Assembly: GCF_000385565.1 (NCBI RefSeq)
Contig: NC_021169.1
Span: 496,001-560,000 of the forward strand
From: Archaeoglobus sulfaticallidus PM70-1
Lineage (GTDB): Archaea > Halobacteriota > Archaeoglobi > Archaeoglobales > Archaeoglobaceae
Direction of reading: 5' to 3'
DNA: 64,000 nt
Positions 1 through 64,000 of this stretch are shown here, one piece after another. Below the pieces are notes generated by a model. It made no database searches. It was not told where the DNA came from and was given only the letters and a program-made list of their open reading frames with translations. Positions within the stretch are counted from its first letter, which is position 1, and every line of letters begins with the position of its first letter. The position numbers were made by a program, and so were the translations under genes.

Positions 1-1319
1 TAGGCCATCATCTCTTCATCAGACGGCAGGGAGCCGAGTTTGAAAGGACAGCTTTCAACAACCCCGTTGTAGATAGCCTTTCCACTTTCGGTATCGTATC
101 TAACATACATCGTCAGGCTTATGCGAGACACAGCAACACCGACAGCGTTAACTGACTCGCTGTGGTCTGGGACTATGACGCTAACCTTTGAAGCTCTGGA
201 AATTCTCTTTGCAAGATATCTGCTGAGATATCCGGTCAGTATTATTCTCTCAGCTTCCATTGACTCTATGCTCTTCGCAATCATCTCAACAAAGCTGTCA
301 ATAGCTCTGCTGTCGATTCCGTGGCTTTCAGCGTATTCGATTGATTTTCTGTAATCGCCAATCTCTGAATCTTCGAGGTTGAGGGCATCGGTCAGCGTGA
401 AATTCTCTCCACCAAACGCGATGGGTTTTCCAATCCTCCCCGGCTTCAGCTTTCCGTTTTCAACCGCAGAGTCACCACCAAACGGGATTGAAAATGAGTC
501 AACACACCTTATCAGAGTTTTCCTTCCAAAAAATTCGATGTTCTCCACTATTTTTGGAAGTCCATCTTCTATCAAAACGAAGTCCGTTGTTGTGCCGCCA
601 ATATCGATAACCAGAGCTTTCCTTTCTTTGGTCAGGAAATAAGCCCCAACTGCCACCGCCGCCGGGCTGGAATTGTAAAGTTCGGATGGGTTTCTGAGGG
701 CTATCTGATAGGGAATTATCCCACCATCACCCTTGTAGTAAAAGAAGTCCCCAACAAGGGATTTTATTGTATCTGTTAGCTCATAAACGGTTTTTATGAT
801 TTTGGCGTTTATTATCGCCGTGTTTATTCTGTAAGGGAATATCATTCCTCCTCCGTAATGGGACAGGGCTATGGATCTCTCATCACAGTATTTTCTGGCT
901 ATCTCGAAGATCTTGTTCTCTATGCTCGCATTCCTTACACTGAACTTGGAGGATATCGCAATGTTGTCGTACTCAGAGCTCTTCAGGATCTCCTCTATCT
1001 CCCTTTCGTCTATATCCTCAACAACATCTCCTCTGTGGTTTACAAAGCCCCTGACAACCTTTCCGAACTTCTCATAGTTCAACCCCGGCCCGGGAACAAC
1101 AATGGAGAGGGTGGGATACTGCTCAGATCTGCTGAGCAGAAGGTTGAGCGGTAGAGATGTGCTCACAGCTATCCTGCTTTTTTCAATATCCTCTGCGGGT
1201 ATTCTCCTGAAGGCACCCTCAAAACCCTCCTCATTGGGGATCTTGATCGTTTTGATCTCATTATCCTTTATTATCGCGATATCTGTATTCGTTCCACCGA
1301 CATCGATACCAATGAACAT
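1..1319 (-). CDS. Hydantoinase/oxoprolinase family protein (3' end outside window)
   Basis: The protein starts MFIGIDVGGTNTDIAIIKD, the phosphate-binding loop of the ASKHA (actin/hexokinase) fold, and has a second such loop (VIDIGGTTTDFVL) near residue 210. This two-loop layout is that of the hydantoinase A / 5-oxoprolinase N-terminal family, whose members hydrolyse cyclic amides with ATP. About 440 codons are visible and the C-terminus runs off the window at base 1. No hydantoinase B partner is visible. The actual substrate cannot be told from sequence. Transcription is divergent from the MBF1 gene. Confidence 0.8.
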   Translation of the reverse strand, partial: MFIGIDVGGTNTDIAIIKDNEIKTIKIPNEEGFEGAFRRIPAEDIEKSRIAVSTSLPLNLLLSRSEQYPTLSIVVPGPGLNYEKFGKVVRGFVNHRGDVVEDIDEREIEEILKSSEYDNIAISSKFSVRNASIENKIFEIARKYCDERSIALSHYGGGMIFPYRINTAIINAKIIKTVYELTDTIKSLVGDFFYYKGDGGIIPYQIALRNPSELYNSSPAAVAVGAYFLTKERKALVIDIGGTTTDFVLIEDGLPKIVENIEFFGRKTLIRCVDSFSIPFGGDSAVENGKLKPGRIGKPIAFGGENFTLTDALNLEDSEIGDYRKSIEYAESHGIDSRAIDSFVEMIAKSIESMEAERIILTGYLSRYLAKRISRASKVSVIVPDHSESVNAVGVAVSRISLTMYVRYDTESGKAIYNGVVESCPFKLGSLPSDEEMMA

Positions 1320-1455
1320 CCTTCATACTTTGTTATGTAGAGTATTTGAAATTTTTTTAATGCTTTTTCCTTGCTTTAGCATGTCTGACACAACTTAAAA
1401 TCAAACAACTCAAAATTAAAATACTCTAAAAGATAAAGTTGAGAAAGGTGGAAGG

Positions 1456-1929
1456 ATGGAATGCGAGGTCTGTGGTGCAGAGCTGAGGGGCAAGCCATTT
1501 AAGGTAATCATCGAAGGAAGCGAGGTAAATGTTTGCAAGAGGTGCAAGAGCCTCGGAAGCGAGAAGCCCGTGGAGAGGATCTCTCAGAAGGATGTTAAAA
1601 AGGTGTTTTTGAGGAAGAAAAGTCCTAGGAAAAAAATCGAATTTGAAGAAGAACTTCTTGAGAACTATAACCTGATAATAAAGAGGGAGAGGGAGAAGAG
1701 AGGCTGGAGTCAGGAAGTTCTGGCCAAAAAAATTCAGGAGAAGGAATCTCTTATAAGAAAGATAGAAAATGCCGAAATAACACCTGAAACCGAAGTGATT
1801 GAAAAGCTTGAGCGGCTTTTTAACATAAAGCTCAGGGAGAAGGTTGTGGAAGTGAAGGTAAACCTGAACAGGAAATCTCTAACCCCAACTCTCGGAGATA
1901 TAGTTGTCATCAAAAAGAAAAAGAGCTGA
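1456..1929 (+). CDS. Archaeal multiprotein-bridging factor 1 (MBF1)
   Basis: This 157-residue protein has an N-terminal zinc ribbon (CEVC near residue 3 and CKRC near residue 27), a basic linker, and a Cro/C1-type helix-turn-helix at about residues 70-125 (KREREKRGWSQEVLAKKI). That is the architecture of archaeal MBF1, a small conserved factor linked to ribosomes and transcription. A GGTGG motif precedes the ATG. It lies 20 nt upstream of a methyltransferase gene and may be cotranscribed with it. Confidence 0.9.
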   Translation: MECEVCGAELRGKPFKVIIEGSEVNVCKRCKSLGSEKPVERISQKDVKKVFLRKKSPRKKIEFEEELLENYNLIIKREREKRGWSQEVLAKKIQEKESLIRKIENAEITPETEVIEKLERLFNIKLREKVVEVKVNLNRKSLTPTLGDIVVIKKKKS

Positions 1930-1949
1930 GCTAAATCGGGCTAAAAAGA

Positions 1950-3155
1950 ATGATTGTAGAGATCAAACCCACAGATTTTGAAAAAATAGATAGGGAAGTT
2001 AGATTCGCTCAGAAGAAAATATCTGAGGGACTTCCAAAGGAAAGGATAATCAGAAAGATCCGAAGAACGATTCTCAGTAAGGAGGATGTATTCGAGATAG
2101 CGAAGTCGAGAATAAAAAGCAGGGAAAAGTTTGGCAACCTTTCAGAAAAGCTGTTCTTTGATGAATCCGGGCTGAGATACTCCACTCCACCGGTAGTCTC
2201 AGAATACAGGGCTGAAAGGCTCAAATCCAGAGCGATAGCTGATATAAGCTGCGGTGTGGGAGCTCAGTTAATATTCTTCGCGAAAAAGGGAAGGGCAATG
2301 GGTGTGGAACTCGACAGAAAGAGGGCCATACTGGCAAAGCTAAATCTGATTGCCATGGGTGTTGATGGGCTGGTAGTTGCGGGAGATGCTCTGAGTGATG
2401 AGGTTATAAGCATAGTAAAGAGTTTTGAAGCTGAAGTGATCTTCTCAGACCCGGCAAGACCACCATCCATGGATGTCAGGACTTTTGATGGTTTAGAGCC
2501 TATGCCCGAGATGGTATTGAAGAGGTATGAGCACATAACCGATAAGATCGCCTTCGAACTCCCCCCGCAGATGCCTCCTGAGAGGATAAAGCTTGACGGC
2601 GAGAAGGAGTACACATCCCTTGATTTCAGGTTGAACAGACTGGCGTTCTACAGGGGTGAGCTGGCTGAATGTGATGTTTCTGCTGTAACGCTGCCGTCAA
2701 TGGAGAGGGTTACCGATCAGGACGATAGGCTGGCTGTAGATGAATGTGATGAAGTTGAAAGTATGATCCACGAGGTCGATTATACAATAGTTAAAGCCGG
2801 TCTGCTGGAAAACCTGCTTGGAAAGTACAGCTTTGAGGCCAAGCTCTGGTTGAACGACGGCAGGAGGGTTCTGTTAACTTCAGACAGGAAATCAGAAACA
2901 GAATTCATGAGGGACTACGAGGTCATCGATACATGCAGATTCTCCGCGAGTGAGGTGAACAGGAGGCTTAAAGTTCTGAATGCCGGCAAGGTGACAATAA
3001 GATTTGCCATAGACCCTAAAAACTACTGGAGTGTAAGGAAAAAACTCGAAGAAGGTTTAGCTGGAGAGGAGTGGTATCACCTCTTCAGGAAGGATTCTGA
3101 GGCTGTTATCGCGAAGGGATTGAGAAAGGAAACGATTAAAGAAGGAAAGGATTAA
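1950..3155 (+). CDS. Class I SAM-dependent methyltransferase with THUMP-like region
   Basis: This 401-residue protein carries the SAM-binding motif DISCGVGAQ at about residue 98 and an acidic motif II (GVELD). A catalytic-type loop SDPARPP follows at about residue 167, resembling the DPP(Y/F) loop of nucleic-acid methyltransferases. The N-terminal ~90 residues are charged and helical; the C-terminal part (from about residue 285) resembles the THUMP-like tail seen in related proteins. I infer an RNA or protein methyltransferase, with the target unknown. It follows MBF1 closely in the same direction and converges on gltX. Confidence 0.7.
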   Translation: MIVEIKPTDFEKIDREVRFAQKKISEGLPKERIIRKIRRTILSKEDVFEIAKSRIKSREKFGNLSEKLFFDESGLRYSTPPVVSEYRAERLKSRAIADISCGVGAQLIFFAKKGRAMGVELDRKRAILAKLNLIAMGVDGLVVAGDALSDEVISIVKSFEAEVIFSDPARPPSMDVRTFDGLEPMPEMVLKRYEHITDKIAFELPPQMPPERIKLDGEKEYTSLDFRLNRLAFYRGELAECDVSAVTLPSMERVTDQDDRLAVDECDEVESMIHEVDYTIVKAGLLENLLGKYSFEAKLWLNDGRRVLLTSDRKSETEFMRDYEVIDTCRFSASEVNRRLKVLNAGKVTIRFAIDPKNYWSVRKKLEEGLAGEEWYHLFRKDSEAVIAKGLRKETIKEGKD

Positions 3156-3161
3156 AAAAGG

Positions 3162-4832
3162 TCATGGATGTGTAAAGACTGCTAAGAGCTTCCCGTCAAA
3201 GGACTCTATTCTGCAGAAGGCAAACCTTTCGAACTGAACAACTTTCCCAACATCATTTACAGCGTTAATTTCTGCTTTGCCCGTGTAGTTTCTTTCTAGG
3301 CCGAGCACCTCGCAGTCAACGGCCTGACTTTCAGGAACCCATTGAATTATGTTCTTACCCTTCTTGACATTCTTCAACTCGAAGTCCGCAAACTCGAAAA
3401 TTAGCTCCTCCTTGCTAACCACCCTAACATTGCAGAAGTCCTTCAGCCTGAATATCTCCCCATCTCCGAATCTGTTGAAGTCGCTGGATGAGATGTAAAC
3501 CCTACTCTCTCCCTTCAGCTTTCTCACACCACCCTTCGGGCTGAGTGGGACATCAACCTCCCCATCGAACTCCAAGCCCTTGATCTCAATCAAAACAGGA
3601 TTTTCAACGAAGAAGTACCTGTTCGCAGTCTCGTCGATAATCTTCCTATTTTCTGCGTAAAGGTTCTTCATACTTACAGATACATCGTTTTCTGACACTC
3701 CGAGGGATATGAAGAATTTCTTTATGGCCTCTGGAGAGAAACCCCTCCTTTTCAACGCTCTCAAGGTGGGAAGCTTTGGATCATCCCATCCCGTGAATTT
3801 TCCTTCTTCAATGGCCTTTTTAATCGAACTCGTCGAGAGCTTCCCGAACTCGTGAATCTTCACCCTTCCCCAGTGTTTTGTCATCGGATACTCCCAGCCG
3901 AAGTATCTGTAAATGTACTTCTGCCTTCTCTCGCTGTCTATCAGATCTTTTCCCCTTATTATGTGTGTTATACCGTTTAGATGATCTTCTATAGCAGACT
4001 CGAAATCGAGGGTAGGATACACGAAGTACTCATCTCCTGTTAATGGATGCTCCTCATAGATTATCCTAAAAGCTACCCAGTCTCTTATCGCCGGATCCTT
4101 GTGCTGCATATCGGTCTTTATCCTGATGACAACCTCACCCTCTCTGTATTCCCCTGCAAGCATCTTCTCCCACACATCCATTGTATCCTCTGCTGGCAGA
4201 CCTCTGTGAGGGCATTCAGTTCCGCTGTCTCTGTGTTTCTTGAACTCCTCTCTGCTGCAGAAGCATGCGTAGGCTTTCTCCATTTCAATTAGTTTTTTTA
4301 TGTAATCGTAGTATATCGGGATCCTCTTCGAGGCGTACAGAGTCTCATCTGGCTCATATCCAAGCCACTCAAAATCCTCCAGATACCATTCATAAGCCTC
4401 TACCATTGGTCTTTTGGTTCTTGGATCTGTGTCATCGAATCTCAGAATGAGTCTGCCATCATACATCCTTGCGTACTCTCCGTTAACTATCATACCCCTC
4501 GCAGAACCGAGAGTTGGAGGGCCGTTTGGGTTCGGTGCGAACCTCATGACAACTCTCCCTTTCTCAGCAGATTGCAGCGGTGGCAGGGCAATCTCTTTTT
4601 TCCTTTCCTTCTTTTCCTCCTTATATTGCTCGAAAAGCTCCAGCTTTTTCTCTTCGGGAAGGGAATCAAACTCCTTTATTACTTCCTGAACGATATCAAC
4701 AACTTCTTTAGCCTTACTTCTGAGTTCTGGAACCTCTGACATCACCTTCCCCATAACAGCCTTGAAGTCAGCCCTGCCGTACTTTGACGCATTGATCACT
4801 ACATACTTCAAAACAACCTCTCTTATGTTCAT
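3162..4832 (-). CDS. gltX: Glutamyl-tRNA synthetase, archaeal type
   Basis: Class I aminoacyl-tRNA synthetase that attaches glutamate to tRNA. The Rossmann core begins at about residue 100 with RFAPNPNGPPTLGSARG, in which the HIGH signature is replaced by TLGS. The RFDDTDPRTKRP stretch and a KLSTS-type second signature follow, then an archaeal/GlnRS-like beta-barrel anticodon domain. I chose the ATG at 4832 (556 residues) because GAGGTG lies six bases before it; an upstream GTG at 4841 has no good site. It is first or second in a minus-strand run with the lipid genes, 24 nt after the prenyl synthase gene. Confidence 0.93.
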   Translation of the reverse strand: MNIREVVLKYVVINASKYGRADFKAVMGKVMSEVPELRSKAKEVVDIVQEVIKEFDSLPEEKKLELFEQYKEEKKERKKEIALPPLQSAEKGRVVMRFAPNPNGPPTLGSARGMIVNGEYARMYDGRLILRFDDTDPRTKRPMVEAYEWYLEDFEWLGYEPDETLYASKRIPIYYDYIKKLIEMEKAYACFCSREEFKKHRDSGTECPHRGLPAEDTMDVWEKMLAGEYREGEVVIRIKTDMQHKDPAIRDWVAFRIIYEEHPLTGDEYFVYPTLDFESAIEDHLNGITHIIRGKDLIDSERRQKYIYRYFGWEYPMTKHWGRVKIHEFGKLSTSSIKKAIEEGKFTGWDDPKLPTLRALKRRGFSPEAIKKFFISLGVSENDVSVSMKNLYAENRKIIDETANRYFFVENPVLIEIKGLEFDGEVDVPLSPKGGVRKLKGESRVYISSSDFNRFGDGEIFRLKDFCNVRVVSKEELIFEFADFELKNVKKGKNIIQWVPESQAVDCEVLGLERNYTGKAEINAVNDVGKVVQFERFAFCRIESFDGKLLAVFTHP

Positions 4833-4855
4833 GAGAAGCACCTCAGTACCTAACT

Positions 4856-5827
4856 TCAGTACTCTCTTTTCACGAAATAATCAGCAATGCCTTCGAGTAC
4901 TCTTTTTGCATTTGAATTGGGAAGTACATTTAGCTTTTCCTTCGCCATTTCTATGTATTTTTCCGCCAGATTCGATGCATAGGAGATCGCTCCTATCTCT
5001 TCGAGAATCTTAACAGCATCCTCAATTTCCTCAGTCGATGCCTTTCCTTTTCCGAATATCTCTGGCAGCCTTCCCTGTTCGAAGGCCTTTATCGTTATGA
5101 TTGTCTTCTTCCCTTCAAGAATATCGCTCGCCCAGTCTTTGCCGGTTTTGTCCCGGCCAACGAGATCTAACACATCATCGTGGATCTGAAAGCCAATTCC
5201 GCTATATATTCCAAAATCCCAGAGCGACTGTATGACTTCCTCGTCCTCGCCAAAAAGTATGGCCGGAAGAGCGCATGAAGCTGCAATCAGTACGGAAGTT
5301 TTCTTGGTTACCATCTCGATGTACTCCTCTTCAGAAACTTTCTCTCTCTCCTCAAAGCTCATGTCCAGATACTGCCCCTCGCAGATCTTAACGCACACAT
5401 CCGCAAGCGTTCTGACCCCCCTTATCAGGTTCTCCTTATCTACATCACAGAAGGTCATCAGATAAAAAGCCTCTGAGAAGAGAGTATCTCCTGCTAGAAT
5501 CGCTACAGGCTCTCCCCACATGTTATGGACGGTTTTAACACCTCTCCTCATCTCATCCTGATCCATGATGTCGTCGTGTATCAGCGTGAAGTTGTGAATG
5601 GTCTCTATTGCAACTGCAGATGGCAGAATTTTCCTGTAGTCTCTGTTCAGAGCCTCAGAAACTACCAGAGAGAGGACAGGCCTTAATCTCTTTCCTCCAG
5701 CCTTGAATAAGTGCCTTGTTGCAACATACAATCCTTCAGGATCCTTAACCGGGAGCAATTCCTTTATGGCCGATTCTATTATTTCTGATCTTTTTGAAAT
5801 TTCATCTTTAAGCCAGTTGAAGCTCAT
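4856..5827 (-). CDS. idsA: Polyprenyl (geranylgeranyl-type) diphosphate synthase
   Basis: This 323-residue trans-prenyltransferase condenses IPP with allylic diphosphates to make the C20 (or longer) chains of archaeal lipids. The first aspartate-rich motif is HDDIMDQDE near residue 88, preceded by GGKRLRP; the second is HDDVLDLVG near residue 217. GGAGGG precedes the ATG, and ATGA overlaps the stop codon of the IPP isomerase gene, so the two are translationally coupled. The product chain length is not certain from sequence. Confidence 0.93.
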   Translation of the reverse strand: MSFNWLKDEISKRSEIIESAIKELLPVKDPEGLYVATRHLFKAGGKRLRPVLSLVVSEALNRDYRKILPSAVAIETIHNFTLIHDDIMDQDEMRRGVKTVHNMWGEPVAILAGDTLFSEAFYLMTFCDVDKENLIRGVRTLADVCVKICEGQYLDMSFEEREKVSEEEYIEMVTKKTSVLIAASCALPAILFGEDEEVIQSLWDFGIYSGIGFQIHDDVLDLVGRDKTGKDWASDILEGKKTIITIKAFEQGRLPEIFGKGKASTEEIEDAVKILEEIGAISYASNLAEKYIEMAKEKLNVLPNSNAKRVLEGIADYFVKREY

Positions 5828-6918
5828 AAAAACCCTCCTTTATTCCTACTTTCGCAGAATTTTACCACATCAATACCTGTAACCTCGATGTACTCTTTGA
5901 GCTTTCCGCTAACAACGATTCTGCAATCCCGTAAATCTTTAACCCTTCTGCTGCCAGTGAGAAACATCGCAACCTTCAAACCCTTTATAAAGTAGTTTAT
6001 TTCTTTAACAACCTCATCTGAAGACCGCATGGCTGCATGAAGGAAGGGAAGTGCCGAACTTCCGATTTCCGCTCCCAAAGCTATGCACTTTGCAACATCT
6101 AAGCCACTTCTCAGCCCGCCGGTAGCTATAACCGGCAGAATCTCTGCACATTCAATTATCGAAAAGCTCGTCGGTATTCCCCAGTCCCAGAAGTCTATGG
6201 CTATCCTCTTTCCAATATCATCTTTGGTTCTGTAGAATTCCACGGCAGTCCAACTTGTCCCTCCAGCTCCTCCGACATCCACAGCCTCAACTCCACAATT
6301 CCTGAGTTTTCTGGCAACCCTGTTAGATATCCCCCCGCCAGTCTCCTTCACAATAACCGGAACCTTAATTTCCTTCACGACATTTTCTATCGCAGAATAG
6401 CCGTTTCTTGCGTAAACATCTCCTTCCGGCTGGACAACCTCCTGCATGTAGTTCAGGTGTATTGCCAGAGCATCGGCATCGATCATCTCAACGGCCTTTT
6501 CAGCGTACTCAACCCCATGCTTTATTATCTGAGGGATACCTATGTTGGCATATATGAAGGCGTTTCCAGCATGCTCTCTGACAATGCTGAAGGTATCCTC
6601 GAGGCTTTTATCCTCTATAGCCGCTCTCTGACTCCCAACTCCCATGCCTATTCCCGTCTCCTCAACGGCCATCGCAAGATTTCTGTTTATATCCTTTGTA
6701 TCCGGATGACCACCGGTCATGGAGGCTATTAGGAGTGGTGCTGAGAGTTTGCTACCCAAAAACCTAACTTCCGTTATGATGTCTGCTAAATCAAGTTCAG
6801 GAAGTGAGTTGTGGAGGAGCATGACATCTTCCAGCCCGGTATATTCGGATTCAACATCCTCCTCGACGCATATCCTTATATGGTCGAGCTTTCGACTTGA
6901 GGTTTGATTCTCACCCAT
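5824..6918 (-). CDS. fni: Isopentenyl-diphosphate delta-isomerase, type 2 (FMN)
   Basis: This TIM-barrel FMN enzyme interconverts IPP and DMAPP. Diagnostic stretches are RKLDHIRIC at the N-terminus, SMTGGHPD, GVGSQRAAIED, KETGGGIS and the phosphate-binding VGGAGGTSW. The ATG at 6918 is chosen because GGTGAG precedes it; a GTG at 6927 is less likely. It sits between isopentenyl phosphate kinase and prenyl synthase genes in the same operon, as in other archaea. Confidence 0.95.
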   Translation of the reverse strand: MGENQTSSRKLDHIRICVEEDVESEYTGLEDVMLLHNSLPELDLADIITEVRFLGSKLSAPLLIASMTGGHPDTKDINRNLAMAVEETGIGMGVGSQRAAIEDKSLEDTFSIVREHAGNAFIYANIGIPQIIKHGVEYAEKAVEMIDADALAIHLNYMQEVVQPEGDVYARNGYSAIENVVKEIKVPVIVKETGGGISNRVARKLRNCGVEAVDVGGAGGTSWTAVEFYRTKDDIGKRIAIDFWDWGIPTSFSIIECAEILPVIATGGLRSGLDVAKCIALGAEIGSSALPFLHAAMRSSDEVVKEINYFIKGLKVAMFLTGSRRVKDLRDCRIVVSGKLKEYIEVTGIDVVKFCESRNKGGFL

Positions 6919-6940
6919 AATTCTCACCCATCATTTCTCA

Positions 6941-7735
6941 TCATTTCCCCCTGATAAGTGTGCCTAATGCCTCACCTTTCAGAAACTTAATAATGTTTCC
7001 CTCAATCGCTCCATTGAATATCCTCACCTCAGAACCATGAATGGATCTGAACAGGGCTCCGATCTTTCCCTTCATTCCACCGGTAACATCCGATTTTCTC
7101 TCTGCATCCATTGCAGATTTGTCTATTGCGGATAAAACCTCTTCAAAGTTATCTGCGTTGATTTCCTTAACAACCCTGCCATCATAAATCACTCCATCGA
7201 CATCAGTTGCTAATCCAACTCTCAGCTTTCTGTCAGAAAGCTCTCCCATCAAGGCGGAGATTATTGAATCTCCTGAAAGAACCTCGAAGAACTTTCGCTT
7301 TCTGTTGTAGATCATGTCGCCATGAGTAACAGGAATTATGTCCTCTGTCAGCATATCCAGAAAGAGATCGATGTTGATGTTCAGCTTTTCATCCAAGAAA
7401 AAGCTCGTTAAGGGATGGATTCCCAGAGCATGAACTCCATTCTCTAAAAGTTTATCGCATACAATCGAGTTCAGTCTCTTGCAGGCAAAATGAGTTGTTA
7501 AAACTCCTCTCAACTCTTTCTTCTCTTTCAGGTTGTATTTCTCGACATGCGGATGCCCGAAAGAACCTGCTCCATGGACCAGTATAATCTTTTTCCTGTT
7601 CTCCATCAAAAACTGGCTGATTTCCCTGGAAATCCTCTCTATCACATCGAATTTTGCTTTCTCGAAGCTCCCCTTTGATTTATCCGTTATGATCGATCCA
7701 CCGATCTTGAGTATAATTATCTCATCATCCCTCAA
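6941..7735 (-). CDS. ipk: Isopentenyl phosphate kinase
   Basis: This amino-acid-kinase-fold enzyme phosphorylates isopentenyl phosphate to IPP in the archaeal mevalonate pathway. It has LKIGGSIITDKS at the N-terminus and the HGAGSFGH motif with the histidine typical of the family, plus ATDVDGV and DVTGGM. The start is inferred as a TTG at 7735 because GAGGGTG lies six bases upstream; an ATG at 7774 would overlap mvk by 50 bases. It follows mevalonate kinase directly. Confidence 0.92.
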   Translation of the reverse strand: MRDDEIIILKIGGSIITDKSKGSFEKAKFDVIERISREISQFLMENRKKIILVHGAGSFGHPHVEKYNLKEKKELRGVLTTHFACKRLNSIVCDKLLENGVHALGIHPLTSFFLDEKLNINIDLFLDMLTEDIIPVTHGDMIYNRKRKFFEVLSGDSIISALMGELSDRKLRVGLATDVDGVIYDGRVVKEINADNFEEVLSAIDKSAMDAERKSDVTGGMKGKIGALFRSIHGSEVRIFNGAIEGNIIKFLKGEALGTLIRGK

Positions 7736-8615
7736 TCCTGACACCCTCTTTCTCGGGCTTGACGAAGAACGCATTCCCGAATATTTCGGTGGCTTTGGTT
7801 AGGGCATCCTTCTCTCCCAGGCCAATTATGCAACCTCCGCCTCCTGCCCCAGTGATTTTCGCTGAGATGCCCAGTTCTTCAAGCTTTGCAATCATCTCAT
7901 CAATTTCCCTTCTGCTAACTCCAATGGCCTTCAGCAGGCACTGATTTATCCTGAAGAGGTCGAATATCTTGTCATAATCCCTGTTCTCGAGTGCCGGAAT
8001 TGCGGATTCAGATACCTTCCCGATGGCATCCATTACGGCATCTATCACCTCTGGGTATCTTTCTCTCAGCGAAGCCACACCGTTGACCATCTCCTTCGTG
8101 TAAGACTTGATACCGCTATCAATTATGAGGAAGTGTATTTTCCCGAGGTTGAGCGGACTTCTGTCCGGGATTATCCATGAACCGCCGTAGGTTGATAGAA
8201 ACGGATCAGTTCCGCTTCCAATTCCCTGAACATCGAGTTCAACCATTCTTGCCATTTCGTATATCTCCTCGTTGGTTAATGCAGCCTCGAATTCGGCATC
8301 AAGAGCCTTTAACACAGCTACAGTCACGGCAGAAGAGCTTCCAAGTCCGGAAGCTGGAGGGATCTGGCTCTTTATCTCTATATCTGCACCCCTTATATCC
8401 CTGACCTCCCTGAACCTCAGAATCGCATGGCTTATGTATGGATGAATGTTGAAGTCCAGCCCGGTAACCCCGAGCGGAGAGGATATTCTGAACTCATCCC
8501 TTTTACTGACTTTAGCAAAACATCTGAGGTTTATTGCCGTAACAATGGCCTTCTTCTTGTAAACTACAGCATGCTCTCCAAAAAGGAATAACTTTCCTGG
8601 TGCGGAGGCTATCAT
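7725..8615 (-). CDS. mvk: Mevalonate kinase
   Basis: This 296-residue GHMP kinase phosphorylates mevalonate. The N-terminus ASAPGKLFLFGEHAVVY, the ATP loop IPPASGLGSSSAV and the C-terminal KITGAGGGGCIIG are all present. It heads a minus-strand lipid operon (mvk, ipk, fni, idsA) with overlapping ends. Phosphomevalonate decarboxylase or dehydratase genes are not in this window. Confidence 0.95.
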   Translation of the reverse strand: MIASAPGKLFLFGEHAVVYKKKAIVTAINLRCFAKVSKRDEFRISSPLGVTGLDFNIHPYISHAILRFREVRDIRGADIEIKSQIPPASGLGSSSAVTVAVLKALDAEFEAALTNEEIYEMARMVELDVQGIGSGTDPFLSTYGGSWIIPDRSPLNLGKIHFLIIDSGIKSYTKEMVNGVASLRERYPEVIDAVMDAIGKVSESAIPALENRDYDKIFDLFRINQCLLKAIGVSRREIDEMIAKLEELGISAKITGAGGGGCIIGLGEKDALTKATEIFGNAFFVKPEKEGVRIEG

Positions 8616-8661
8616 TAATGGTTGTTAGATAAAGTGAATTTAAAAGTTTGTAAACCTTTTG

Positions 8662-9021
8662 CTATTCCACGAACAGTTCTATCTCTTCTCCATCCATGAT
8701 GCTTTTGAGCTCCTCGAGGCTGCCCTTCACCTTCCCGAAAACATTGACTGCGCTAGCAGGTCTGATCTTATCATCGCTTATCGGTGTTTTTCCGAAGAAG
8801 ATGCAAATAGCCTTTCCGGGAATCCAGTATGCAACATCTCCCAGCTCTACAACTTCCTTTGAGTTGTCTTCCTCGCTGACCTCGATGTCCGTGTGGAAGT
8901 ATATCTCATCTCCCCATCTGTTCACGATCCCTCTGATCGGCAGGCTGTTTTTGATTATCTCAGCAGTTTTTGTTGGAAGAAGCTCTATCTCTCTTACGAT
9001 GTCTCCAACTCTGACGAACAT
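8662..9021 (-). CDS. Cyclophilin-like fold protein (DUF369/TM1367 type)
   Basis: A 119-residue all-beta protein with the pattern of the small cyclophilin-like family (TM1367 relatives): RGIVNRWGDEIYFHTDI in the middle and GDVAYWIPGKAICIFFGKTP, then a conserved NVFGKV strand. Family members have the fold but generally no proven isomerase activity. It lies 15 nt downstream of the ACT-domain gene on the same strand. Function unknown. Confidence 0.75.
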   Translation of the reverse strand: MFVRVGDIVREIELLPTKTAEIIKNSLPIRGIVNRWGDEIYFHTDIEVSEEDNSKEVVELGDVAYWIPGKAICIFFGKTPISDDKIRPASAVNVFGKVKGSLEELKSIMDGEEIELFVE

Positions 9022-9036
9022 ACTCGATCAACGATA

Positions 9037-9465
9037 CTAATCAACGCTTTCCTTGAACAAAGCCCCCTCCTTCTCGAGGATCTCAATTGCCCTGTTGATA
9101 TCATCGACCCTCAGGATTATCAATGCTCTGTCCCCCCCAGATGTGAAGGCATAGACATACTCTATGTTAATCCCTGCATCTCCAAGGGCTTTTGCTATGT
9201 TGTACAGCCCTCCCGGCTCATCCTTGACCTCAACACCGAGTACATCTGTAAGTGATACGGTAAATCCAGCTTTTTTCAGTGTGTCATAGGCTTTATCGGT
9301 GTCATCAACAACCATCCTGATTATACCAAAATCGCCAGCTTCTGCAATCGTAAAAGCTCTAATATTTATTCCAGCGTTAAACAGTTTTTCTGTAACCGAT
9401 GATAACCTTCCCGGTTTGTTCTCGACAAAAACTGAAACCTGCTTTATTATCTTCTCCTCTTTCAT
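9037..9465 (-). CDS. Tandem ACT-domain amino-acid-binding protein
   Basis: A stand-alone protein of 142 residues consisting of two ACT domains (about residues 5-70 and 72-138). The first has SVFVENKPGRLSSVTEKL, the second DEPGGLYNIAKAL. Such proteins bind amino acids and are often regulators linked to acetolactate or phenylacetate-CoA metabolism; no partner enzyme is adjacent here. The ATG at 9465 is chosen because GGTGGG precedes it; a GTG at 9474 is an alternative. Confidence 0.85.
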   Translation of the reverse strand: MKEEKIIKQVSVFVENKPGRLSSVTEKLFNAGINIRAFTIAEAGDFGIIRMVVDDTDKAYDTLKKAGFTVSLTDVLGVEVKDEPGGLYNIAKALGDAGINIEYVYAFTSGGDRALIILRVDDINRAIEILEKEGALFKESVD

Positions 9466-9522
9466 CTTTCCCACCGTTCTTAAATAAGCTAATCAAAATA
9501 TATTAAATTTCTGTAAACCTCA

Positions 9523-10194
9523 CTAATTCCTTAAAACCCTGACACCATCCTTGGTTCCTACAATAACTCTGTCTATCAGCCTTCTCGGAAATATTCCATT
9601 CTCAAACACTCCAGCTATGCAGTTGATTCTGCATTCAAGCCCCTCTGGATCCTCTATTCTACCGAAGTCAACATCGAGTATGAAGTTTCCGTTGTCGGTT
9701 ATGCAGGCTCCGAGCTTTCTATCGGACTCTCTCAGCACAGCCTCTCCACCGAGCTTTTTGATCTCCTTTACGGCATTGCCGTACGCGAAAGGAAACACCT
9801 CCACCGGAACCCTCTCATCGAGAACATCCACGATCTTTCTCGAATCGACGATGATAATTACCTCCTCCGCTGCCTGAGCAACAATTTTCTCTCTCAGAAG
9901 CGCTCCTCCTTTGCCTTTGATGCAGTTGAGGTTCTCGTCTACCTGGTCGGCTCCATCCACGCACAGATCGAGTTCTTCAAACTGGATCAGGTCTGTAACC
10001 GTTATCCCGTTCTCGACAGCAAGCATGTGGGATTGATAGGAGCTTGGAACTCCCCATATTTCCAGTTCCTCCTCTTTAATTCTCTTTCCGAGTTCATTCA
10101 GGAAGATCTCAACCGTACTGCCTGAACCGATTCCGATTACCATCCCATCCTCGATGAGCCTTGCAGCCTCCTTAGCAGAATTAGCTTTCTCCAT
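9523..10194 (-). CDS. rpiA: Ribose 5-phosphate isomerase A
   Basis: This 223-residue enzyme interconverts ribose 5-phosphate and ribulose 5-phosphate. It shows GIGSGSTVEIFLNELG, DGADQVDENLN and KGKGGALLREKIV, which carry the family active-site residues. GGTGAT precedes the ATG. It is isolated from the other minus-strand genes by a short gap. Confidence 0.95.
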   Translation of the reverse strand: MEKANSAKEAARLIEDGMVIGIGSGSTVEIFLNELGKRIKEEELEIWGVPSSYQSHMLAVENGITVTDLIQFEELDLCVDGADQVDENLNCIKGKGGALLREKIVAQAAEEVIIIVDSRKIVDVLDERVPVEVFPFAYGNAVKEIKKLGGEAVLRESDRKLGACITDNGNFILDVDFGRIEDPEGLECRINCIAGVFENGIFPRRLIDRVIVGTKDGVRVLRN

Positions 10195-10301
10195 AGGATC
10201 ACCTTTCTGGTGTAGGTGCTGTTACCTTTTTACAGTTTTCGGTTATTGCTCTGGTTTTTGTAGTCCTTGGTTATTGGGCTCTCTCGTTAAATTGCTTGGT
10301 T

Positions 10302-10460
10302 ATGAGGTTTCAGTTCGGGGAGGTGCCCAGGATTGTATTCGCTATGACGGCTATTTTGGTTTCAAACTTTCTGAAAGTTGGAATAGAACGGGATGTGTCC
10401 CACTTAATTTACTTCATGCTGCCAGTATTTCTTCTATTATCTTCTCTTCTATTGGTTTAA
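10302..10460 (+). CDS. Possible small membrane protein ORF or remnant
   Basis: A 52-codon reading frame from ATG at 10302 encodes a mostly hydrophobic peptide with a central amphipathic part (VSNFLKVGIERDVSHLIYF). The frame stays open upstream to about 10221 with another hydrophobic stretch (FSVIALVFVVLGYWALSLN) but no start codon. It overlaps the 3' end of the nucleotidyltransferase ORF on the other strand. I do not recognise it. T-rich antisense DNA often looks hydrophobic by chance, so it may be nothing. Confidence 0.2.
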   Translation: MRFQFGEVPRIVFAMTAILVSNFLKVGIERDVSHLIYFMLPVFLLLSSLLLV

Positions 10461-10800
10461 AGTCTAAGTATTCCATTAGAATTCTCTCTATGAATCGGAA
10501 TCTAATTTCTTCGTTCTTGCTGGTTAAGAGTTCGCCCTTGATAGTTTTATACTTAAAACTCAGCGGTGCGGAATTCAGAACTCTAACATCAACTGGTAAT
10601 CTTACTGCCTTCTCAATTTCTGCAGAGAGCTTTAGTTCATAATCTAAAAAATCCTCCACCTTATTTTCATCAACATAAACTGCAATATCAACATCTCTAA
10701 AGTAAATCTCGTTAAAGCTGCCGTGAAGGTATGCAAAGATAACCTCATCTTTTTCTGCCAGAATTTTCTTTATTTTCTTCTTTATTTCCTCTTTATTTAC
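10414..10800 (-). pseudogene. mntA: MntA-type minimal nucleotidyltransferase (antitoxin), no canonical start codon
   Basis: The frame read from 10800 encodes about 128 residues with the minimal nucleotidyltransferase signature AYLHGSFNEIYFRDVDIAV (GSF followed by DxD) and a third acidic strand (PVDVRVL). It directly follows the HepT gene, so this is a MntA/HepT toxin-antitoxin pair. The family's MntA AMPylates a tyrosine of HepT to silence it. No ATG, GTG or TTG exists between the upstream in-frame TGA and the catalytic motif; the first GTG (10659) would remove the active site. A GTA codon at 10798-10800 sits where a GTG start is expected, 12 nt after GGAGGTG. It may be inactivated by that change or start unconventionally. 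Confidence 0.65.
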
Positions 10801-11218
10801 TAACGTACTTTTTCACCTCCTCGATGAACTCCTCTAGATCTGAAATATCTTTTCTCATTATTTCATAAACCTTTCTATCGTCTACTTTCCAGTAAATATG
10901 TACGAACATATTCCTGAATTTGGCCATATAAGCAAGTTTCTCAGCTAAATATTGTGAGATTATTCCATGCTTGCCGAGGATTATAAAACAATCCGAGTAG
11001 CTGCTCGGAATCTCCTTAACAACTCTCACAACAATGTGGTTACAGACTGAAATGGCAGCCTCGATGGCTACAATCAACTTATACTTTGCCGCATCCCTAA
11101 GATATGAGTTAGATAGAAACTTCTCCAAACCTAATTCAACAATATTTCTGAGCTCACCAAGCAGTTGTTTAATCTCGACAAGTCTTCTGTTTACAAGATC
11201 TACATCAACTTCAGACAT
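10793..11218 (-). CDS. hepT: HepT-like HEPN-domain toxin (DUF86)
   Basis: A helical protein of about 141 residues with the HEPN catalytic motif R-N-M-F-V-H-I-Y (Rx4HxY) at about residue 107. The arginine and histidine are the RNase residues and the tyrosine is the site modified by MntA in characterised pairs. GGGGGT precedes the ATG at 11218; an upstream ATG at 11230 is less supported. The partner nucleotidyltransferase ORF follows with overlap. I infer an RNase toxin. Confidence 0.8.
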   Translation of the reverse strand: MSEVDVDLVNRRLVEIKQLLGELRNIVELGLEKFLSNSYLRDAAKYKLIVAIEAAISVCNHIVVRVVKEIPSSYSDCFIILGKHGIISQYLAEKLAYMAKFRNMFVHIYWKVDDRKVYEIMRKDISDLEEFIEEVKKYVSK

Positions 11219-11401
11219 GCAAACCCCCATTTGCTTTAACTATTCACATTATTAAAATCTTGCAACCTATCATAAGTTTCTGGTAAAAAACACCGAGCCA
11301 AAAACAAAGAGATTTTTGTTTCTCGAATACAGGATCAATCAGAACACCAATCGATCAGAAGGTTTAAGGAGATTAAAGTTCCTCTTGGATCAGGTGAGAA
11401 A

Positions 11402-11701
11402 ATGGATCCACTGGATGTTATAAAAAATCTGGATGAGGAGGGATACACATCCTTCAAAGTTGTGGAAGAAGCAGCCTTTTCAGAGGGATCGATCCCGTTG
11501 AAGTACAAGTACCTCATGGCGATGGTGGTTGATGCTGTGGAGGGAGCGGTTGAGGGTGTGAAAGTGCTTGCGGTGAGGGCGATGGAGAATGGAGCCACAA
11601 AGGAAGAGGTTGCAGAAGCGTTAAGGGTAGCTTACTACATTGGTGGAGCTGGAGCGGTTTATACATCTGCAAACGCTCTGAGGGATTTGCTGCAGGAATA
11701 G
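11402..11701 (+). CDS. Carboxymuconolactone decarboxylase/AhpD-like domain protein lacking CxxC
   Basis: This 99-residue single-domain helical protein resembles the CMD/AhpD fold: KYKYLMAMVVDAVEGAVEGVKVLAVRA followed by GATKEEVAEALRVAYYIGGAGAVYTSANAL. Redox-active members carry a CxxC in the first of these helices; here it reads VEGAVEG, so thiol peroxidase-type activity is unlikely. GGTGAG precedes the ATG. It converges on the transporter operon. Function unknown. Confidence 0.75.
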   Translation: MDPLDVIKNLDEEGYTSFKVVEEAAFSEGSIPLKYKYLMAMVVDAVEGAVEGVKVLAVRAMENGATKEEVAEALRVAYYIGGAGAVYTSANALRDLLQE

Positions 11702-11725
11702 CTGGTTCAGGATTAAAAATAAAAA

Positions 11726-12433
11726 TCAGAAGTAAAGCTCTCCGGAAATGAACTTCTTCGTTAGCTCGTTTTCTGGGCTTTCGAATATCTTTTTGGTCTC
11801 TCCAATCTCCACAAGCTTGCCGTTGAAGATGAATGCCGTTCTGTCTGCCAGTCGTTTCGCCTGAAAGAGATTGTGCGTTGCAAGAACAACCGTAACCCCC
11901 TTGCAAGCGATATCCTTTATGATCTTCTCAATTATTACGACATTCGATGGATCGAGGTTCGCTGTTGGTTCATCCAAGACCAGCATCTCCGGCTCGATTA
12001 CGATAGCTCTGGCTATCGCTACCCTTTGCTGTTCCCCTCCAGAGAGTCTTTTTGCGTTGTGTCTTGCATAGCCATCGAGCCCCATCATGTTGAGAGCTTT
12101 TGCAACTCTCTCATCAACCTCTTTTTTGCTGTAGCCCCTTAGCTTAAGGCCATATGCGACATTGTTGTAAACGCTCGTGTTGAACATAACGGGCTTCTGA
12201 AAGACCATCGTTATCTTACCTCTAACCCGATCGTTCGCCTCCTCGCCTCTGTAGTAGTACTTCCCCTCACTTGGCCTTTCAAGCATTGCTAGTATCCTCA
12301 AAAGCGTTGTCTTCCCGGCACCACTGTTCCCTATTATCGCGAGAATCTCTCCTTCTCTTATCTTGAGGTTAATCTTATTTAGGGCAAGGATCTTTCCATA
12401 CCTCTTTGATACATCTCTCAACTCTGCTATCAT
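11726..12433 (-). CDS. tupC: Tungstate/molybdate ABC transporter, ATP-binding subunit
   Basis: ABC ATPase of about 235 residues with Walker A GNSGAGKTTLL, signature LSGGEQQRVAIARA and Walker B MLVLDEPTANLD. It is the last gene of an operon with a TupB-type permease and a TupA-type binding protein, so it should energise oxyanion uptake. The ATG at 12433 is preferred; the permease gene ends at 12436 so the two are coupled. The tungsten enzymes that need this metal include the AOR at 48112. Confidence 0.88.
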   Translation of the reverse strand: MIAELRDVSKRYGKILALNKINLKIREGEILAIIGNSGAGKTTLLRILAMLERPSEGKYYYRGEEANDRVRGKITMVFQKPVMFNTSVYNNVAYGLKLRGYSKKEVDERVAKALNMMGLDGYARHNAKRLSGGEQQRVAIARAIVIEPEMLVLDEPTANLDPSNVVIIEKIIKDIACKGVTVVLATHNLFQAKRLADRTAFIFNGKLVEIGETKKIFESPENELTKKFISGELYF

Positions 12434-12435
12434 GG

Positions 12436-13149
12436 TCAAGCCAGCCTGCTCTGGATTAAATTCGATATCGTGCTGACGGCAAATACTATCGAAAGAAGGA
12501 TTATTCCAAGTGCTATTGCCATGTCTATCTCTCCTCTTGCTGTGTACATCTGCATCGCTGTGGTCAGCACCCTCGTATTTAAAGCGCTACCTTTTACGAA
12601 TATGTTGCCGCCTATCATGATCGCGATTCCCAGCTCAGCTATGGCCCTGTTGAAGGATGCGATTACAGCAAGCAGTACCCCTGAGATCGATTCGCTCATG
12701 ACAGCAATTGAAGCCTCAATCTCTCCAGCACCAAGAGTTCTCGCAAGCTCTCTTATCTCACCTTCTACAGCCTCTATCGAGCTGGCTATGAAGCTGATCA
12801 TGATGGGCGTTATCAGAAGCGACTGACCGAAGCTTATTCCCATCTCCGTGTAAATTAATTTGAGGAAACCGAGAGGACCGAAGGGTACGAGCATTAGATA
12901 GAGAATCAGACCAAGCACAACGGTTGGGATTCCCAGTAAACTGTTAAAAAAACCTTTTAAGATGTTCTTTCCCGTGAAGCTATGCATCCCAAGCATTATG
13001 CCGATTGGAAAGCTCCACAGTGCGGCCATCAGTGTGGCGATACCCGAGACTCTGATCGATCTGAGCGTGATCTCGATTATGTCCGGATCTGCCGTTACTA
13101 TCAGATGGACTGCCTGTTTTATACCGTCGAGTATGTACTCCCAGGCCAT
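12436..13149 (-). CDS. tupB: Tungstate/molybdate ABC transporter, permease subunit
   Basis: A 237-residue inner-membrane permease with about five or six hydrophobic segments and the EAA-type cytoplasmic loop (ELARTLGAGEIEASIAVMSES) used to contact the ATPase. The sequence style (SIRVSGIATLMAALWSFPIGIMLGM near the N-terminus) matches the TupB/CysTW permease group. GGAG precedes the ATG. It lies between the binding-protein and ATPase genes. Confidence 0.88.
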   Translation of the reverse strand: MAWEYILDGIKQAVHLIVTADPDIIEITLRSIRVSGIATLMAALWSFPIGIMLGMHSFTGKNILKGFFNSLLGIPTVVLGLILYLMLVPFGPLGFLKLIYTEMGISFGQSLLITPIMISFIASSIEAVEGEIRELARTLGAGEIEASIAVMSESISGVLLAVIASFNRAIAELGIAIMIGGNIFVKGSALNTRVLTTAMQMYTARGEIDMAIALGIILLSIVFAVSTISNLIQSRLA

Positions 13150-13157
13150 ATAAACTC

Positions 13158-14171
13158 CTATGACATCTTTGCTTCGAAGAATTTAATGTCTGCCTTATAT
13201 CTGTATTTCGCAGGACACTCACTCCACACATTATTTTCGATGAAGCCGTACTTCACGATCCAGTGGTATATGTTCCCGGACTTCTTTTCCAGTACCTCTA
13301 CAGCCGGATAGAACAGCTGTCTGCCGTATCTCTCGACACCGTACTCTCCAATCGTTTTCTGACCCTCTCTGGATGTAAGCCACTTAACAAGCTCCATCGC
13401 TCCATCGAAGTCTTTGTTAAATTTCTCCGGATTCACGACTATTATGGCGTATATGTTGATCAACTCCTCTCCCTTATCCACAAGCACAGCCAGATCTATC
13501 AGACCATCCATGCGATACTTCAGGTATGTTCCCATGTCCGATAGTGTGTAAGCTCTGACATTGTTGCAGTAGTTGAGCGTTTTTCCCATTCCCGTGCCAG
13601 TGTTTCTGAACCACGATTCCTTCTTGATCTCGCTGTAGTTGTACCCGGCCTTTTCCCATAACGCTATCTCCTTTGTGTTGGTTCCGGAACCATCATCTCT
13701 CGACACCCAGATGGCGTTTCCCTTTCTGCCTTCTTCCACGATCTTTTTCAGAGCCTCCACCGGACTCAGACCTTTTATTCCTGCTGGATCGTTTTCAGGT
13801 CCAACAATGACGAAGAAGTTGTATGCTATGATCTTCCTGTTGACCCCATAACCATTTTCCATGAACTCTATCTCCTTGCTCCTCGCATGAACTATAATGG
13901 CATCTGCCGCACCGTTCATCGCATCCTGTATCGCAGCACCTGTTCCTTTTGGTATGAAGTGTAGCTCTATTCCGGTAGCATCTTTAAATGCGGGTGCTAT
14001 AGCATCTTCAAGCAATCCAGTATCGTACAGGCTTGTTGTTGTGGATATCGTAAGCACCCTCTCTTCCGCCTGCTTTGTGGTCTGGGAATACCAGGCAACT
14101 CCTACAATTCCCGCAACCAGTATCACGGCAATAAGCAGCCATGCCTTTTGGGATAGAGCTTTATCATTCAT
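13158..14171 (-). CDS. tupA: Tungstate-binding lipoprotein-like/secreted protein TupA
   Basis: Extracytoplasmic solute-binding protein. A hydrophobic N-terminal segment (about residues 10-28, ending near VAWYSQT) anchors or exports it, followed by the TupA signature ISTTTSLYDTGLL and later SRDDGSGTNTKE, which lines the oxyanion pocket. The start is set at the ATG at 14171, which has GGTGAT just upstream; the frame remains open to 14261. Specificity for tungstate over molybdate is inferred from the TTTS/Tup type, not proven. Confidence 0.88.
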   Translation of the reverse strand: MNDKALSQKAWLLIAVILVAGIVGVAWYSQTTKQAEERVLTISTTTSLYDTGLLEDAIAPAFKDATGIELHFIPKGTGAAIQDAMNGAADAIIVHARSKEIEFMENGYGVNRKIIAYNFFVIVGPENDPAGIKGLSPVEALKKIVEEGRKGNAIWVSRDDGSGTNTKEIALWEKAGYNYSEIKKESWFRNTGTGMGKTLNYCNNVRAYTLSDMGTYLKYRMDGLIDLAVLVDKGEELINIYAIIVVNPEKFNKDFDGAMELVKWLTSREGQKTIGEYGVERYGRQLFYPAVEVLEKKSGNIYHWIVKYGFIENNVWSECPAKYRYKADIKFFEAKMS

Positions 14172-14425
14172 GGTATCACCGATATATACAACCATGCATA
14201 ACGAATATAAAGGTTTCTGTTTGGATTCATAATGCGATAATGTAACTTCGAAAACATACAATTTCAGCGAGATAAAAGTTAAGGTTGAGGGAAAAAACTT
14301 TGGTGGAAATTAAGGAATCTCAGGGATTTCCTTCAAAGCAGTAATGCACAACCCTCTAAAAATCCCAGAATCAATGGTAGGTCTGCCTCTATGTTAATGG
14401 AAAAACACGGTTTTAAATTTTCTGA

Positions 14426-14464
14426 AAAAAAGCTTTATATATTCGTCTTAAAAACTTAATTTGA
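14426..14464 (+). promoter_or_regulatory. Archaeal promoter for the DUF373 gene
   Basis: A TATA box (CTTTATATA, 14432-14440) preceded by an A-rich BRE-like stretch lies about 26 nt before the ATG at 14465. With archaeal spacing the transcript would start at or next to the start codon, so the mRNA is probably leaderless. Confidence 0.55.
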
Positions 14465-15553
14465 ATGTCTAAAAAAGTTATTCTAGCGATTGACAGAGAT
14501 AACGACCTCGGAAGGAAGGCCGGTATTGAGGGCGTTATTATCGGTAGAGAGGATAACCTGAACGCTGCCATAAAGCTTGCCGAAAATGATCCGGAAGATT
14601 CTGATATAAATACGATTTTCGGTGCGATAAAGATCTACGATGAATTGAGGAATGCTGGAGAGGATGTTGAGGTAGTTACGATAACCGGAGACATAAGTGT
14701 TGGTGTGGTCTCTGATAGTAAGATAGCAGAACATCTGGACTATATAGCCTCAAAAATTAAGCCGGAAAGTGTTATTGTTGTTACGGATGGCTCAGAGGAT
14801 GAGTTCGTTTTACCGCTAATAAGTTCGAGATTCAAGATAGATTCCGTAAAAAGGATTATCGTAAAACAGAGCAAAACGATAGAAGGCACCGTTTACATGC
14901 TGAGGAAAGTTCTGAGCGATCCTAAGGTTGTCAAGAACTTTTTCACACCCATTGGTGTGACCCTGATCATTTACTCGATTTTCGTGATCGCGGACTATCC
15001 ACAATATGCGATAGGCGGGATGATATTTTTGATAGGAGTTTACATGATACTCAGAGCTTATGAGCTGGATATCGGCATAGAAACATTCTTTTCAAACCTG
15101 AAAACGGCCCTGCTAGAGGGCAGAATATCATTTGTTACATACATAATTTCCGCGATACTTTTCACTATAGGAGTCATCGAAGGGTTCTACACCTTCTGGA
15201 AGCTGACATTGCAGCCTGTATCTCCCGGGCTTATAGCACTGGCAACCTCGTTTATTTATGGGGTGATATGGTACTTCACAGCGGGAGGGATCTCAATTTC
15301 TCTTGGAAAGATGCTGGATGCTGTGATTGAAAGAAAGAGCTATGTCAAGTATCTGACGATTTCATTCCTGATAGTCTCGGCCGGACTTGCTTTGTGGGGT
15401 GGAAGCGTTTACATCCTGTCGAATTACGAGAACTTCAGCATGGGATCTGAGGAGGCGATAAGAACCTTTGCCCTTTCAATTTTCGGTTCGATCTTTATTG
15501 CGGTAATCGGCATGGCACCGATGAAACTAAGGGGAGAATCGATAAAAAATTAA
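14465..15553 (+). CDS. DUF373 family membrane protein
   Basis: This 362-residue protein matches the archaeal DUF373 family: a soluble N-terminal domain starting VILAIDRDNDLGRKAGIEG (about residues 1-150), then six or so membrane segments from about residue 160 to the end. The soluble domain has TITGD and VIVVTDGSEDE motifs. The family is widespread in Euryarchaeota and uncharacterised. It stands alone between the Tup operon and the cobalamin operon. Confidence 0.85.
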   Translation: MSKKVILAIDRDNDLGRKAGIEGVIIGREDNLNAAIKLAENDPEDSDINTIFGAIKIYDELRNAGEDVEVVTITGDISVGVVSDSKIAEHLDYIASKIKPESVIVVTDGSEDEFVLPLISSRFKIDSVKRIIVKQSKTIEGTVYMLRKVLSDPKVVKNFFTPIGVTLIIYSIFVIADYPQYAIGGMIFLIGVYMILRAYELDIGIETFFSNLKTALLEGRISFVTYIISAILFTIGVIEGFYTFWKLTLQPVSPGLIALATSFIYGVIWYFTAGGISISLGKMLDAVIERKSYVKYLTISFLIVSAGLALWGGSVYILSNYENFSMGSEEAIRTFALSIFGSIFIAVIGMAPMKLRGESIKN

Positions 15554-15558
15554 GAGAT

Positions 15559-15939
15559 TTAAGCTTTTATCCCGAAAACGGAATTCAGGATTGCATAGGT
15601 GACGAATATGTCTTCACCTATCGGCTCGCAGATGATAACCTTCTTTCCCTCAAACTCTCCCTCTTTAACACCTATCCCTTTGGGAAAGTTGAGGATCTCC
15701 GGCAGATCTTCGGTCACATGCAGACCATAAGATATGAACAGTGGTACAACATAGACAACTTCACTCTGCATGCTTCTAATCGCCTCATCTGGAGATGGCT
15801 TCCTGTTTCTTGCTGCAAAGGCTATCCTCACTTCATCAAACACACCTGATTTTTCTATTCTATCCCTGTGCTTCTCCATCACCTCTCTGTAATGAGGTAG
15901 CTGGCTTCCATGGCCAACGATAACCAGACCTCTCCTCAC
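15559..15939 (-). CDS. cbiX: Sirohydrochlorin cobaltochelatase, small archaeal form
   Basis: A 126-residue half-size chelatase that inserts cobalt (or nickel, as CfbA) into sirohydrochlorin. It begins with [14 protein letters not shown], whose histidine is the metal ligand, and has the second histidine in [12 protein letters not shown]. The start is GTG with GGAGGTGA upstream. It is the last gene of the cbi operon, which argues for cobalt as its metal. Confidence 0.9.
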
Positions 15940-15943
15940 AAAA

Positions 15944-16504
15944 TCACCTCCTGATAAAAATTATCGTATAATCAGAACTCAACTCCATCTCAGATGCCAA
16001 ACCCTCTCTAACCCTCTCGTTCATGCACATATTCTCGAGTAAAACCACCTTTAACTCTCCAAGCTTTTTGATATCGAACCTTCTGTTTGCAAGTATGAGA
16101 ACACTTCTGAACTTCAAAAAATGCATTATTTCTCTCAGGTTAACCTCCTTACTATGAGCGTTCATCACAACAACATCGCACAGATCAACTCCCAGCTTGG
16201 CAAGGGCTACCTGAACGCTCGAGATTCCGGGTTCCACTTCGGCATGGAACTTGGTTCCCAATCCTGCAACCATTGGATCTCCTGTTGACACAACAACCAC
16301 ATTCTTCCTTTTGCTCTCCTCAACGATCTCGGAGTACTCTGCCTCACTGAACCCTTTCATGACTTTAAACTTTCCTTTAATGAACTCCCTTACATTATCC
16401 AGTGCTTTTTTACTTCCGTAAACGACTTCTGCTCTCTCAATAATCTTTTTAGCCCTGTCTGTGAGATGGTCTCTGCATATTCCGGAACCAACAACTGTCA
16501 GCAT
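15944..16504 (-). CDS. cbiE: Cobalt-precorrin-7 C5-methyltransferase
   Basis: Tetrapyrrole methylase-fold protein of about 186 residues starting [18 protein letters not shown], with [13 protein letters not shown] and a PGISSVQVA loop that bind SAM. The order next to cbiD and cbiC supports CbiE. GGAGG lies six bases before the ATG at 16504. No CbiT (C15 methyltransferase/decarboxylase) is fused to it or adjacent. Confidence 0.88.
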
Positions 16505-16505
16505 C

Positions 16506-17360
16506 TTAAGCCTCCAGGATCTCAACCTTCGCAGAATATCTTCTCGCCTTACTAACAATCCTTTCATATCCTCCCGCCCATATCGAGAGCAGCCCGGGAA
16601 AACCGACTATTATCTTCTCGCCTTTATGCTCGCCAAGTATTCTATCGAGATGAACCCCAAAGACAAATGGCTGGAACTCAGGGAATTTTTTGAGGGCATA
16701 ATGCCAGGCTCTCCTTCCGGTAGTTATGGAGATCCTTCTGTACCTTTTCGCGATTTCGATTTTTGTCTCCACAAGCTCATCGCACCACGGCTCAACGAAG
16801 CCCGTTGATCCCAGTATAGATATCCCACCCTCTATGCCAAGCTCAGCATTCTTGGTCTTCTTCGCGATTTTTTCTCCATCAGGTATCTCTATAAGAACAC
16901 CACCCGAGAATCCGTACTTTTTAGTATAGTAGCTGAAGTTTTCTTTAATCTGAGCCATTGCGCTCCTGCTAACAGCCTTTTTACCATTTTTCTCACCAAT
17001 ACCTTTCCCAAACCGTATTCCCCTCTTTTCCGTAACTCTTGCGACAATCTCTATACCATTGGTGACATCGAACTCATGATCTCCGGAGAACTTCTCAGCT
17101 ACACCAACACCATCTTTTGCTTTCGCTTTCAGTCTGAGCTTTATCCCTGCTGGAGTTAGCACTTCAACTGAGCAATCTGAGTTATCGAACAGCGATTTTA
17201 TTGCTGCGTTCATTGCACAGCATGCTGTGGTCGCAGTAGTGATGCCCCTCCTTATGAAACCATCTCTACTGAGTATGTAGAGCCCGCTCAGGATCTTCTC
17301 CTCGCAACCCTCTGAGTACCACTCCTCAGGGTATCTGTAAAGCTCTATTGGATCTCTCAT
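16506..17360 (-). CDS. cbiD: Cobalt-precorrin-5B C1-methyltransferase
   Basis: This 284-residue protein has the CbiD hallmarks RRGITTATTACCAMNAAI and GGISILGSTGFVEPWCDE. It adds the C1 methyl group during anaerobic corrin synthesis. It is on the short side for the family (commonly 340-370), lacking C-terminal length. The ATG overlaps the cbiC stop codon as ATGA. Confidence 0.9.
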   Translation of the reverse strand: MRDPIELYRYPEEWYSEGCEEKILSGLYILSRDGFIRRGITTATTACCAMNAAIKSLFDNSDCSVEVLTPAGIKLRLKAKAKDGVGVAEKFSGDHEFDVTNGIEIVARVTEKRGIRFGKGIGEKNGKKAVSRSAMAQIKENFSYYTKKYGFSGGVLIEIPDGEKIAKKTKNAELGIEGGISILGSTGFVEPWCDELVETKIEIAKRYRRISITTGRRAWHYALKKFPEFQPFVFGVHLDRILGEHKGEKIIVGFPGLLSIWAGGYERIVSKARRYSAKVEILEA

Positions 17361-17944
17361 AACCTATCCCTCGCGAAGTCTATCAGGCAGTTTATTATCG
17401 CAGCGCAAATCGTGCTTCCACCTCTTGTTCCAACGGTAGTTATCGAGGGTATATCTAGCTCTCTTATCATCTCTTTGGACTCTGCCGCATTGACGAAGCC
17501 AACTGGTGTGGCGACTATGAAGGCCGGTCTGACTTTTTCGGCGATCTCGCAGATGTGCATCGCAGCAGAGGGCGAGTTTCCTATGCCCAGAAGGCATCCA
17601 TCAATTCTGCTATGCAATTTTTTGAATCCTGAAACGACCCTCGTGTCTGTGGATTTGCTGTCTGCAAACTCCATGGCAGAAATGGATTTTGCCCGCAAAC
17701 CTGCTTTTATCATGTTCACATCAACGATTATCTCACATCCTTCCCATATAGCCTCAACACCTTTCTCAGGCGCTCCTTTGAAGCGAATTATATCCTTAAC
17801 AGATGGGTCTCCTGTAGCTATAACACACCTCCTCAGAATCTCGGATTTCAGATCATCTCCGGGAATAAGCTTTCTTGCAATCTCAGCACTTTTCCTTGCT
17901 ATTTTTATAGCTTCTCTGGTTTCTGCACCGAAGTACATTTTCAT
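17357..17944 (-). CDS. cbiC: Cobalt-precorrin-8 methylmutase with altered active-site position
   Basis: A 195-residue CbiC/CobH-family protein with VDVNMIKAGL, GIGNSPSAAMHI, TPVGFVNAAESK and a GTRGGST ending, which all fit the family. It moves the methyl group from C11 to C12. In characterised members a histidine in an R-x-V-H-A-x-G motif is the acid catalyst; here the motif reads RCVIATG, with isoleucine at the histidine position. The operon position between cbiD and cbiH supports a working CbiC nevertheless. Confidence 0.88.
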   Translation of the reverse strand: MKMYFGAETREAIKIARKSAEIARKLIPGDDLKSEILRRCVIATGDPSVKDIIRFKGAPEKGVEAIWEGCEIIVDVNMIKAGLRAKSISAMEFADSKSTDTRVVSGFKKLHSRIDGCLLGIGNSPSAAMHICEIAEKVRPAFIVATPVGFVNAAESKEMIRELDIPSITTVGTRGGSTICAAIINCLIDFARDRL

Positions 17945-17947
17945 CCC

Positions 17948-18700
17948 TCAGAAATTGTATTTGTTTCCGTAGCCTCTCGGAGAAATCATTCTCCCATCGT
18001 CGATTATCGTTTCAGAATTTGGCACTATCAGAATTGTGCTCATATCAACAACCTCCGGACATTGGATTATCTCGGAAACCCTCTTAAACAACACCATCTC
18101 ACCCTCTCTGTAAGCGTTCTTTACAATCCCTATCATAGCATCTCCCCGATGCTCTCTGATTATCTCCATCGCCCTTATCAGGTTAGATTTTCGCCTTCTG
18201 CTTGATGGATTGTATATTACAACAACGAAATCTCCTTTCAGTGCATGTAGCAACCTTTTTTCAATCTTCTTCCACGGGATCAGCAAATCGCTCAGGCTGA
18301 TCACGGCATGATCTCCGCTTATGGCGGATCCAAGCAGAGATGATGCTGCACAGGATGCTGTAACTCCCGGGATAGCCTCCACATCAACATCGATATTGTT
18401 TCTGGATACATACTCGATAACCAGCGGGAGTATACCGTAGATGGATGGATCACCACCGCTGATCAGGCTCACCCTGCTCTCTTCTGCCAGCTTTACAGCC
18501 ATTCTGACCCTTTCAACCTCTCTGCCCATTCCGCTCTCGATAACCTTCTTATCCTTGACGAGGTCGTAGATTCTTTTGATGTAGGTCTTATGCCCGAGGA
18601 TGTATTCCGAATCTTTCAAGGCATTCAGAGCTTTTATTGTCAGCAAATCTGTACTTCCGGGGCCTATGCCAACAACATAGAGCTTACCTCGCGATTGCAA
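17948..18700 (-). CDS. cbiH: Cobalt-precorrin-3B C17-methyltransferase
   Basis: This 250-residue methylase has VVGIGPGSTDLLTIKAL, SGGDPSIYGILP, IPGVTASCAASSLLG and VVIYNPSSRRR, the last typical of CbiH/CobJ, which performs ring contraction. The start codon is TTG at 18700, supported by GGGGGTG six bases upstream; it overlaps the end of cbiG by 17 bases. The cysteine content of extended Fe-S forms is not seen. Confidence 0.9.
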   Translation of the reverse strand: MQSRGKLYVVGIGPGSTDLLTIKALNALKDSEYILGHKTYIKRIYDLVKDKKVIESGMGREVERVRMAVKLAEESRVSLISGGDPSIYGILPLVIEYVSRNNIDVDVEAIPGVTASCAASSLLGSAISGDHAVISLSDLLIPWKKIEKRLLHALKGDFVVVIYNPSSRRRKSNLIRAMEIIREHRGDAMIGIVKNAYREGEMVLFKRVSEIIQCPEVVDMSTILIVPNSETIIDDGRMISPRGYGNKYNF

Positions 18701-19385
18701 CGGTCACACCCCCGTAAACCCTCTTGGGCAGCAAAAGCTCTCCGGAGCTCGAGGAGTATATTGCACAAGCTTCGGCAACATTCTTCACACCAATAATCTT
18801 TGCTTTAGTCTCTTGAACATCCATTGAGTTCAGCTCATCTCTTTTAACGAAAATTATCGGTTTCTTGAGTTCATCTGCAACCTCGAGTATCACACTGCCC
18901 TTTTTGTCCTCGATCGTGGATAAAACTCTTACATCCTCCATTTCAGCATTAATCTCTTTCAGAGTATTTCGAATTGCCAGAATTATCTCATCAGCTTTAA
19001 CACTCTTTCTGAACCCAACTCCAACGCTTAATCCGTGAGAGAACTCCATCGCGGTCGTTATTATCGCTTTCATACCAAATGTCTCGAGGTACTTCGCGAT
19101 CTCGTTGCCACCATGGTGACCACCGAGTACCGGGATGGCATGCATCAGCGGCTTGTCGAGAACCACAACTGCAGGATCAGTCCACTTGGACTTCAGGTAC
19201 GGGCATATGCCCCTCACAACTATGCCCGAGGGCATGTAAGCGACTACGCAGTCATAGTCAGTAAGATCTTCCCAGACATGCTTTTTGTAGATCACCGTAT
19301 CGACATCGTATTTCTTCTCAAGAAATCGTTTTATCTCTTTGAGCTTTTCAGCATCTCTCTCAAAGCAGAGGAGAGCTATCTTCAT
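18684..19385 (-). CDS. cbiG: Cobalt-precorrin-5A hydrolase
   Basis: A 233-residue CbiG with the N-terminal motif VAYMPSGIVVRGICP, the GGHHGGNE motif at about residue 88, and the C-terminal GVGFRKSV domain. CbiG opens the delta-lactone and releases acetaldehyde. It is a compact form lacking the central insertion of bacterial proteins. ATGA overlap couples it to cbiF. Confidence 0.92.
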   Translation of the reverse strand: MKIALLCFERDAEKLKEIKRFLEKKYDVDTVIYKKHVWEDLTDYDCVVAYMPSGIVVRGICPYLKSKWTDPAVVVLDKPLMHAIPVLGGHHGGNEIAKYLETFGMKAIITTAMEFSHGLSVGVGFRKSVKADEIILAIRNTLKEINAEMEDVRVLSTIEDKKGSVILEVADELKKPIIFVKRDELNSMDVQETKAKIIGVKNVAEACAIYSSSSGELLLPKRVYGGVTVAIAR

Positions 19386-20113
19386 CCTTTCACTCCTTCA
19401 GCAAAGCAACCGTACAGATATGACCTCTCTGCTGAACCTTTAACAGCTTTGCCAATAATTATGGTTGCAGTCCTTCTTATTCCAAGCTTTCTCACATCTT
19501 CAGCGATGTTTCTGAGGCTGGATATTATCTTGATCTCATCCTCTCTCGAGGCATGATACACTACAGCACATGGCTCATCAAAACCCCTGATTTTTCCAAC
19601 TTTTTCGACAATGTAGTCTATCTTGGCAACACCTAAAAGAATGACAATTGTTAGCGGAAGCTTTGCAACCTCTTCGAGGTAATCCTCTTCGAGAGTCCTC
19701 CCTTTTGGCCTCAGAATTGCAACCCCATTGCAACCAGCTGTCAGCTCAATTCCAAGAGATGCTGATGATGCAAAAACACTGCTGACTCCAGGAATTACTT
19801 CAACATCAATCCCCCTCGACTTCAGCTCATTGATCTGTTCGGCAATCGCGCCATATATTGAAGGGTCCCCACTCTGAACTCTAACAACAAGTTTACCTTC
19901 GTTTAAGGCTTTTTCAATAATGTCAACGATCTCTTCCAGAGTTAAGCCATAGCTGCTGATCTTTTCACCCTTAAACTGAGAAAGGGACTCCTCTTCGATG
20001 ATGGATCCAGGATAGATTATTAAATCTGCTTTCTTAAGCAGATTGAACGCCTTAACTGTCAGCAACTCCGGATCTCCGGGGCCAAACCCAATAAAGTAAA
20101 CTTTATTTGACAT
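19382..20113 (-). CDS. cbiF: Cobalt-precorrin-4 C11-methyltransferase
   Basis: This 243-residue methylase begins VYFIGFGPGDPELLTVKAF and contains VQSGDPSIYGAI and IPGVSSVFASSASLGIELT, the CbiF/CobM pattern. AAGGTGAT precedes the ATG. It is the first gene of the operon cbiF-G-H-C-D-E-X. The neighbouring upstream gene on the same strand begins over 40 nt away and is not a cobalamin gene by sequence. Confidence 0.92.
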   Translation of the reverse strand: MSNKVYFIGFGPGDPELLTVKAFNLLKKADLIIYPGSIIEEESLSQFKGEKISSYGLTLEEIVDIIEKALNEGKLVVRVQSGDPSIYGAIAEQINELKSRGIDVEVIPGVSSVFASSASLGIELTAGCNGVAILRPKGRTLEEDYLEEVAKLPLTIVILLGVAKIDYIVEKVGKIRGFDEPCAVVYHASREDEIKIISSLRNIAEDVRKLGIRRTATIIIGKAVKGSAERSYLYGCFAEGVKG

Positions 20114-20155
20114 TGAATCACCTTAATTTGGCTTAAGGTGTAGAAAATATAACTT

Positions 20156-20803
20156 TTACTGCGGTATCAGGATATCCCTGTGCTTCCTCAGAATCTCGTA
20201 GTATGTTTCGGGATCGAGTTCTGTTAGAGATGCATTATCAACATCCAGAATGTAGATGGAGTGAAGCCTTGCGTTCTTCACTTCATTGATTGTTACCGGA
20301 GGGTTGCTGTAGTATATATCGCAGAGACTCTTAACCCTCTTCAATTCGCTTAACTTTCTTTTTCTCGGGGGTAGAAGGAATATCTCATCTACTGGCATTA
20401 AATAGTGCTGGGGGACACCTATCACGAATTTTGAGCAGTAGTGGCTGTATCTTGCTATTTTGCTTGAGATTCTTGCCCTGAGATACCTTTGAGGGTCGAG
20501 GGCATGGAATGGAGGAACGAATCCGGTTTCGATCTCCACGATGATGTTTCCAAGTCCCTTCTCTCCGTAAACATCGCAGCTTATTGAGTTCAGGTTGTAC
20601 TCAACATCCACGCTGTAACCCTTATCGAGTAGATGTCTTGCTACAATTAGCTCCATGACTGAATGAGCAGTATTTACGATCTTTCTCTCCTTTAGCTCTA
20701 CGAGATTATCTCTGAGCCTGAGAATCTCACTTTTCTGTTCTTCCTCAAGATCATCTGAAATTTTTTCGACCAGTTCATTCAGGTCTTTTATAAAATTCTC
20801 CAT
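20156..20803 (-). CDS. Uncharacterised protein with PD-(D/E)xK nuclease-like core
   Basis: A 215-residue protein with a charged helical N-terminus (residues 1-60). It then has a stretch resembling the restriction-endonuclease-like core: a helix VMELIVARHLLDKGYSVDVE followed by SCDVYGEKGLGNIIVEIETG, giving D...ExE in alternating strands. No partner methylase or repair gene is adjacent. It sits just upstream of cbiF on the same strand. I infer a nuclease-like fold only; activity is unknown. Confidence 0.5.
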   Translation of the reverse strand: MENFIKDLNELVEKISDDLEEEQKSEILRLRDNLVELKERKIVNTAHSVMELIVARHLLDKGYSVDVEYNLNSISCDVYGEKGLGNIIVEIETGFVPPFHALDPQRYLRARISSKIARYSHYCSKFVIGVPQHYLMPVDEIFLLPPRKRKLSELKRVKSLCDIYYSNPPVTINEVKNARLHSIYILDVDNASLTELDPETYYEILRKHRDILIPQ

Positions 20804-20850
20804 ATCACAACACCAAAAACTTTAAGTATTATTAATTATAAATAAGTATT

Positions 20851-20953
20851 GCAGGTGAAGGGCACGCTTCGGGATAGTAGTATCCTAAACCTTCGGGAGA
20901 TAGCATCAAACGAAGGATAGGAAACTGAGATTCCGAGGCTCAGATTCACCTGC
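20851..20953 (+). ncRNA. Candidate structured RNA (four stems)
   Basis: The ends pair perfectly over 9 bp (GCAGGTGAA at 20851-20859 with TTCACCTGC at 20945-20953). Inside are three hairpins: GGATA/TATCC (20872-20885), CCTTCG/CGAAGG (20890-20916) and CTGAG/CTCAG (20925-20943). A TATA-like ACTTTAAGTATT lies about 26 nt before the first pair, the right distance for transcription of this strand. ACCA follows the last pair but T-loop and D-arm features of a tRNA are missing. Family not recognised. Confidence 0.45.
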
Positions 20954-20969
20954 ACCATTCTTTCGTTCA

Positions 20970-21197
20970 TTACTTGGTTACTATTAGCGTGAGTGTGCTT
21001 CTCAGGCCAGCTTTCTTTCTTATGTTTTCGACTATCTTTCTGAGGGTATCGGTGTCTTCAGCCTGAGCCTTGACCACTATGTCGTACACTCCATACACGA
21101 TGTGTACTTCCATAACTCCGTTCATGTTCATTAAAGCATCATATACCTTCTCTTCATCTCCAATCTCGGTGTTGATCAGGATATATGCAAGCAGCAT
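20970..21197 (-). CDS. Stand-alone Lrp/AsnC ligand-binding (RAM) domain protein
   Basis: About 75 residues forming a single RAM/ACT-like domain: MLLAYILINTEIGDEEKVYDA, then GVMEVHIVYGVYDIVVKA and a C-terminal LTLIVTK strand. There is no DNA-binding domain, as in the small stand-alone effector-binding relatives of Lrp. The ATG at 21197 fits the domain boundary; a TTG at 21251 would add 18 residues without a good ribosome site. Its role may be to co-assemble with full-length Lrp proteins. Confidence 0.8.
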   Translation of the reverse strand: MLLAYILINTEIGDEEKVYDALMNMNGVMEVHIVYGVYDIVVKAQAEDTDTLRKIVENIRKKAGLRSTLTLIVTK

Positions 21198-21303
21198 GTT
21201 TGTAATTTCACTCAATCCTACATATTTTTTTCTGAAGAATTCGTTTTGCAATCTCGATTAAAAATAGCTATCCTTTTATACCTGATACAAGAAAATTAGA
21301 AGG

Positions 21304-22233
21304 ATGCTCCCTGATGTTCAGCTACTCGAACCCGATGTGCCGATAGGACTCAGCAGAGTTGGTGCAACAGGAGTTAAGAAGCTCGTTCAGGTTGAGCGAG
21401 ATGGTAAAAGGCCGATAATTCTCATCTCCAACTTCGATGTTTTTGTTGATCTGCCTTCCACGAGGAAAGGTGTAAACCTGAGCAGAAATTTCGAGGCTGT
21501 GGACGAGGTTATTGAGAACCTCACAGCCACCCCCGTCAAGACAGTGGAAGAGCTTACGATAAAGATGGCCGATGCCCTGCTTGAGAAGCATGAGTACGCA
21601 ACCAAGGCTGAGGTGAAGATGGTCTCAGAGCTTATCTTAAGAAAGAGAACTCCGGTAACCCATCAGAAAACTCAGGAGGTTGTTAAGATCTTCTGTGATG
21701 CTGTTAAGTGGAAGGATGGGAATCAGAGGATTCTTGTTGGGGTTGAGGTCACCGGAATAACATCCTGTCCATGCGCTCAGGAGCTTGTAAAGGCGAAGTA
21801 TGCCGAGGTGTTGAAAAATAGTTTTAGCGATGATGAAATCTCAAAAATAATGCAGATAATTCCATTCCCATCCCACAACCAGCGTGGAAGGGCGAGAATA
21901 AAGATGGAGGTTAAAGATGGTTTTTCGCCATCTATAGATGAGCTGATCGAGGTTGCGAGGAGTTCGATGAGCTATGAAATTTACGAGATTCTGAAGAGGG
22001 AGGATGAGCTTGCAGTAGTCGAGAATGTACACAAAAATCCGAGGTTTGTCGAGGATAGCGTCAGGATAATGGCTAAAAAAACCGTTGAAAAGTTTGTGAA
22101 CGCTCCTGATGACATCTTGGTTATTTTCAGGCAGGAAAATGAGGAGAGCATACACCAGCACAATGTTGTGGCCGAAAGAGTGGCAACCCTTGGGGAGTTG
22201 AGAAAAGAACTCAACAATGAGGGTAAGTTCTGA
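21304..22233 (+). CDS. mptA: GTP cyclohydrolase MptA (Fe(II)-dependent, FolE2 family)
   Basis: This 309-residue enzyme catalyses the first step of tetrahydromethanopterin synthesis. It begins [23 protein letters not shown] and contains [19 protein letters not shown] with the metal-binding cysteine and [13 protein letters not shown] with the histidine, as in characterised MptA. A CTTTTATAC box lies about 30 nt upstream of the ATG. It fits an organism that uses tetrahydromethanopterin as C1 carrier. Confidence 0.95.
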
Positions 22234-23662
22234 GATATCCCTGCTAATTCTGCTAATCCTGATTCTTTTAATTCTTCCTGCTCAAGCGAACTCTATTGTT
22301 GAGGTATGCCCGAATTGTGGTAGCTATGAGTTCGTCAGGCTCAGCCTGAGTGAGTGCAGGGATGGCTATCTTACTGATGGGGAAGGAAAAGTTCTTCTGC
22401 CAGAACAGGGAGAGGTTATAGTTACAAAAAGCTTGGAGGAATTTTACAAAAAATTTGGATATAATGCGACGATTGAAGCAGGCGGAAAGTTCAGGTTATC
22501 AAACACTGGTGAGGAGATATACCTCTACTGCAATAACACACTTGCCGATACTTTCTCATATGGCAGAAACGGAATGATTCCATACTGCGATAGGGATGTG
22601 GTTTATTATCGCTCAGATGGATGGGATTTCAGATACCTCAACTGGACATCCTTCGAGCCAGTAAGCGATACGGTTTCTGCCAGAATAGTCATTTTCCCGA
22701 ATAAATTCAAGATTAAAGCCAACTACAGTGTTGTTCTTGCATCATACATTCTGCACGATGATTTTCACGATATGGTTGATGAGAACATCAACCTCACGCT
22801 TCTGCTCGATGCCAACCCAGTTGGTGGGATACCCCTCGATGAGATGGAGGTTGTTAGGAAAGCCGATCAGGTTTACTTCCTGAAAAGCCAGAGTTACAAA
22901 AACTTTCACTACAAATTTGCGGTAGTTGATGATAAAAGGGTGATAGTAACAACCGAAAACTGGAAGACAACAAACAGAGGTTTTCTGATTGAGTTTAAAA
23001 GTGAGAAAATAGCAAAGAGGCTGAAAGAGCTTGTGGATAACGATATAAAATATGCCACATCCCTGCAATCATTCTCCGATTTCAGGGGCAGCAGATCTTT
23101 TGTCGTTGAGGCTGGCAGCTACAGCTTTAGGGGAAATGTGACGCTCTACATCCTTCCTGACAGCAACCCAATCTTTGATATGATCGCTGAATCCAGAGAA
23201 GAGCTTCTGATAGAGGTGCCGTACATGGATCTGACATGGTTTGGCGATGATTATCTGCTGGATCTGCTTAAATCTTCCTGCGAAAATGGAGCTAAAATAA
23301 GAATTCTCCTTGATTCAAAACATTCTGCAGAGAGGAATCTGAAGCTGATAGAGTTTCTTAACCATTTCAGGAACTGCGACCTCGAGGCCAAGATGATAAA
23401 GCTGAAGGGCTTCGATTCCCTGCACGGAAAGATGCTGTATGCCGATGGCAGATGCGTAATAACATCCGCAAACTTCAACGAATACGGCTTAAAGCTTAAC
23501 AGGGAGATAGCAATCCTCATCGACAACAAATCAGCATGCAACTTCCTGAGAAATCAATTTTATGATGACTGGGAGGACAGGTTTGAAATTCCTGATTTTT
23601 CCTTACCAACCTCTGTGCTTTCAATTGCCATAGCCGTTCTGATAGCCAATCGGAAACGGTAA
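22217..23662 (+). CDS. Secreted/membrane phospholipase D-like protein
   Basis: A 481-residue protein with an N-terminal signal peptide ([18 protein letters not shown]), a C-terminal hydrophobic segment followed by basic residues (NRKR), and two HKD motifs: [19 protein letters not shown] at about residue 230 and [19 protein letters not shown] at about residue 405. It should therefore be an outward-facing phosphodiesterase-like enzyme anchored at its C-terminus. It overlaps the last 17 bases of mptA. The substrate is unknown. Confidence 0.82.
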
Positions 23663-23721
23663 GGCGGGAGATAAAGTTATAAATAGAGTCCACTTCTAAA
23701 AGCTTTAACCCGGGTGGTGGT

Positions 23722-25026
23722 ATGGAAATCACATGCATGGTCATTTCTCACAAAAAAGCTCCCATAGATGTTCTTGAGAAAATATGGCAGAAGGATTTGA
23801 GGAAGGTAATTGTGGACATGCTTTCAAGGAAGGAGATCAGCGAATGTGCCTTCCTCATGACATGCAACAGGGTTGAGCTTTACCTTGTTGGCAACAACAC
23901 GATGGATGTTTTGAGGGAGTTCTCATCAAAGTTCGAAATCGATGAAAGTTATGTTGAATACAAGAAGGATGATTCTGCCATCATGCATCTAATGCGGGTT
24001 TGCTCTGGTTTGGAGTCGATGATGGTAGGAGAGGATCAGATTCTCGGGCAGGTCAGGGAGTACTATCACATCTGCAAGGATCTTGGTGGGATAGGAGGTT
24101 ATCTTGACTTGGTTTTCAAAAAGGCGATAAATACTGGCAGAAAGGTCAGAAACCTCACCGGGATCAACAAAGGCTCTGTCAGCATAGGTTCTGCTGCAGT
24201 CGAGCTGGCTGAAGATGTCCTCGGCAGTTTGGATGGCAGGAAGATACTGTTAATTGGAGCTGGAGAGATGGGAACGCTTGTTGCGAACTCAATAGCTAAT
24301 AAAAACGCATGCACGGTTTTGATAGCCAACAGGACTTATGAGAAGGCTGAAGAGCTTGCAAAAAAGATTGGTGGAGTGGCTGTAAGGTTCGACATGCTCG
24401 AGTCCTGCATGACAGATTGCGATGTTATAATCTCCGCAACCTCTGCCCCCCATTACATACTCAGGAAGGATACGGTTGAAAGGGTGATGCGGAACAGGGA
24501 CAGAGGAATTCTGATAGTGGATATCGCCCTTCCGAGGGATGTGGAGGAGGATGTGAAACAAATTCCTGGTGTTGAGCTTTACACAATAGATGATTTGAGG
24601 ATTATAAGCGAAAGAAATCTTGAGAAAAGGAAGGAAAAGATACCAATGGCTGAGAAGATAATCCATGAGGAATTCATCAATCTCAAAAACGCAATCAAGG
24701 AGAAGAAGGCAAATCATGCTATAAGCCTGATGTACTCTTCTGCTGAAAGGATAAAGAGGGATGAGATTATCGAACTCTACAACAAGCTCTCCGCAAAATA
24801 CGGGGTCGATGAGACAGTTCTGCCAATACTGGAGGGATTTGTGAACTCTCTGGTTAAGAAGTATCTCAGGCTGCCAACGATGAGGCTCAGAGAGGCTGCA
24901 AGAAACGGAAAACCCGAGATAATCGAATATGTTGAATACCTTTTTGGAGGTGAAGACTTTGTTTCCTGTAACGAGGATGCGAAGACTGAGAAAGAAAAAG
25001 CTGAGGCAGATTCTGAAAGAGGTTAG
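23722..25026 (+). CDS. hemA: Glutamyl-tRNA reductase
   Basis: This 434-residue enzyme reduces glutamyl-tRNA to glutamate semialdehyde, the first step of C5 tetrapyrrole synthesis. It has [14 protein letters not shown], the nucleophile motif [26 protein letters not shown] and the NADPH loop [13 protein letters not shown]. It is the first gene of the tetrapyrrole run hemA-B-L-C-cobA, all within overlapping or tightly spaced frames. Confidence 0.95.
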
Positions 25027-25921
25027 GCTGAGTAAGGATAATCTGATAGTTCCAATTTTCGTTGATGAAAACCTGAAGGAGCCATATGAGATCCCATCGA
25101 TGCCGTCCTACTTCAGGTATCCAATAGACGGTGTTGTGGATGAGGTTGAGAGGTGCATGGAAATTGGATTAAAAGCCTTCATATTGTTCGGTTTGCCCTC
25201 TTATAAAGATGAAAAGGGCAGTTCTGCATATGATAGGGATGGAGTTATTCAGAAAGCTCTTAGAGCGGTTAGCAAGGAATTTGATGACGCGATTCTGATC
25301 ACGGATGTCTGCTTATGTGAGTACACAAGCCACGGACACTGCGGTGTTGTTGAGGGAATGGAAATTCTGAACGATCCAACGCTCGAGCTCATAGCGGAAA
25401 CAGCGCTGAGCCATGCCGAAGCAGGAGCAGATATTGTGGCTCCATCTGGAATGATGGATGGGATGGTTAAGGCTATAAGGGAAAAGCTTGATGGGAATGG
25501 ATTTCAGGACATACCGATAATGAGCTACTCTGCAAAGTATGCCTCAAGTTTCTACTCTCCTTTCAGAGAGGCTGCTGATTCTGGTTTTGCTTTTGGTGAC
25601 AGGAAGAGCTACCAGATGGACATACACAACTCCGATGAGGCTATGAGGGAGATAGAACTTGACATCATGGAGGGAGCGGACATCGTTATGGTCAAGCCGG
25701 CTCTGGCTTATCTGGACATAATCAGGAGGGCAAAGGATACCTTCAACATCCCACTTGCAGCTTACAATGTTAGCGGTGAGTATGCGATGGTGAAGTCTGC
25801 CGAGAAGCTGGGATGGCTCGATGGAAAGGCGATAGCCTATGAGATTCTCACTGCAATAAAAAGAGCTGGTGCCGATCTTATAATAACCTATCATGCAAAG
25901 GAAATTGCTGATCTGATTTAG
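24959..25921 (+). CDS. hemB: Porphobilinogen synthase
   Basis: About 320 residues, starting [10 protein letters not shown]. Schiff-base lysines lie in [15 protein letters not shown] and [10 protein letters not shown]; the metal-binding cysteine stretch is [14 protein letters not shown]. It condenses two aminolevulinates. The start is TTG at 24959 because GGAGGTG lies six bases before it, within the end of hemA. Confidence 0.95.
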
Positions 25922-25933
25922 GAGGTGATCATT

Positions 25934-27193
25934 TTGGATTTCAATCTGGAAAAGTCCAAAAACCTTTATTCACACGCTATCGATATACTGCCAGGAGGAG
26001 TGAGCAGCCCTGTCAGGGCTGTTAAACCCCAGCCTTTCTATACGAAATACGCTAAGGGCTCTAGGATAGTGGATGTTGATGGAAACGAGTACATCGACTG
26101 CTGCATGGCGTATGGGCCGCTAATTCTTGGCCACGCACATCCCGTCGTTAGAGAGGCTATAGAGCGGCAGCTTGAGAAGGGCTGGCTTTACGGAACACCG
26201 GTAGAGCTTGAGATTGAGTACGGGAAGCTGATAAAGAAGCTGTATCCATCGATAGAGATGCTCAGATTCGTCAACTCTGGTAGTGAGGCTACGATGAGCG
26301 CGATAAGGCTTGCAAGAGGATTTACAGGGAAGAAGAAGATCGTGAAGGTTGAGGGAAGTTTCCATGGAGCACACGATGCGGTTCTGGTTAAAGCAGGCAG
26401 TGGTGCAACAACCCACGGTGTGCCAAATTCTGCCGGAGTTCCTGAGGAGTTCGTTGCCAATACGCTGCAGGTTCCGTACAACGATGCTGAGGCTCTTGCG
26501 GATCTGCTTGAGAAAAATGAGGATGTTGCCTGCTTAATACTCGAACCGATAATGGGAAATTCAAGCCTCATACTGCCGGAAGAGGACTACCTGAAGGAAG
26601 TTAGAAAGATAACGGCTGAAAATGATGTTCTCCTGATTTTTGACGAGATAATAACCGGATTCAGGGTATCCATCGGAGGCGCTCAGGAGCTTTACGGTAT
26701 AAAGCCCGATATAACAACCCTCGGAAAAATCGCTGGTGGAGGGCTGCCATGCGGGATATTCGGCGGAAGAAAGGAGATAATGGAGAGCATATCCCCTGTT
26801 GGGCCGGTATATCAGGCTGGAACATTCAGCGGCAACCCGCTCACCCTGACAGCCGGGTATGCTACGGTTAGGTTCCTGATGGAGAATGAGGTCTATAACT
26901 ATCTGAAAAAGCTCACGGAGGATATTGCCGAGAGGGTCAGGGATGCTGCAAAAGTTGATGTGGGCCACATAGCCTCGATGTTCTGCATATACTTCGGACA
27001 GAAGCCCAGGAACTATCAGGATGCACTGAAGCTTGATGCGGAGAAGTTCAAAGCCTTCTTCTGGGAACTCCTCAAAGAGGGTGTATTCTTCCCGCCATCG
27101 CAGTACGAGACCTGCTTCCTTTCGTATTCCCACAGTGAGAGCGATGCTGAGAAAATTGCGGAGGCAGTAATCGAATGTCTGAGAAAGTTGTAG
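25934..27193 (+). CDS. hemL: Glutamate-1-semialdehyde 2,1-aminomutase
   Basis: This PLP-dependent class III aminotransferase-fold enzyme makes 5-aminolevulinate. It contains [30 protein letters not shown] and the PLP lysine in [18 protein letters not shown]. The start is read as TTG at 25934 with GGAGGTGA just upstream; a GTG at 25925 lies within that ribosome site. It starts a few bases after hemB. Confidence 0.95.
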
Positions 27194-28056
27194 TGGGGAC
27201 AAGGGGGAGCAAGCTCGCTCTGGCTCAGACAAACAAAGTTGTAGAAAGGCTCAGGGATCAGTATGAGGTAGAGATCAGGATCATCAAGACCAAAGGGGAC
27301 ATAATGAAAGATAAGCCACTATATGCGTTCAAGGGCTCCGGGGCTTTTGTAAGGGCGATAGATGAGGCCCTCGCAAACAGTGAGATCGATATTGCAGTTC
27401 ACAGCCTGAAGGATGTGCCGGTGGAGAGAGTGGAAGGAACTGTTATCTCAGCCTACCTTGAGAGGGAGAGCCCGTACGATGCGTTCATATCCAAGGATGG
27501 CAGCAGGCTTGAGGAGATGGAGTATGGAGCCGTCATAGGAACATCAAGCTTGAGAAGAGCCGCACAGCTCAGGAGGTTCAGGGAGGATCTCGTAATTAAG
27601 AATATCCGGGGGAATCTGGATACGAGGCTGAGAAAGCTTGGGGATGGATATGATGGCATAATCGTGGCTGAAGCTGGACTGATAAGGCTCAGTCTGGACA
27701 TAGATTATCAGAGGCTGGATTCCGAGAGCTTCATCCCTTCAGCAAATCAGGGGATAATCGCGGTTGCAACTAGAGAGGGGGAGGAAAGCTTGGTATCCTT
27801 CATGAACCACGAGAATACCATGCTATCTGCTATTGCCGAAAGAGAAGTCTTAAAAGTTCTGGGTATTGGATGTACAGTTCCAGCAGGAATTCTCGCCGAA
27901 ACTGATGGCTCATCCATGAAGGTAACATGCGAAATACTCGAGCCTGATGGAAAAGAGGTTTTGAAGATGTCAGAGGAGTTCAGCTTTGATGGTTTGAAGG
28001 AAGTCATCAAAAAGGCACGGAAGTTTGCCGAGGCTGTTAAGGATGGTTACGGCTAA
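27175..28056 (+). CDS. hemC: Porphobilinogen deaminase (hydroxymethylbilane synthase)
   Basis: A 293-residue enzyme beginning [16 protein letters not shown], with [22 protein letters not shown] and the dipyrromethane cofactor cysteine in [10 protein letters not shown]. It polymerises four porphobilinogens. Its ATG lies inside the end of hemL (18-base overlap). No uroporphyrinogen III synthase (hemD) gene follows, which is unusual for such a run. Confidence 0.95.
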
Positions 28057-28855
28057 AGGAGAGGTATATCTGATAGGTGCAGGCCCCGGAGATCCGGAGC
28101 TTTTAACCCTTAAGGCTTTGAGGCTTATAAGGGAAGCAGATGTGGCCCTCATCGACGACCTCATCGGAGATGAGATAAAGGAACTCGTTAGGAGAGAGTG
28201 CAAAGAGGTCATAGATGTTGGCAAGAGGGCTGGAAGGCATAAGAAGACACAGGATGAAATAAATGAGCTCCTTTACAGGTATGCGAGTGAGGGTAAGAAA
28301 GTTGCGAGAATTAAAGGTGGAGACCCATTCGTTTTTGGCAGAGGTGGAGAGGAGGCAGAGTTTCTCGCTGAGAGAGGTATCAGGGTCAAAGTAGTTCCCG
28401 GCATATCCTCTGCAATAGCAGCTCCACCACTGGCGGGAATACCGCTGAACCACAGGAGGTTCTCTCCGGCAGTGGTCATAATGACGGGAAGGGAAAGGGA
28501 GAGCAGGGAAGGCAAGGAAAGGATCACATGGGATGCTCTCGCGAAAATCAACGCGACAATAGTGATTCTGATGGGAGTATCAAATCTGGAGAGGAATGTC
28601 CGGAAACTGATAGAGCATGGAAAGGACCCGGAGACTCCTGTGGCGATCATCGAGAACGCGACCATGGAGAATCAGAGAGTTGTGGAGGGAAAATTAAAGA
28701 ATATAGCCGAGATAGCCAGAAAAAAGGGTGTGAAAGCACCAGCCATAATCATCATAGGGGATGTTGTTGGCCTGAGAGAAACTCTCAGAGATTTCGTCAG
28801 CTATCCAGATATTTCGCAAACAAATTCGCCAGATAAAGATCAAACGGATAGTTGA
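28043..28855 (+). CDS. cobA: Uroporphyrinogen-III C-methyltransferase
   Basis: A tetrapyrrole methylase of about 270 residues (GEVYLIGAGPGDPELLTLKAL, KGGDPFVFGRGGEE, PGISSAIAAPPLAGIPL) that makes precorrin-2, the branch point to sirohaem, haem d1-type haem synthesis and cobalamin. The ATG at 28043 lies within the end of hemC. The last 59 bases overlap the convergent cobY gene, and its last ~15 residues (after FVSYPD) look like an unstructured tail. Confidence 0.93.
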   Translation: MVTAKGEVYLIGAGPGDPELLTLKALRLIREADVALIDDLIGDEIKELVRRECKEVIDVGKRAGRHKKTQDEINELLYRYASEGKKVARIKGGDPFVFGRGGEEAEFLAERGIRVKVVPGISSAIAAPPLAGIPLNHRRFSPAVVIMTGRERESREGKERITWDALAKINATIVILMGVSNLERNVRKLIEHGKDPETPVAIIENATMENQRVVEGKLKNIAEIARKKGVKAPAIIIIGDVVGLRETLRDFVSYPDISQTNSPDKDQTDS

Positions 28856-29345
28856 TGTTAAGGGCCAGCAGTACATTCTCAAATTCAAAAAACTTCTCTT
28901 CTCCTTCAGATACTGTGTTTATCCCTATCAGCACCCTATCTCTATATATTTTGCATGAAGAACCCTTTGGAATCTTTTTCAAGCTTATGCATCCGGTGAG
29001 GCTGATGTCTTCCGAGAAGGCTCTCTCTATTGCTTTTATGTCATCCTTCCTGATGAATGGAATATCACATGAAATGCTGATGAAAGCTCCATACTCCTTC
29101 AGAATCCACACGACATCCTCGACATAACCCTTTCCGGGAGTTCTGATGTGGGGTATCTCATTCTGCTTGCAGAATCTCTCCGTTTCGGGAGTGTTCCTGC
29201 TTAAAGCTACAAGGCAGTCTGAGGAGGTATCAAGCACGGCATCAAGCACCCTTTCAATCAGCCTTTTGCCACCTACTTTGAGCACAGCCTTCTCTCTTCC
29301 CATCCTGCTCGATTTTCCTCCAGCAAGAATCACTTTAAGAACCAT
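28797..29345 (-). CDS. cobY: Adenosylcobinamide-phosphate guanylyltransferase (CobY type)
   Basis: A 182-residue nucleotidyltransferase with VILAGGKSSRMGREKAVLKVGGK and the acidic metal motif SCDIPFI. The fold is shared with MobA, but the gene overlaps cobS and lies beside cbiB, so I assign it to CobY, the archaeal enzyme that activates adenosylcobinamide phosphate with GTP. The C-terminal ALNINYPFDL resembles that family. MobA remains the alternative. Confidence 0.8.
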   Translation of the reverse strand: MVLKVILAGGKSSRMGREKAVLKVGGKRLIERVLDAVLDTSSDCLVALSRNTPETERFCKQNEIPHIRTPGKGYVEDVVWILKEYGAFISISCDIPFIRKDDIKAIERAFSEDISLTGCISLKKIPKGSSCKIYRDRVLIGINTVSEGEEKFFEFENVLLALNINYPFDLYLANLFAKYLDS

Positions 29346-30025
29346 GCTGAAGCTGCGATGATGAACAGGCTTAAAGCCCTTGTGATCTCAGCGCAGGCTC
29401 CGACGCAATCGCCGTTGATTCCTCCAAAGTTCTTTCTGCTCTCTCCTGCCACAATGTACGGTGTGATCATGGCTAAGGTTGATAGCAAATACACTCTGTC
29501 AATCATGGAAAGGAATACGATCACTGCCATGTATATGATAGAAGAAAGGACTAGTCTACTTCTGCTCAGACCCTCTGCGAAAAATTTCCCCATACCATCC
29601 ATAAAATCCCTGTTTGAGAGCATCAGCAGCATCGACATCTTCGAGTTCACCTCTGCTGCAAACACTCCCATGAACGGAATCGCTTCAAGAGCTTGGAGCT
29701 GCACGGCAATAATCAAAACAATGGAAAGCACTCCAGCAGTACCAACCTCAACTCCTTTCATAGCCCTAATCTTTCTCTGAGCACCTCCCTTGGTTGCCAG
29801 ACCGTCGAAGAAATCGGCTAAACCATCGATATGTATTATGCCGATGATTAAATACAGAGAGAGCAGGGATAGAAAGCTTTTGAATGGAATATTCGCGTAA
29901 AGAATTGCAGCGGGTATGAATGCTGTTATCAGACCGATTAATGGTAGTAGGGCAATTTCCTGCCTTGCTTTATAGATATCTCCATTTACGGGAATCCTCG
30001 TAAAAAAGGAGATGAGATCCTTCAT
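29330..30025 (-). CDS. cobS: Adenosylcobinamide-GDP ribazoletransferase (cobalamin synthase)
   Basis: A 231-residue membrane protein with about six hydrophobic segments and the conserved cytoplasmic motif HIDGLADFFDGLATKGG, where the aspartates bind metal. It joins GDP-cobinamide and ribazole phosphate. It overlaps cobY downstream by 16 bases. It is divergent from cbiB across a short promoter-bearing gap. Confidence 0.92.
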   Translation of the reverse strand: MKDLISFFTRIPVNGDIYKARQEIALLPLIGLITAFIPAAILYANIPFKSFLSLLSLYLIIGIIHIDGLADFFDGLATKGGAQRKIRAMKGVEVGTAGVLSIVLIIAVQLQALEAIPFMGVFAAEVNSKMSMLLMLSNRDFMDGMGKFFAEGLSRSRLVLSSIIYMAVIVFLSMIDRVYLLSTLAMITPYIVAGESRKNFGGINGDCVGACAEITRALSLFIIAASAWFLK

Positions 30026-30083
30026 TGCTTGGGGTTAATTGATTAAAGATAAATTTTTTTTGATTGGATGGCTTTTGAAAGCT

Positions 30084-30944
30084 ATGGCTGAAATGCTTCT
30101 GGCTCTCCTGCTTGCACTGGCAATAGATCTTGCAGTTGGGGAGCCTCCCGAAATAATCCACCCAACGGTCTGGTTCGGGAAAATAATAGGATTCTTTGAC
30201 AGAATTTGGGAAAGAAGGGGAAAAATAGATTTTTTTGCGGGAATGGCTTTCTCGGTTTTTGTTATTGCTTTTGCTTTCCTGCTATCCAGAATACCCGATT
30301 TGCTCGACCCTTTGGGATTGATTCTGTCAGCATATTTGCTGAAAACAACGTTCTCTATAAGAAGTCTTGAGGAGCATGTGCGAAACACGGCAGTGGAGGA
30401 TATATCTCTTCAGAGAGAGATGACTGCTAAGATAGTCAGCAGAAATGTTGAAAACCTTGAAAGGCATGAGCTATGCTCGGCATCCATTGAAAGCCTCGCG
30501 GAGAATATGGTTGATGCTGTAATCTCTCCTCTGTTTTACTACCTCCTTTTTGGCCTGCCCGGGGCAATGGTGTATAGGGCCATCAACACGATGGATGCGA
30601 TGATTGGATATAAAGATGAAAGGTACCACCACTTTGGAAAGTTCGTTGCCAAGCTTGATGACATGCTGAACTTCATTCCGGCGAGGCTTGCAGTTATCTT
30701 CTTCATTCCGTTCAATCCGAAAAAAGTCTGGAATTACTACAGGAAGGCAAGATACAAGATAAATGACAAGGCTATTGCAATGATGAGTGCGGTTCTTGGG
30801 GTTAAACTGGAAAAGAAAGGAGTGTACTCTTTTGAAGGTAGAGATCCTGAAGTAGAGGACATACTGAGGGCTATAAGGGTTTATAGGATCGTGGTTCTCG
30901 AGTTTTTAATAGTTGTAGCACTCATAGCACTCAAAAAGATTTAA
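30084..30944 (+). CDS. cbiB: Adenosylcobinamide-phosphate synthase
   Basis: An integral membrane protein of about 286 residues with the CbiB markers DLAVGEPPEIIHPTVWFGK, SIESLAENMVDAVISPLFYY, GLPGAMVYRAINTMDAM and IGYKDERYHHFGKF. It attaches the aminopropanol arm to cobyric acid. I use the ATG at 30084; a TTG at 30039 in the same frame would add 15 residues. A TATA-rich gap separates it from divergent cobS. Confidence 0.92.
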   Translation: MAEMLLALLLALAIDLAVGEPPEIIHPTVWFGKIIGFFDRIWERRGKIDFFAGMAFSVFVIAFAFLLSRIPDLLDPLGLILSAYLLKTTFSIRSLEEHVRNTAVEDISLQREMTAKIVSRNVENLERHELCSASIESLAENMVDAVISPLFYYLLFGLPGAMVYRAINTMDAMIGYKDERYHHFGKFVAKLDDMLNFIPARLAVIFFIPFNPKKVWNYYRKARYKINDKAIAMMSAVLGVKLEKKGVYSFEGRDPEVEDILRAIRVYRIVVLEFLIVVALIALKKI

Positions 30945-30972
30945 TAGGGGGGACAGACCTCGTATCTGAGGT

Positions 30973-32415
30973 ATGGATGAATTCAACCCGCTCTACAAGA
31001 GGTGGAGGAAGGGGCTTAAAAGGGTGGCTTTAGTCTATCCCAACCGCTATGTTGGGGGTATCTCGAATCTGGGCTTGCAGTACATCTACCACAGAATAAA
31101 TTTAATGGATGGGTTCGTTTGTGAGAGGTTCTATTCCGATGTTTTTGATGGGTTGAAGAGCGTTGAAACCTCAACTCCCCTTTCCAGTTTCGATATTGCC
31201 CTGTTCTCAATCCAGTACGAGGAGGATGTGTTCAAGGCATATGAGATCCTAAAGAAAAGCGGGTTTAGTGGTTTGAAGATAGCCGGAGGGCCGTGTATAA
31301 TGGAAAATCCAAGGCCATACGAGAAAATCTTTGATTTTCTGTATGTTGGGGAGTTGGAATCATCCAGTTTTTTCGACAGGCTTCAATTTAATGACCTGAA
31401 AGATTGCGAGGGGATCTACTCTCCGGGAAAGCGCGTTAAAAGTGTTAGGAGTAAGCTGGATGAGCATCTGGAGATGCAGATAATCGGGAATTCAGCATAT
31501 GGGAGGGCTTTGCTTCTTGAAATCGGGAGAGGGTGTGTGAGGAACTGCAGGTTCTGCATAGTCAGAAGAATATACTTCCCGTGCAGGTGGAGGGATGCGG
31601 AGCTTTTGCTTGAGGTTGCTGAGAAAAACAGAAAGTTTGTGGACAAAGTTGCACTGATAGCTCCTTCTCCTTCAGATCATCCCGAGTTCAGGGAGATAGT
31701 CTTTGGGCTTGCAGACATGGGGTTCTCGGTCTCTCCTTCATCGATCAGGGCTGATAAGATAGATGAGGAGATAATAGGAGTTCTGAAAGCATCTGGGCTG
31801 AGAACTCTGACAATAGCTCCTGAGGCTGGTAGTGAGAGACTGAGAGAGGCTCTGAACAAGGGAATAGGGTATGAGGACATAATCAGAACATCTGGACTTG
31901 CGGGAGAATACGGGATCGAGAAAATAAAGCTGTACTTCATGGTCGGTCTGCCGGGGGAGAGAAAAGAGGATCTGGATGAGATCGTAAACCTCGCAAAGGA
32001 GGTAAGGAATTCTGTAAGGCGAGTGGAGATCTCCGTAAACCCGCTCGTGCCGAAGCCTCATACGCCCTTTCAATGGCTATCCTTTGGGGGGAAGCTGGAG
32101 TTTAGGAAGGAGGACATCAGGGAGTTGAAGGAGAAAATAAAGTACCTGTGGAAGAATTTAAGGGGCTTTGAGTTTAAGGCTGGAAGTGTGGAGGAGTTTG
32201 CTGTCCAGACGGTTATATCTAGGGGAAAGCAGGATGTTTTCCCTCTGATTGAGAGCGGGAGAGCTAACTCTTTCAGGAACATCTTCAGACTCGGTTTGGA
32301 CAGGTATCTTGGCTCTGTGGAAGAGCATTGGAGTTGTGTGGATCACGGCTATGATGCTAAAAGGTTGAGAATGGAGCTCGAGAGAGCTTTGAGGATTGCG
32401 GGAATTGACTTTTAA
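30973..32415 (+). CDS. Radical SAM protein with B12-binding-like N-terminal domain
   Basis: A 480-residue protein. Residues 1-150 resemble a cobalamin-binding-like Rossmann domain (VALVYPNRYVGGISNLGLQ, FSIQYEEDVFKAYEIL, KIAGGPCIMENP). The radical SAM core carries LEIGRGCVRNCRFCIVRR (CX3CX2C) at about residue 183 and TIAPEAGSERLREALNKGI, in the style of the MiaB/Elp3-like group. It lies downstream of cbiB. The reaction is unknown; the cobalamin link is inferred from domain layout and position. Confidence 0.8.
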   Translation: MDEFNPLYKRWRKGLKRVALVYPNRYVGGISNLGLQYIYHRINLMDGFVCERFYSDVFDGLKSVETSTPLSSFDIALFSIQYEEDVFKAYEILKKSGFSGLKIAGGPCIMENPRPYEKIFDFLYVGELESSSFFDRLQFNDLKDCEGIYSPGKRVKSVRSKLDEHLEMQIIGNSAYGRALLLEIGRGCVRNCRFCIVRRIYFPCRWRDAELLLEVAEKNRKFVDKVALIAPSPSDHPEFREIVFGLADMGFSVSPSSIRADKIDEEIIGVLKASGLRTLTIAPEAGSERLREALNKGIGYEDIIRTSGLAGEYGIEKIKLYFMVGLPGERKEDLDEIVNLAKEVRNSVRRVEISVNPLVPKPHTPFQWLSFGGKLEFRKEDIRELKEKIKYLWKNLRGFEFKAGSVEEFAVQTVISRGKQDVFPLIESGRANSFRNIFRLGLDRYLGSVEEHWSCVDHGYDAKRLRMELERALRIAGIDF

Positions 32416-32474
32416 CACGATTTTAGCACGATTATAATCAAAAAATATTTCTTTAATCATGTCCATTTAGCACT

Positions 32475-33350
32475 ATGATATGCGGCGAGCTTAGAGATGT
32501 GCTATGCTTCGATGCAGAGATTCTCAACGAGAACATAATATCCAACTATCTGGTAAAATGTGAGAAACCATCCCTCGTTGAAACGGGCCCTGCATCGATA
32601 TCAGCCAGTCTGGCTGAAATGATTGAGGAGTATATGGGAGGTCTGGACTACATTTTCATAACACATATCCATCTCGATCATGGCGGTGGGGTTGGACACC
32701 TGCTGAAAAATTTCGATGCTAAGGTGGTATGTCATCCGAAAGCTGTGAAGCATCTGACCAACCCGGAAAAGCTGTGGAAAGCATCCGAACAGGCTCTGGG
32801 TGAGGTTGCGAGGGTCTATGGAAAGCCGGAGCCTGTGGATGAGGGTGCCATTATCCCTGCGGAGGATGGACAGGAATTTGATTTGGGCAGTGATGTGATC
32901 AAGGTCATTCACACTCCCGGACACTCTCCACATCACATCTCCTTCTATCTGCGGGAAAGAAAGATTCTCTTCCCGGGGGATTCCGCAGGATTTCACAGCG
33001 AAGGAAGGTTGCTGCCCACGGCACCACCACCCTTCATGTTTGATCTCGCGATAGAGTCGCTTGACAAGCAGATCTCTCTGGATTATGAGTATATCGCATA
33101 CTCCCATTACAGCTTTGCGAAAAACGAGGGACAGCTTGAGAGGATCAGGGAGATGAAGGTAAGGTGGATGGAAATAGCCCTTGATGTTGTCAGGAATAAT
33201 GGAGGAATTGAAGAACTGGATAGAAGGCTTAGGGAGGATGTGGACTACAGCTTCTTTGTGAAGTACGACTCGATTATAGCCAGAGGATTTCACCAGCTGA
33301 CTCTTCTGGGGTTCTACGAGTATGCCAGAAGTAAGCTGGATAAAGGCTAG
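32475..33350 (+). CDS. MBL-fold metallo-hydrolase
   Basis: A 291-residue metallo-beta-lactamase-fold protein with THIHLDHGGG (HxHxDH), HTPGHSPHHIS and FPGDSAG, which supply the di-metal ligands. The C-terminal 90 residues are helical (MEIALDVVRNNGGIEELDRR). It is related in layout to the broken MBL gene at 53224-54043. Substrate unknown. Confidence 0.85.
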   Translation: MICGELRDVLCFDAEILNENIISNYLVKCEKPSLVETGPASISASLAEMIEEYMGGLDYIFITHIHLDHGGGVGHLLKNFDAKVVCHPKAVKHLTNPEKLWKASEQALGEVARVYGKPEPVDEGAIIPAEDGQEFDLGSDVIKVIHTPGHSPHHISFYLRERKILFPGDSAGFHSEGRLLPTAPPPFMFDLAIESLDKQISLDYEYIAYSHYSFAKNEGQLERIREMKVRWMEIALDVVRNNGGIEELDRRLREDVDYSFFVKYDSIIARGFHQLTLLGFYEYARSKLDKG

Positions 33351-33386
33351 AGAAGATAGATAGTAACCCTCATGCCCTTACTCTCT

Positions 33387-33647
33387 TTAAATGTTCCCAC
33401 CACCGAGGAACAGCAGGATTATAATCAAGCTTACAACGGGTAGCCATGAAACCATAAACACATAATCCTCCATGGAAGATCCATCATCTCGATAGGGACT
33501 GGGTTGCCAAGGATCGCTATCACTTTGAGCTTCGCCATCACAGGAACGATACAAACTGATAAGCAACAATCAGATAAAGAGATGAAGAAGTATCCCACCC
33601 AGGAAAACCCTAAAAATTTTATATCTCTCTGCTCTCCTAAACCCCAT
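33387..33647 (-). pseudogene. Small two-helix membrane protein ORF interrupted by TGA
   Basis: Read from an ATG at 33647, the frame encodes a basic start (FRRAERYKIF), a hydrophobic helix (VFLGGILLHLFI), an in-frame TGA at 33572-33570, then more hydrophobic residues (LLLISLY). A polar linker (CDGEAQSDSDPWQPSPYRDD) and a second helix (VVSLIIILLFLGGGNI) follow before the natural stop. The continuity across the TGA suggests one protein of about 86 residues with a nonsense codon, or a 60-residue product starting at the TTG right after it. Unrecognised. It starts opposite the pheS start codon, which weakens the case. Confidence 0.35.
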
Positions 33648-35070
33648 GATGCTTTCTCCGATGGAAATAACCCTGATAAAATCGCTTGAAGAGGGTAAGG
33701 ATTATGATCTCGAGCAGGCCGCTAAAATTTCCGGATTGAATAAGGATGCTGTTTTAAAAGCTTCATATCTCCTTCAGGAGAAGGGTTTGGCTGAGGTTAA
33801 GGTTGTTAAGGATATCAGCTATAGGCTCACTGATGAGGGGGAGAAATATCTTTCAGAGGGTTTGCCTGAGGAGAGGCTGTACAGCCTTATAAAGCAGGGT
33901 GTGGACTCAATAGATCAGGCCAAGAAGGAGATGAAGGATTTTGGAATCGCCATAGGATGGCTCAGAAAGAAGGGAATAGCGAAAATCGAGGGAAAGAAGA
34001 TCGTGCTGTTAAAGGATGCAGATTTCAGGGAAAAAGAACTTTTGAAAAAGATAGATGATGGAGAGACTCCTGAAGGGGTTGATGAACTCATAAGGAGAAA
34101 GCTCGTTTCTGTTGATGAGAAGAAGGAAATCTTCGTCAGAATACTCAAAAAACCGTCAGCAGAGATTAAGGATGTTATAAAAGATCTAACCCCAGACATT
34201 CTAATTTCCGGAAGCTGGAAGGGTAAGGAATTCCTCAAATATGATGTGAGAATACCCTCAAAGACGATTTTTACCGCGAAGTATCACCCCTACGAGAAAA
34301 TAGTTGCTGAATGCAGGAAGATATTCCTCGAGATGGGATTTACCGAGATAAAAGGCAGCTTTGTGCAGTCATCTTTCTGGAATTTCGATGCCCTGTTCCA
34401 GCCACAGGATCATCCTGCGAGAGATATGCAGGACACATTCTACCTCGATGCCTATGAAGATCTCGATGACGATTTCGTTGAGAAAGTTAAGAGAACACAC
34501 ATCGATGGCTGGAAAACAGGCTCTACCGGGTGGGGTGGTGACTGGAGCCTGGACACTGCAAGAAAGCTCGTGTTGAGGACGCACACAACTGCGATAACTA
34601 TCCACTATCTGGCCATGAATCCCGAACCTCCGGTTAAGGCTTTCTGCATAGACAGAGTTTACAGGAGGGAGAGCATAGATGCAACCCATCTACCGGAGTT
34701 CGATCAGCTTGAGGGTGTCTTACTCGACAAAGATGTTGGATTCAGGCATTTGCTTGGATTGCTGAGGGAATTCTTCCTCAAAATGGGATTCGAGGATGTC
34801 AGATTCAGACCAGGATATTTCCCTTACACGGAGCCGAGCGTTGAGCCGGAGGTGTATGTGGATGGCCTGGGATGGGTCGAGCTTGGAGGGGCTGGGGTCT
34901 TCAGGAAGGAGGTTACAGAACCACTCGGAATAAAGGGAAAGGTTCTTGCATGGGGGCTTGGAATGGGAAGACTTGCCATGCTCAGGCTTGGTATGAAGGA
35001 TCTCAGAAAGCTCTATCAGCCGGATCTGGGCTGGTTGAGGGAGATACCAGTAAGCAGGCTGAGGTGGTAA
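33646..35070 (+). CDS. pheS: Phenylalanyl-tRNA synthetase alpha subunit
   Basis: A 474-residue class II synthetase subunit. The N-terminal ~200 residues carry tandem winged-helix tRNA-binding domains as in archaeal PheS; the catalytic core has DHPARDMQDTFYL, VYRRESIDATHLPEFDQLEG (motif 2) and GLGMGRLAMLRLG (motif 3). A TTTTATAT box at 33617-33624 is 26 nt before the ATG, so the transcript is probably leaderless. One base separates its stop from pheT. Confidence 0.95.
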   Translation: MMLSPMEITLIKSLEEGKDYDLEQAAKISGLNKDAVLKASYLLQEKGLAEVKVVKDISYRLTDEGEKYLSEGLPEERLYSLIKQGVDSIDQAKKEMKDFGIAIGWLRKKGIAKIEGKKIVLLKDADFREKELLKKIDDGETPEGVDELIRRKLVSVDEKKEIFVRILKKPSAEIKDVIKDLTPDILISGSWKGKEFLKYDVRIPSKTIFTAKYHPYEKIVAECRKIFLEMGFTEIKGSFVQSSFWNFDALFQPQDHPARDMQDTFYLDAYEDLDDDFVEKVKRTHIDGWKTGSTGWGGDWSLDTARKLVLRTHTTAITIHYLAMNPEPPVKAFCIDRVYRRESIDATHLPEFDQLEGVLLDKDVGFRHLLGLLREFFLKMGFEDVRFRPGYFPYTEPSVEPEVYVDGLGWVELGGAGVFRKEVTEPLGIKGKVLAWGLGMGRLAMLRLGMKDLRKLYQPDLGWLREIPVSRLRW

Positions 35071-35071
35071 G

Positions 35072-36715
35072 ATGCCAGTGGTAACGCTGTACTGGGATGA
35101 GCTGGAGAAGCTTGTTGGAGTGGACAGGGAAAGGATCCTTGAGAAGCTCCCAATGCTTGGATGTGATATCGAGAGGGTTGAGGAAGATCATTTAGATGTA
35201 GAGTTCTTCCCAAACAGGCCGGATCTGTATAGTGTGGAAGGTGTGGCAAGGGCTTTAAGAGGATTTTTCGGAATAGAGACCGGAATAAAGAGATACCAGC
35301 CCAAAAAAGGAGACTGGAAGATATTTGTTGAGGAGAGCGTGCTTGCAATAAGGCCGAGAATAGTTGGCTGCATCGTGAGAAACCTCAAGATGAGCGATGA
35401 AGTAGTTAGATCGGTAATGCAGATTCAGGAAGACCTTCACTGGACGATTGGCAGGAACAGGAGGAAAATGGCTATTGGCGTTCACGATTTAAGCAAGATC
35501 GAGTTCCCGCTGACATACAGGGCTGTTAAATCTGACTTCTCGTTTGTGCCGCTGGACTTTGATGAAACCATGACCGTGAAGGAGATTCTTGAAAAACACC
35601 CCAAGGGTATTCAGTTCAGGTTCATTCTTGAAGGAAAGGATTCCTATCCAATGATCGTTGACGCCACTGGCTCAGCGATAAGCTTTCCACCAATAATAAA
35701 CGCTGAGAAGACGAGAGTCACCGAGAAAACGATGGACCTGTTCATTGATGTTACTGGATTTGATGAGAATGTCGATAAAGCCCTAAAGATAATCTCAGCG
35801 ATGTTCTATGATAGAGGAGGAGAGATCGAGACAGTAGAGGTGGTGTATCCAGACAGAACAGAGATAACTCCCGATATGGGTACGCGGGAGATATTTGTTG
35901 AGAGGGATGAGGTTGTAAGCCTTCTTGGATTCGAGATCAACGATGAGGAGGTTGTTGCAGCCCTTGAGAAAATGAGATTCGGTGTTAGGCTGGGCGAGAA
36001 AGGATTCCATGTTGAGGTTCCGTGTTATAGAGCAGATATCATGCACACATGGGACATAATCGAGGACATCGCGATTGGGTACGGATACGACAGAATAATT
36101 CCTGAGTATCCGAAGACCTCAACGATAGGAAACACCCACAAATGGAATGATGTCAGGGACATGGTTAGGGAGATAATGATCGGGCTTGGCTTTACCGAGG
36201 TGATAACCTTCACGCTGAGGAGCGAGAGGGTGCAGTACGACTACATGGGAAGGACTGCGAAGCCGTGGGAGGTCTATGTTCCTGTTGAGCATCCTCTTAC
36301 AGAGGAGCACAGGATAATCAGGAGCAGTATTCTGCCATCGCTGATCGAGGTTCTCTCCCTGAACAAACATCACATTATGCCTCAGAGAATATTTGAAGCT
36401 GGAGATGTGGTTGTCGCCAGGAAAAACAGGCTCAGTCTTGCTGGGGCTATAACGCACTCTAAAGCCAATTTTTCGGAGATAAGGAGTGTTGTTCAGGCAG
36501 TGATGCACGAACTCGATCTGGGATGGGAGGCAGAGGAGTCTGATGACAGAGCATTCATCGAAGGAAGGTCAGCGAGCATAGTTGTTGATGGCAAAAGCAT
36601 AGGCTGCTTTGGGGAGATCAACCCGGAGGTTCTTGAAAAATTCCAGATCACAAACCCTGTTGTGGGGTTTGAGATAGATCTGTCGGCAATATTCGATGTT
36701 GGAGATCTCATCTGA
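35072..36715 (+). CDS. pheT: Phenylalanyl-tRNA synthetase beta subunit
   Basis: A 547-residue archaeal/eukaryotic-type beta subunit: B1 domain (LGCDIERVEEDHLDVEFFPNRPDL), a B3/4 editing domain, the B5 domain (VPCYRADIMHTWDIIEDIAIGYGYD) and a catalytic-like C-terminal domain (GEINPEVLEKF). It pairs with the adjacent pheS product. It lacks the bacterial tRNA-binding and anticodon extensions, as expected for archaea. Confidence 0.95.
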   Translation: MPVVTLYWDELEKLVGVDRERILEKLPMLGCDIERVEEDHLDVEFFPNRPDLYSVEGVARALRGFFGIETGIKRYQPKKGDWKIFVEESVLAIRPRIVGCIVRNLKMSDEVVRSVMQIQEDLHWTIGRNRRKMAIGVHDLSKIEFPLTYRAVKSDFSFVPLDFDETMTVKEILEKHPKGIQFRFILEGKDSYPMIVDATGSAISFPPIINAEKTRVTEKTMDLFIDVTGFDENVDKALKIISAMFYDRGGEIETVEVVYPDRTEITPDMGTREIFVERDEVVSLLGFEINDEEVVAALEKMRFGVRLGEKGFHVEVPCYRADIMHTWDIIEDIAIGYGYDRIIPEYPKTSTIGNTHKWNDVRDMVREIMIGLGFTEVITFTLRSERVQYDYMGRTAKPWEVYVPVEHPLTEEHRIIRSSILPSLIEVLSLNKHHIMPQRIFEAGDVVVARKNRLSLAGAITHSKANFSEIRSVVQAVMHELDLGWEAEESDDRAFIEGRSASIVVDGKSIGCFGEINPEVLEKFQITNPVVGFEIDLSAIFDVGDLI

Positions 36716-36732
36716 ACTTTTTAATTAAACTC

Positions 36733-37863
36733 ATGACGGAAATAGAAGTTTGCGAGAAATGCAGGAGGCTAACTGGGTTTGGCAGGGTAGTTGAGCCTGA
36801 GAACTGCCTGTACTGTTCAGGAATCCTGTGGAAGCTTGATGAGCTTGCGGAGAGAATTCACTCGGATCTTATTGACTACGAGTACAGCACATTCCTCATC
36901 GGGTGCAGGGTTGAGGGGAGCCTTAAGGCGATTGAAGAGTACTTCATCGAACTTGGAATGGATGAAAAAAATGTTCTGAAAAATGAGATTAAAAGGGAGC
37001 TCGGAAGGATTTTTTCTGAGAGGTATGGCAAGAGGGTTGATTTCGAGAAGCCGGATGTTACAATAATCTTCAACCCAGAAAGGGATGAACTGAGCTACCA
37101 GATCAGACCCCTGTACATCTACGGCAGGTACAGAAAGAGGGTCAGGAACATATCGCAGACGAGATGGATATGCGGGAGATGCAGGGGAAAGGGATGCGAG
37201 GAATGCAATTTTACGGGGAAGAAGTATTACCTGTCCGTGGAGGAGATTATAGCAAATCCGGTTGTCAGCCTAGCTAAGGCGAAAAATGGAATACTCCATG
37301 GTTCTGGTAGAGAGGATGTGGATGCGAGGATGCTTGGAAATGGGAGACCATTTGTTCTTGAGGTTGTTGAGCCTAAAGTGAGGAGCATCGATCTGGAACA
37401 GGCTGAAAGGATGATCAACTCAAGCAGAATCGTTAGTGTTAGTGATCTGAAATTTACCGATGAGGAGATGATCAGGCATCTCAAGATGGGTGCTTTCAGG
37501 AAGAGATACAGGGCTAAGGTAAGGTTCGGGAGAAAAATTGAGGAACATGAGCTTGTTGCGGCATTAAACAATCTTAAAAACAGAACGATCCACCAAAGAA
37601 CTCCGGAGAGAGTGTCTCATAGAAGGGCTGATCTTGTTAGAAACAGAAGGGTTCACGATTTGAAACTCCTGCATGTCAAAGACGATGTGGCAGTGATAGA
37701 GATAGAATCCGATGCCGGACTGTACATAAAGGAACTCGTGAGCGGGGATAACGGAAGAACGAGGCCAAGCCTATCTGAAATTCTTGGCATTGAGGCTAGG
37801 GTTGAAAAGCTCGATGTTCTGGATGTTTATGATCTTGAAAGTCAAAATAAACTTTCGGAATAA
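36733..37863 (+). CDS. pus10: tRNA pseudouridine synthase Pus10
   Basis: A 376-residue enzyme that makes pseudouridine 54 and 55 in archaeal tRNA. Zinc-binding pairs are CEKC and CLYC at the N-terminus and CGRCRGKGCEEC near residue 145. The catalytic aspartate is in GSGREDVDARMLGNGRPF. A THUMP-like domain lies between. It follows pheT in the same direction and precedes L21e. Confidence 0.95.
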   Translation: MTEIEVCEKCRRLTGFGRVVEPENCLYCSGILWKLDELAERIHSDLIDYEYSTFLIGCRVEGSLKAIEEYFIELGMDEKNVLKNEIKRELGRIFSERYGKRVDFEKPDVTIIFNPERDELSYQIRPLYIYGRYRKRVRNISQTRWICGRCRGKGCEECNFTGKKYYLSVEEIIANPVVSLAKAKNGILHGSGREDVDARMLGNGRPFVLEVVEPKVRSIDLEQAERMINSSRIVSVSDLKFTDEEMIRHLKMGAFRKRYRAKVRFGRKIEEHELVAALNNLKNRTIHQRTPERVSHRRADLVRNRRVHDLKLLHVKDDVAVIEIESDAGLYIKELVSGDNGRTRPSLSEILGIEARVEKLDVLDVYDLESQNKLSE

Positions 37864-37966
37864 TAAAAATTGCTCGGATCATCGGAAATCTTAAATATCC
37901 TTAAAAAGTGATTTCTGAAGTCTTCGTGAAATTTGAAATTATAACAGGATATACGGGAGGATCATT

Positions 37967-38251
37967 ATGGGCTGGAAATCTCATGGTTTTCGATTCAAAT
38001 CAGGAAGGAAGTTGAGAAAAAGAGTGAGGGAGAAGGGAATCAGGATCAGAAAGGTACTGCAGGAGTTCGAGATCGGGCAGAGAGTAAACATCGATATTGA
38101 GCCTGCGGTGCATAAAGGAATGCCGCATCCGAGGTTTCAGGGAAGAACTGGAGAGGTCATCGGAATCAGGGGCAAATGCTACCTCGTGAGAGTAAGGGAT
38201 GGCGGAATGTACAAAACACTGATAGTCCGTCCCGAACACCTCAAAGCGTAA
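37967..38251 (+). CDS. rpl21e: Ribosomal protein L21e
   Basis: A 94-residue basic protein with the L21e pattern: GWKSHGFRFKSGRKLRKRVR at the N-terminus, PAVHKGMPHPRFQGRTGEV in the middle and GKCYLVRVRDGG. It is an archaeal/eukaryotic large-subunit protein. TATA-like AAATTATAAC lies about 25 nt before the ATG. rpoF follows after 10 nt. Confidence 0.96.
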   Translation: MGWKSHGFRFKSGRKLRKRVREKGIRIRKVLQEFEIGQRVNIDIEPAVHKGMPHPRFQGRTGEVIGIRGKCYLVRVRDGGMYKTLIVRPEHLKA

Positions 38252-38261
38252 GGAGATTTTT

Positions 38262-38612
38262 ATGACCTTTAAAGAAGTTATTGAATTTGAGTATATAACG
38301 ATCTCTGAAGCTAGAGAGATAATGGAGAATATAGCGAAAAAAAGGCAGGAGAAGGCAGAACTGTTGTTTGAAACAAGGAGGGCATTAAAGAACCTCCGAA
38401 GTTTCTCCAAACTTCCTGTGGATAAGGCGAAAGAGCTCGTAAACGAACTTGAAGGTCTTTCATTCATAAGCAGGAAAGACCTTGCGGTTAAGATAGCTGA
38501 CATAATGCCGAGAATACCGGATGAGGTTAGGACGATCTTTGCAAAAGAGAGGTTCACCCTAACTCCTGAGCAGATAAAGGAGATTCTCGATACAGTTGAT
38601 AGGTACAGATAA
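38262..38612 (+). CDS. rpoF: DNA-directed RNA polymerase subunit F (Rpo4)
   Basis: A 116-residue Rpo4/RPB4-family subunit, which with Rpo7 forms the polymerase stalk. Typical features are the N-terminal EYITISEAREIM and the HRDC-like C-terminal part DIMPRIPDEVRTIFAKER. AGGAG precedes the ATG. The L21e-RpoF pairing is conserved in Euryarchaeota, which strengthens the call. Confidence 0.95.
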   Translation: MTFKEVIEFEYITISEAREIMENIAKKRQEKAELLFETRRALKNLRSFSKLPVDKAKELVNELEGLSFISRKDLAVKIADIMPRIPDEVRTIFAKERFTLTPEQIKEILDTVDRYR

Positions 38613-38709
38613 CTTTTCTCTCTAATTTTGGTGGCTGATTGTTTTTGCGCTCACATTCCACAAGATTTCATCGAGCAATACTTAAATAATTAAAAATTTA
38701 ATTCAGAAC

Positions 38710-39726
38710 ATGCTCAAAATAGGAATACAGCTACCTCACGATCCCCACGAGCTTATAATCAAGTCTGCTGTGTTTGCGGATAGGAATGGCTTCGATTCTG
38801 TATTCACTCCAGATCACCTCGTTGGAATTGGCATAAAAAACTGGAGTTCCTACGAGGCTTTTACCCTCCTTGGAGTGCTGGCAAAATTAACTACCAAAGT
38901 TAAGCTTGGAACATGTGTCAGCGATGTTATAAGGAGACATCCAGCTGTACTGGCTCAGTTTGCAGTAACGCTGCATGATTTTTCCTCAGGAAGAGCAGTA
39001 CTCGGACTGGGGGCAGGAGAGGGAATGAATCTTGTGCCCTACGGTATGGATAACAGCTATCTGGCATCAAAGCTTGAAGAAGGCGTGAGGATAGTTAGGG
39101 GACTTATGGAGAATGAAAAATTAACCTTCAAGGGCAGGTTCTTTGAAGTTGATAATGCGTTCATAATGCCGAGGAGGAAGGTTCCAATATGGATTGCTGG
39201 AAACTCTCCGAGAACGATGGAAATCACAGCCAAATACGCAGATGGATGGATACCTACTGCTGGAATGGGCGCTAAAAGGTATGGAGAACATCTCAGGAGA
39301 ATAAGGAATCTTGCAGAAAAGTTTGGTAGGAGGATAGAGGCTGGAGTTTTTGGTTATGTTGTTGTAGATAACGATTACGAGAGTGCGGTAAGAAGAATAG
39401 AGCTTCCAGCAAAGCTACTCTCGATAATGTCGCCTGCGAGAAAGCAGTTCCTGAAGGAGGAAATAGATGTTCCAGATCTGTTGAGCTTTACATTCGATGA
39501 AGATACTGTTAAAAAGGCTCTGGAGATAGCGAGTAAAATAGACTTCGATGAGGTAAAGCACAGGTTCATTTTTGGAACTCCTGAGGATGTTATAGAAAAA
39601 CTGGATGAGTTCAGAAAAGCTGGAGCCGAGCACTTCGTTTTAACACCGCTTGTAAGGGATAGGGAGTACATACCAACAATCAAGCTGATTGCAGAAAAGG
39701 TTCTCGGATACTTCAGGGAATCCTGA
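38710..39726 (+). CDS. LLM-class (F420-dependent) oxidoreductase
   Basis: A 338-residue TIM-barrel luciferase-like monooxygenase-family protein: GFDSVFTPDHLVG, KLGTCVSDVIRRHPAVLAQ, GRAVLGLGAGEGMN, PIWIAGNSPRTMEI. In archaea such proteins mostly use coenzyme F420. It is related to methylenetetrahydromethanopterin reductase (Mer) but lacks Mer-like spacing in the N-terminal third, so I keep the general call. A TTAAATAATT promoter lies upstream. Confidence 0.82.
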   Translation: MLKIGIQLPHDPHELIIKSAVFADRNGFDSVFTPDHLVGIGIKNWSSYEAFTLLGVLAKLTTKVKLGTCVSDVIRRHPAVLAQFAVTLHDFSSGRAVLGLGAGEGMNLVPYGMDNSYLASKLEEGVRIVRGLMENEKLTFKGRFFEVDNAFIMPRRKVPIWIAGNSPRTMEITAKYADGWIPTAGMGAKRYGEHLRRIRNLAEKFGRRIEAGVFGYVVVDNDYESAVRRIELPAKLLSIMSPARKQFLKEEIDVPDLLSFTFDEDTVKKALEIASKIDFDEVKHRFIFGTPEDVIEKLDEFRKAGAEHFVLTPLVRDREYIPTIKLIAEKVLGYFRES

Positions 39727-39733
39727 TCTCTTC

Positions 39734-40102
39734 TTAATCTCTCATTCTTCTCAAGAACCATACCTCAATTTTGATGCACTTTTCAGCCTCACAGTCTGTA
39801 ATTTTACAACCGTAGCATGGTGGAAGACCTGTGAGGTCTTCCATTCTCTCCATTATTTCCTGGAGGCTTAACTCTTCCTCCTTTTCCTCTTCTATTTCAG
39901 CTCCAGCTGGGATTATTTTAAAAGTTTTAACGCCATCTACAACTACTTCGACTCTTCGGATAATATCCTCTTTTTCAAGTTTTCTTAATATTCTTGAACA
40001 TTTACTGCTGTCTATTTTTAATTCCTTCCACAAATCTTTCTGCAGGATAGAACCTTTTTTTTCCAGAATCTGTATTATCTCATCCCTTGTGTCCATCCCC
40101 AA
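39734..40102 (-). CDS. Winged-helix regulator with C-terminal four-cysteine cluster
   Basis: A 122-residue protein. Residues 1-60 form a winged helix-turn-helix (IIQILEKKGSILQKDLWKEL, CSRILRKLEKEDIIRR). After an acidic linker (EIEEEKEEE) come four cysteines in CYGCKITDCEAEKC (CX2CX4CX4C). That could bind an iron-sulfur cluster or zinc and let DNA binding respond to redox or metal. It ends opposite the end of the oxidoreductase gene and is 8 nt from the Sm gene. Target genes unknown. Confidence 0.75.
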   Translation of the reverse strand: MGMDTRDEIIQILEKKGSILQKDLWKELKIDSSKCSRILRKLEKEDIIRRVEVVVDGVKTFKIIPAGAEIEEEKEEELSLQEIMERMEDLTGLPPCYGCKITDCEAEKCIKIEVWFLRRMRD

Positions 40103-40110
40103 TTTCTCCT

Positions 40111-40332
40111 TTACTCGTAGGGCTGAATCAGAATGACATTGTTGCCCCTGAGCACTATGTGTCCGAGATTTCTTACCTTCTCATCGTTCTTGTATTCAAC
40201 GGCATTGCTCAGATGCAGGTTCATGTAGTCATCCACGCTTTCGAGAATCCCCACGAGATCACTCTCTTCGCCCTTCATCTCCACCTTAATCATCTTTCCG
40301 ATTAGTGTTTTCACCATCTGGTTTGGAAGCAT
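40111..40332 (-). CDS. Sm-like (LSm) RNA-binding protein
   Basis: A 73-residue archaeal Sm protein with the Sm1 motif (VEMKGEESDLVGILESVDDYMNLHL) and the Sm2 motif ILRGNN-type (IVLRGNNVILI). These form heptameric rings that bind U-rich RNA. AGGTGG precedes the ATG. It is upstream of the winged-helix gene in the same direction. Confidence 0.93.
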   Translation of the reverse strand: MLPNQMVKTLIGKMIKVEMKGEESDLVGILESVDDYMNLHLSNAVEYKNDEKVRNLGHIVLRGNNVILIQPYE

Positions 40333-40524
40333 TGAACCACCTCTTCATACAATCCTTTCTAATCTGGATTTTATCATCCAAATATTTTAGTGTTATGGTG
40401 TTTTTTCTTTAATTCTCAAACTTAGGGAATCTGCGTCGCAAATGTGAAATATTCAAACAGAATTTCAATAATTAACCAAAACTAAACTCTGTTTGGATGG
40501 ATATAGAAAAGGGATAGAAAAGGG

Positions 40525-40552
40525 TATATAACCTCAATAGTTATGGAAGAGT
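40525..40552 (+). promoter_or_regulatory. TATA box of the epimerase gene
   Basis: TATATAAC at 40525-40532, preceded by an AAAAGG BRE-like stretch, is centred about 25 nt before the ATG at 40553. This spacing predicts a leaderless mRNA. Confidence 0.55.
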
Positions 40553-41458
40553 ATGAAAGCTTTGGTTACAGGTGGTGCCGGCTTCATAGGAAGCCATGTT
40601 GTTGACAGGCTAGTAGATATGGGTTACGATGTGGTTGTAATTGATAATCTCTCTTCTGGAAAGAAAGAATATCTGAACGATTCAGCAGAATTCATTCATG
40701 CTGATCTGTCAAGAGAGGTTCCTGAAATAAAGGTTGACGAGGTGTGGCACATCGCTGCCAACCCTGATGTAAGAATTGGGAGCGAATCTCCTGCAGAGAT
40801 ATATGACAACAACATTCTCGCAACATTCAATCTCCTCGAGATGATGAGGAAAGTTGGAAACGACAGGATAATCTTCACATCCACATCCACCGTCTATGGG
40901 GAGGCTGAAGTTATTCCCACTCCTGAGGATTACCCAACCGTTCCCATTTCCATATATGGAGCATCGAAACTCGCATGTGAGGCTTTGATAACTTCTTACT
41001 GTCATACCTTCGGGATGAAAAGCTGGATATACAGATTTGCGAATGTCATTGGTAGGAGAAGCAATCATGGTGTGATATATGACTTCATCATGAAGCTTAA
41101 AAAGAACAGGAATGAGCTTGAAATTCTGGGTAATGGTGAGCAGAACAAGTCGTACATATACATAGACGACTGCATCTCTGCAATGTTCTGGGGGTTGAAG
41201 AGCGATGAAGCTGTTAACATATTCAACATAGGGAGCGATGATCAGATAATGGTAAAGAAAATAGCGGAGATAGTCAGCGAGGAGATGGGCTTGAGTCCGA
41301 GATTTGTGTTTACTGGCGGAAGAAGAGGATGGAAGGGAGATGTTCCTATAATGCTGCTCTCGAATGAGAAGCTCAAGAAACTCGGCTGGATGCCGAAGTA
41401 TAGTTCTGAGGAGGCTGTTAGGAAGGCGGTCAGAGATTTGCTCGACGATCTGAGTTGA
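40553..41458 (+). CDS. NAD-dependent epimerase/dehydratase (UDP-glucose 4-epimerase-like)
   Basis: A 301-residue extended short-chain dehydrogenase: NAD loop VTGGAGFIGSHVVDRL, catalytic YGASK at about residue 140 with an upstream STSTVYGE serine/threonine stretch. This is the layout of sugar-nucleotide 4-epimerases. It stands alone, so the exact sugar is unknown. It ends next to the RNase P RNA gene on the other strand. Confidence 0.88.
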   Translation: MKALVTGGAGFIGSHVVDRLVDMGYDVVVIDNLSSGKKEYLNDSAEFIHADLSREVPEIKVDEVWHIAANPDVRIGSESPAEIYDNNILATFNLLEMMRKVGNDRIIFTSTSTVYGEAEVIPTPEDYPTVPISIYGASKLACEALITSYCHTFGMKSWIYRFANVIGRRSNHGVIYDFIMKLKKNRNELEILGNGEQNKSYIYIDDCISAMFWGLKSDEAVNIFNIGSDDQIMVKKIAEIVSEEMGLSPRFVFTGGRRGWKGDVPIMLLSNEKLKKLGWMPKYSSEEAVRKAVRDLLDDLS

Positions 41459-41459
41459 G

Positions 41460-41705
41460 GGGAGAGGTAGTAGTAAGCCCCCTTCTGTTCAAAACGGCAT
41501 TAATCTAAGCGCATACGCTTGCACCAGCGGGGACGGCCGTTTCATCCCGCATGGGTGACCTCTGCATTTGCTTCATCGCATTTCCCCATGCGGGTATCGT
41601 TTCTGTGCCGTTGCCATGCCTCTCGGCATACTCCCTTGCGGGAGTCCGCCTTTTTACGGTGGGGGGACTTTCCTCCTCACGGTCAGCCGTTCACTACCTC
41701 TCCCT
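41460..41705 (-). ncRNA. rnpB: RNase P RNA (archaeal)
   Basis: Read on the minus strand, the ends pair over 11 bp (41694-41704 with 41460-41470, helix P1). Conserved segments are GAGGAAAGTCC (41665-41675), ACAGAAA near 41605 and AGAAGGGGGCTTA (41474-41486), the hallmarks of RNase P RNA. Length of about 246 nt fits archaeal examples. The ribozyme RNA removes tRNA 5' leaders. A promoter sits immediately upstream. Confidence 0.92.
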
Positions 41706-41720
41706 TAAAAAATGGTTGCT

Positions 41721-41738
41721 GAATGTTAAAAAGGTTTT
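41721..41738 (-). promoter_or_regulatory. Promoter of the RNase P RNA gene
   Basis: On the minus strand this reads AAAACC (BRE-like) followed by TTTTTAACA, centred about 25 nt before the predicted 5' end of the RNA at 41705. Confidence 0.5.
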
Positions 41739-41820
41739 CCGGTATTGGTCAGTAAGGATCATGAGCTTTAATTCTTATCGTGAGCAAGATTTTTAAAAGT
41801 TTTCAAAGGCACTTTTCAGC

Positions 41821-42369
41821 ATGCTGATTGACATAATTATACCCTTTATCACAATCGCTCTGGCAGAACTGGGTGATAAGACCCAGCTATCCCTCTTACT
41901 TTTATCAACCAAAACAAAAAAGCGTTTGCAGTTGTTTTTTGGGGCTATGACTGGATTTCTTATCGTTGACGGTTCAGCAATTCTGCTGGGCTCGTGGATA
42001 TCCGAAATCGTTCCAGAGGATTATCTCAAGATTTTTTCGAGCGCCGTATTCATTCTGGCAGGGATTTTTGTGTTGAAGTCTGGAGAGGATGGTGGTGGAA
42101 AGCTGGGGTTTGAGAACCCGGCATTATCTGCTTTCATTCTGATTTTTGCCACTGAGTGGGGAGATAAAACCCAGATAGCCTCTGCATTGTTTGCTACGAG
42201 GTATGATCTTCTGTTTGTTTTCTTTAGCGTTATGCTCGCTTTAGCTGTTCTGTCTATCTTGGCAATATATCTTGGAGAATTGATTTCTGAAAGGCTGGAC
42301 AGGAAAAAGGTTTCAAGGGTGGCAGGGGTTGTTTTCATTGTGATTGGTGTATCATTTGCTTTGGTCTGA
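41821..42369 (+). CDS. TMEM165/GDT1 (UPF0016) family cation transporter
   Basis: A 182-residue membrane protein with six hydrophobic helices and two copies of the family motif: ELGDKTQLSLLLLST at about residue 17 and EWGDKTQIASALFATRY at about residue 117. The E-x-G-D-K-T repeats are the cation-binding sites; relatives transport manganese or calcium against protons. It stands alone after rnpB. Confidence 0.9.
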   Translation: MLIDIIIPFITIALAELGDKTQLSLLLLSTKTKKRLQLFFGAMTGFLIVDGSAILLGSWISEIVPEDYLKIFSSAVFILAGIFVLKSGEDGGGKLGFENPALSAFILIFATEWGDKTQIASALFATRYDLLFVFFSVMLALAVLSILAIYLGELISERLDRKKVSRVAGVVFIVIGVSFALV

Positions 42370-42690
42370 TCGTGGAACTGGAGTTTTTTGAGTTTATAAC
42401 TTCATAGTTGAATACGCTCCATTGTAGCCATGCTCTTGCGGGTTCTTCTTCCTGAACTTAGGTGGGTTTTTAACCCGTTCAGATCACGAGATAACTTCAA
42501 AGATGTTTTTAGTTTCACAGATATTTCCAAGCTTCTGACGCGCTGGATTTGGTTATTTAGTTTTCTAGCTTCTTCCTTTTTCTGATTGTCTATCGAGATT
42601 TACAGAAAGTCGCTAAGAAAGCTCAAGGATTTAACCGTGAGATACACTAGGGTGGGAGGGTGGTTGGTGGAGAATTAAGTTTAATTACCT
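42370..42690. other. Gene-free decayed stretch
   Basis: No credible gene. On the minus strand a lysine/arginine-rich frame (for example SIDNQKKEEARKLNNQIQ, about 42399-42600) is open but has no start codon other than an internal TTG and no ribosome site. It may be a remnant or chance. No TnpB or other transposase motif was found here. Confidence 0.5.
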
Positions 42691-42870
42691 TGCATTCGAA
42701 CTAAATTGAATACCCGTCGTCCGACAGGAGGATGGGGAACGGGGTGCTGGCACACCCCCTTGCTTCTAGGGCAGACGACTGGCTGAAGGGTAAAAACCCG
42801 AATGCAGGCTGGATGGGGATGAGAGCCTTAGAAGCAAGAATTCTCCCGGCTTTAGCCGTGCGGAGTATCA
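42691..42870 (+). mobile_element. Orphan IS200/IS605-type right end with omega-RNA-like structure
   Basis: The sequence folds like the guide-scaffold RNA at the 3' end of tnpB elements. It has an outer stem TGCATTCG/CGAATGCA (42691-42698 with 42799-42806), an inner GTCGTC/GACGAC stem, and a GGGGTG/CACCCC hairpin (42741-42758). A 10-bp long-range pairing CTTGCTTCTA/TAGAAGCAAG (42759-42768 with 42829-42838) forms a pseudoknot. It ends with a CGGC-TTTA-GCCG hairpin flanked by CTCC/GGAG and then TATCAA, a usual IS605 terminus. No tnpA or tnpB is present nearby. The family assignment is from pattern memory. Confidence 0.55.
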
Positions 42871-43052
42871 ACTCGAGAAATTCGATATTTTAAATCTTCA
42901 TATTTTATCGAATGTTGCTATTTTTGAATTCCGTAATGCTTGCATGTTACAGCAATTATTTGCTTTTTCCATCTACAAGCCGACCAAAACAGATGAATCA
43001 CAAAGACCAGCCTATCCTGATGGTTAAAATCAGACTAAGATAGGATTGAAAG
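42871..43052. other. AT-rich intergenic stretch
   Basis: No gene, repeat or clear hairpin was seen between the IS605-like end and the stop codon of the phosphoribosyltransferase gene. Confidence 0.5.
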
Positions 43053-43709
43053 CTAATCCTGCGGATCAAAATTTCTAAGACATTCAAGCATTTCCTCTTC
43101 GCTAACATCATGCCATTCTTCATAGGCATCTGCAACGGCGTAAGGATAGATATCTCTGAGATTCAAAACGAAAACGCCATCGCACTTTTTTTCAACCAAA
43201 TCAACCGCAGAAGTTGAAGCTGTCGGAACTACCACATATATTTCCCTGTAGAACCTTTTTGCTGCTTTTATTGCAGTAATCATCGTAAATCCCGAAGCAA
43301 GCCCATCATCAACTATAGCTGCGCTGTTAGCACTTTCATACTTTAAAAACTTTTCCGGAATTATTTTCAGCCTTCTCTCTATTTTCTCCTTTGTTTTCTC
43401 AATTTGCAGTCTTATTGTTTCTTCATCAAGTCCTGAAGCCAAACGCTCATTTATTTCCACATCACCAAACATGCTAATTGCCCCAAAACCCGCCTCTGTA
43501 GTATATGGCAAGAGAATTTTGGAAACTGGAAGAACCCTCAAAGGCATTTTCTTTACTCTTGCCACTTCAACTGCTATAGGCACTCCTCCTGCTGGAATTG
43601 CTATTACAACATCAAAATCAGGGATAAATGATGCAAGCTTCTTTCCAGCATCTTCTCTATCTTTGAACACATGAAATCTGTTGTAGAGTTTCTTATCATG
43701 TCTGATCAT
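43053..43709 (-). CDS. Phosphoribosyltransferase-domain protein
   Basis: A 218-residue type I phosphoribosyltransferase-fold protein. The PRPP-binding loop is AAIVDDGLASGFTM at about residue 130, and the N-terminal VVIAIPAGGVPIAVEVA supplies the PPi loop. It resembles the stand-alone PRTase-like proteins often found beside erythromycin-esterase or hydrolase genes in bacteria. No partner is adjacent. The substrate base is unknown, and its island-like setting suggests possible transfer. Confidence 0.82.
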   Translation of the reverse strand: MIRHDKKLYNRFHVFKDREDAGKKLASFIPDFDVVIAIPAGGVPIAVEVARVKKMPLRVLPVSKILLPYTTEAGFGAISMFGDVEINERLASGLDEETIRLQIEKTKEKIERRLKIIPEKFLKYESANSAAIVDDGLASGFTMITAIKAAKRFYREIYVVVPTASTSAVDLVEKKCDGVFVLNLRDIYPYAVADAYEEWHDVSEEEMLECLRNFDPQD

Positions 43710-43845
43710 AAATAACCCTCATAATTTTTTTGTGCAAATCCTTTATTACCTTTTTCCTGTCTTCCACTAGTACAACATCTTCCTCACCCATCACATACAG
43801 ATTAAAGGCAAATGGAATTGGATAGGGGACTCTGGCTACTCGAAC
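43696..43845 (-). pseudogene. C-terminal fragment of an unidentified protein
   Basis: A frame with no good start reads RVPYPIPFAFNLYVMGEED followed by a basic helical tail (DRKKVIKDLHKKIMRVIYDQT) and stops at 43696, overlapping the phosphoribosyltransferase start. An in-frame TGA lies just upstream. An ATG at 43791 would give only 31 residues. It looks like the tail of a truncated gene; family not recognised. Confidence 0.3.
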
Positions 43846-43950
43846 TCATTTTGAAAGATAATCTAAAGCGTTCTAAATGTCCATCGCATCCTTCATGATC
43901 TCTCTGTAGGTTTCCTTAAAACCAGAAATTTTTCTCCGAAATGTTTCTCT

Positions 43951-44334
43951 ATGAGTCTGAGCAAAGCGGACGGAAGATATTTGTCATTCAAAAATGATGT
44001 TTTCGATTATGTATATATCATCCCCACACTGTGCTTTGCGGAAGAGCCGGAAAAGATCATTAAAGAGGCAAGAAGAGCTTTAAAGAAAAATGGAAAGCTC
44101 GTTCTCGGCATAATAACTTCAGACTCAGAACTTGGAAAGGAATACATTGAGAAAGGGAAGAGGGGGCAAGTCTTCTATTCCAGTGCAAAATTCTACTTGA
44201 GGGACTCGAGATTGAAGGTATGCGGATTTAAAATATGGCAGGGATTTTCTCTGCAATCTCTCATCTATAACTCCACAGATACCTTGAGAATCTTTCAGCA
44301 TGCTTTACAACATACTCTGGAGCTAAGCCTTTGA
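43951..44334 (+). pseudogene. C-terminal fragment of a SAM methyltransferase
   Basis: The 127-residue frame contains the middle and end of a class I methyltransferase: GRYLSFKNDVFDYVYIIPTL (motif region after the SAM loop) and EARRALKKNGKLVLGIITSD. The N-terminal SAM-binding glycine loop is missing and upstream frames hold stops. The last 74 bases overlap the convergent primase-like gene. I read it as a truncated, non-functional copy. Confidence 0.65.
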
Positions 44335-45154
44335 GCCACTCCACAATACCGTCATCGTAAATCATGTTCTCATTCATTGGAATGCTGACGCCGTCTGGCT
44401 CGAAGTCTTTCATATGCAGACACCCAAGCGGTACCCTTGCAAGCTTACCACTTGGAGTTTGGGATGGGTCGATGACTATGCTGTCTTTTTTCTTCTCATG
44501 CCCGCCTGTCACCTTAAAACCGACTTTTTCTTTAACCGCCCTAACCCACGCATCAGTCCAGGATTTAAATAGGGTTTCTCTGTGATACTGTATTTTCTCC
44601 TCATAGAACTCAGGTGGCTGGGGTTTGGTAAGGAACATGTAGAGGTGGAAGCTTGAACCGGTCCAGTAAACAGCGAGGGATTTTATAAGATCATTCATTT
44701 CATCATCCTGCTCTTTATGCTCTTCTACTATCTCCAGCAACAGTCTTGTAACTTCCAGCGATTTCTCTGCTTCAAGATTCGTTCTGTCTATGTCTATAAA
44801 AACCCTCTCGATTTCCCTTCCTTCGCCTTCTCCATTTGTTGCGTAGAAAAACTCCGAATATTTCCTCGGAGCGAAGTACTTCCAGAGCAGAATCTGACGC
44901 TCATCAAGCCTACTCCTGACATCATTCAGATGGTGTTTAGCCCTGATCCTTAAAAAGTCCTGGTCAATGTAATCAAAATCGTTTATCCAGAGTGGTCCGA
45001 GCTTTCCAGCCCTGTTTAAGAAGAACGGAATCTTAGCTTTTACCCACGTTTTGCTGGCTATCTCCTTTCCTTTCAGAAAATCTTTCAGATGTTTTGCAAC
45101 TCCACTATATAAACCCAGAACATCGAGTTCACCAAAAGGCCTCAAAAGGTTCAT
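44261..45154 (-). CDS. Primase-polymerase (AEP superfamily) small-subunit-like protein
   Basis: A 297-residue protein with the archaeo-eukaryotic primase pattern: an acidic pair in VFIDIDR (about residue 118), YWTGSSFHLYMFL (equivalent to the S-x-H motif), and a later KKDSIVIDPSQTPSGKLARV with basic residues. It is not the replicative PriS by context or length, and no LigD or ligase is adjacent. It may act in repair or in a mobile element. The neighbouring sequence is full of remnants. Confidence 0.6.
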   Translation of the reverse strand: MNLLRPFGELDVLGLYSGVAKHLKDFLKGKEIASKTWVKAKIPFFLNRAGKLGPLWINDFDYIDQDFLRIRAKHHLNDVRSRLDERQILLWKYFAPRKYSEFFYATNGEGEGREIERVFIDIDRTNLEAEKSLEVTRLLLEIVEEHKEQDDEMNDLIKSLAVYWTGSSFHLYMFLTKPQPPEFYEEKIQYHRETLFKSWTDAWVRAVKEKVGFKVTGGHEKKKDSIVIDPSQTPSGKLARVPLGCLHMKDFEPDGVSIPMNENMIYDDGIVEWLKGLAPEYVVKHAERFSRYLWSYR

Positions 45155-45352
45155 AACAACATCTGGATTTTATCTTTTAAAGCTGTTTTTCAGTTAAGGC
45201 TTAGAAGAATTTAAATAATATTTTTGGTAAAAGAACTCAACGCGCAGTATTTCCAACTCAGTGCATTTTAAAAATTTGATCGACTTCGAGAATTAGAACT
45301 GACTTCCATAATTACAGTCAATTTTTTATCCCCCGTCAGCATAGCATCTCTA

Positions 45353-46219
45353 ATGAGATATGAAGAACCAGTATTCAGACCACCGAGTGAGGCTCATAGC
45401 CTCATAATTCAGGCAACCATAGGCTGCTCGCATAATGCATGCACATTCTGCGGAATGTATAAGGGCAAAAGATTCAGGATAAGGGATATCGAAGAGGTAA
45501 AAGAGGATATTCTCATGTCCAAGGACTACTATGGCAGTGTCAGGAGGATATTTCTGGCTGATGGAAACGCTTTAGCCATGCCAACCGAAGACCTTTTGGA
45601 AATCCTTAATTTCGCCTATACGGTTTATCCGGAGCTTGAAAGAGTTAGCGCTTATGCGGGCCCCAAGGATTTGCTTGAGAAGAGCGATGAAGAGTTGAGA
45701 CTGCTTTATGAAAACGGCCTTAAACTTCTGTACCTGGGTGTTGAAACGGGAGATGATGAACTTTTAAGGGAAATAAGGAAGGGTGTTAATGCGGATGAGA
45801 TGGTCGAAGCTGGGCTGAAGGCTGTAAGAAATGGTATAACTCTATCTGTTACCGTTTTAATCGGGTTAGGGGGTAAGGAAGGCTCGTATCGGCACGCAAA
45901 GGAAACTGCGAAAGTGATAAACAGAATGAAGCCTCACTACACAGCAGCATTAACGCTGATGCTTGTTCCCGGGACACCCCTGTACAAAAAAGCAAAAATG
46001 GGACTGTTCCACCCTCTGGGGAAGCTCGAAACTCTTCAGGAACTCAGGTGGCTTATAGAGGATATAAACTGTAAAACGGTATTCAGGAGTAATCATGCAT
46101 CCAACTATCTGCCGATAAGGGGGGATCTGCCAGAGGACAAGGAAGAAATCCTCAAGCTAATCGATTACTCGATGAAGAATCCAAGAATTCTCAGGCCAGA
46201 GTTTCTCAGAGGGCTGTAA
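45353..46219 (+). CDS. Radical SAM protein (Elp3/YgiQ-like core) with CX4CX2C motif
   Basis: A 288-residue radical SAM protein. The cluster motif is IGCSHNACTFCGMYKGKRF with four rather than three residues between the first two cysteines, and GVETGDDELLREIRKG follows. This spacing is seen in a group of uncharacterised radical SAM proteins from anaerobes. The core is short, with no extra domain. It converges on the glutamate synthase-like gene. Reaction unknown. Confidence 0.82.
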   Translation: MRYEEPVFRPPSEAHSLIIQATIGCSHNACTFCGMYKGKRFRIRDIEEVKEDILMSKDYYGSVRRIFLADGNALAMPTEDLLEILNFAYTVYPELERVSAYAGPKDLLEKSDEELRLLYENGLKLLYLGVETGDDELLREIRKGVNADEMVEAGLKAVRNGITLSVTVLIGLGGKEGSYRHAKETAKVINRMKPHYTAALTLMLVPGTPLYKKAKMGLFHPLGKLETLQELRWLIEDINCKTVFRSNHASNYLPIRGDLPEDKEEILKLIDYSMKNPRILRPEFLRGL

Positions 46220-46259
46220 AGGAACAAAAATAAAAGGTTATATGAATCGCTAGAGAGTA

Positions 46260-47864
46260 CTAACTCAGAATGCTCTCGAATATGTCTGAATCCACCTCAT
46301 GCACCATTGGGATTCCGGTCACCTGCGAGGCTAGAGGCGTTAAGGCAGAAAGATCATCTCTGCTTATCAGATCAATCTTGAATTTTCTCGCTCCAGCGAG
46401 CAGTTGCTTTAGCCCATCTTTAATTCTTTCTAAATATGTATATAGGGCTACAGCTGTCCAGGGGATCTCCCTGCCAACCGCATCTCCATATTCCGCTCTT
46501 AATTCATCTGTCAGAATGAAGAACTTTTCGGGTTTGTCTCCAAACCTTCTTACGAACTCCTTGGGAAGCTCTCCTTTTTCAGCCAGTTCACAGAAGTAAG
46601 ATGCTTTCATGACTGCTGTGAGTGGGGATCTTCCTGTGGTTATTGTCCTGACTAACGGCCCATCACCGAAATTGCTCATTGCTATAGCCTTGAAAATCTG
46701 TGTCTCGTTGATAAACGCACCCGCCATGCTTATATCCGGGACATATTTGCCATGCTCTCTGAGTATCCTTGCAGCTTTCAGAATAAGGCTCTCGAGATAG
46801 ATTGTTGGAACTCCCATCTCGTTCATCATTGGAACTGGAGACATCCCGGTCCCCCCTCCTGCCCCGTCGAAAGTTATGTAGTCCACTTTAGCTTCTGAAG
46901 CAACCTTCATTGTCCATGCGACATCTGCGGGACGGTAAGCTCCGGTTTTTATTGTGACAACTTTTGCACCCATTTCCCTCAACTTTTCGACATCCTCAAT
47001 AACACTTGTTTTTATTGGAGAGCCAACCCTGCTGTGCCTCTCAAAGGTCTTAAACAATCCCTTCTTGAAGGCCTGCTGAACATCAGGGTCTTCTGGATCG
47101 GGTATTATCAGATAACCCCTCCTTTTGAGTTCTAAGGCCCTCTCCAGTGAGTTTATTCTTATCTCGCCGCCAATAGCTTTCGCACCCTGACCCCATTTTC
47201 TTTCAACAATGTTCACTTCAAGTTTCGAGATAACATATTCATCAACACCGATTCTCTGATCCTCAATGTTTGTCTGGACTGCTATGTCACCATATTTGCC
47301 ATCCCAGAATTCTTTGAATAGCTTTACCCTTCTTTCCATCTCTGGAGATCTAACAACCCTACCGTTTGAGAATTCTGATGCTGGATCAACACCACAAACA
47401 TTCTCTCCAACTATTAATATTGCTCCTGCCAGAGCAGCTCCAACTGCTAAACCATCCCAGTACTTTCTCGCAATGTCTGTGGAGCCATATGCTCCCATCG
47501 CTATTGGAACCTTTACTCTAACACCTCCAATGCTCGTCTCAACACTAGCATTCGGAAACAGCATTTTATCTGGGTCCGGATCAACACCCTCAACACCTAC
47601 AAGCCTTGATAGTATGTTAAAGTGTGACCAGTCGAGGCCATAGTCTTTCAGAGACGATGCAGTGCTATCCCCAAAATATGCTGGATCCGGGTACAGTACT
47701 TCTCTACCTCTGAATGCTGAGAGGCCTATCTCGCAGAGGGACGGACAGTCCCTTATGCAGAGCGGACACATACCGCTCTGCGGGTTTACATCTCTAACCC
47801 TCGTTCTGGTGCTAGTGGTTGACATTGCGTTCAGGTATGACGAGTTCCTAAGCACACGCTCCAT
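46260..47864 (-). CDS. FMN-binding glutamate synthase-family protein
   Basis: A 534-residue protein with the glutamate synthase FMN/Fe-S domain: KWGQGAKAIGGEIR, VTIKTGAYRPADVAW, ITFDGAGGGTGMSPVPMMNEMG. At the N-terminus it has SGMCPLCIRDCPSLCEIG, a four-cysteine motif. No glutaminase domain gene is adjacent. In archaea such proteins serve as the synthase half or act on other substrates. A long AT-rich promoter region separates it from the AOR gene. Confidence 0.82.
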   Translation of the reverse strand: MERVLRNSSYLNAMSTTSTRTRVRDVNPQSGMCPLCIRDCPSLCEIGLSAFRGREVLYPDPAYFGDSTASSLKDYGLDWSHFNILSRLVGVEGVDPDPDKMLFPNASVETSIGGVRVKVPIAMGAYGSTDIARKYWDGLAVGAALAGAILIVGENVCGVDPASEFSNGRVVRSPEMERRVKLFKEFWDGKYGDIAVQTNIEDQRIGVDEYVISKLEVNIVERKWGQGAKAIGGEIRINSLERALELKRRGYLIIPDPEDPDVQQAFKKGLFKTFERHSRVGSPIKTSVIEDVEKLREMGAKVVTIKTGAYRPADVAWTMKVASEAKVDYITFDGAGGGTGMSPVPMMNEMGVPTIYLESLILKAARILREHGKYVPDISMAGAFINETQIFKAIAMSNFGDGPLVRTITTGRSPLTAVMKASYFCELAEKGELPKEFVRRFGDKPEKFFILTDELRAEYGDAVGREIPWTAVALYTYLERIKDGLKQLLAGARKFKIDLISRDDLSALTPLASQVTGIPMVHEVDSDIFESILS

Positions 47865-48111
47865 ACTAATTCACCTCCTCGAATACATATGAAATAATAT
47901 TAAACTAATATTTTAATTTTTTCATGATTTATGATTTAATTAGCGAATTTACCTTGAAAATTTTTGGATATTATTCAGAAATGTGGGATGCGAACAACTT
48001 TTGAAAAACCTGACAAGTAGTTAGACAATAACTATCCTGGGTATAAATTCAATTAAACTAAGAACGAAGAATTTAAATATTTTTTAGATATAATATGAAC
48101 AGGTGTTGTAA

Positions 48112-49794
48112 ATGAACATTGCCAGAATAAACCTGTCCAAGGGGACCATAACAGTATCTAAGATTCCATCTGATTTAAAACCGTACATCGGCGGAAAGGG
48201 AATCGCAACCAAACTCCTTTTCGGTATACTACCGAAAGTAGATCCGTTCCATCCTGATAACGCAATAATTTTTGGAATCGGCCCAGTGAACGGGATAAGG
48301 CTTTCAGGAGCATCAAGAGTAACGGCAGTCTTCAAATCCCCTCTGACGTTCGGTTATGGTGAATCACAGTGTGGTGGGTATCTGGCCTACGAGATGAAAA
48401 AGGCCGGGATTGACTTTCTCTATATCACTGGAAAAGCTAGAAAGCCCGTTTATATCTCTGTTGAGGATCGGAACATTGAGATTAAGGATGCAAGCCATCT
48501 GTGGGGGAAAGACAGCTACGAAACCGAGGAAATTCTTGAAAAGGAGGAAGGAGGAGAGATCCTCAGCATAGGACAGGCTGGTGAAAATCTTGTCAGATTC
48601 GCATGTATAAACCACAGGAAAGGGAGACAGTTTGGCAGAGGTGGGGCTGGAGCTGTAATGGGTTCAAAGATGCTGAAAGCAATAGTTGTCAAAGGGAGCG
48701 GAGAGGTTGAAGTGGCAGATTCAGACAGGCTGAGGGAGTTCAGGAAGTGGATGCTCGAGAATGTTGTCAGCAAGCTAGAGGGTATGAAGAGGTATGGTAC
48801 ACTAGGAATTGCGAATCTAACGAATGAAGCCGGAGTACTGCCCACTAAATACTGGGAAAGAGGGAGCTTTGAAGAACTGGAAAAAATAAACGCCGAGGCT
48901 TTTGATAGATATACCGAAAAAAGCACGGCATGCTATGGATGTGCTGTATCCTGCGGGAAAATAAGGAAAGCTGGTGATGTGGAGGTGGAAGGTCCGGAGT
49001 ATGAGACCCTCTACGCTTTTGGACCTTTATGTTATAACAGCGATGCTGAATCAATTTTTAGAGCCAACGATCTCTGCGACAGATACGGCATGGACACGAT
49101 AAGTGCTGGAAATGTCGTGGCGTTCTACATGGCCTGCAGTGAGAGAGGAGAGGTTGATGAAAGGGTTGATTTTGGAGATAGCAATGCTATTCTGGAGTTA
49201 TTAAAAAAGATAGCCTTCAGACAGGATATAGGGGATATCCTTGCTGAAGGGTCAAAGATAGCATCTGAAAGGATGGGTGTGAGCGTTGAGGCTGTACATG
49301 TTAAGGGCCTGGAGCCTCCCGGCTATGACCCGCGAGGGCTATATAGTATGGCTCTGGCCTATGTAACCTCTCATAGGGGAGCGTGCCACATGAGGAGCTG
49401 TGCGTACAGGCCGAATTTAACCGGGGCGGTGGATAGATTTTCTGTCGATAAGCAAGCCGAACTCGTTAAGGATCTGGAAGATTTCTATTGCGTTGTTGAC
49501 TCGTTTGTATTCTGCAGATTTCTTTGTTTGCCTGTTATTGGTATGTACTGGCAGGATATAGCGAGGCTTTACGAGATTGTCACAGGCAATAGCGTCTCGG
49601 TTGAGGATCTGAAAAAAGCTGGAGAGAGTATATGGAACCTGACAAGAGAGTTCAACCTGCGTGAAGGCGTTGTTGATGAGAATCTGCCTTCAACATTTTT
49701 CAGACCAGTAAAACACTATGATAGAGAGCTGGTTGTTAGAAAAGAGGATTTTGATAGGATGGTTGAAAAGTATAGGAGTTTGAGGGGGTTGTAG
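48112..49794 (+). CDS. Tungsten-containing aldehyde ferredoxin oxidoreductase family
   Basis: A 560-residue AOR-family enzyme: ARINLSKGTITV and YIGGKGIATKLL at the N-terminus, RGGAGAVMGSK binding the tungstopterin, cluster cysteines CYGCAVSCGK, and a fourth cysteine in SFVFCRF. It oxidises an aldehyde with ferredoxin reduction. A TATA-like TTTAAATATT lies about 35 nt upstream. The substrate is not predictable; the Tup transporter at 11726-14171 would supply the metal. Confidence 0.9.
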   Translation: MNIARINLSKGTITVSKIPSDLKPYIGGKGIATKLLFGILPKVDPFHPDNAIIFGIGPVNGIRLSGASRVTAVFKSPLTFGYGESQCGGYLAYEMKKAGIDFLYITGKARKPVYISVEDRNIEIKDASHLWGKDSYETEEILEKEEGGEILSIGQAGENLVRFACINHRKGRQFGRGGAGAVMGSKMLKAIVVKGSGEVEVADSDRLREFRKWMLENVVSKLEGMKRYGTLGIANLTNEAGVLPTKYWERGSFEELEKINAEAFDRYTEKSTACYGCAVSCGKIRKAGDVEVEGPEYETLYAFGPLCYNSDAESIFRANDLCDRYGMDTISAGNVVAFYMACSERGEVDERVDFGDSNAILELLKKIAFRQDIGDILAEGSKIASERMGVSVEAVHVKGLEPPGYDPRGLYSMALAYVTSHRGACHMRSCAYRPNLTGAVDRFSVDKQAELVKDLEDFYCVVDSFVFCRFLCLPVIGMYWQDIARLYEIVTGNSVSVEDLKKAGESIWNLTREFNLREGVVDENLPSTFFRPVKHYDRELVVRKEDFDRMVEKYRSLRGL

Positions 49795-49796
49795 AA

Positions 49797-50085
49797 TGAA
49801 ACCAAATGTCGTCACAGAAATTCCCGGTCCAAAATCGAGGGAACTTTTTGAATTGAGGAAAAACGGGTCTGGACATGGCAATGTTCGCCAACTCTGAAGC
49901 TGTAGAAGATGCCGTTAAAATCGCAAGGTACTACACAAAGAGACTTCCCACACATTGGAGGGGTGGGTGGAACCTGCGGGGGCAATCCGCTGGTATATGC
50001 TGCAGCACTGGAGTCGATAGAGGTGGTAAAGGATAGTCTGGACAACGCAATCAAGGTTGGTGAGATAAATTATGAGCAGATGTGA
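49797..50085 (+). pseudogene. Decayed class III aminotransferase (4-aminobutyrate type)
   Basis: Three short blocks of one PLP aminotransferase remain in different frames: an N-terminus (KPNVVTEIPGPKSRELFEL), a middle block (MAMFANSEAVEDAVKIARYY) and a C-terminal block (HIGGVGGTCGGNPLVYAAAL). The catalytic lysine region is gone. Internal deletions and frameshifts make this a clear dead gene directly behind the AOR gene, suggesting it was once cotranscribed with it. Confidence 0.75.
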
Positions 50086-50260
50086 AGAGCTTCAGGAGAC
50101 CACCAAAAGAATTTTTTGAGGTTTTGACGAAGCTTAGCAAGCTAAAGGTGGTTGGGGCCGATCTGGTGGAGATCTGTCCATCATGTGACTACAGTGATAT
50201 GACCTCCTTGTTAGGGGCGAAGATAGTCAGGGAGCTGATTGTGGGTGTTTTTTTAAACAT
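50086..50260 (+). pseudogene. C-terminal remnant of an agmatinase/arginase family gene
   Basis: The frame RPPKEFFEVLTKLSKLKVV followed by GADLVEICPSCDYSDMTSLL and GAKIVRELIVG matches the last ~60 residues of agmatinase-type ureohydrolases, where the metal-binding half precedes it. The metal ligands are missing and the frame then runs into unrelated sequence before the phosphoglycerate mutase gene. Confidence 0.65.
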
Positions 50261-50349
50261 TCTTGAACTCTTAACATTCTTAAGCATTAGCCCCCAACCA
50301 CACAACTCCCACTTCAACAAACTTTATTTAGCACGCTGCAATCTCGAGA

Positions 50350-51495
50350 ATGATGAAATACCTGCTTTTGATTCCAGACGGAATGGCTGACTGGGAAGTT
50401 AAAGAACTCGGAAAAAAGACACCTCTTGAGGTTGCCGACACACCCAATATTAACTATCTCGCCAAGGAAGGTGCATGCGGCATAACGAAAACGATCCCGG
50501 ATGGATTTGAGCCTGGAAGTGATATTGCAAATCTAACAATTCTTGGGGTTGATGTCAGGAAATACTATACTGGCAGAGGGCCGATCGAGGCTTTAGCCAG
50601 AGATATATTCGGTGACATGGTGTTCAGATGCAATCTGGTTTATGTGAAAGATGATACGATGATCGACTACAGCGGGAGGAGGGTTGATGATCACGAAGCT
50701 CTCAGGATAATAAAGCACCTCAACAAAAACAGGGAGCTGGACTTCATAGAATTCCATGCGGGAAGGAGCTACAGAAACCTCATGACGGTCAATGGGATTA
50801 AAGAGGAGGTTAAAACCACACCACCTCACGACATTCAGGGAAAGAGGATAGATCCATACATGCCAAAAGGCGGGAAGCTGGCTAAGATTCTTGCAGACAT
50901 CATGGAATGGTCTAAAGCTGTTCTGAGCGATCTGGATGTTGGGCCAAACATGGTGTGGCTCTGGGGCGGAGGAGAGATGCCGAGTTTTCCGAAGCTGAAA
51001 GATAGAATTGGCAAAACTGGTGTCATGATCTCCGAGGTGGATTTGCTCATAGGCATTGGCAAGGGACTTGGCATGGAAGCTGTTGAAGTGGAGGGAGCAA
51101 CCGGCTACATCGACACGAATTATAAGGGCTTGGCAAAGTCGGCGATAAGATCTCTCAAGAGAGAAGATTTCGTTGTTCTGCACACTGAGGGCATAGATGA
51201 AATAGGTCATGAAGGGGACGTAGAAAAGAAGGTTGAAGCCATAACTCTGTACGATGAAAAAATTGTGGGCTACATACTGGACCACATCGATCATGAGGAG
51301 ACGAGGATAATGCTCCTGCCAGACCATCCAACTCCAGTTAGGCTGAAAACTCATACTGCTGAAGAGGTGCCGTTCCTGATATATGGGTGGAGAAGAGATG
51401 ATGTCAGGAACTTCACAGAGAAGAAATGCAGAAAAGGCTTCTATGGGTTTGTTGAAGGGCTGGATCTACTGAATCTGTTTGTGTTCAATAAATAG
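50350..51495 (+). CDS. apgM: Cofactor-independent phosphoglycerate mutase (archaeal type)
   Basis: A 381-residue alkaline-phosphatase-superfamily enzyme: [14 protein letters not shown] at the N-terminus with the metal aspartate, [12 protein letters not shown] with the nucleophile serine, [13 protein letters not shown] and LLPDHPTPV as further ligands. It interconverts 3- and 2-phosphoglycerate. Its last 55 bases overlap the convergent sugar isomerase-like gene. Confidence 0.92.
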
Positions 51496-52256
51496 CCCAG
51501 CTTTTCAAGATATTCTTTTGACTTTAGTATTGCCTTTTCATCTCTGAGTTCCAGTGTCATGTAGCCGTCATATCTTTCGAGAGGGATTGCATCCAACCTG
51601 ACATTTCCCTTTCCAAGGGGTAAATGGGAATCGTAATCCCCGTTGTTGTCATGCAGGTGTATGTTTCTCACTCTATCAAAATTCTCGATGAATATCTGAT
51701 GGCTTGACTTGACATTCCAGTGGCCGATATCAAATGTCAGGCTCAGATCAGTCTTTTCAAGCAAAACTTCTATCGCCGATCTCATCGCATAATCGATCTC
51801 TATCGTATTCTCTAACGCGAGAATGCTTGAGTCTATTTTTCTCAAAAATTTCAGCATCTCTCCTGTCAGAACCCGGTAGTTATGCTCTGAATACCATTCC
51901 TTCTTGTAAACGAATCCACCTGCAGTTATGAGCCCTGGATTCCATCCGATATGGAAGGTTATGAGTTCCGATTCGGTTTTGTATGCGAAGCTGATTGTTT
52001 TCTCAAGCTCTCTATAGCTCGCAGCCCTCATCTGACTGCTGATGGATATGAAATTCGTTGCTGTAGCAGAGGCATGAATTAGGACATCCAGATCATAGCT
52101 ACCCTTGAGTTCGAGAATTTCGGCGTAGTTTAGCTTTTCGTGATGGTACCACGGATGATCCATCAGGATCTCTATGTGGCTGAATCCTTGCCTGCTTGTG
52201 AACTCGAAGGCTTTCTTCAGAGAGTGGTTGACATCGGGCTGTGCACCGAGCCTCAC
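51441..52256 (-). CDS. Sugar phosphate isomerase/epimerase-like TIM-barrel protein
   Basis: A 271-residue xylose-isomerase-like TIM barrel: [32 protein letters not shown] and [20 protein letters not shown], which carry the typical glutamate, aspartate and histidine metal ligands. The GTG start overlaps the argB stop as GTGA, so the two are coupled, though no metabolic link is obvious. AP endonuclease IV-like activity is an alternative within the fold. Confidence 0.8.
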
Positions 52257-53125
52257 CTGATCACCATCGTTCCTATGCCTTTTTTCGTGAAGAGTTCGAT
52301 TAGAATTGAGTGCTCTCTAGATCCGTCTATTATGTGTGCCTTCTCAACGCCATTCTTCACAGCATATATCACGGACTCGACTTTCGGAATCATCCCACCC
52401 TTTATCTTGTTTTCTTTCAGCATCTCCTCCAACTCGGAAACCCTGATGGTAGATATCAGAGAGTTTCTGTCATTTGGATCCCTGAGCAGTCCAGGAACAT
52501 CTGTGAGCATTATGAGCTTTTTAGCCTTCACTGCTCCGGCTATATGTCCGGCAACGACATCAGCGTTCAGGTTGAAGACATTTCCCTCTTTATCTGCCGC
52601 TATGGGTGATATGACGGGTATGAACTTGTTGTTTACGAGAACCTCCAGGATATCCGGGTTGATAACCTCTGACTCTCCAACGAATCCAAGATCGAGTTCT
52701 ATCTCCTCATCACCGACCTTCTTCTTTACAGTCTTCTTTCTCGCTACAACGAGCAAACCATCTTTGGCTGAGATACCCACAGCCTTTCCACCATGCTTTA
52801 TAAAGGTGGAAACTATCTTGGAGTTAATCTTGCCATCGAGCACCATTTCAACGATCTCAAGTGTTTCCCTGTCTGTAACTCTAAGCCCATCTATGAACTT
52901 CGGTTTCAGACCGAATTTCTCCATCTTCTCCGAGATTTCTGGCCCGCCACCATGGATGACTATTGGCTTTATCCCAACAAAGTAAAGAAGCAGAATATCT
53001 CTGATCGTTTTCTCCATAACAGCCTCATTAACCATTGCATGCCCGCCAAGCTTGATTACCATTCTTGAATCGTGAAAGTCCTTGATGTATGGAAGAGCTT
53101 CAACCAGAACCTCTACATTTTGCAT
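52253..53125 (-). CDS. argB: Acetylglutamate kinase
   Basis: A 290-residue amino-acid kinase-fold enzyme of arginine synthesis: VIKLGGHAMVNE, VIHGGGPEISEKMEKFGL, LNADVVAGHIAGAVKAKKL and KGGMIPKVES. It phosphorylates N-acetylglutamate. A TATA-like stretch lies upstream on the minus strand. No other arg gene is in the window. Confidence 0.95.
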   Translation of the reverse strand: MQNVEVLVEALPYIKDFHDSRMVIKLGGHAMVNEAVMEKTIRDILLLYFVGIKPIVIHGGGPEISEKMEKFGLKPKFIDGLRVTDRETLEIVEMVLDGKINSKIVSTFIKHGGKAVGISAKDGLLVVARKKTVKKKVGDEEIELDLGFVGESEVINPDILEVLVNNKFIPVISPIAADKEGNVFNLNADVVAGHIAGAVKAKKLIMLTDVPGLLRDPNDRNSLISTIRVSELEEMLKENKIKGGMIPKVESVIYAVKNGVEKAHIIDGSREHSILIELFTKKGIGTMVIR

Positions 53126-53223
53126 GGAGTATGGTTCTTAAATGAATTGAAATACTTTTCTTTCATGCTTGATCGCAAGCGATTTTGTGAAGTTTTGAGA
53201 GACCTTTTTTAGTACTAACTAAT

Positions 53224-54043
53224 TCAGAATTCTATGGCGCTCCCCATTACTCTCTTCCTTAGAACCTTTGCGGTGGCTTTCATTGTTATCTCCGGATAAT
53301 ACTTTATTTCGTCTCTGAAAACCAGGATTACAAGCTCTTCATCACTGATGTCATCCCTCTTGAGCCTGTTGTAGAGCTGGATAGTCTCGGAGAGATTTTC
53401 TGAGATGGAATCATCACAAGCTTTTCCGGTGAAATAGACATTGTAGGAGAGATAAGAATGTATGGTTTTAGCCCCTGAACTCGTTTTTATGCTCTTAACA
53501 TAATCCTTGAAGTTGTAGGAGAACATCGGAAGTATTTCGCCTTATGAAAAAGCAAACCCCAGTGAATCATTCACAAAAAACAGCATTTTCCCTTCTCGGA
53601 TAGACTGATATGCAGTCTTTTGAGTGGCTCGGAGTTTCCATTATCTCCAGCTCGCCAACCTGACCCCTTTCAGTCACCTCCAAATCTACGCTGACATTGA
53701 GCTCATCCACGCCCTCCTTTTTGTAGTAGTTTCTGCAAAGCTCTGCATCATCCGCCCCACAGGAATTGATCACCTTCTCTTTCCCTGCCAGTTCAGCCAC
53801 TGCTGGATGAGCGGCGATTTTCACATCTAGATAAACTTCTAAGATTGCCACTCCACCAACATGGTCGAAGTGTCCGTGAGATACTATCACATAGTCAGGT
53901 TCCACATCAAGCTCTTCAAGGAGTCTTTCCGCAGAACAGCTTAAATCAGATTCAAAAATTACAACTTCTTCACCCTTAACCACATAGTAGTCTACCAGCC
54001 CAACCTTGTATAGAGCGATGCTCTTAGTCAGCTCAATAAACAT
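53224..54043 (-). pseudogene. Broken MBL-fold metallo-hydrolase gene (frameshift plus stop)
   Basis: Two frames form one gene. The first (54043 to 53567) encodes the N-terminal half with VSHGHFDHVGG and TPSHSKDCISV and ends abnormally at AVFCE. Removing one T from the T6 run (A6 at 53575-53580 on the plus strand) continues it as VNDSLGFAFS, the expected D-S-x-G metal motif. A TAA at 53544-53542 then interrupts it, and the remaining ~100 residues (GEILPMFSYNFKDYVKSIK onward) are in frame to 53224. With two lesions it is most likely dead. Confidence 0.75.
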
Positions 54044-54110
54044 CTATCAGGCATCTTCAGTGCTCTTTCTAATAAAAAAATGTGATGGTTTGCTCTTGAG
54101 ACTTGAAGCC

Positions 54111-54851
54111 CTATTCCTTGGCAAGGTAATCGTATAGAAAAGCTGCAAGAACTGCTCCAACAATGGGGCCAATGACGTAAATCGGGAAGAAGCTCCAGAG
54201 ATTTATGCCACCAAGCAGAAAATCGCCAAGATAGGGGCCAAAGGTTCTGGCAGGGTTCAGTGATGAACCAGAGATGTTGCCGATTGTTATGATAATTCCT
54301 GCGACAGTCAGACCGATTATCAGACCTGCAAACTGCTGCGGAGCCCTTGAATCTACGGCTATACCCATAATGACAAACATCAACAGAAAAGTTCCGATGA
54401 TTTCTGCAAGCATCGCCTGTCCATAGCTTATTCCTGGAAACGGTGCTGTTGCTCCAAGCCCACCAATTGTAACTGCATCCATTCCTGCAACTGCAGCGAA
54501 AGCTAGGCTGCCTAAAGCTGCTCCCACAAGCTGTGCCAGAATATAGGGCAGAACCTCGTTGGTTGGAAACCTCTTGGTTGCCCACAGGGCAATTGTTACT
54601 GCAGGGTTGATGTGGCATCCTGAAATCTTCCCAACGGCATAAATTGCCGCTGTTATTGCAAATGCGAAGGCCAAACCAATTGCAAGCCAGTCTCCCAACC
54701 CTCCGAGAACTCCAATACCTATGTTGAAGTCATTGGGCTTTGCCGCTCCACTTGCAATCATCAGCGTTATTGCTGCTGCCCCAGGACCAAAGAAGACTAA
54801 AATAAATGTCCCGACCAGCTCTGCCAAGCTCCTTCGTACTAAGTCTGTCAT
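54111..54851 (-). CDS. aqpM: Aquaporin (MIP family, AqpM-like)
   Basis: A 246-residue channel with six membrane helices and both NPA boxes: CHINPAVTIALW at about residue 80 and SSLNPARTFGPY at about residue 198. AqpM-type archaeal channels pass water and small solutes such as glycerol or gases. GGAGGGG precedes the ATG at 54851. It is the third gene after DUF2193 and the mini zinc-ribbon gene, so it is likely cotranscribed with them. Confidence 0.92.
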   Translation of the reverse strand: MTDLVRRSLAELVGTFILVFFGPGAAAITLMIASGAAKPNDFNIGIGVLGGLGDWLAIGLAFAFAITAAIYAVGKISGCHINPAVTIALWATKRFPTNEVLPYILAQLVGAALGSLAFAAVAGMDAVTIGGLGATAPFPGISYGQAMLAEIIGTFLLMFVIMGIAVDSRAPQQFAGLIIGLTVAGIIITIGNISGSSLNPARTFGPYLGDFLLGGINLWSFFPIYVIGPIVGAVLAAFLYDYLAKE

Positions 54852-54853
54852 CT

Positions 54854-54971
54854 CTACCCCTCCATGGGCTCATGACAGATGACGCACACGATTCTTGGAA
54901 TCCCCCATGCCGCAAACGATGTAGATGGCATCAGTGTTTTTTCCCTGCTCCTTGCAAATGTAGCACTTCAT
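54854..54971 (-). pseudogene. Mini zinc-ribbon protein (DUF2180-like), frameshifted in a G5 run
   Basis: From ATG at 54971 the frame reads MKCYICKEQGKNTDAIYIVC and then GMGDSK, ending at 54870 with nonsense. Shortening the GGGGG run near 54902-54906 by one base gives CGMGIPRIVCVICHEPMEG with a stop at 54854. That yields a 38-residue protein with CxxC...CxxC knuckles ending just before the aquaporin ribosome site. The N-terminus resembles DUF2180 proteins. Either a real frameshift, a slippage site or a sequencing error is possible. The unshifted 33-residue product would have only one CxxC. Confidence 0.55.
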
Positions 54972-55007
54972 AATCGTTCACCCCGTTTAAAAAAGAAAAA
55001 TTGGGAG

Positions 55008-56507
55008 TTAAACTGCCTCTTTCCACTGGCAGTAGTCGTGTCTCACATCGATGAGGGCCGCTGTGGCGCAGTCCTTGCAGACTCTGGCCGGAGCACCTGG
55101 AGTCTCCTTGTGCAGAGCAATCACGTTTGTGACCATTGTTGCTGTAACAGGCTCGCTGGTAAGCAGGCACGGATAGTCTGCCAGCCTCATCAGGGCTGAG
55201 AATCTGACAGATATTGCACAGCCCGGATAAGCATAGCGCTGCGGGTTCATGAGTACTTCATTCTCGTGTATCGGTGAGAGGTCCACATCAAAGCCACCCA
55301 CTTTGGGCACAAGCTTATCAGCAGAGCCGTTCTTGTTTCTTCTGGCCTTATCCAAGTACTTCCACCCTCTGTAAATCATGTCCATGAAATCGTGGTTGTG
55401 GAGTTCTGCTGCACCGCCTCTCGTCGGATAGAGCTGGACATAGTTGTGGAATCTCTTTGTCAGCAGATCCACAATCATTGGTGCTGTAAAGCCGTCAAGT
55501 TCCAGGATGTATTCTGTTGCCACTGCTGATGCTCCTGTCGCCAGCGACAGCGGTTGATACTCGTTCTTGAAACCATCAATGGCATTTCTCAGCGTTGAGT
55601 CCATAACCTCTGTGACAGCTTCAATTACTGCCATTATTACATCATCTTTGCACATGTTGAAGGTTGACTGGGCTATGTGGTGGGCTATGTCTCCAACACA
55701 GTATGCGGGAACAGTTACGATGTTGCCATAATGTACGCCATCGTCAATTGCCTCCTTGACTGCCCCTTCCATCCTCTTTCTGTACCTGCTCATGTATTCT
55801 CTCACATCGAAAGACGTGTGGCCCAGCTCGTCCATCAGCTTTGCTTGTCCTTCTGTGGGCTGGTCATAGATGAACTGCAGCATCTCAACTTCCTTCTTCA
55901 CAGCCTCGTTCAGCGTTGCGCCCTTCTCAATTTCATTTGCAAAGACCTCTCCAATTCCGTAGGAAGTGTTCATACCCCATGACTTTGCTGCAAGAATTGC
56001 TTGTTTGTGGTGTTCGGGGATGTCAAGGGTTTTCAGAATTCTGTTCACCACATTGCTTGTGCTTCCCGGTACCAAAGCGAAATCAACAACACATGTTGGT
56101 CCGTAAAATCCGCCGTATCTCCTGACGCATTCTAGCCCTATTAGGGCTTCACTCTTTCCAATAGCCTCAATAAATGCTTCCATACTCTTCCTGAAGCTCT
56201 CGTCCTCGTCATACAGAATCTCCAGAATTGCTGGAGTCTGGTAATGCTCAACAAACGGATCGTCCTCAGGTCTGACGGTCTTGGTCAGGCTCTTCAAAAT
56301 TTCAAAGTGGGCATTTACTGAATCTACATGCAGTCTGAAAACAGCCTTGCTCTGGTTCCCAACTGCTTTCATTTTGTTTGCAGCCTCTACGTAGGCTTTC
56401 ACGTCATCTATTACAAACTCTCCTCCTCTCTTCTCCTTAACGGTTTTAACATCGGCCCACTGGGCCGCCATGGCTTCTTCAACCATTTTCTCAAAAACCT
56501 CTTTCAT
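55008..56507 (-). CDS. DUF2193 family protein (paralogue 1)
   Basis: A protein of about 499 residues matching, from memory, the uncharacterised archaeal family DUF2193. Features shared with the second copy at 60556 are PGST, HHKQAILAAKSWGM, VGDIAHHIAQ, ELHNHDFMDMIYRG, LLTSEPVTATMVTNVIAL and a C-terminal CKDCATAAL. No signal peptide or membrane segment is seen. The conserved histidines, aspartates and CxxC suggest a metal site. The ATG at 56507 has GGTGAT upstream; a TTG at 56513 is an alternative. It heads an operon with a zinc-ribbon gene and an aquaporin and is divergent from an HTH regulator. Confidence 0.75.
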   Translation of the reverse strand: MKEVFEKMVEEAMAAQWADVKTVKEKRGGEFVIDDVKAYVEAANKMKAVGNQSKAVFRLHVDSVNAHFEILKSLTKTVRPEDDPFVEHYQTPAILEILYDEDESFRKSMEAFIEAIGKSEALIGLECVRRYGGFYGPTCVVDFALVPGSTSNVVNRILKTLDIPEHHKQAILAAKSWGMNTSYGIGEVFANEIEKGATLNEAVKKEVEMLQFIYDQPTEGQAKLMDELGHTSFDVREYMSRYRKRMEGAVKEAIDDGVHYGNIVTVPAYCVGDIAHHIAQSTFNMCKDDVIMAVIEAVTEVMDSTLRNAIDGFKNEYQPLSLATGASAVATEYILELDGFTAPMIVDLLTKRFHNYVQLYPTRGGAAELHNHDFMDMIYRGWKYLDKARRNKNGSADKLVPKVGGFDVDLSPIHENEVLMNPQRYAYPGCAISVRFSALMRLADYPCLLTSEPVTATMVTNVIALHKETPGAPARVCKDCATAALIDVRHDYCQWKEAV

Positions 56508-56556
56508 ATCCAATCACCGTATTTTAATTCGATGCTTTCAAGAAATACACTTTGGC

Positions 56557-56625
56557 AGACATGTTTCAGCTAAAAAAGTAGACATGTCCAAGATCAACTA
56601 TTAATAGTTTAAAGTGGACATATCC
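56557..56625. promoter_or_regulatory. Divergent control region with three GACAT-type repeats and a palindrome
   Basis: Between the DUF2193 gene and the HTH gene lie three related sites: CAGACATGTT (56556-56565), TAGACATGTCC (56579-56589) and TGGACATATCC (56615-56625). A perfect 14-bp palindrome AACTATTAATAGTT lies at 56596-56609. TATA-like sequences for both strands fall among them. I infer operator sites for the adjacent regulator, controlling both directions. Confidence 0.5.
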
Positions 56626-56627
56626 AT

Positions 56628-57290
56628 ATGTACGTTGCAAAAGTTAGGGTGAGTCAGCACACATGCTCGCTGGCCGTCGCGACGCAGGACGGCAGAATGA
56701 GCATTGATTTGCTTGAATACATCATTCTCAACGACGAGGATGCTCTTTTTCTTGCAAGGATAACCAGACTCGATGGAGACCCTAAAAAATATTTCGATAT
56801 TATCGAGAACCATAAAAGTACCCGTTTTCTCCAGATACTTGAAAAAACATCCACCACACTAGATTTTCTCGCAGTCATCAGGGATGTGAGTGGAATAAAA
56901 GCCTTTGAAGAAGCTTATTGCTTCATAAAACCACCGATAAAGGTGGAAAATGGAGGTAAGATATACACAGTCTTTGCACCCAACCTTACAATGCTGAAGC
57001 AGGCTTATGATCGCTTAAAGAAGATAGGGAACTGGAGGGTTGAAGAGGTCAAAAAGATTATGGACAGCAAACCTCTTTTGACAAGAAGCCAGATGAGGGT
57101 TGTAAAGACAGCGTGTGAAATGGGCTATTTTTCTCCAAAAAGGAAGGCTACAATCAAGGATATTGCAGATGCAATGGGAATCGCAAAGAGCACCGCCCAC
57201 AAACACCTTCATGAGGCAATCTGCAAGATAGTGGAGCATTATGTGGAGAGCGGGAAGAAACTTGAAGACATTGAAAACTTCTTCGTATGA
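56628..57290 (+). CDS. Bacterio-opsin-activator-type HTH regulator
   Basis: A 220-residue protein whose C-terminal ~60 residues are an HTH_10 domain: LTRSQMRVVKTACEMGYFSP then ATIKDIADAMGIAKSTAHKH. The N-terminal ~150 residues form an uncharacterised sensor-like region. Proteins of this type in archaea regulate nearby operons. It is transcribed away from DUF2193 paralogue 1 and shares a repeat-rich control region with it. The ligand is unknown. Confidence 0.82.
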   Translation: MYVAKVRVSQHTCSLAVATQDGRMSIDLLEYIILNDEDALFLARITRLDGDPKKYFDIIENHKSTRFLQILEKTSTTLDFLAVIRDVSGIKAFEEAYCFIKPPIKVENGGKIYTVFAPNLTMLKQAYDRLKKIGNWRVEEVKKIMDSKPLLTRSQMRVVKTACEMGYFSPKRKATIKDIADAMGIAKSTAHKHLHEAICKIVEHYVESGKKLEDIENFFV

Positions 57291-57302
57291 AGGCTTGGAG
57301 GT

Positions 57303-57316
57303 AAAGGTTTATCTAT
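57303..57316 (+). promoter_or_regulatory. Promoter of the candidate RNA at 57336
   Basis: AAAGG (BRE-like) followed by TTTATCTAT is centred about 26 nt before 57336, where a series of hairpins begins. Confidence 0.45.
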
Positions 57317-57335
57317 GTTCATAGTCATTAATACA

Positions 57336-57470
57336 TGAGCCCCGGTCGTGGGGAGAAAGCTAGGCTTGCGATTAAGCCCTCTGCAGAATGGGGTTACACC
57401 ATGTCGTTAGGCTCCTGGTGAGTAGGAGTAAAGACTCCAGCCATGACCTCCCTTGATCTACGGGCCAGAT
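57336..57470 (+). ncRNA. Candidate structured RNA between the regulator and galT-like gene
   Basis: A 329-base gap without an open frame contains GC-rich hairpins unlike its AT-rich flanks: CCCC/GGGG (57340-57353), GGCTT/AAGCC (57363-57378) and GGAGT-AAAG-ACTCC (57425-57438), the last enclosed by GGCT/AGCC (57410-57413 with 57439-57442). A promoter lies at the right distance upstream, and a TCAATT/AATTGA hairpin (57485-57504) plus a T7 run near 57528-57534 could end it. Not tRNA, RNase P or SRP. H/ACA guide or another small RNA class is possible. Confidence 0.45.
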
Positions 57471-57527
57471 GCATATCAATTATATCAATTAGATTGGGAA
57501 TTGATGTTAGGTATGTGGAACAAACAA

Positions 57528-57536
57528 TTTTTTTAT
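57528..57536 (+). terminator. T-run possible terminator
   Basis: A run of seven T residues after a weak hairpin (57485-57504), in the gap downstream of the candidate RNA. Archaeal transcription often ends at such T-runs. Confidence 0.3.
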
Positions 57537-57619
57537 TTATTACCAAGGCAGTGCGATAGCTAAACGAGTAAAATTCTGAAAAACCAAAGCTTTAAATTTT
57601 AGCTAAATTGATAAGAAAT

Positions 57620-58609
57620 ATGGAGTTTCGAAAAGAAGTGGAGGTTGCCAAAGTACTGCTGAATGATAAGGTGGAGGAAACGGTTGTGGAGATAAGGTAC
57701 GATCCATTGACGCTACAGACATCGAGGGTGATAAAGAAAACTCCACCATTTGTCGTTACGCATGGTTTTGAGGAAGAGGTAGAGAGCACGAAAAGCTGGT
57801 GTCCCTTCTGTCCTGAGAGAATTGAATCCATGGTCGCAAGAGACCCTGAACTCCTCAATGGTGAATTGCTGAAAAGGAATGAGGCTGTTCTCTTCTCGAA
57901 TATAGTGCCGTATTCCAGATACTCGTTCGTTATCAGGCTGACTGAAGCCCATTATCTCGACATATCAGAATTCAAAAAGGAGCATTTTGAGGATGCTTTT
58001 TATCTGATTAAAGAGGTACTCTCAAAGCTTGGGGATGGGAAGTACTACATCAGCATCGGTATGAACTACCTGAAACCCGCTGGGAGCAGCATAATGCACC
58101 CACATATCCAGACGCTCGTATCTGAAACCTCTACAGACTACTTCGCAAGGATGGACTGGAGTGCTTTGGAGTTTTATGAGGAGAATAATACTGATTACTG
58201 GCTTGCTTTACTGCAGAAAGAGAAAGAGCTTGGAGAGAGGTTTGCCGGAGAGACCAAGAAAACTGGATGGATCTCCGCATTCTCACCGAAAGGGTTCTAC
58301 CACTTCATAGGAATTCCTGAGGAAAGGGAATTCTTTGAAATGTCTGGGGAGCAGATTTCTGGAATCTGCGATGGGATCATCAGGATACTGAAATTCTACA
58401 AGTCGAAGGGGCTGAACTCCTTCAATATATCGATGTTTCTTGCTGACAGACTCGGAGAACATTTCAGAACGAACATAAACATCGTCGCCAGAACACCTTT
58501 CGATAAGTACTACTGGTGTGATGTTTACTTCCCGAAGATGTTCCACGATGAGAGCATAAGCTACTTGATTCCAGAAGAGTACGCGAAAGAGCTTTCCGAA
58601 TTCATGTAG
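57620..58609 (+). CDS. Galactose-1-phosphate uridylyltransferase-like protein
   Basis: A HIT-superfamily nucleotidyltransferase of about 329 residues: WCPFCPERIE at about residue 57 (zinc-type cysteines) and AGSSIMHPHIQTLVSE at about residue 160, where the histidine triad-like HPHxQ is the catalytic site. Family members transfer UMP or AMP to sugar phosphates. ATG at 57620 is used; a TTG at 57608 is in the same frame. It is followed closely by a radical SAM gene. True substrate unknown. Confidence 0.8.
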   Translation: MEFRKEVEVAKVLLNDKVEETVVEIRYDPLTLQTSRVIKKTPPFVVTHGFEEEVESTKSWCPFCPERIESMVARDPELLNGELLKRNEAVLFSNIVPYSRYSFVIRLTEAHYLDISEFKKEHFEDAFYLIKEVLSKLGDGKYYISIGMNYLKPAGSSIMHPHIQTLVSETSTDYFARMDWSALEFYEENNTDYWLALLQKEKELGERFAGETKKTGWISAFSPKGFYHFIGIPEEREFFEMSGEQISGICDGIIRILKFYKSKGLNSFNISMFLADRLGEHFRTNINIVARTPFDKYYWCDVYFPKMFHDESISYLIPEEYAKELSEFM

Positions 58610-58625
58610 TATGCTGGTGTGAAAC

Positions 58626-59627
58626 ATGATTGTAGAGTCTAAGCTTTACAAAAAGGAAGAGAAGTGGGTAACTTGTCTCACATGTATGCACAGGTGCAGG
58701 ATTAAGGATGGTGAGTGGGGCAGGTGCAGGGTTAGAAAGAACGAAGATGGCATCCTGAGGGTTTACAATTACGGCCAAACATCTGCGATAGCCCTTGACC
58801 CTATCGAGAAAAAACCCCTTCACAACTTCAAGCCGGCGAGCAAAGTTTTATCATTTGGTTCAGTTAGCTGCAACTTCAGATGTCCACACTGCCAGAACTA
58901 TGAAATCGCCTTCTCCGATCTAACCTACCCGTACCTGAGAGAACTCAGCCCGGAAGATGTTCTGGAAATGGCTCTGACAAGAAAGGCGGATGGCATCGCA
59001 TGGACATACAACGAGCCAGCGATATGGCATGAGTTCGCTCTGGACTCGAGTGAACTTGTCAAGCGAGAGGGGCTGTTTGTTGTGTATGTCAGCAACGGAT
59101 ACATGAGCAGGGAGAGCATAGATCAGTTTGAGGGAATACTCGATGCGGTAAATGTTGATGTCAAGGCCTTCAACGAAAACTTCTACAAAAAACTCTGCAA
59201 GGCGAGATTTGAGAGGGTTCTTGAGTGTGTCGCCTACCTGGTCGAGAAGAAGATATTCGTTGAGCTGACATATCTGATAATTCCCGGAGAGAACGATAAC
59301 GAGGATGAGCTGAAAAGATTCTCTGAATGGGTTTACGAGCTTGATGCGGGAATTCCTGTACACTTTTCGAGGTTCCATCCGGACTTTCAGATTCTTGATA
59401 AGCCTGCAACATCAATCCAGACTCTTGAGAGGGCTTACAGGATTGCTAAGGATGCGGGCCTGGAGTATGTGTATCTGGGAAATGTCTGGGGACACAAATA
59501 CGAAAGCACATACTGTCCGAGATGTGGTTATCCTGTAATACAGCGACAAGGGTTCTATATCGAGAAAATCGATCTTGATGACAGTAAGTGTCCCAAATGT
59601 GGTTATGAACAGAACATAATCGTTTGA
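58626..59627 (+). CDS. amrS: AmmeMemoRadiSam system radical SAM enzyme (AmrS-like)
   Basis: A 333-residue PFL-activating-enzyme-like radical SAM protein. The core motif is SCNFRCPHCQNYEIAF (CX3CX2C) at about residue 82. An N-terminal cysteine set (CLTCMHRCRI) precedes it and a C-terminal zinc-ribbon pair follows (YCPRCGY, KCPKCGYEQ). This is the layout of AmrS. The usual partners MEMO1 and AMMECR1 are not in the window. It follows the galT-like gene in the same direction. Confidence 0.85.
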   Translation: MIVESKLYKKEEKWVTCLTCMHRCRIKDGEWGRCRVRKNEDGILRVYNYGQTSAIALDPIEKKPLHNFKPASKVLSFGSVSCNFRCPHCQNYEIAFSDLTYPYLRELSPEDVLEMALTRKADGIAWTYNEPAIWHEFALDSSELVKREGLFVVYVSNGYMSRESIDQFEGILDAVNVDVKAFNENFYKKLCKARFERVLECVAYLVEKKIFVELTYLIIPGENDNEDELKRFSEWVYELDAGIPVHFSRFHPDFQILDKPATSIQTLERAYRIAKDAGLEYVYLGNVWGHKYESTYCPRCGYPVIQRQGFYIEKIDLDDSKCPKCGYEQNIIV

Positions 59628-59660
59628 AAGCTAACTTCATTTTTAAATTTAATCTTCTGA

Positions 59661-59720
59661 ATTTTACACCATGTAAAATCTAATTGATTTAAGATCAATT
59701 TTTTCGAAATTATTATATGT
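59661..59720 (+). promoter_or_regulatory. Tandem palindromes and TATA box of the mtrH-like operon
   Basis: Two perfect inverted repeats lie side by side: ATTTTACA-cca-TGTAAAAT (59661-59679) and AATTGAT-ttaag-ATCAATT (59682-59700). A TATA box (ATTATATG, 59712-59719) follows, about 26 nt before the ATG at 59741, so the mRNA is probably leaderless. The palindromes would bracket or abut the BRE and suggest regulated expression. Confidence 0.6.
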
Positions 59721-59740
59721 TTTAAAATTTAGCGGTGAGC

Positions 59741-60559
59741 ATGGGTGTTATTGGGTTCGATAGGATAGTGCTGATTGGGAGTATCTTCTATTCAAGGCAT
59801 AGGATAGTTGAGGATCCGGTAAAGGGTATTTTTGATGAAAACAAGGCTGAACAGCTTATAAACCTTCAGGAGGAGATGGAGGATAAGTTCAACATTACTG
59901 GATTGCTGGATGTCGTATCAGAGGGCAAGGAGGCCATTGTCAAATATATGGATTTCGTTGCTGACAGGACAGATAAGCCGTTTATTCTGGATGGATATCT
60001 TGAGGCGAGAATCGCAGGACTGAAGTACGCGAGCGAGGTTGGACTGGTTGACAGAATCATATACAACTCCATAAACACGATGAACACTGCAGATGAGATT
60101 AAAGCCCTGAAGGAGGCTAGTGTTGAGAGTGCCATCATCTTCTGCTACGATCCAGCATACACAACCCCCTTCAGAAGGCTGATCCTTCTGACGGAGAAGG
60201 GGCTGCTGAAGAGGGCTGAAGATATTGGAATCAAGAATCTGCTGGTTGATGTAGTGCCGACGGATATAAAGAGCCTGGGAGAGGTAATCGAAACCCTGCT
60301 GCTGATAAAGACAACATACAACTATCCTGCCGGATGTGGCCCGGCGAATGTCTCGTACTATCTCTCGGACTTTCTCAAGGAGGAGATAGATACGACCACG
60401 ATAGTTTCAAGCGTTAATGCGGTATCTCACCTTTTCAGCGATTTTCTGTTCTACGGGCCGATAGAAAGGGCTGAAATAGCATTTGGAAGTGCTTATATAG
60501 TTGAGGAGGTTAAAGAGGGTTTGAGCAGCGAACTGCACAAGCTGATGGTGAGAACATGA
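59741..60559 (+). CDS. MtrH-like tetrahydromethanopterin methyltransferase
   Basis: A protein of about 272 residues resembling MtrH, the methyltransferase subunit that moves a methyl group between a corrinoid and tetrahydromethanopterin. It matches along its length: GSIFYSRHRIVEDPVKGIFD, LLDVVSEGKEAIVKYMDFVAD, DRIIYNSINT, IIFCYDP, PAGCGPANVS and DFLFYGPIERAEIAF. It is about 35 residues shorter than MtrH at the N-terminus and no other mtr genes are present. Its stop overlaps the start of a DUF2193 gene (ATGA), so the two are translationally coupled. Confidence 0.85.
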   Translation: MGVIGFDRIVLIGSIFYSRHRIVEDPVKGIFDENKAEQLINLQEEMEDKFNITGLLDVVSEGKEAIVKYMDFVADRTDKPFILDGYLEARIAGLKYASEVGLVDRIIYNSINTMNTADEIKALKEASVESAIIFCYDPAYTTPFRRLILLTEKGLLKRAEDIGIKNLLVDVVPTDIKSLGEVIETLLLIKTTYNYPAGCGPANVSYYLSDFLKEEIDTTTIVSSVNAVSHLFSDFLFYGPIERAEIAFGSAYIVEEVKEGLSSELHKLMVRT

Positions 60560-62004
60560 TTGAAAAAGTTATAGATGAAGCTATATCTGCCCAGAAGGAG
60601 ATTGTAAACGCCATAGACAGATACAGATTCTCAGATTTTAAGCTTGAGCATGCGAGGGATTTTGTTAAATCCGTTGAAAGAATGAAGGTTAGTGAGGGAC
60701 AGAGCGATGAAGCGTTTCAGCTCTACAGAAAGTCTGTTCTGGTTCACTACGAAGCTCTTGTTAGCCTTACGGACTCGATAACCCCGTTTGAATCGGCATT
60801 TCTCGAGTGGATGCAGACGCCATCAACACTCCAGATACTGTACGAGCTTGATCCCTCTTTCAGAGAATCCGTAATCGAGTTCGCGAAGATGGTGGATGAA
60901 TGCGATGATATACTCTCGCTCGAGGCCATGAGGATTGTCAACGGGTTCTATGGGGTAACATCGGCAAAAGACTTTGCAGCGATTCCAGGCTCTACATACT
61001 GCATCATGGCGAAAATAGCTGAGAGGACCAGCATAGACAAGAATCACAAGAAGGCAATCCTGTCTGCTAACTCATGGGGCCTGACATCGTACATTTTCGG
61101 AAACGAATTTTTAAGGAGCTTTAAGGAAAAGAAGGACTTCAAACTCGCGCTGGAAAGGGAAAAAGACCTGATGAAAAGCATGCTTCTGGAACCTGTGAAA
61201 ACTCAGGCTGAGATTATGGAGCAGTTTGGCTTCAGATCCTTCAGACCATCGGATTATTTCACGAAGTACATGCAGAACTTCAGGCCAGTTGTTGAACAGG
61301 CCATTGACAGTGTCCATCTGGCAAATATTGTTATGCTGCCCACACATGTTGGAGATATCGGACACCACATCGGATGGCAGTACTACTACATATGCCGTGA
61401 TGAGATCAACATGGAGTTGCTGAGAGTACATCTGAACCTCCTGCAATCGAATCTGATTAAAGCTTACGAGAATGGAGTGATAAAGTCCGTGTTCGATGTT
61501 ACATCGACAGCAACGGCAATCTCGGCTTTGTACCTCTACAAACTGCTTGAGGACGAGGGCTTTACAGCAGACATGATCGTGAGGTTATTTACCGAGAGAT
61601 TCTACAACTACATTCAGCGAAAACAGTTCGAAAGAAATGTGGTGAATGAACTTCACATAAACGACTTCTTGGACTTCATACACAGAGGAGAGAGGCTGAG
61701 CAGGGATAAGAGGATGAGCTTTATCGAGTGGGATGCTCTCAACAGCTCAAAGGTCCTGAACTCTCCAGAACTTTATGCATTCCCGTTCTGTGCAATAACA
61801 ACCAAGTTCGCCGCGTTGATGAAGTTTGCAGATATGCCGTGCCTGTTAGCTCCAGAGCCTGTTAGTATAATCTCGCTTGTGAATGCAGTGGCACTGAATC
61901 CGGAAGTTGATCTCGTCTCAAAATTCTGCAAGGGATGTGCGACTGCATCACTTCAGCCTAACAAGTGTCTGCACTGCATGCTGAACCAAAACATATTTAT
62001 TTGA
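60556..62004 (+). CDS. DUF2193 family protein (paralogue 2)
   Basis: A 482-residue paralogue of the protein at 55008, sharing PGST, HKKAILSANSWGL, THVGDIGHHIGW, ELHINDFLDFIHRGE, LLAPEPVSIISLVNAVAL and CKGCATASL. It adds a second CxxC (CLHC) near the C-terminus that copy 1 lacks. It is coupled to the MtrH-like gene, which implies a shared task. I infer a role in generating or carrying methyl groups, perhaps as the substrate-specific partner; this is not established for the family. Confidence 0.78.
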   Translation: MIEKVIDEAISAQKEIVNAIDRYRFSDFKLEHARDFVKSVERMKVSEGQSDEAFQLYRKSVLVHYEALVSLTDSITPFESAFLEWMQTPSTLQILYELDPSFRESVIEFAKMVDECDDILSLEAMRIVNGFYGVTSAKDFAAIPGSTYCIMAKIAERTSIDKNHKKAILSANSWGLTSYIFGNEFLRSFKEKKDFKLALEREKDLMKSMLLEPVKTQAEIMEQFGFRSFRPSDYFTKYMQNFRPVVEQAIDSVHLANIVMLPTHVGDIGHHIGWQYYYICRDEINMELLRVHLNLLQSNLIKAYENGVIKSVFDVTSTATAISALYLYKLLEDEGFTADMIVRLFTERFYNYIQRKQFERNVVNELHINDFLDFIHRGERLSRDKRMSFIEWDALNSSKVLNSPELYAFPFCAITTKFAALMKFADMPCLLAPEPVSIISLVNAVALNPEVDLVSKFCKGCATASLQPNKCLHCMLNQNIFI

Positions 62005-62025
62005 TATGATATCAAGTAAACTTTA

Positions 62026-62118
62026 ATGAGAACGGCGATATGGATAACCAGCATGGAACTATTGAAAAGGGCTGCACCTGCTGAACTGGAAGAATTTGAA
62101 GACTCGGAGGAGGAGTGA
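62026..62118 (+). CDS. Tiny acidic ORF downstream of DUF2193 paralogue 2
   Basis: A 30-codon frame (WITSMELLKRAAPAELEEFE core, acidic tail ending EDSEEE) lies 21 nt after the DUF2193 stop. It overlaps the next ORF by one base at TGATG, with GGAGGAG at its end serving as that gene's ribosome site. Size and coupling suggest a real small gene, but a leader or chance frame cannot be excluded. Confidence 0.35.
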   Translation: MRTAIWITSMELLKRAAPAELEEFEDSEEE

Positions 62119-62381
62119 TGAGAGCTGAAGAATTTACAGATGAAGACATAGTTGAGGTTATAGATGAGCTTGTAGCGCTGTACAGCAGCAATCTCGAGCA
62201 ATTCAGGGAGAAATTGTCTCCTGTTGCACTGAGGGACATGGAACAGCTTATGAGTAGGCTCATACTGAAGTTCATATTTCTCGCGAATAACGCAAGCGAG
62301 GAAGATGTGACAATGATTAAAGCGGTTAAATCATGTCTTGAGCTGTTCACGATGGCGAGCTTTGAGCGAAAAGGAGTTTAG
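62118..62381 (+). CDS. Small helical protein of unknown function
   Basis: An 87-residue, mostly helical protein (RAEEFTDEDIVEVIDELVAL at the N-terminus, then LILKFIFLANNASEEDVTMI) starting with ATG behind GGAGGAG. No cysteine motif other than one residue and no membrane helix is seen. It is last in the MtrH-like/DUF2193 operon and ends on the convergent RHH gene (4-base overlap). I do not recognise the family. Confidence 0.6.
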   Translation: MRAEEFTDEDIVEVIDELVALYSSNLEQFREKLSPVALRDMEQLMSRLILKFIFLANNASEEDVTMIKAVKSCLELFTMASFERKGV

Positions 62382-62905
62382 CCGGAGCAGATTATCAACT
62401 TCCCAAACCCCTCATTAATCCTCGCCTTAATCCCCTGCCCCTCGAAAACCTTCTCCAGAAACACCTTCACAAACCTTTTAATTTTAGGATCGTTAAGAAT
62501 CAGCGTATATACTCCATCTCCTTCTTCCTTTATCTCATACCAGTTAGCCTTCTCCACATACCTCAGTATCTTCTCTATGCTGTCTAACCCTTTCATCTTG
62601 TACTGGAAAGAATGACTTAACCCGATCTCCTCCATATGCCCCCAGAAATTATGATCCTCAATCTTCTCAATCTCAGAAAAAATAACCCTCCAGTGCTCAA
62701 TATCCAGAATCATATGCTGCCTCTTAGCAAGATAGTCTATCCATACCTTTATCGTCTCCATATCCACCTCTGACTTGGCAAGCTCATATCCAAAGTCTAT
62801 CAGGTCTCTTATCAGTTCACTGGTATTCTTTTCCCGCTTCCTCTTCAGAGTCTCAAGTTTTTTCTTTGTTGAGTCGTCTATTGATATGCTCAGTCTTTCG
62901 ACCAC
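62378..62905 (-). CDS. Ribbon-helix-helix (CopG-like) DNA-binding protein with C-terminal domain
   Basis: A 175-residue protein whose first 50 residues are a ribbon-helix-helix domain (RLSISIDDSTKKKLETLK, then NTSELIRDLIDFGYELA). The remaining ~125 residues are an unrecognised mixed domain (WIDYLAKRQHMILDIEHW, FWGHMEEIGLSHSFQYKM). It is probably a transcription regulator. It lies between the MtrH/DUF2193 operon and the acetyl-CoA synthetase gene and could control either. Confidence 0.7.
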   Translation of the reverse strand: MVERLSISIDDSTKKKLETLKRKREKNTSELIRDLIDFGYELAKSEVDMETIKVWIDYLAKRQHMILDIEHWRVIFSEIEKIEDHNFWGHMEEIGLSHSFQYKMKGLDSIEKILRYVEKANWYEIKEEGDGVYTLILNDPKIKRFVKVFLEKVFEGQGIKARINEGFGKLIICSG

Positions 62906-63072
62906 AAATTCGTAACACCGAAAGTGTTATATTAAGTTTTTGTTTTTTAATGATTAAAATTGAATAAAAAAATATTGTTACCTAATTATTGTCGAGTAAT
63001 AAGTTGGTTTTGAAGGTTTGTGCCACTTCTTCATAATATTATTTCGCTCTTAAAGTTGTATTTCCGGATTAT

Positions 63073-63126
63073 AAGGTTTAACCTTTTAAACATTATTAAT
63101 AATGAATAATAACAAAACTTAAATAC
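63073..63126 (+). promoter_or_regulatory. Acetyl-CoA synthetase promoter with palindromes
   Basis: AAGGTT-T-AACCTT (63073-63085) and the perfect 12-bp ATTATTAATAAT (63092-63103) lie just upstream of a TATA-like AAACTTAAATAC (63115-63126), about 38 nt before the ATG at 63159. I infer operator-type control next to the core promoter. Confidence 0.45.
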
Positions 63127-63158
63127 AACAGGTTTGTTGCGATTAATGGTGATAAATC

Positions 63159-64000
63159 ATGAAAGAAACCCAGGAAACAATAGCCAGCCTGCTTCAGGAG
63201 GGTAGAACCTTCTACCCTCCTGAAGAACTTGTAGAAAACTCTAATGTAAAGAGGTTCATGGACGAACACGACATCCCCACCTACGACGAACTCCTCAGGA
63301 AAGCACAGAACATTGAGTGGTTCTGGAGCGAGATGGCCAGAGAGGTCAGCATCGAATGGTATGAGCCCTACACCCAAGTCCTGGAGTGGAACCCTCCATA
63401 CGCAAAGTGGTTCATCAACGCCAAGTACAACATCGTGCACGATGCCCTTGACAAGCAGGCGAAGCTCAGAAAAAACAAGCTGGCATACATCTGGGAGGGC
63501 GAGCCCGGGGACATAAGAAAGCTAACCTACCACGACCTCTACAGAGAGGTCAACAGGTTCGCAAACGCCCTCAAAGATCTGGGTATTCGCAAGGGAGACA
63601 GAGTGACGATCTGGCTCCCCATGATCCCCGAGCTGCCAATAGCAATGCTGGCATGCGCTAAAATCGGAGCGATCCACTCTGTAGTCTTCTCGGGTTTCAG
63701 CGAGAAGGCACTCCTCGACAGAATACAGGATGCAGAGGCCAAGCTCCTGATCACAGCAGACGGCTTCTACAGAGGTGGCAAGGTAATCGAGCTGAAGAGC
63801 AGAGCAGACCAAATCCTCGATCAAACAACAATCGAGAATGTCATCGTCTACGACAGAACCAACATCAACCCGCCAATGAAAGAAGGAAGAGACCACTGGT
63901 GGCAGGATGTACTTGGCTCGAGAAAGTGCGAAACAGAGATTATGGACGCAAACGACACCCTCTTCATCCTCTACACCTCTGGCACGACAGGAAAGCCCAA
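63159..64000 (+). CDS. acs: Acetyl-CoA synthetase, AMP-forming (3' end outside window)
   Basis: The first 280 residues are visible. They contain the ACAS N-terminal domain ([37 protein letters not shown]), [40 protein letters not shown] and end within the AMP-binding core YTSGTTGKP. It activates acetate to acetyl-CoA. GGTGAT precedes the ATG. The gene starts with a striking hairpin within codons 12-23. Confidence 0.92.
63192..63225 (+). repeat. Perfect 16-bp inverted repeat at the start of acs
   Basis: CTTCAGGAGGGTAGAA (63192-63207) and TTCTACCCTCCTGAAG (63210-63225) are exact reverse complements with a two-base centre (CC). The repeat lies inside the coding sequence, encoding [13 protein letters not shown]. 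In RNA it would form a very stable hairpin about 33 nt after the start codon; in DNA it is a palindrome that could bind a protein. Confidence 0.75.

What the first reader, a model, noticed from the sequence alone, without database searches (positions are those of the whole stretch)
42691..42870. Solo IS200/IS605-type omega-RNA without tnpA or tnpB
The element keeps the outer stem, the GGGGTG hairpin, a 10-bp pseudoknot pairing and the terminal hairpin typical of the RNA end of tnpB elements, but no transposase or TnpB remains. The sequence just past the terminal hairpin would be the guide position. A retained RNA without its nuclease could serve a TnpB encoded elsewhere or be a scar.
Basis: partly seen in the sequence, partly recalled or inferred. 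Interest (0 to 1): 0.55.

Follow-up and report, generated by a model that had tools for sequence, protein, structure and literature searches.

The report
Miniature transposon carrying solo guide RNA
A 268-base jumping-gene remnant in an archaeon has lost both of its protein genes but keeps its two ends and a well-formed guide RNA, and similar guide-only remnants turn up in several other archaeal genomes.

Summary
Positions 42604-42871 are a miniature IS200/IS605 element with TTAC on its left and TCAA as its last bases, and with IS608-type guide tetranucleotides beside hairpins at both ends. No tnpA or tnpB is left, only a short remnant of the TnpB C-terminus. Three more full-length copies (87-92% identical, different flanks) lie in the same genome, so it multiplied as a unit. 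Its right half is a tnpB omega-RNA: hairpin P1, 13-bp helix P2 and terminal hairpin P3 covary across relatives. The genome holds 10 such RNAs: 7 stand alone, 1 sits beside a tnpB fragment, 2 beside intact tnpB genes. Among 294 phylum genomes, 34 strong hits split into 19 solo (all in 4 genomes), 10 tnpB-linked and 5 at contig edges. The guide joined to its TTAC matches nowhere else in the genome, which argues against a repurposed regulator. No resident TnpA with matching ends was found, so the family may be stuck here. Whether a resident TnpB uses the RNA is untested; trans guide and scar both stay open. Elements of this kind (PATEs) are already described.

The parts
42600..42603 (+). TTAC, left cleavage and target site (CL); would be the TAM of the emptied site
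   Evidence: Sequence; TTAC in 3 of 4 copies, ATAC in the fourth; IS608 CL is TTAC (passages)
42604..42871 (+). Miniature IS200/IS605 element, 268 bp, four copies in the genome
   Evidence: Copies 92, 89 and 87% identical with different flanks
42618..42621 (+). AAAG, left guide sequence (GL), directly before the left hairpin
   Evidence: IS608 GL is AAAG
42622..42641 (+). Left-end hairpin (IPL); imperfect in this copy, perfect in the copy at 753.6 kb
   Evidence: both-sided changes in relatives
42669..42694 (+). A+T-rich promoter-like stretch before the RNA (function inferred only)
   Evidence: 26 of 27 alignment columns invariant in the four copies
42689..42698 (+). 5' arm of the outer stem, with 42799-42808; crosses P2
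   Evidence: not supported by relatives
42712..42738 (+). Imperfect palindrome, its core inverted between copies
42741..42758 (+). omega-RNA hairpin P1 (in TnpB GVLAHP coding remnant)
   Evidence: Covariation
42760..42772 (+). 5' arm of omega-RNA helix P2
42825..42837 (+). 3' arm of omega-RNA helix P2
42838..42841 (+). GAAT, right guide sequence (GR), directly before the right hairpin
   Evidence: IS608 GR is GAAT
42842..42866 (+). Terminal hairpin P3 (IPR)
42868..42871 (+). TCAA, right cleavage site (CR), end of the element
   Evidence: 4 of 4 copies; IS608 CR is TCAA
42872..42887 (+). Expected 16-nt guide (flanking DNA)
   Evidence: Position as in ISDra2 reRNA (passages of PMC8612924); no other TTAC+guide match in the genome within 3 mismatches

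Best explanation
It is a non-autonomous deletion derivative of an IS200/IS605 transposon with IS608-type ends (PATE/MITE kind). It keeps the left end, a promoter-like stretch, the omega-RNA of a GVLAHP-type TnpB, and the right end. Shown: the ends, four copies, no tnpA or tnpB, homology to tnpB 3' ends, and an omega-RNA fold that covaries across relatives. Inferred: a TnpA encoded elsewhere spread it by binding the two hairpins and cutting at TTAC and TCAA. Inferred with less confidence (about 0.3): a resident TnpB of the 1.77-Mb type loads the RNA and cuts the emptied TTAC+guide site after excision, so that repair restores the copy.
For: Four full-length copies with shared boundaries. TTAC, AAAG, GAAT and TCAA in IS608 order. 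76% identity to a resident tnpB 3' end and 96% over 24 bases to the left end of the same element. Full tnpA+tnpB relatives with similar ends: L044 (88% left, 94% right against the 753.6-kb copy) and L046. Covariation: 94.7% of 584 cells pair, 12 of 28 pairs with double changes against 4.7 in shuffles. Model score 110.3 bits (this sequence is in the training set). Independent miniature elements with an omega-RNA: L045, L194 and L195, L098, L119, L139. P2 is kept in unlinked RNAs as in linked ones (257 of 273 against 110 of 117 cells; alignment fitted to the model), although L100 and L144 show that ends without the 5' arm of P2 also occur as miniature elements.
Against: For trans use: no expression data; 0 of 78 predicted pairs have a double change among the four copies themselves, so selection on these copies is not shown; P1 is decayed in unlinked RNAs (84 of 126 cells against 53 of 54); the left hairpin is imperfect in 3 of 4 copies. 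For present mobility: the right ends seen for resident tnpA elements are GTTCAC, not TCAA, and one copy has ATAC instead of TTAC.
Confidence: 0.85

Rival explanations
1. Scar: the omega-RNA part is only what an internal deletion left, partly kept because its 3' side overlaps the right end that TnpA needs. It has no guide function since tnpB was lost.
For: No double changes among the four copies; P1 decay in unlinked RNAs; some miniature elements have only the ends (L100, L144; L170); no matching resident TnpA found.
Against: The 5' arm of P2 is not part of the right end, yet P2 pairs as well in unlinked as in linked RNAs; 6 of 8 miniature right-end loci score clearly above the right-end-only level. 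Recent origin could explain both.
Confidence: 0.55
2. A repurposed guide that directs a TnpB-like protein to another locus for regulation or defence.
For: The RNA is kept without its nuclease gene next to it.
Against: TTAC+16 matches nowhere else in the genome within 3 mismatches. Ten exact 16-mer matches in viral contigs, 0 of 10 after TTAC. Only the guide of this copy was tested.
Confidence: 0.04
3. An unrelated structured RNA that only resembles an omega-RNA.
For: A stable fold by itself says little.
Against: Homology to tnpB 3' ends and shared covarying helices; no Rfam match.
Confidence: 0.01

Closest known systems
PATEs (palindrome-associated transposable elements) of Haloquadratum walsbyi, PMC3119063 (passages read)
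   Same: Short elements without transposase genes, derived from IS605-type transposons by core deletion, with near-terminal palindromes; one (HqIRS71) includes part of a C-terminal coding region.
   Different: In the passages read they are not described as carrying a guide RNA; other ends and hosts.
PATE-like element of Halanaerobium hydrogeniformans, PMC7290912 (section 3.8 read)
   Same: About 271 nt: left end, last 58 nt of tnpB and the entire 160-nt right end, so it probably holds an omega-RNA too (inference).
   Different: Bacterial, one copy, not discussed as a guide RNA in the section read.
IS608, PMC5934647 (passages read)
   Same: CL TTAC, CR TCAA, GL AAAG, GR GAAT, hairpins beside the guides.
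   Different: IS608 encodes TnpA and TnpB.
ISDra2 reRNA (omega-RNA), PMC8612924 (passages read)
   Same: RNA from the tnpB 3' end and right end, followed by about 16 nt of flanking DNA as guide.
   Different: There made beside its tnpB; TAM TTGAT; here no tnpB beside it.

Membership tests
Non-autonomous IS200/IS605 element (PATE/MITE) | Target/cleavage and guide tetranucleotides in IS608 order | tested here: met
   TTAC 42600, AAAG 42618, GAAT 42838, TCAA 42868
Non-autonomous IS200/IS605 element (PATE/MITE) | Subterminal hairpin at both ends | tested here: met
   Both present; the left one imperfect in 3 of 4 copies
Non-autonomous IS200/IS605 element (PATE/MITE) | Several copies with the same boundaries and different flanks | tested here: met
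   Four copies
Non-autonomous IS200/IS605 element (PATE/MITE) | No tnpA or tnpB inside | tested here: met
   No frame above 56 aa in it
Non-autonomous IS200/IS605 element (PATE/MITE) | A TnpA with matching ends available in the genome | tested here: inconclusive
   Right ends seen for two of three intact tnpA elements are GTTCAC; the third runs off the contig start, its TnpA is 97% identical to one of these
Non-autonomous IS200/IS605 element (PATE/MITE) | Empty site in a relative | tested here: inconclusive
   No relative aligns on both sides of the element
TnpB omega-RNA (reRNA) | Homologous to the 3' end of tnpB genes | tested here: met
   76% over 104-113 nt
TnpB omega-RNA (reRNA) | Conserved covarying secondary structure | tested here: met
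TnpB omega-RNA (reRNA) | Transcribed, with about 16 nt of flank at its 3' end, and bound by TnpB | not testable with these tools
   No RNA data
Repurposed guide (TldR-like; name recalled) | A guide target elsewhere in the genome | tested here: not met
   Only its own junction within 3 mismatches
Known Rfam RNA family | Covariance model match | tested here: not met

The most novel reading that the evidence does not exclude
Some archaeal genomes carry miniature elements whose only product is a guide RNA. They parasitise both TnpA (to move) and TnpB (to re-cut emptied sites), so that guide RNAs outnumber nuclease genes and one TnpB keeps a whole family of elements.
Probability: 0.28. Interest if true: 0.65.

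Novelty: new member of a known kind. Interest (0 to 1): 0.4.

Why it matters
If solo omega-RNAs are loaded by a TnpB from another locus, TnpB is a shared resource for non-autonomous elements, one nuclease with many guides, which resembles a CRISPR arrangement. This genome gives a testable case: two intact TnpBs of the type and seven solo RNAs, each with its own flank as guide.

Tried and rejected
Rfam gave nothing for the element. The sigma-70 promoter scan found none and does not cover archaea. The empty-site comparison in the genus failed: in 5 relatives no match spans or brackets the element; beside gene matches and CRISPR repeats only a 45-53-base piece (window 42904-42958) matched, in three places of one relative at 83%. 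Guide targets: own genome only its own junction; 10 viral 16-mer matches, 0 of 10 after TTAC. A contiguous-helix test on the right-end loci and a hairpin classifier were too crude; the P1 motif in both was written wrongly, and they were replaced by the covariance model and a stricter left-end finder. The census script misfiled two minus-strand hits of the own genome as contig edges; I reset these two by hand. Active-site distances in the TnpB model were not measured, as no coordinate file is in the box. Early alignments took wrong stretches or strands.

Full report
What is there. The window lies at 496001-560000 of a single-contig genome of 2,076,931 bases. From recall, not from any call, that size is that of Archaeoglobus sulfaticallidus. 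The flagged stretch lies between the convergent ends of two frames (ending at 42369 and 43053). Read with its sister copies it is the right two thirds of a unit from 42604 to 42871, preceded by TTAC. Copies lie at 753.6 kb (92%), 1127.8 kb (89%) and 1627.8 kb (87%), all with different flanks. TTAC stands on the left in 3 of 4 copies (ATAC in the fourth), and TCAA ends 4 of 4.

Ends. The left end has AAAG directly before a hairpin; the right end has GAAT directly before a hairpin and TCAA as its last bases. These are the guide and cleavage sequences of IS608 (passages of PMC5934647). Outside the four copies, the left ends in L044, L045, L046, L048 and L049 are preceded by TTAC in 5 of 5 (the search pattern held TTAC, with up to 6 mismatches allowed). 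The left hairpin changes on both sides in relatives (GGTTTTAACC, GGTTTGAACC, CATTTCAATG), but it is imperfect in 3 of the 4 copies here.

Origin. Bases 138-241 of a query starting at 42601 are 76% identical to the 3' end of a resident 424-aa TnpB gene, and its first 24 bases are 96% identical to the left end of the same element. In relatives similar ends flank tnpA plus tnpB: L044 (Archaeoglobus sp. UBA234 by contig match; left 88%, right 94% against the 753.6-kb copy) and L046. The four copies share one internal structure, so one deletion derivative multiplied. An independent case is L045 (Candidatus Mnemosynella biddleae by contig match): a left end and a tnpA start fused to the end of a tnpB with its RNA. 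Two more, of about 245-255 bp, are L194 and L195 in another genome of the phylum.

The RNA. An alignment of 21 sequences (the 4 copies, tnpB-linked relatives and others) was scored with three helices. Of 584 cells, 94.7% pair, against 44-57% when partners are slid; 12 of 28 pairs have double changes (shuffled mean 4.7; 0 of 500 shuffles reach 12). A covariance model built from it scores 42741-42871 at 110.3 bits (the sequence is in the training set). A second alignment of 30 model hits agrees (93.3% of 800 cells, 15 pairs with double changes), but it is fitted to the model and leans that way. Among the four copies alone, 0 of 78 predicted pairs have a double change, so selection on these copies is not shown.

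How common solo RNAs are. The model finds 10 places in the genome: the four copies, two beside intact tnpB genes, one beside a 129-aa tnpB remnant, and three with only scraps of tnpB and no left end beside them (eight of the ten are in the training set). In 294 phylum genomes it gives 57 hits at E up to 1e-5 in 17 genomes. Of the 34 at 60 bits or more, 19 have no listed PF07282 match within 400 bases upstream on the same strand, 10 have one, and 5 lie at contig edges (the PF07282 listing was cut at its weak end, and two misfiled hits were reset by hand). All 19 come from 4 genomes (7, 5, 4 and 3). I fetched the 12 of these outside the own genome plus one at 59 bits; 7 of the 13 have a left end within 650 bases by a loose rule, and most carry short tnpB scraps. 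In a separate scan, the right-end sequence was found at 72 loci, some cut short by contig ends and some from the same genomes as above. By a stricter rule, 8 of 72 have a left end within 650 bases, against 2 of 360 shuffled windows, and 6 have one at 1.2-1.7 kb. Six of the 8 score 51-102 bits with the model; two (L100, L144) score about 40 at that place, the level of a right end alone. In the aligned set, P2 pairs in 257 of 273 cells of 21 unlinked RNAs (19 solos, one at 59 bits, one at a contig edge) and in 110 of 117 cells of 9 linked ones; P3 in 169 of 189 and 73 of 81; P1 in only 84 of 126 against 53 of 54. P1 lies in TnpB coding sequence, so its decay may reflect loss of coding constraint, loss of RNA function, or both.

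Possible partners. The resident TnpB matches the RNA-guided TnpB family (NF040570, 177.7 bits, cut-off 100). Its RuvC-II glutamate is a glycine in 16 of 16 family members aligned, while another glutamate (E334 here) is invariant in the same 16. Of five other resident TnpBs, two with glycine also have this glutamate, and three with the usual glutamate have P, P or A there. This looks like a moved catalytic residue rather than a dead enzyme (inference). The AlphaFold model of a homologue (L143; pLDDT 76.8, pTM 0.52) matches Cas12f and TnpB structures, but distances were not measured. Three intact TnpAs and one broken are in the genome. The right ends seen for two of the three intact ones are GTTCAC; the third runs off the contig start, its TnpA being 97% identical to one of these. 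A TnpA for TTAC/TCAA ends was thus not found, and the copies may be stuck here.

Guide. The 16 bases after TCAA, joined to TTAC, match nowhere else in the genome within three mismatches except the element's own junction. This fits a guide for the emptied site and gives no second target. The guides of the other copies were not searched.

Verdict. It belongs to the known PATE kind: PMC3119063 passages and PMC7290912 section 3.8, the latter a single bacterial case that probably also holds the RNA. The listings showed no paper titled on solo omega-RNAs in archaeal miniature elements, and passages of PMC12558985 did not mention them. The two papers I most wanted were not held, and from recall one of them mentions PATEs, so I make no claim of priority.

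Noticed in passing
window 43023-43052: A single CRISPR-type repeat of 30 bases, 90% identical to repeats spaced about 66-70 bases at 1.138-1.142 Mb of the same genome; only one copy in the window within 3 mismatches.
   Followed up: partly
L003 2685-2915 (G000 about 1.129 Mb): Four repeats of the same CRISPR type stand about 1 kb from the copy of the element at 1127.8 kb.
   Followed up: no
window 42712-42738: The core of an imperfect palindrome is inverted between copies: the reverse complement of the 1627.8-kb copy is found exactly in this copy, as if a hairpin had flipped.
   Followed up: partly
L049 1045-2319 (-) and relatives: The TnpB family has glycine for the RuvC-II glutamate and an invariant glutamate elsewhere, in 16 of 16 aligned.
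   Followed up: partly
window 42904-42958: A piece of the right flank matches three contigs of one same-genus genome at 83%; it may be another repeat.
   Followed up: no
L168 (G000 446 kb): A solo RNA without its own left end, with a 24-base left-end match on the opposite strand about 360 bases downstream.
   Followed up: no
L170 (viral contig IMGVR_UViG_3300005265_000857): A left-end hairpin and a right end within about 150 bases and no tnpA/tnpB match in the 3 kb before.
   Followed up: no
window 41462-41702 (-): Archaeal RNase P RNA, 200 bits; ordinary.
   Followed up: no
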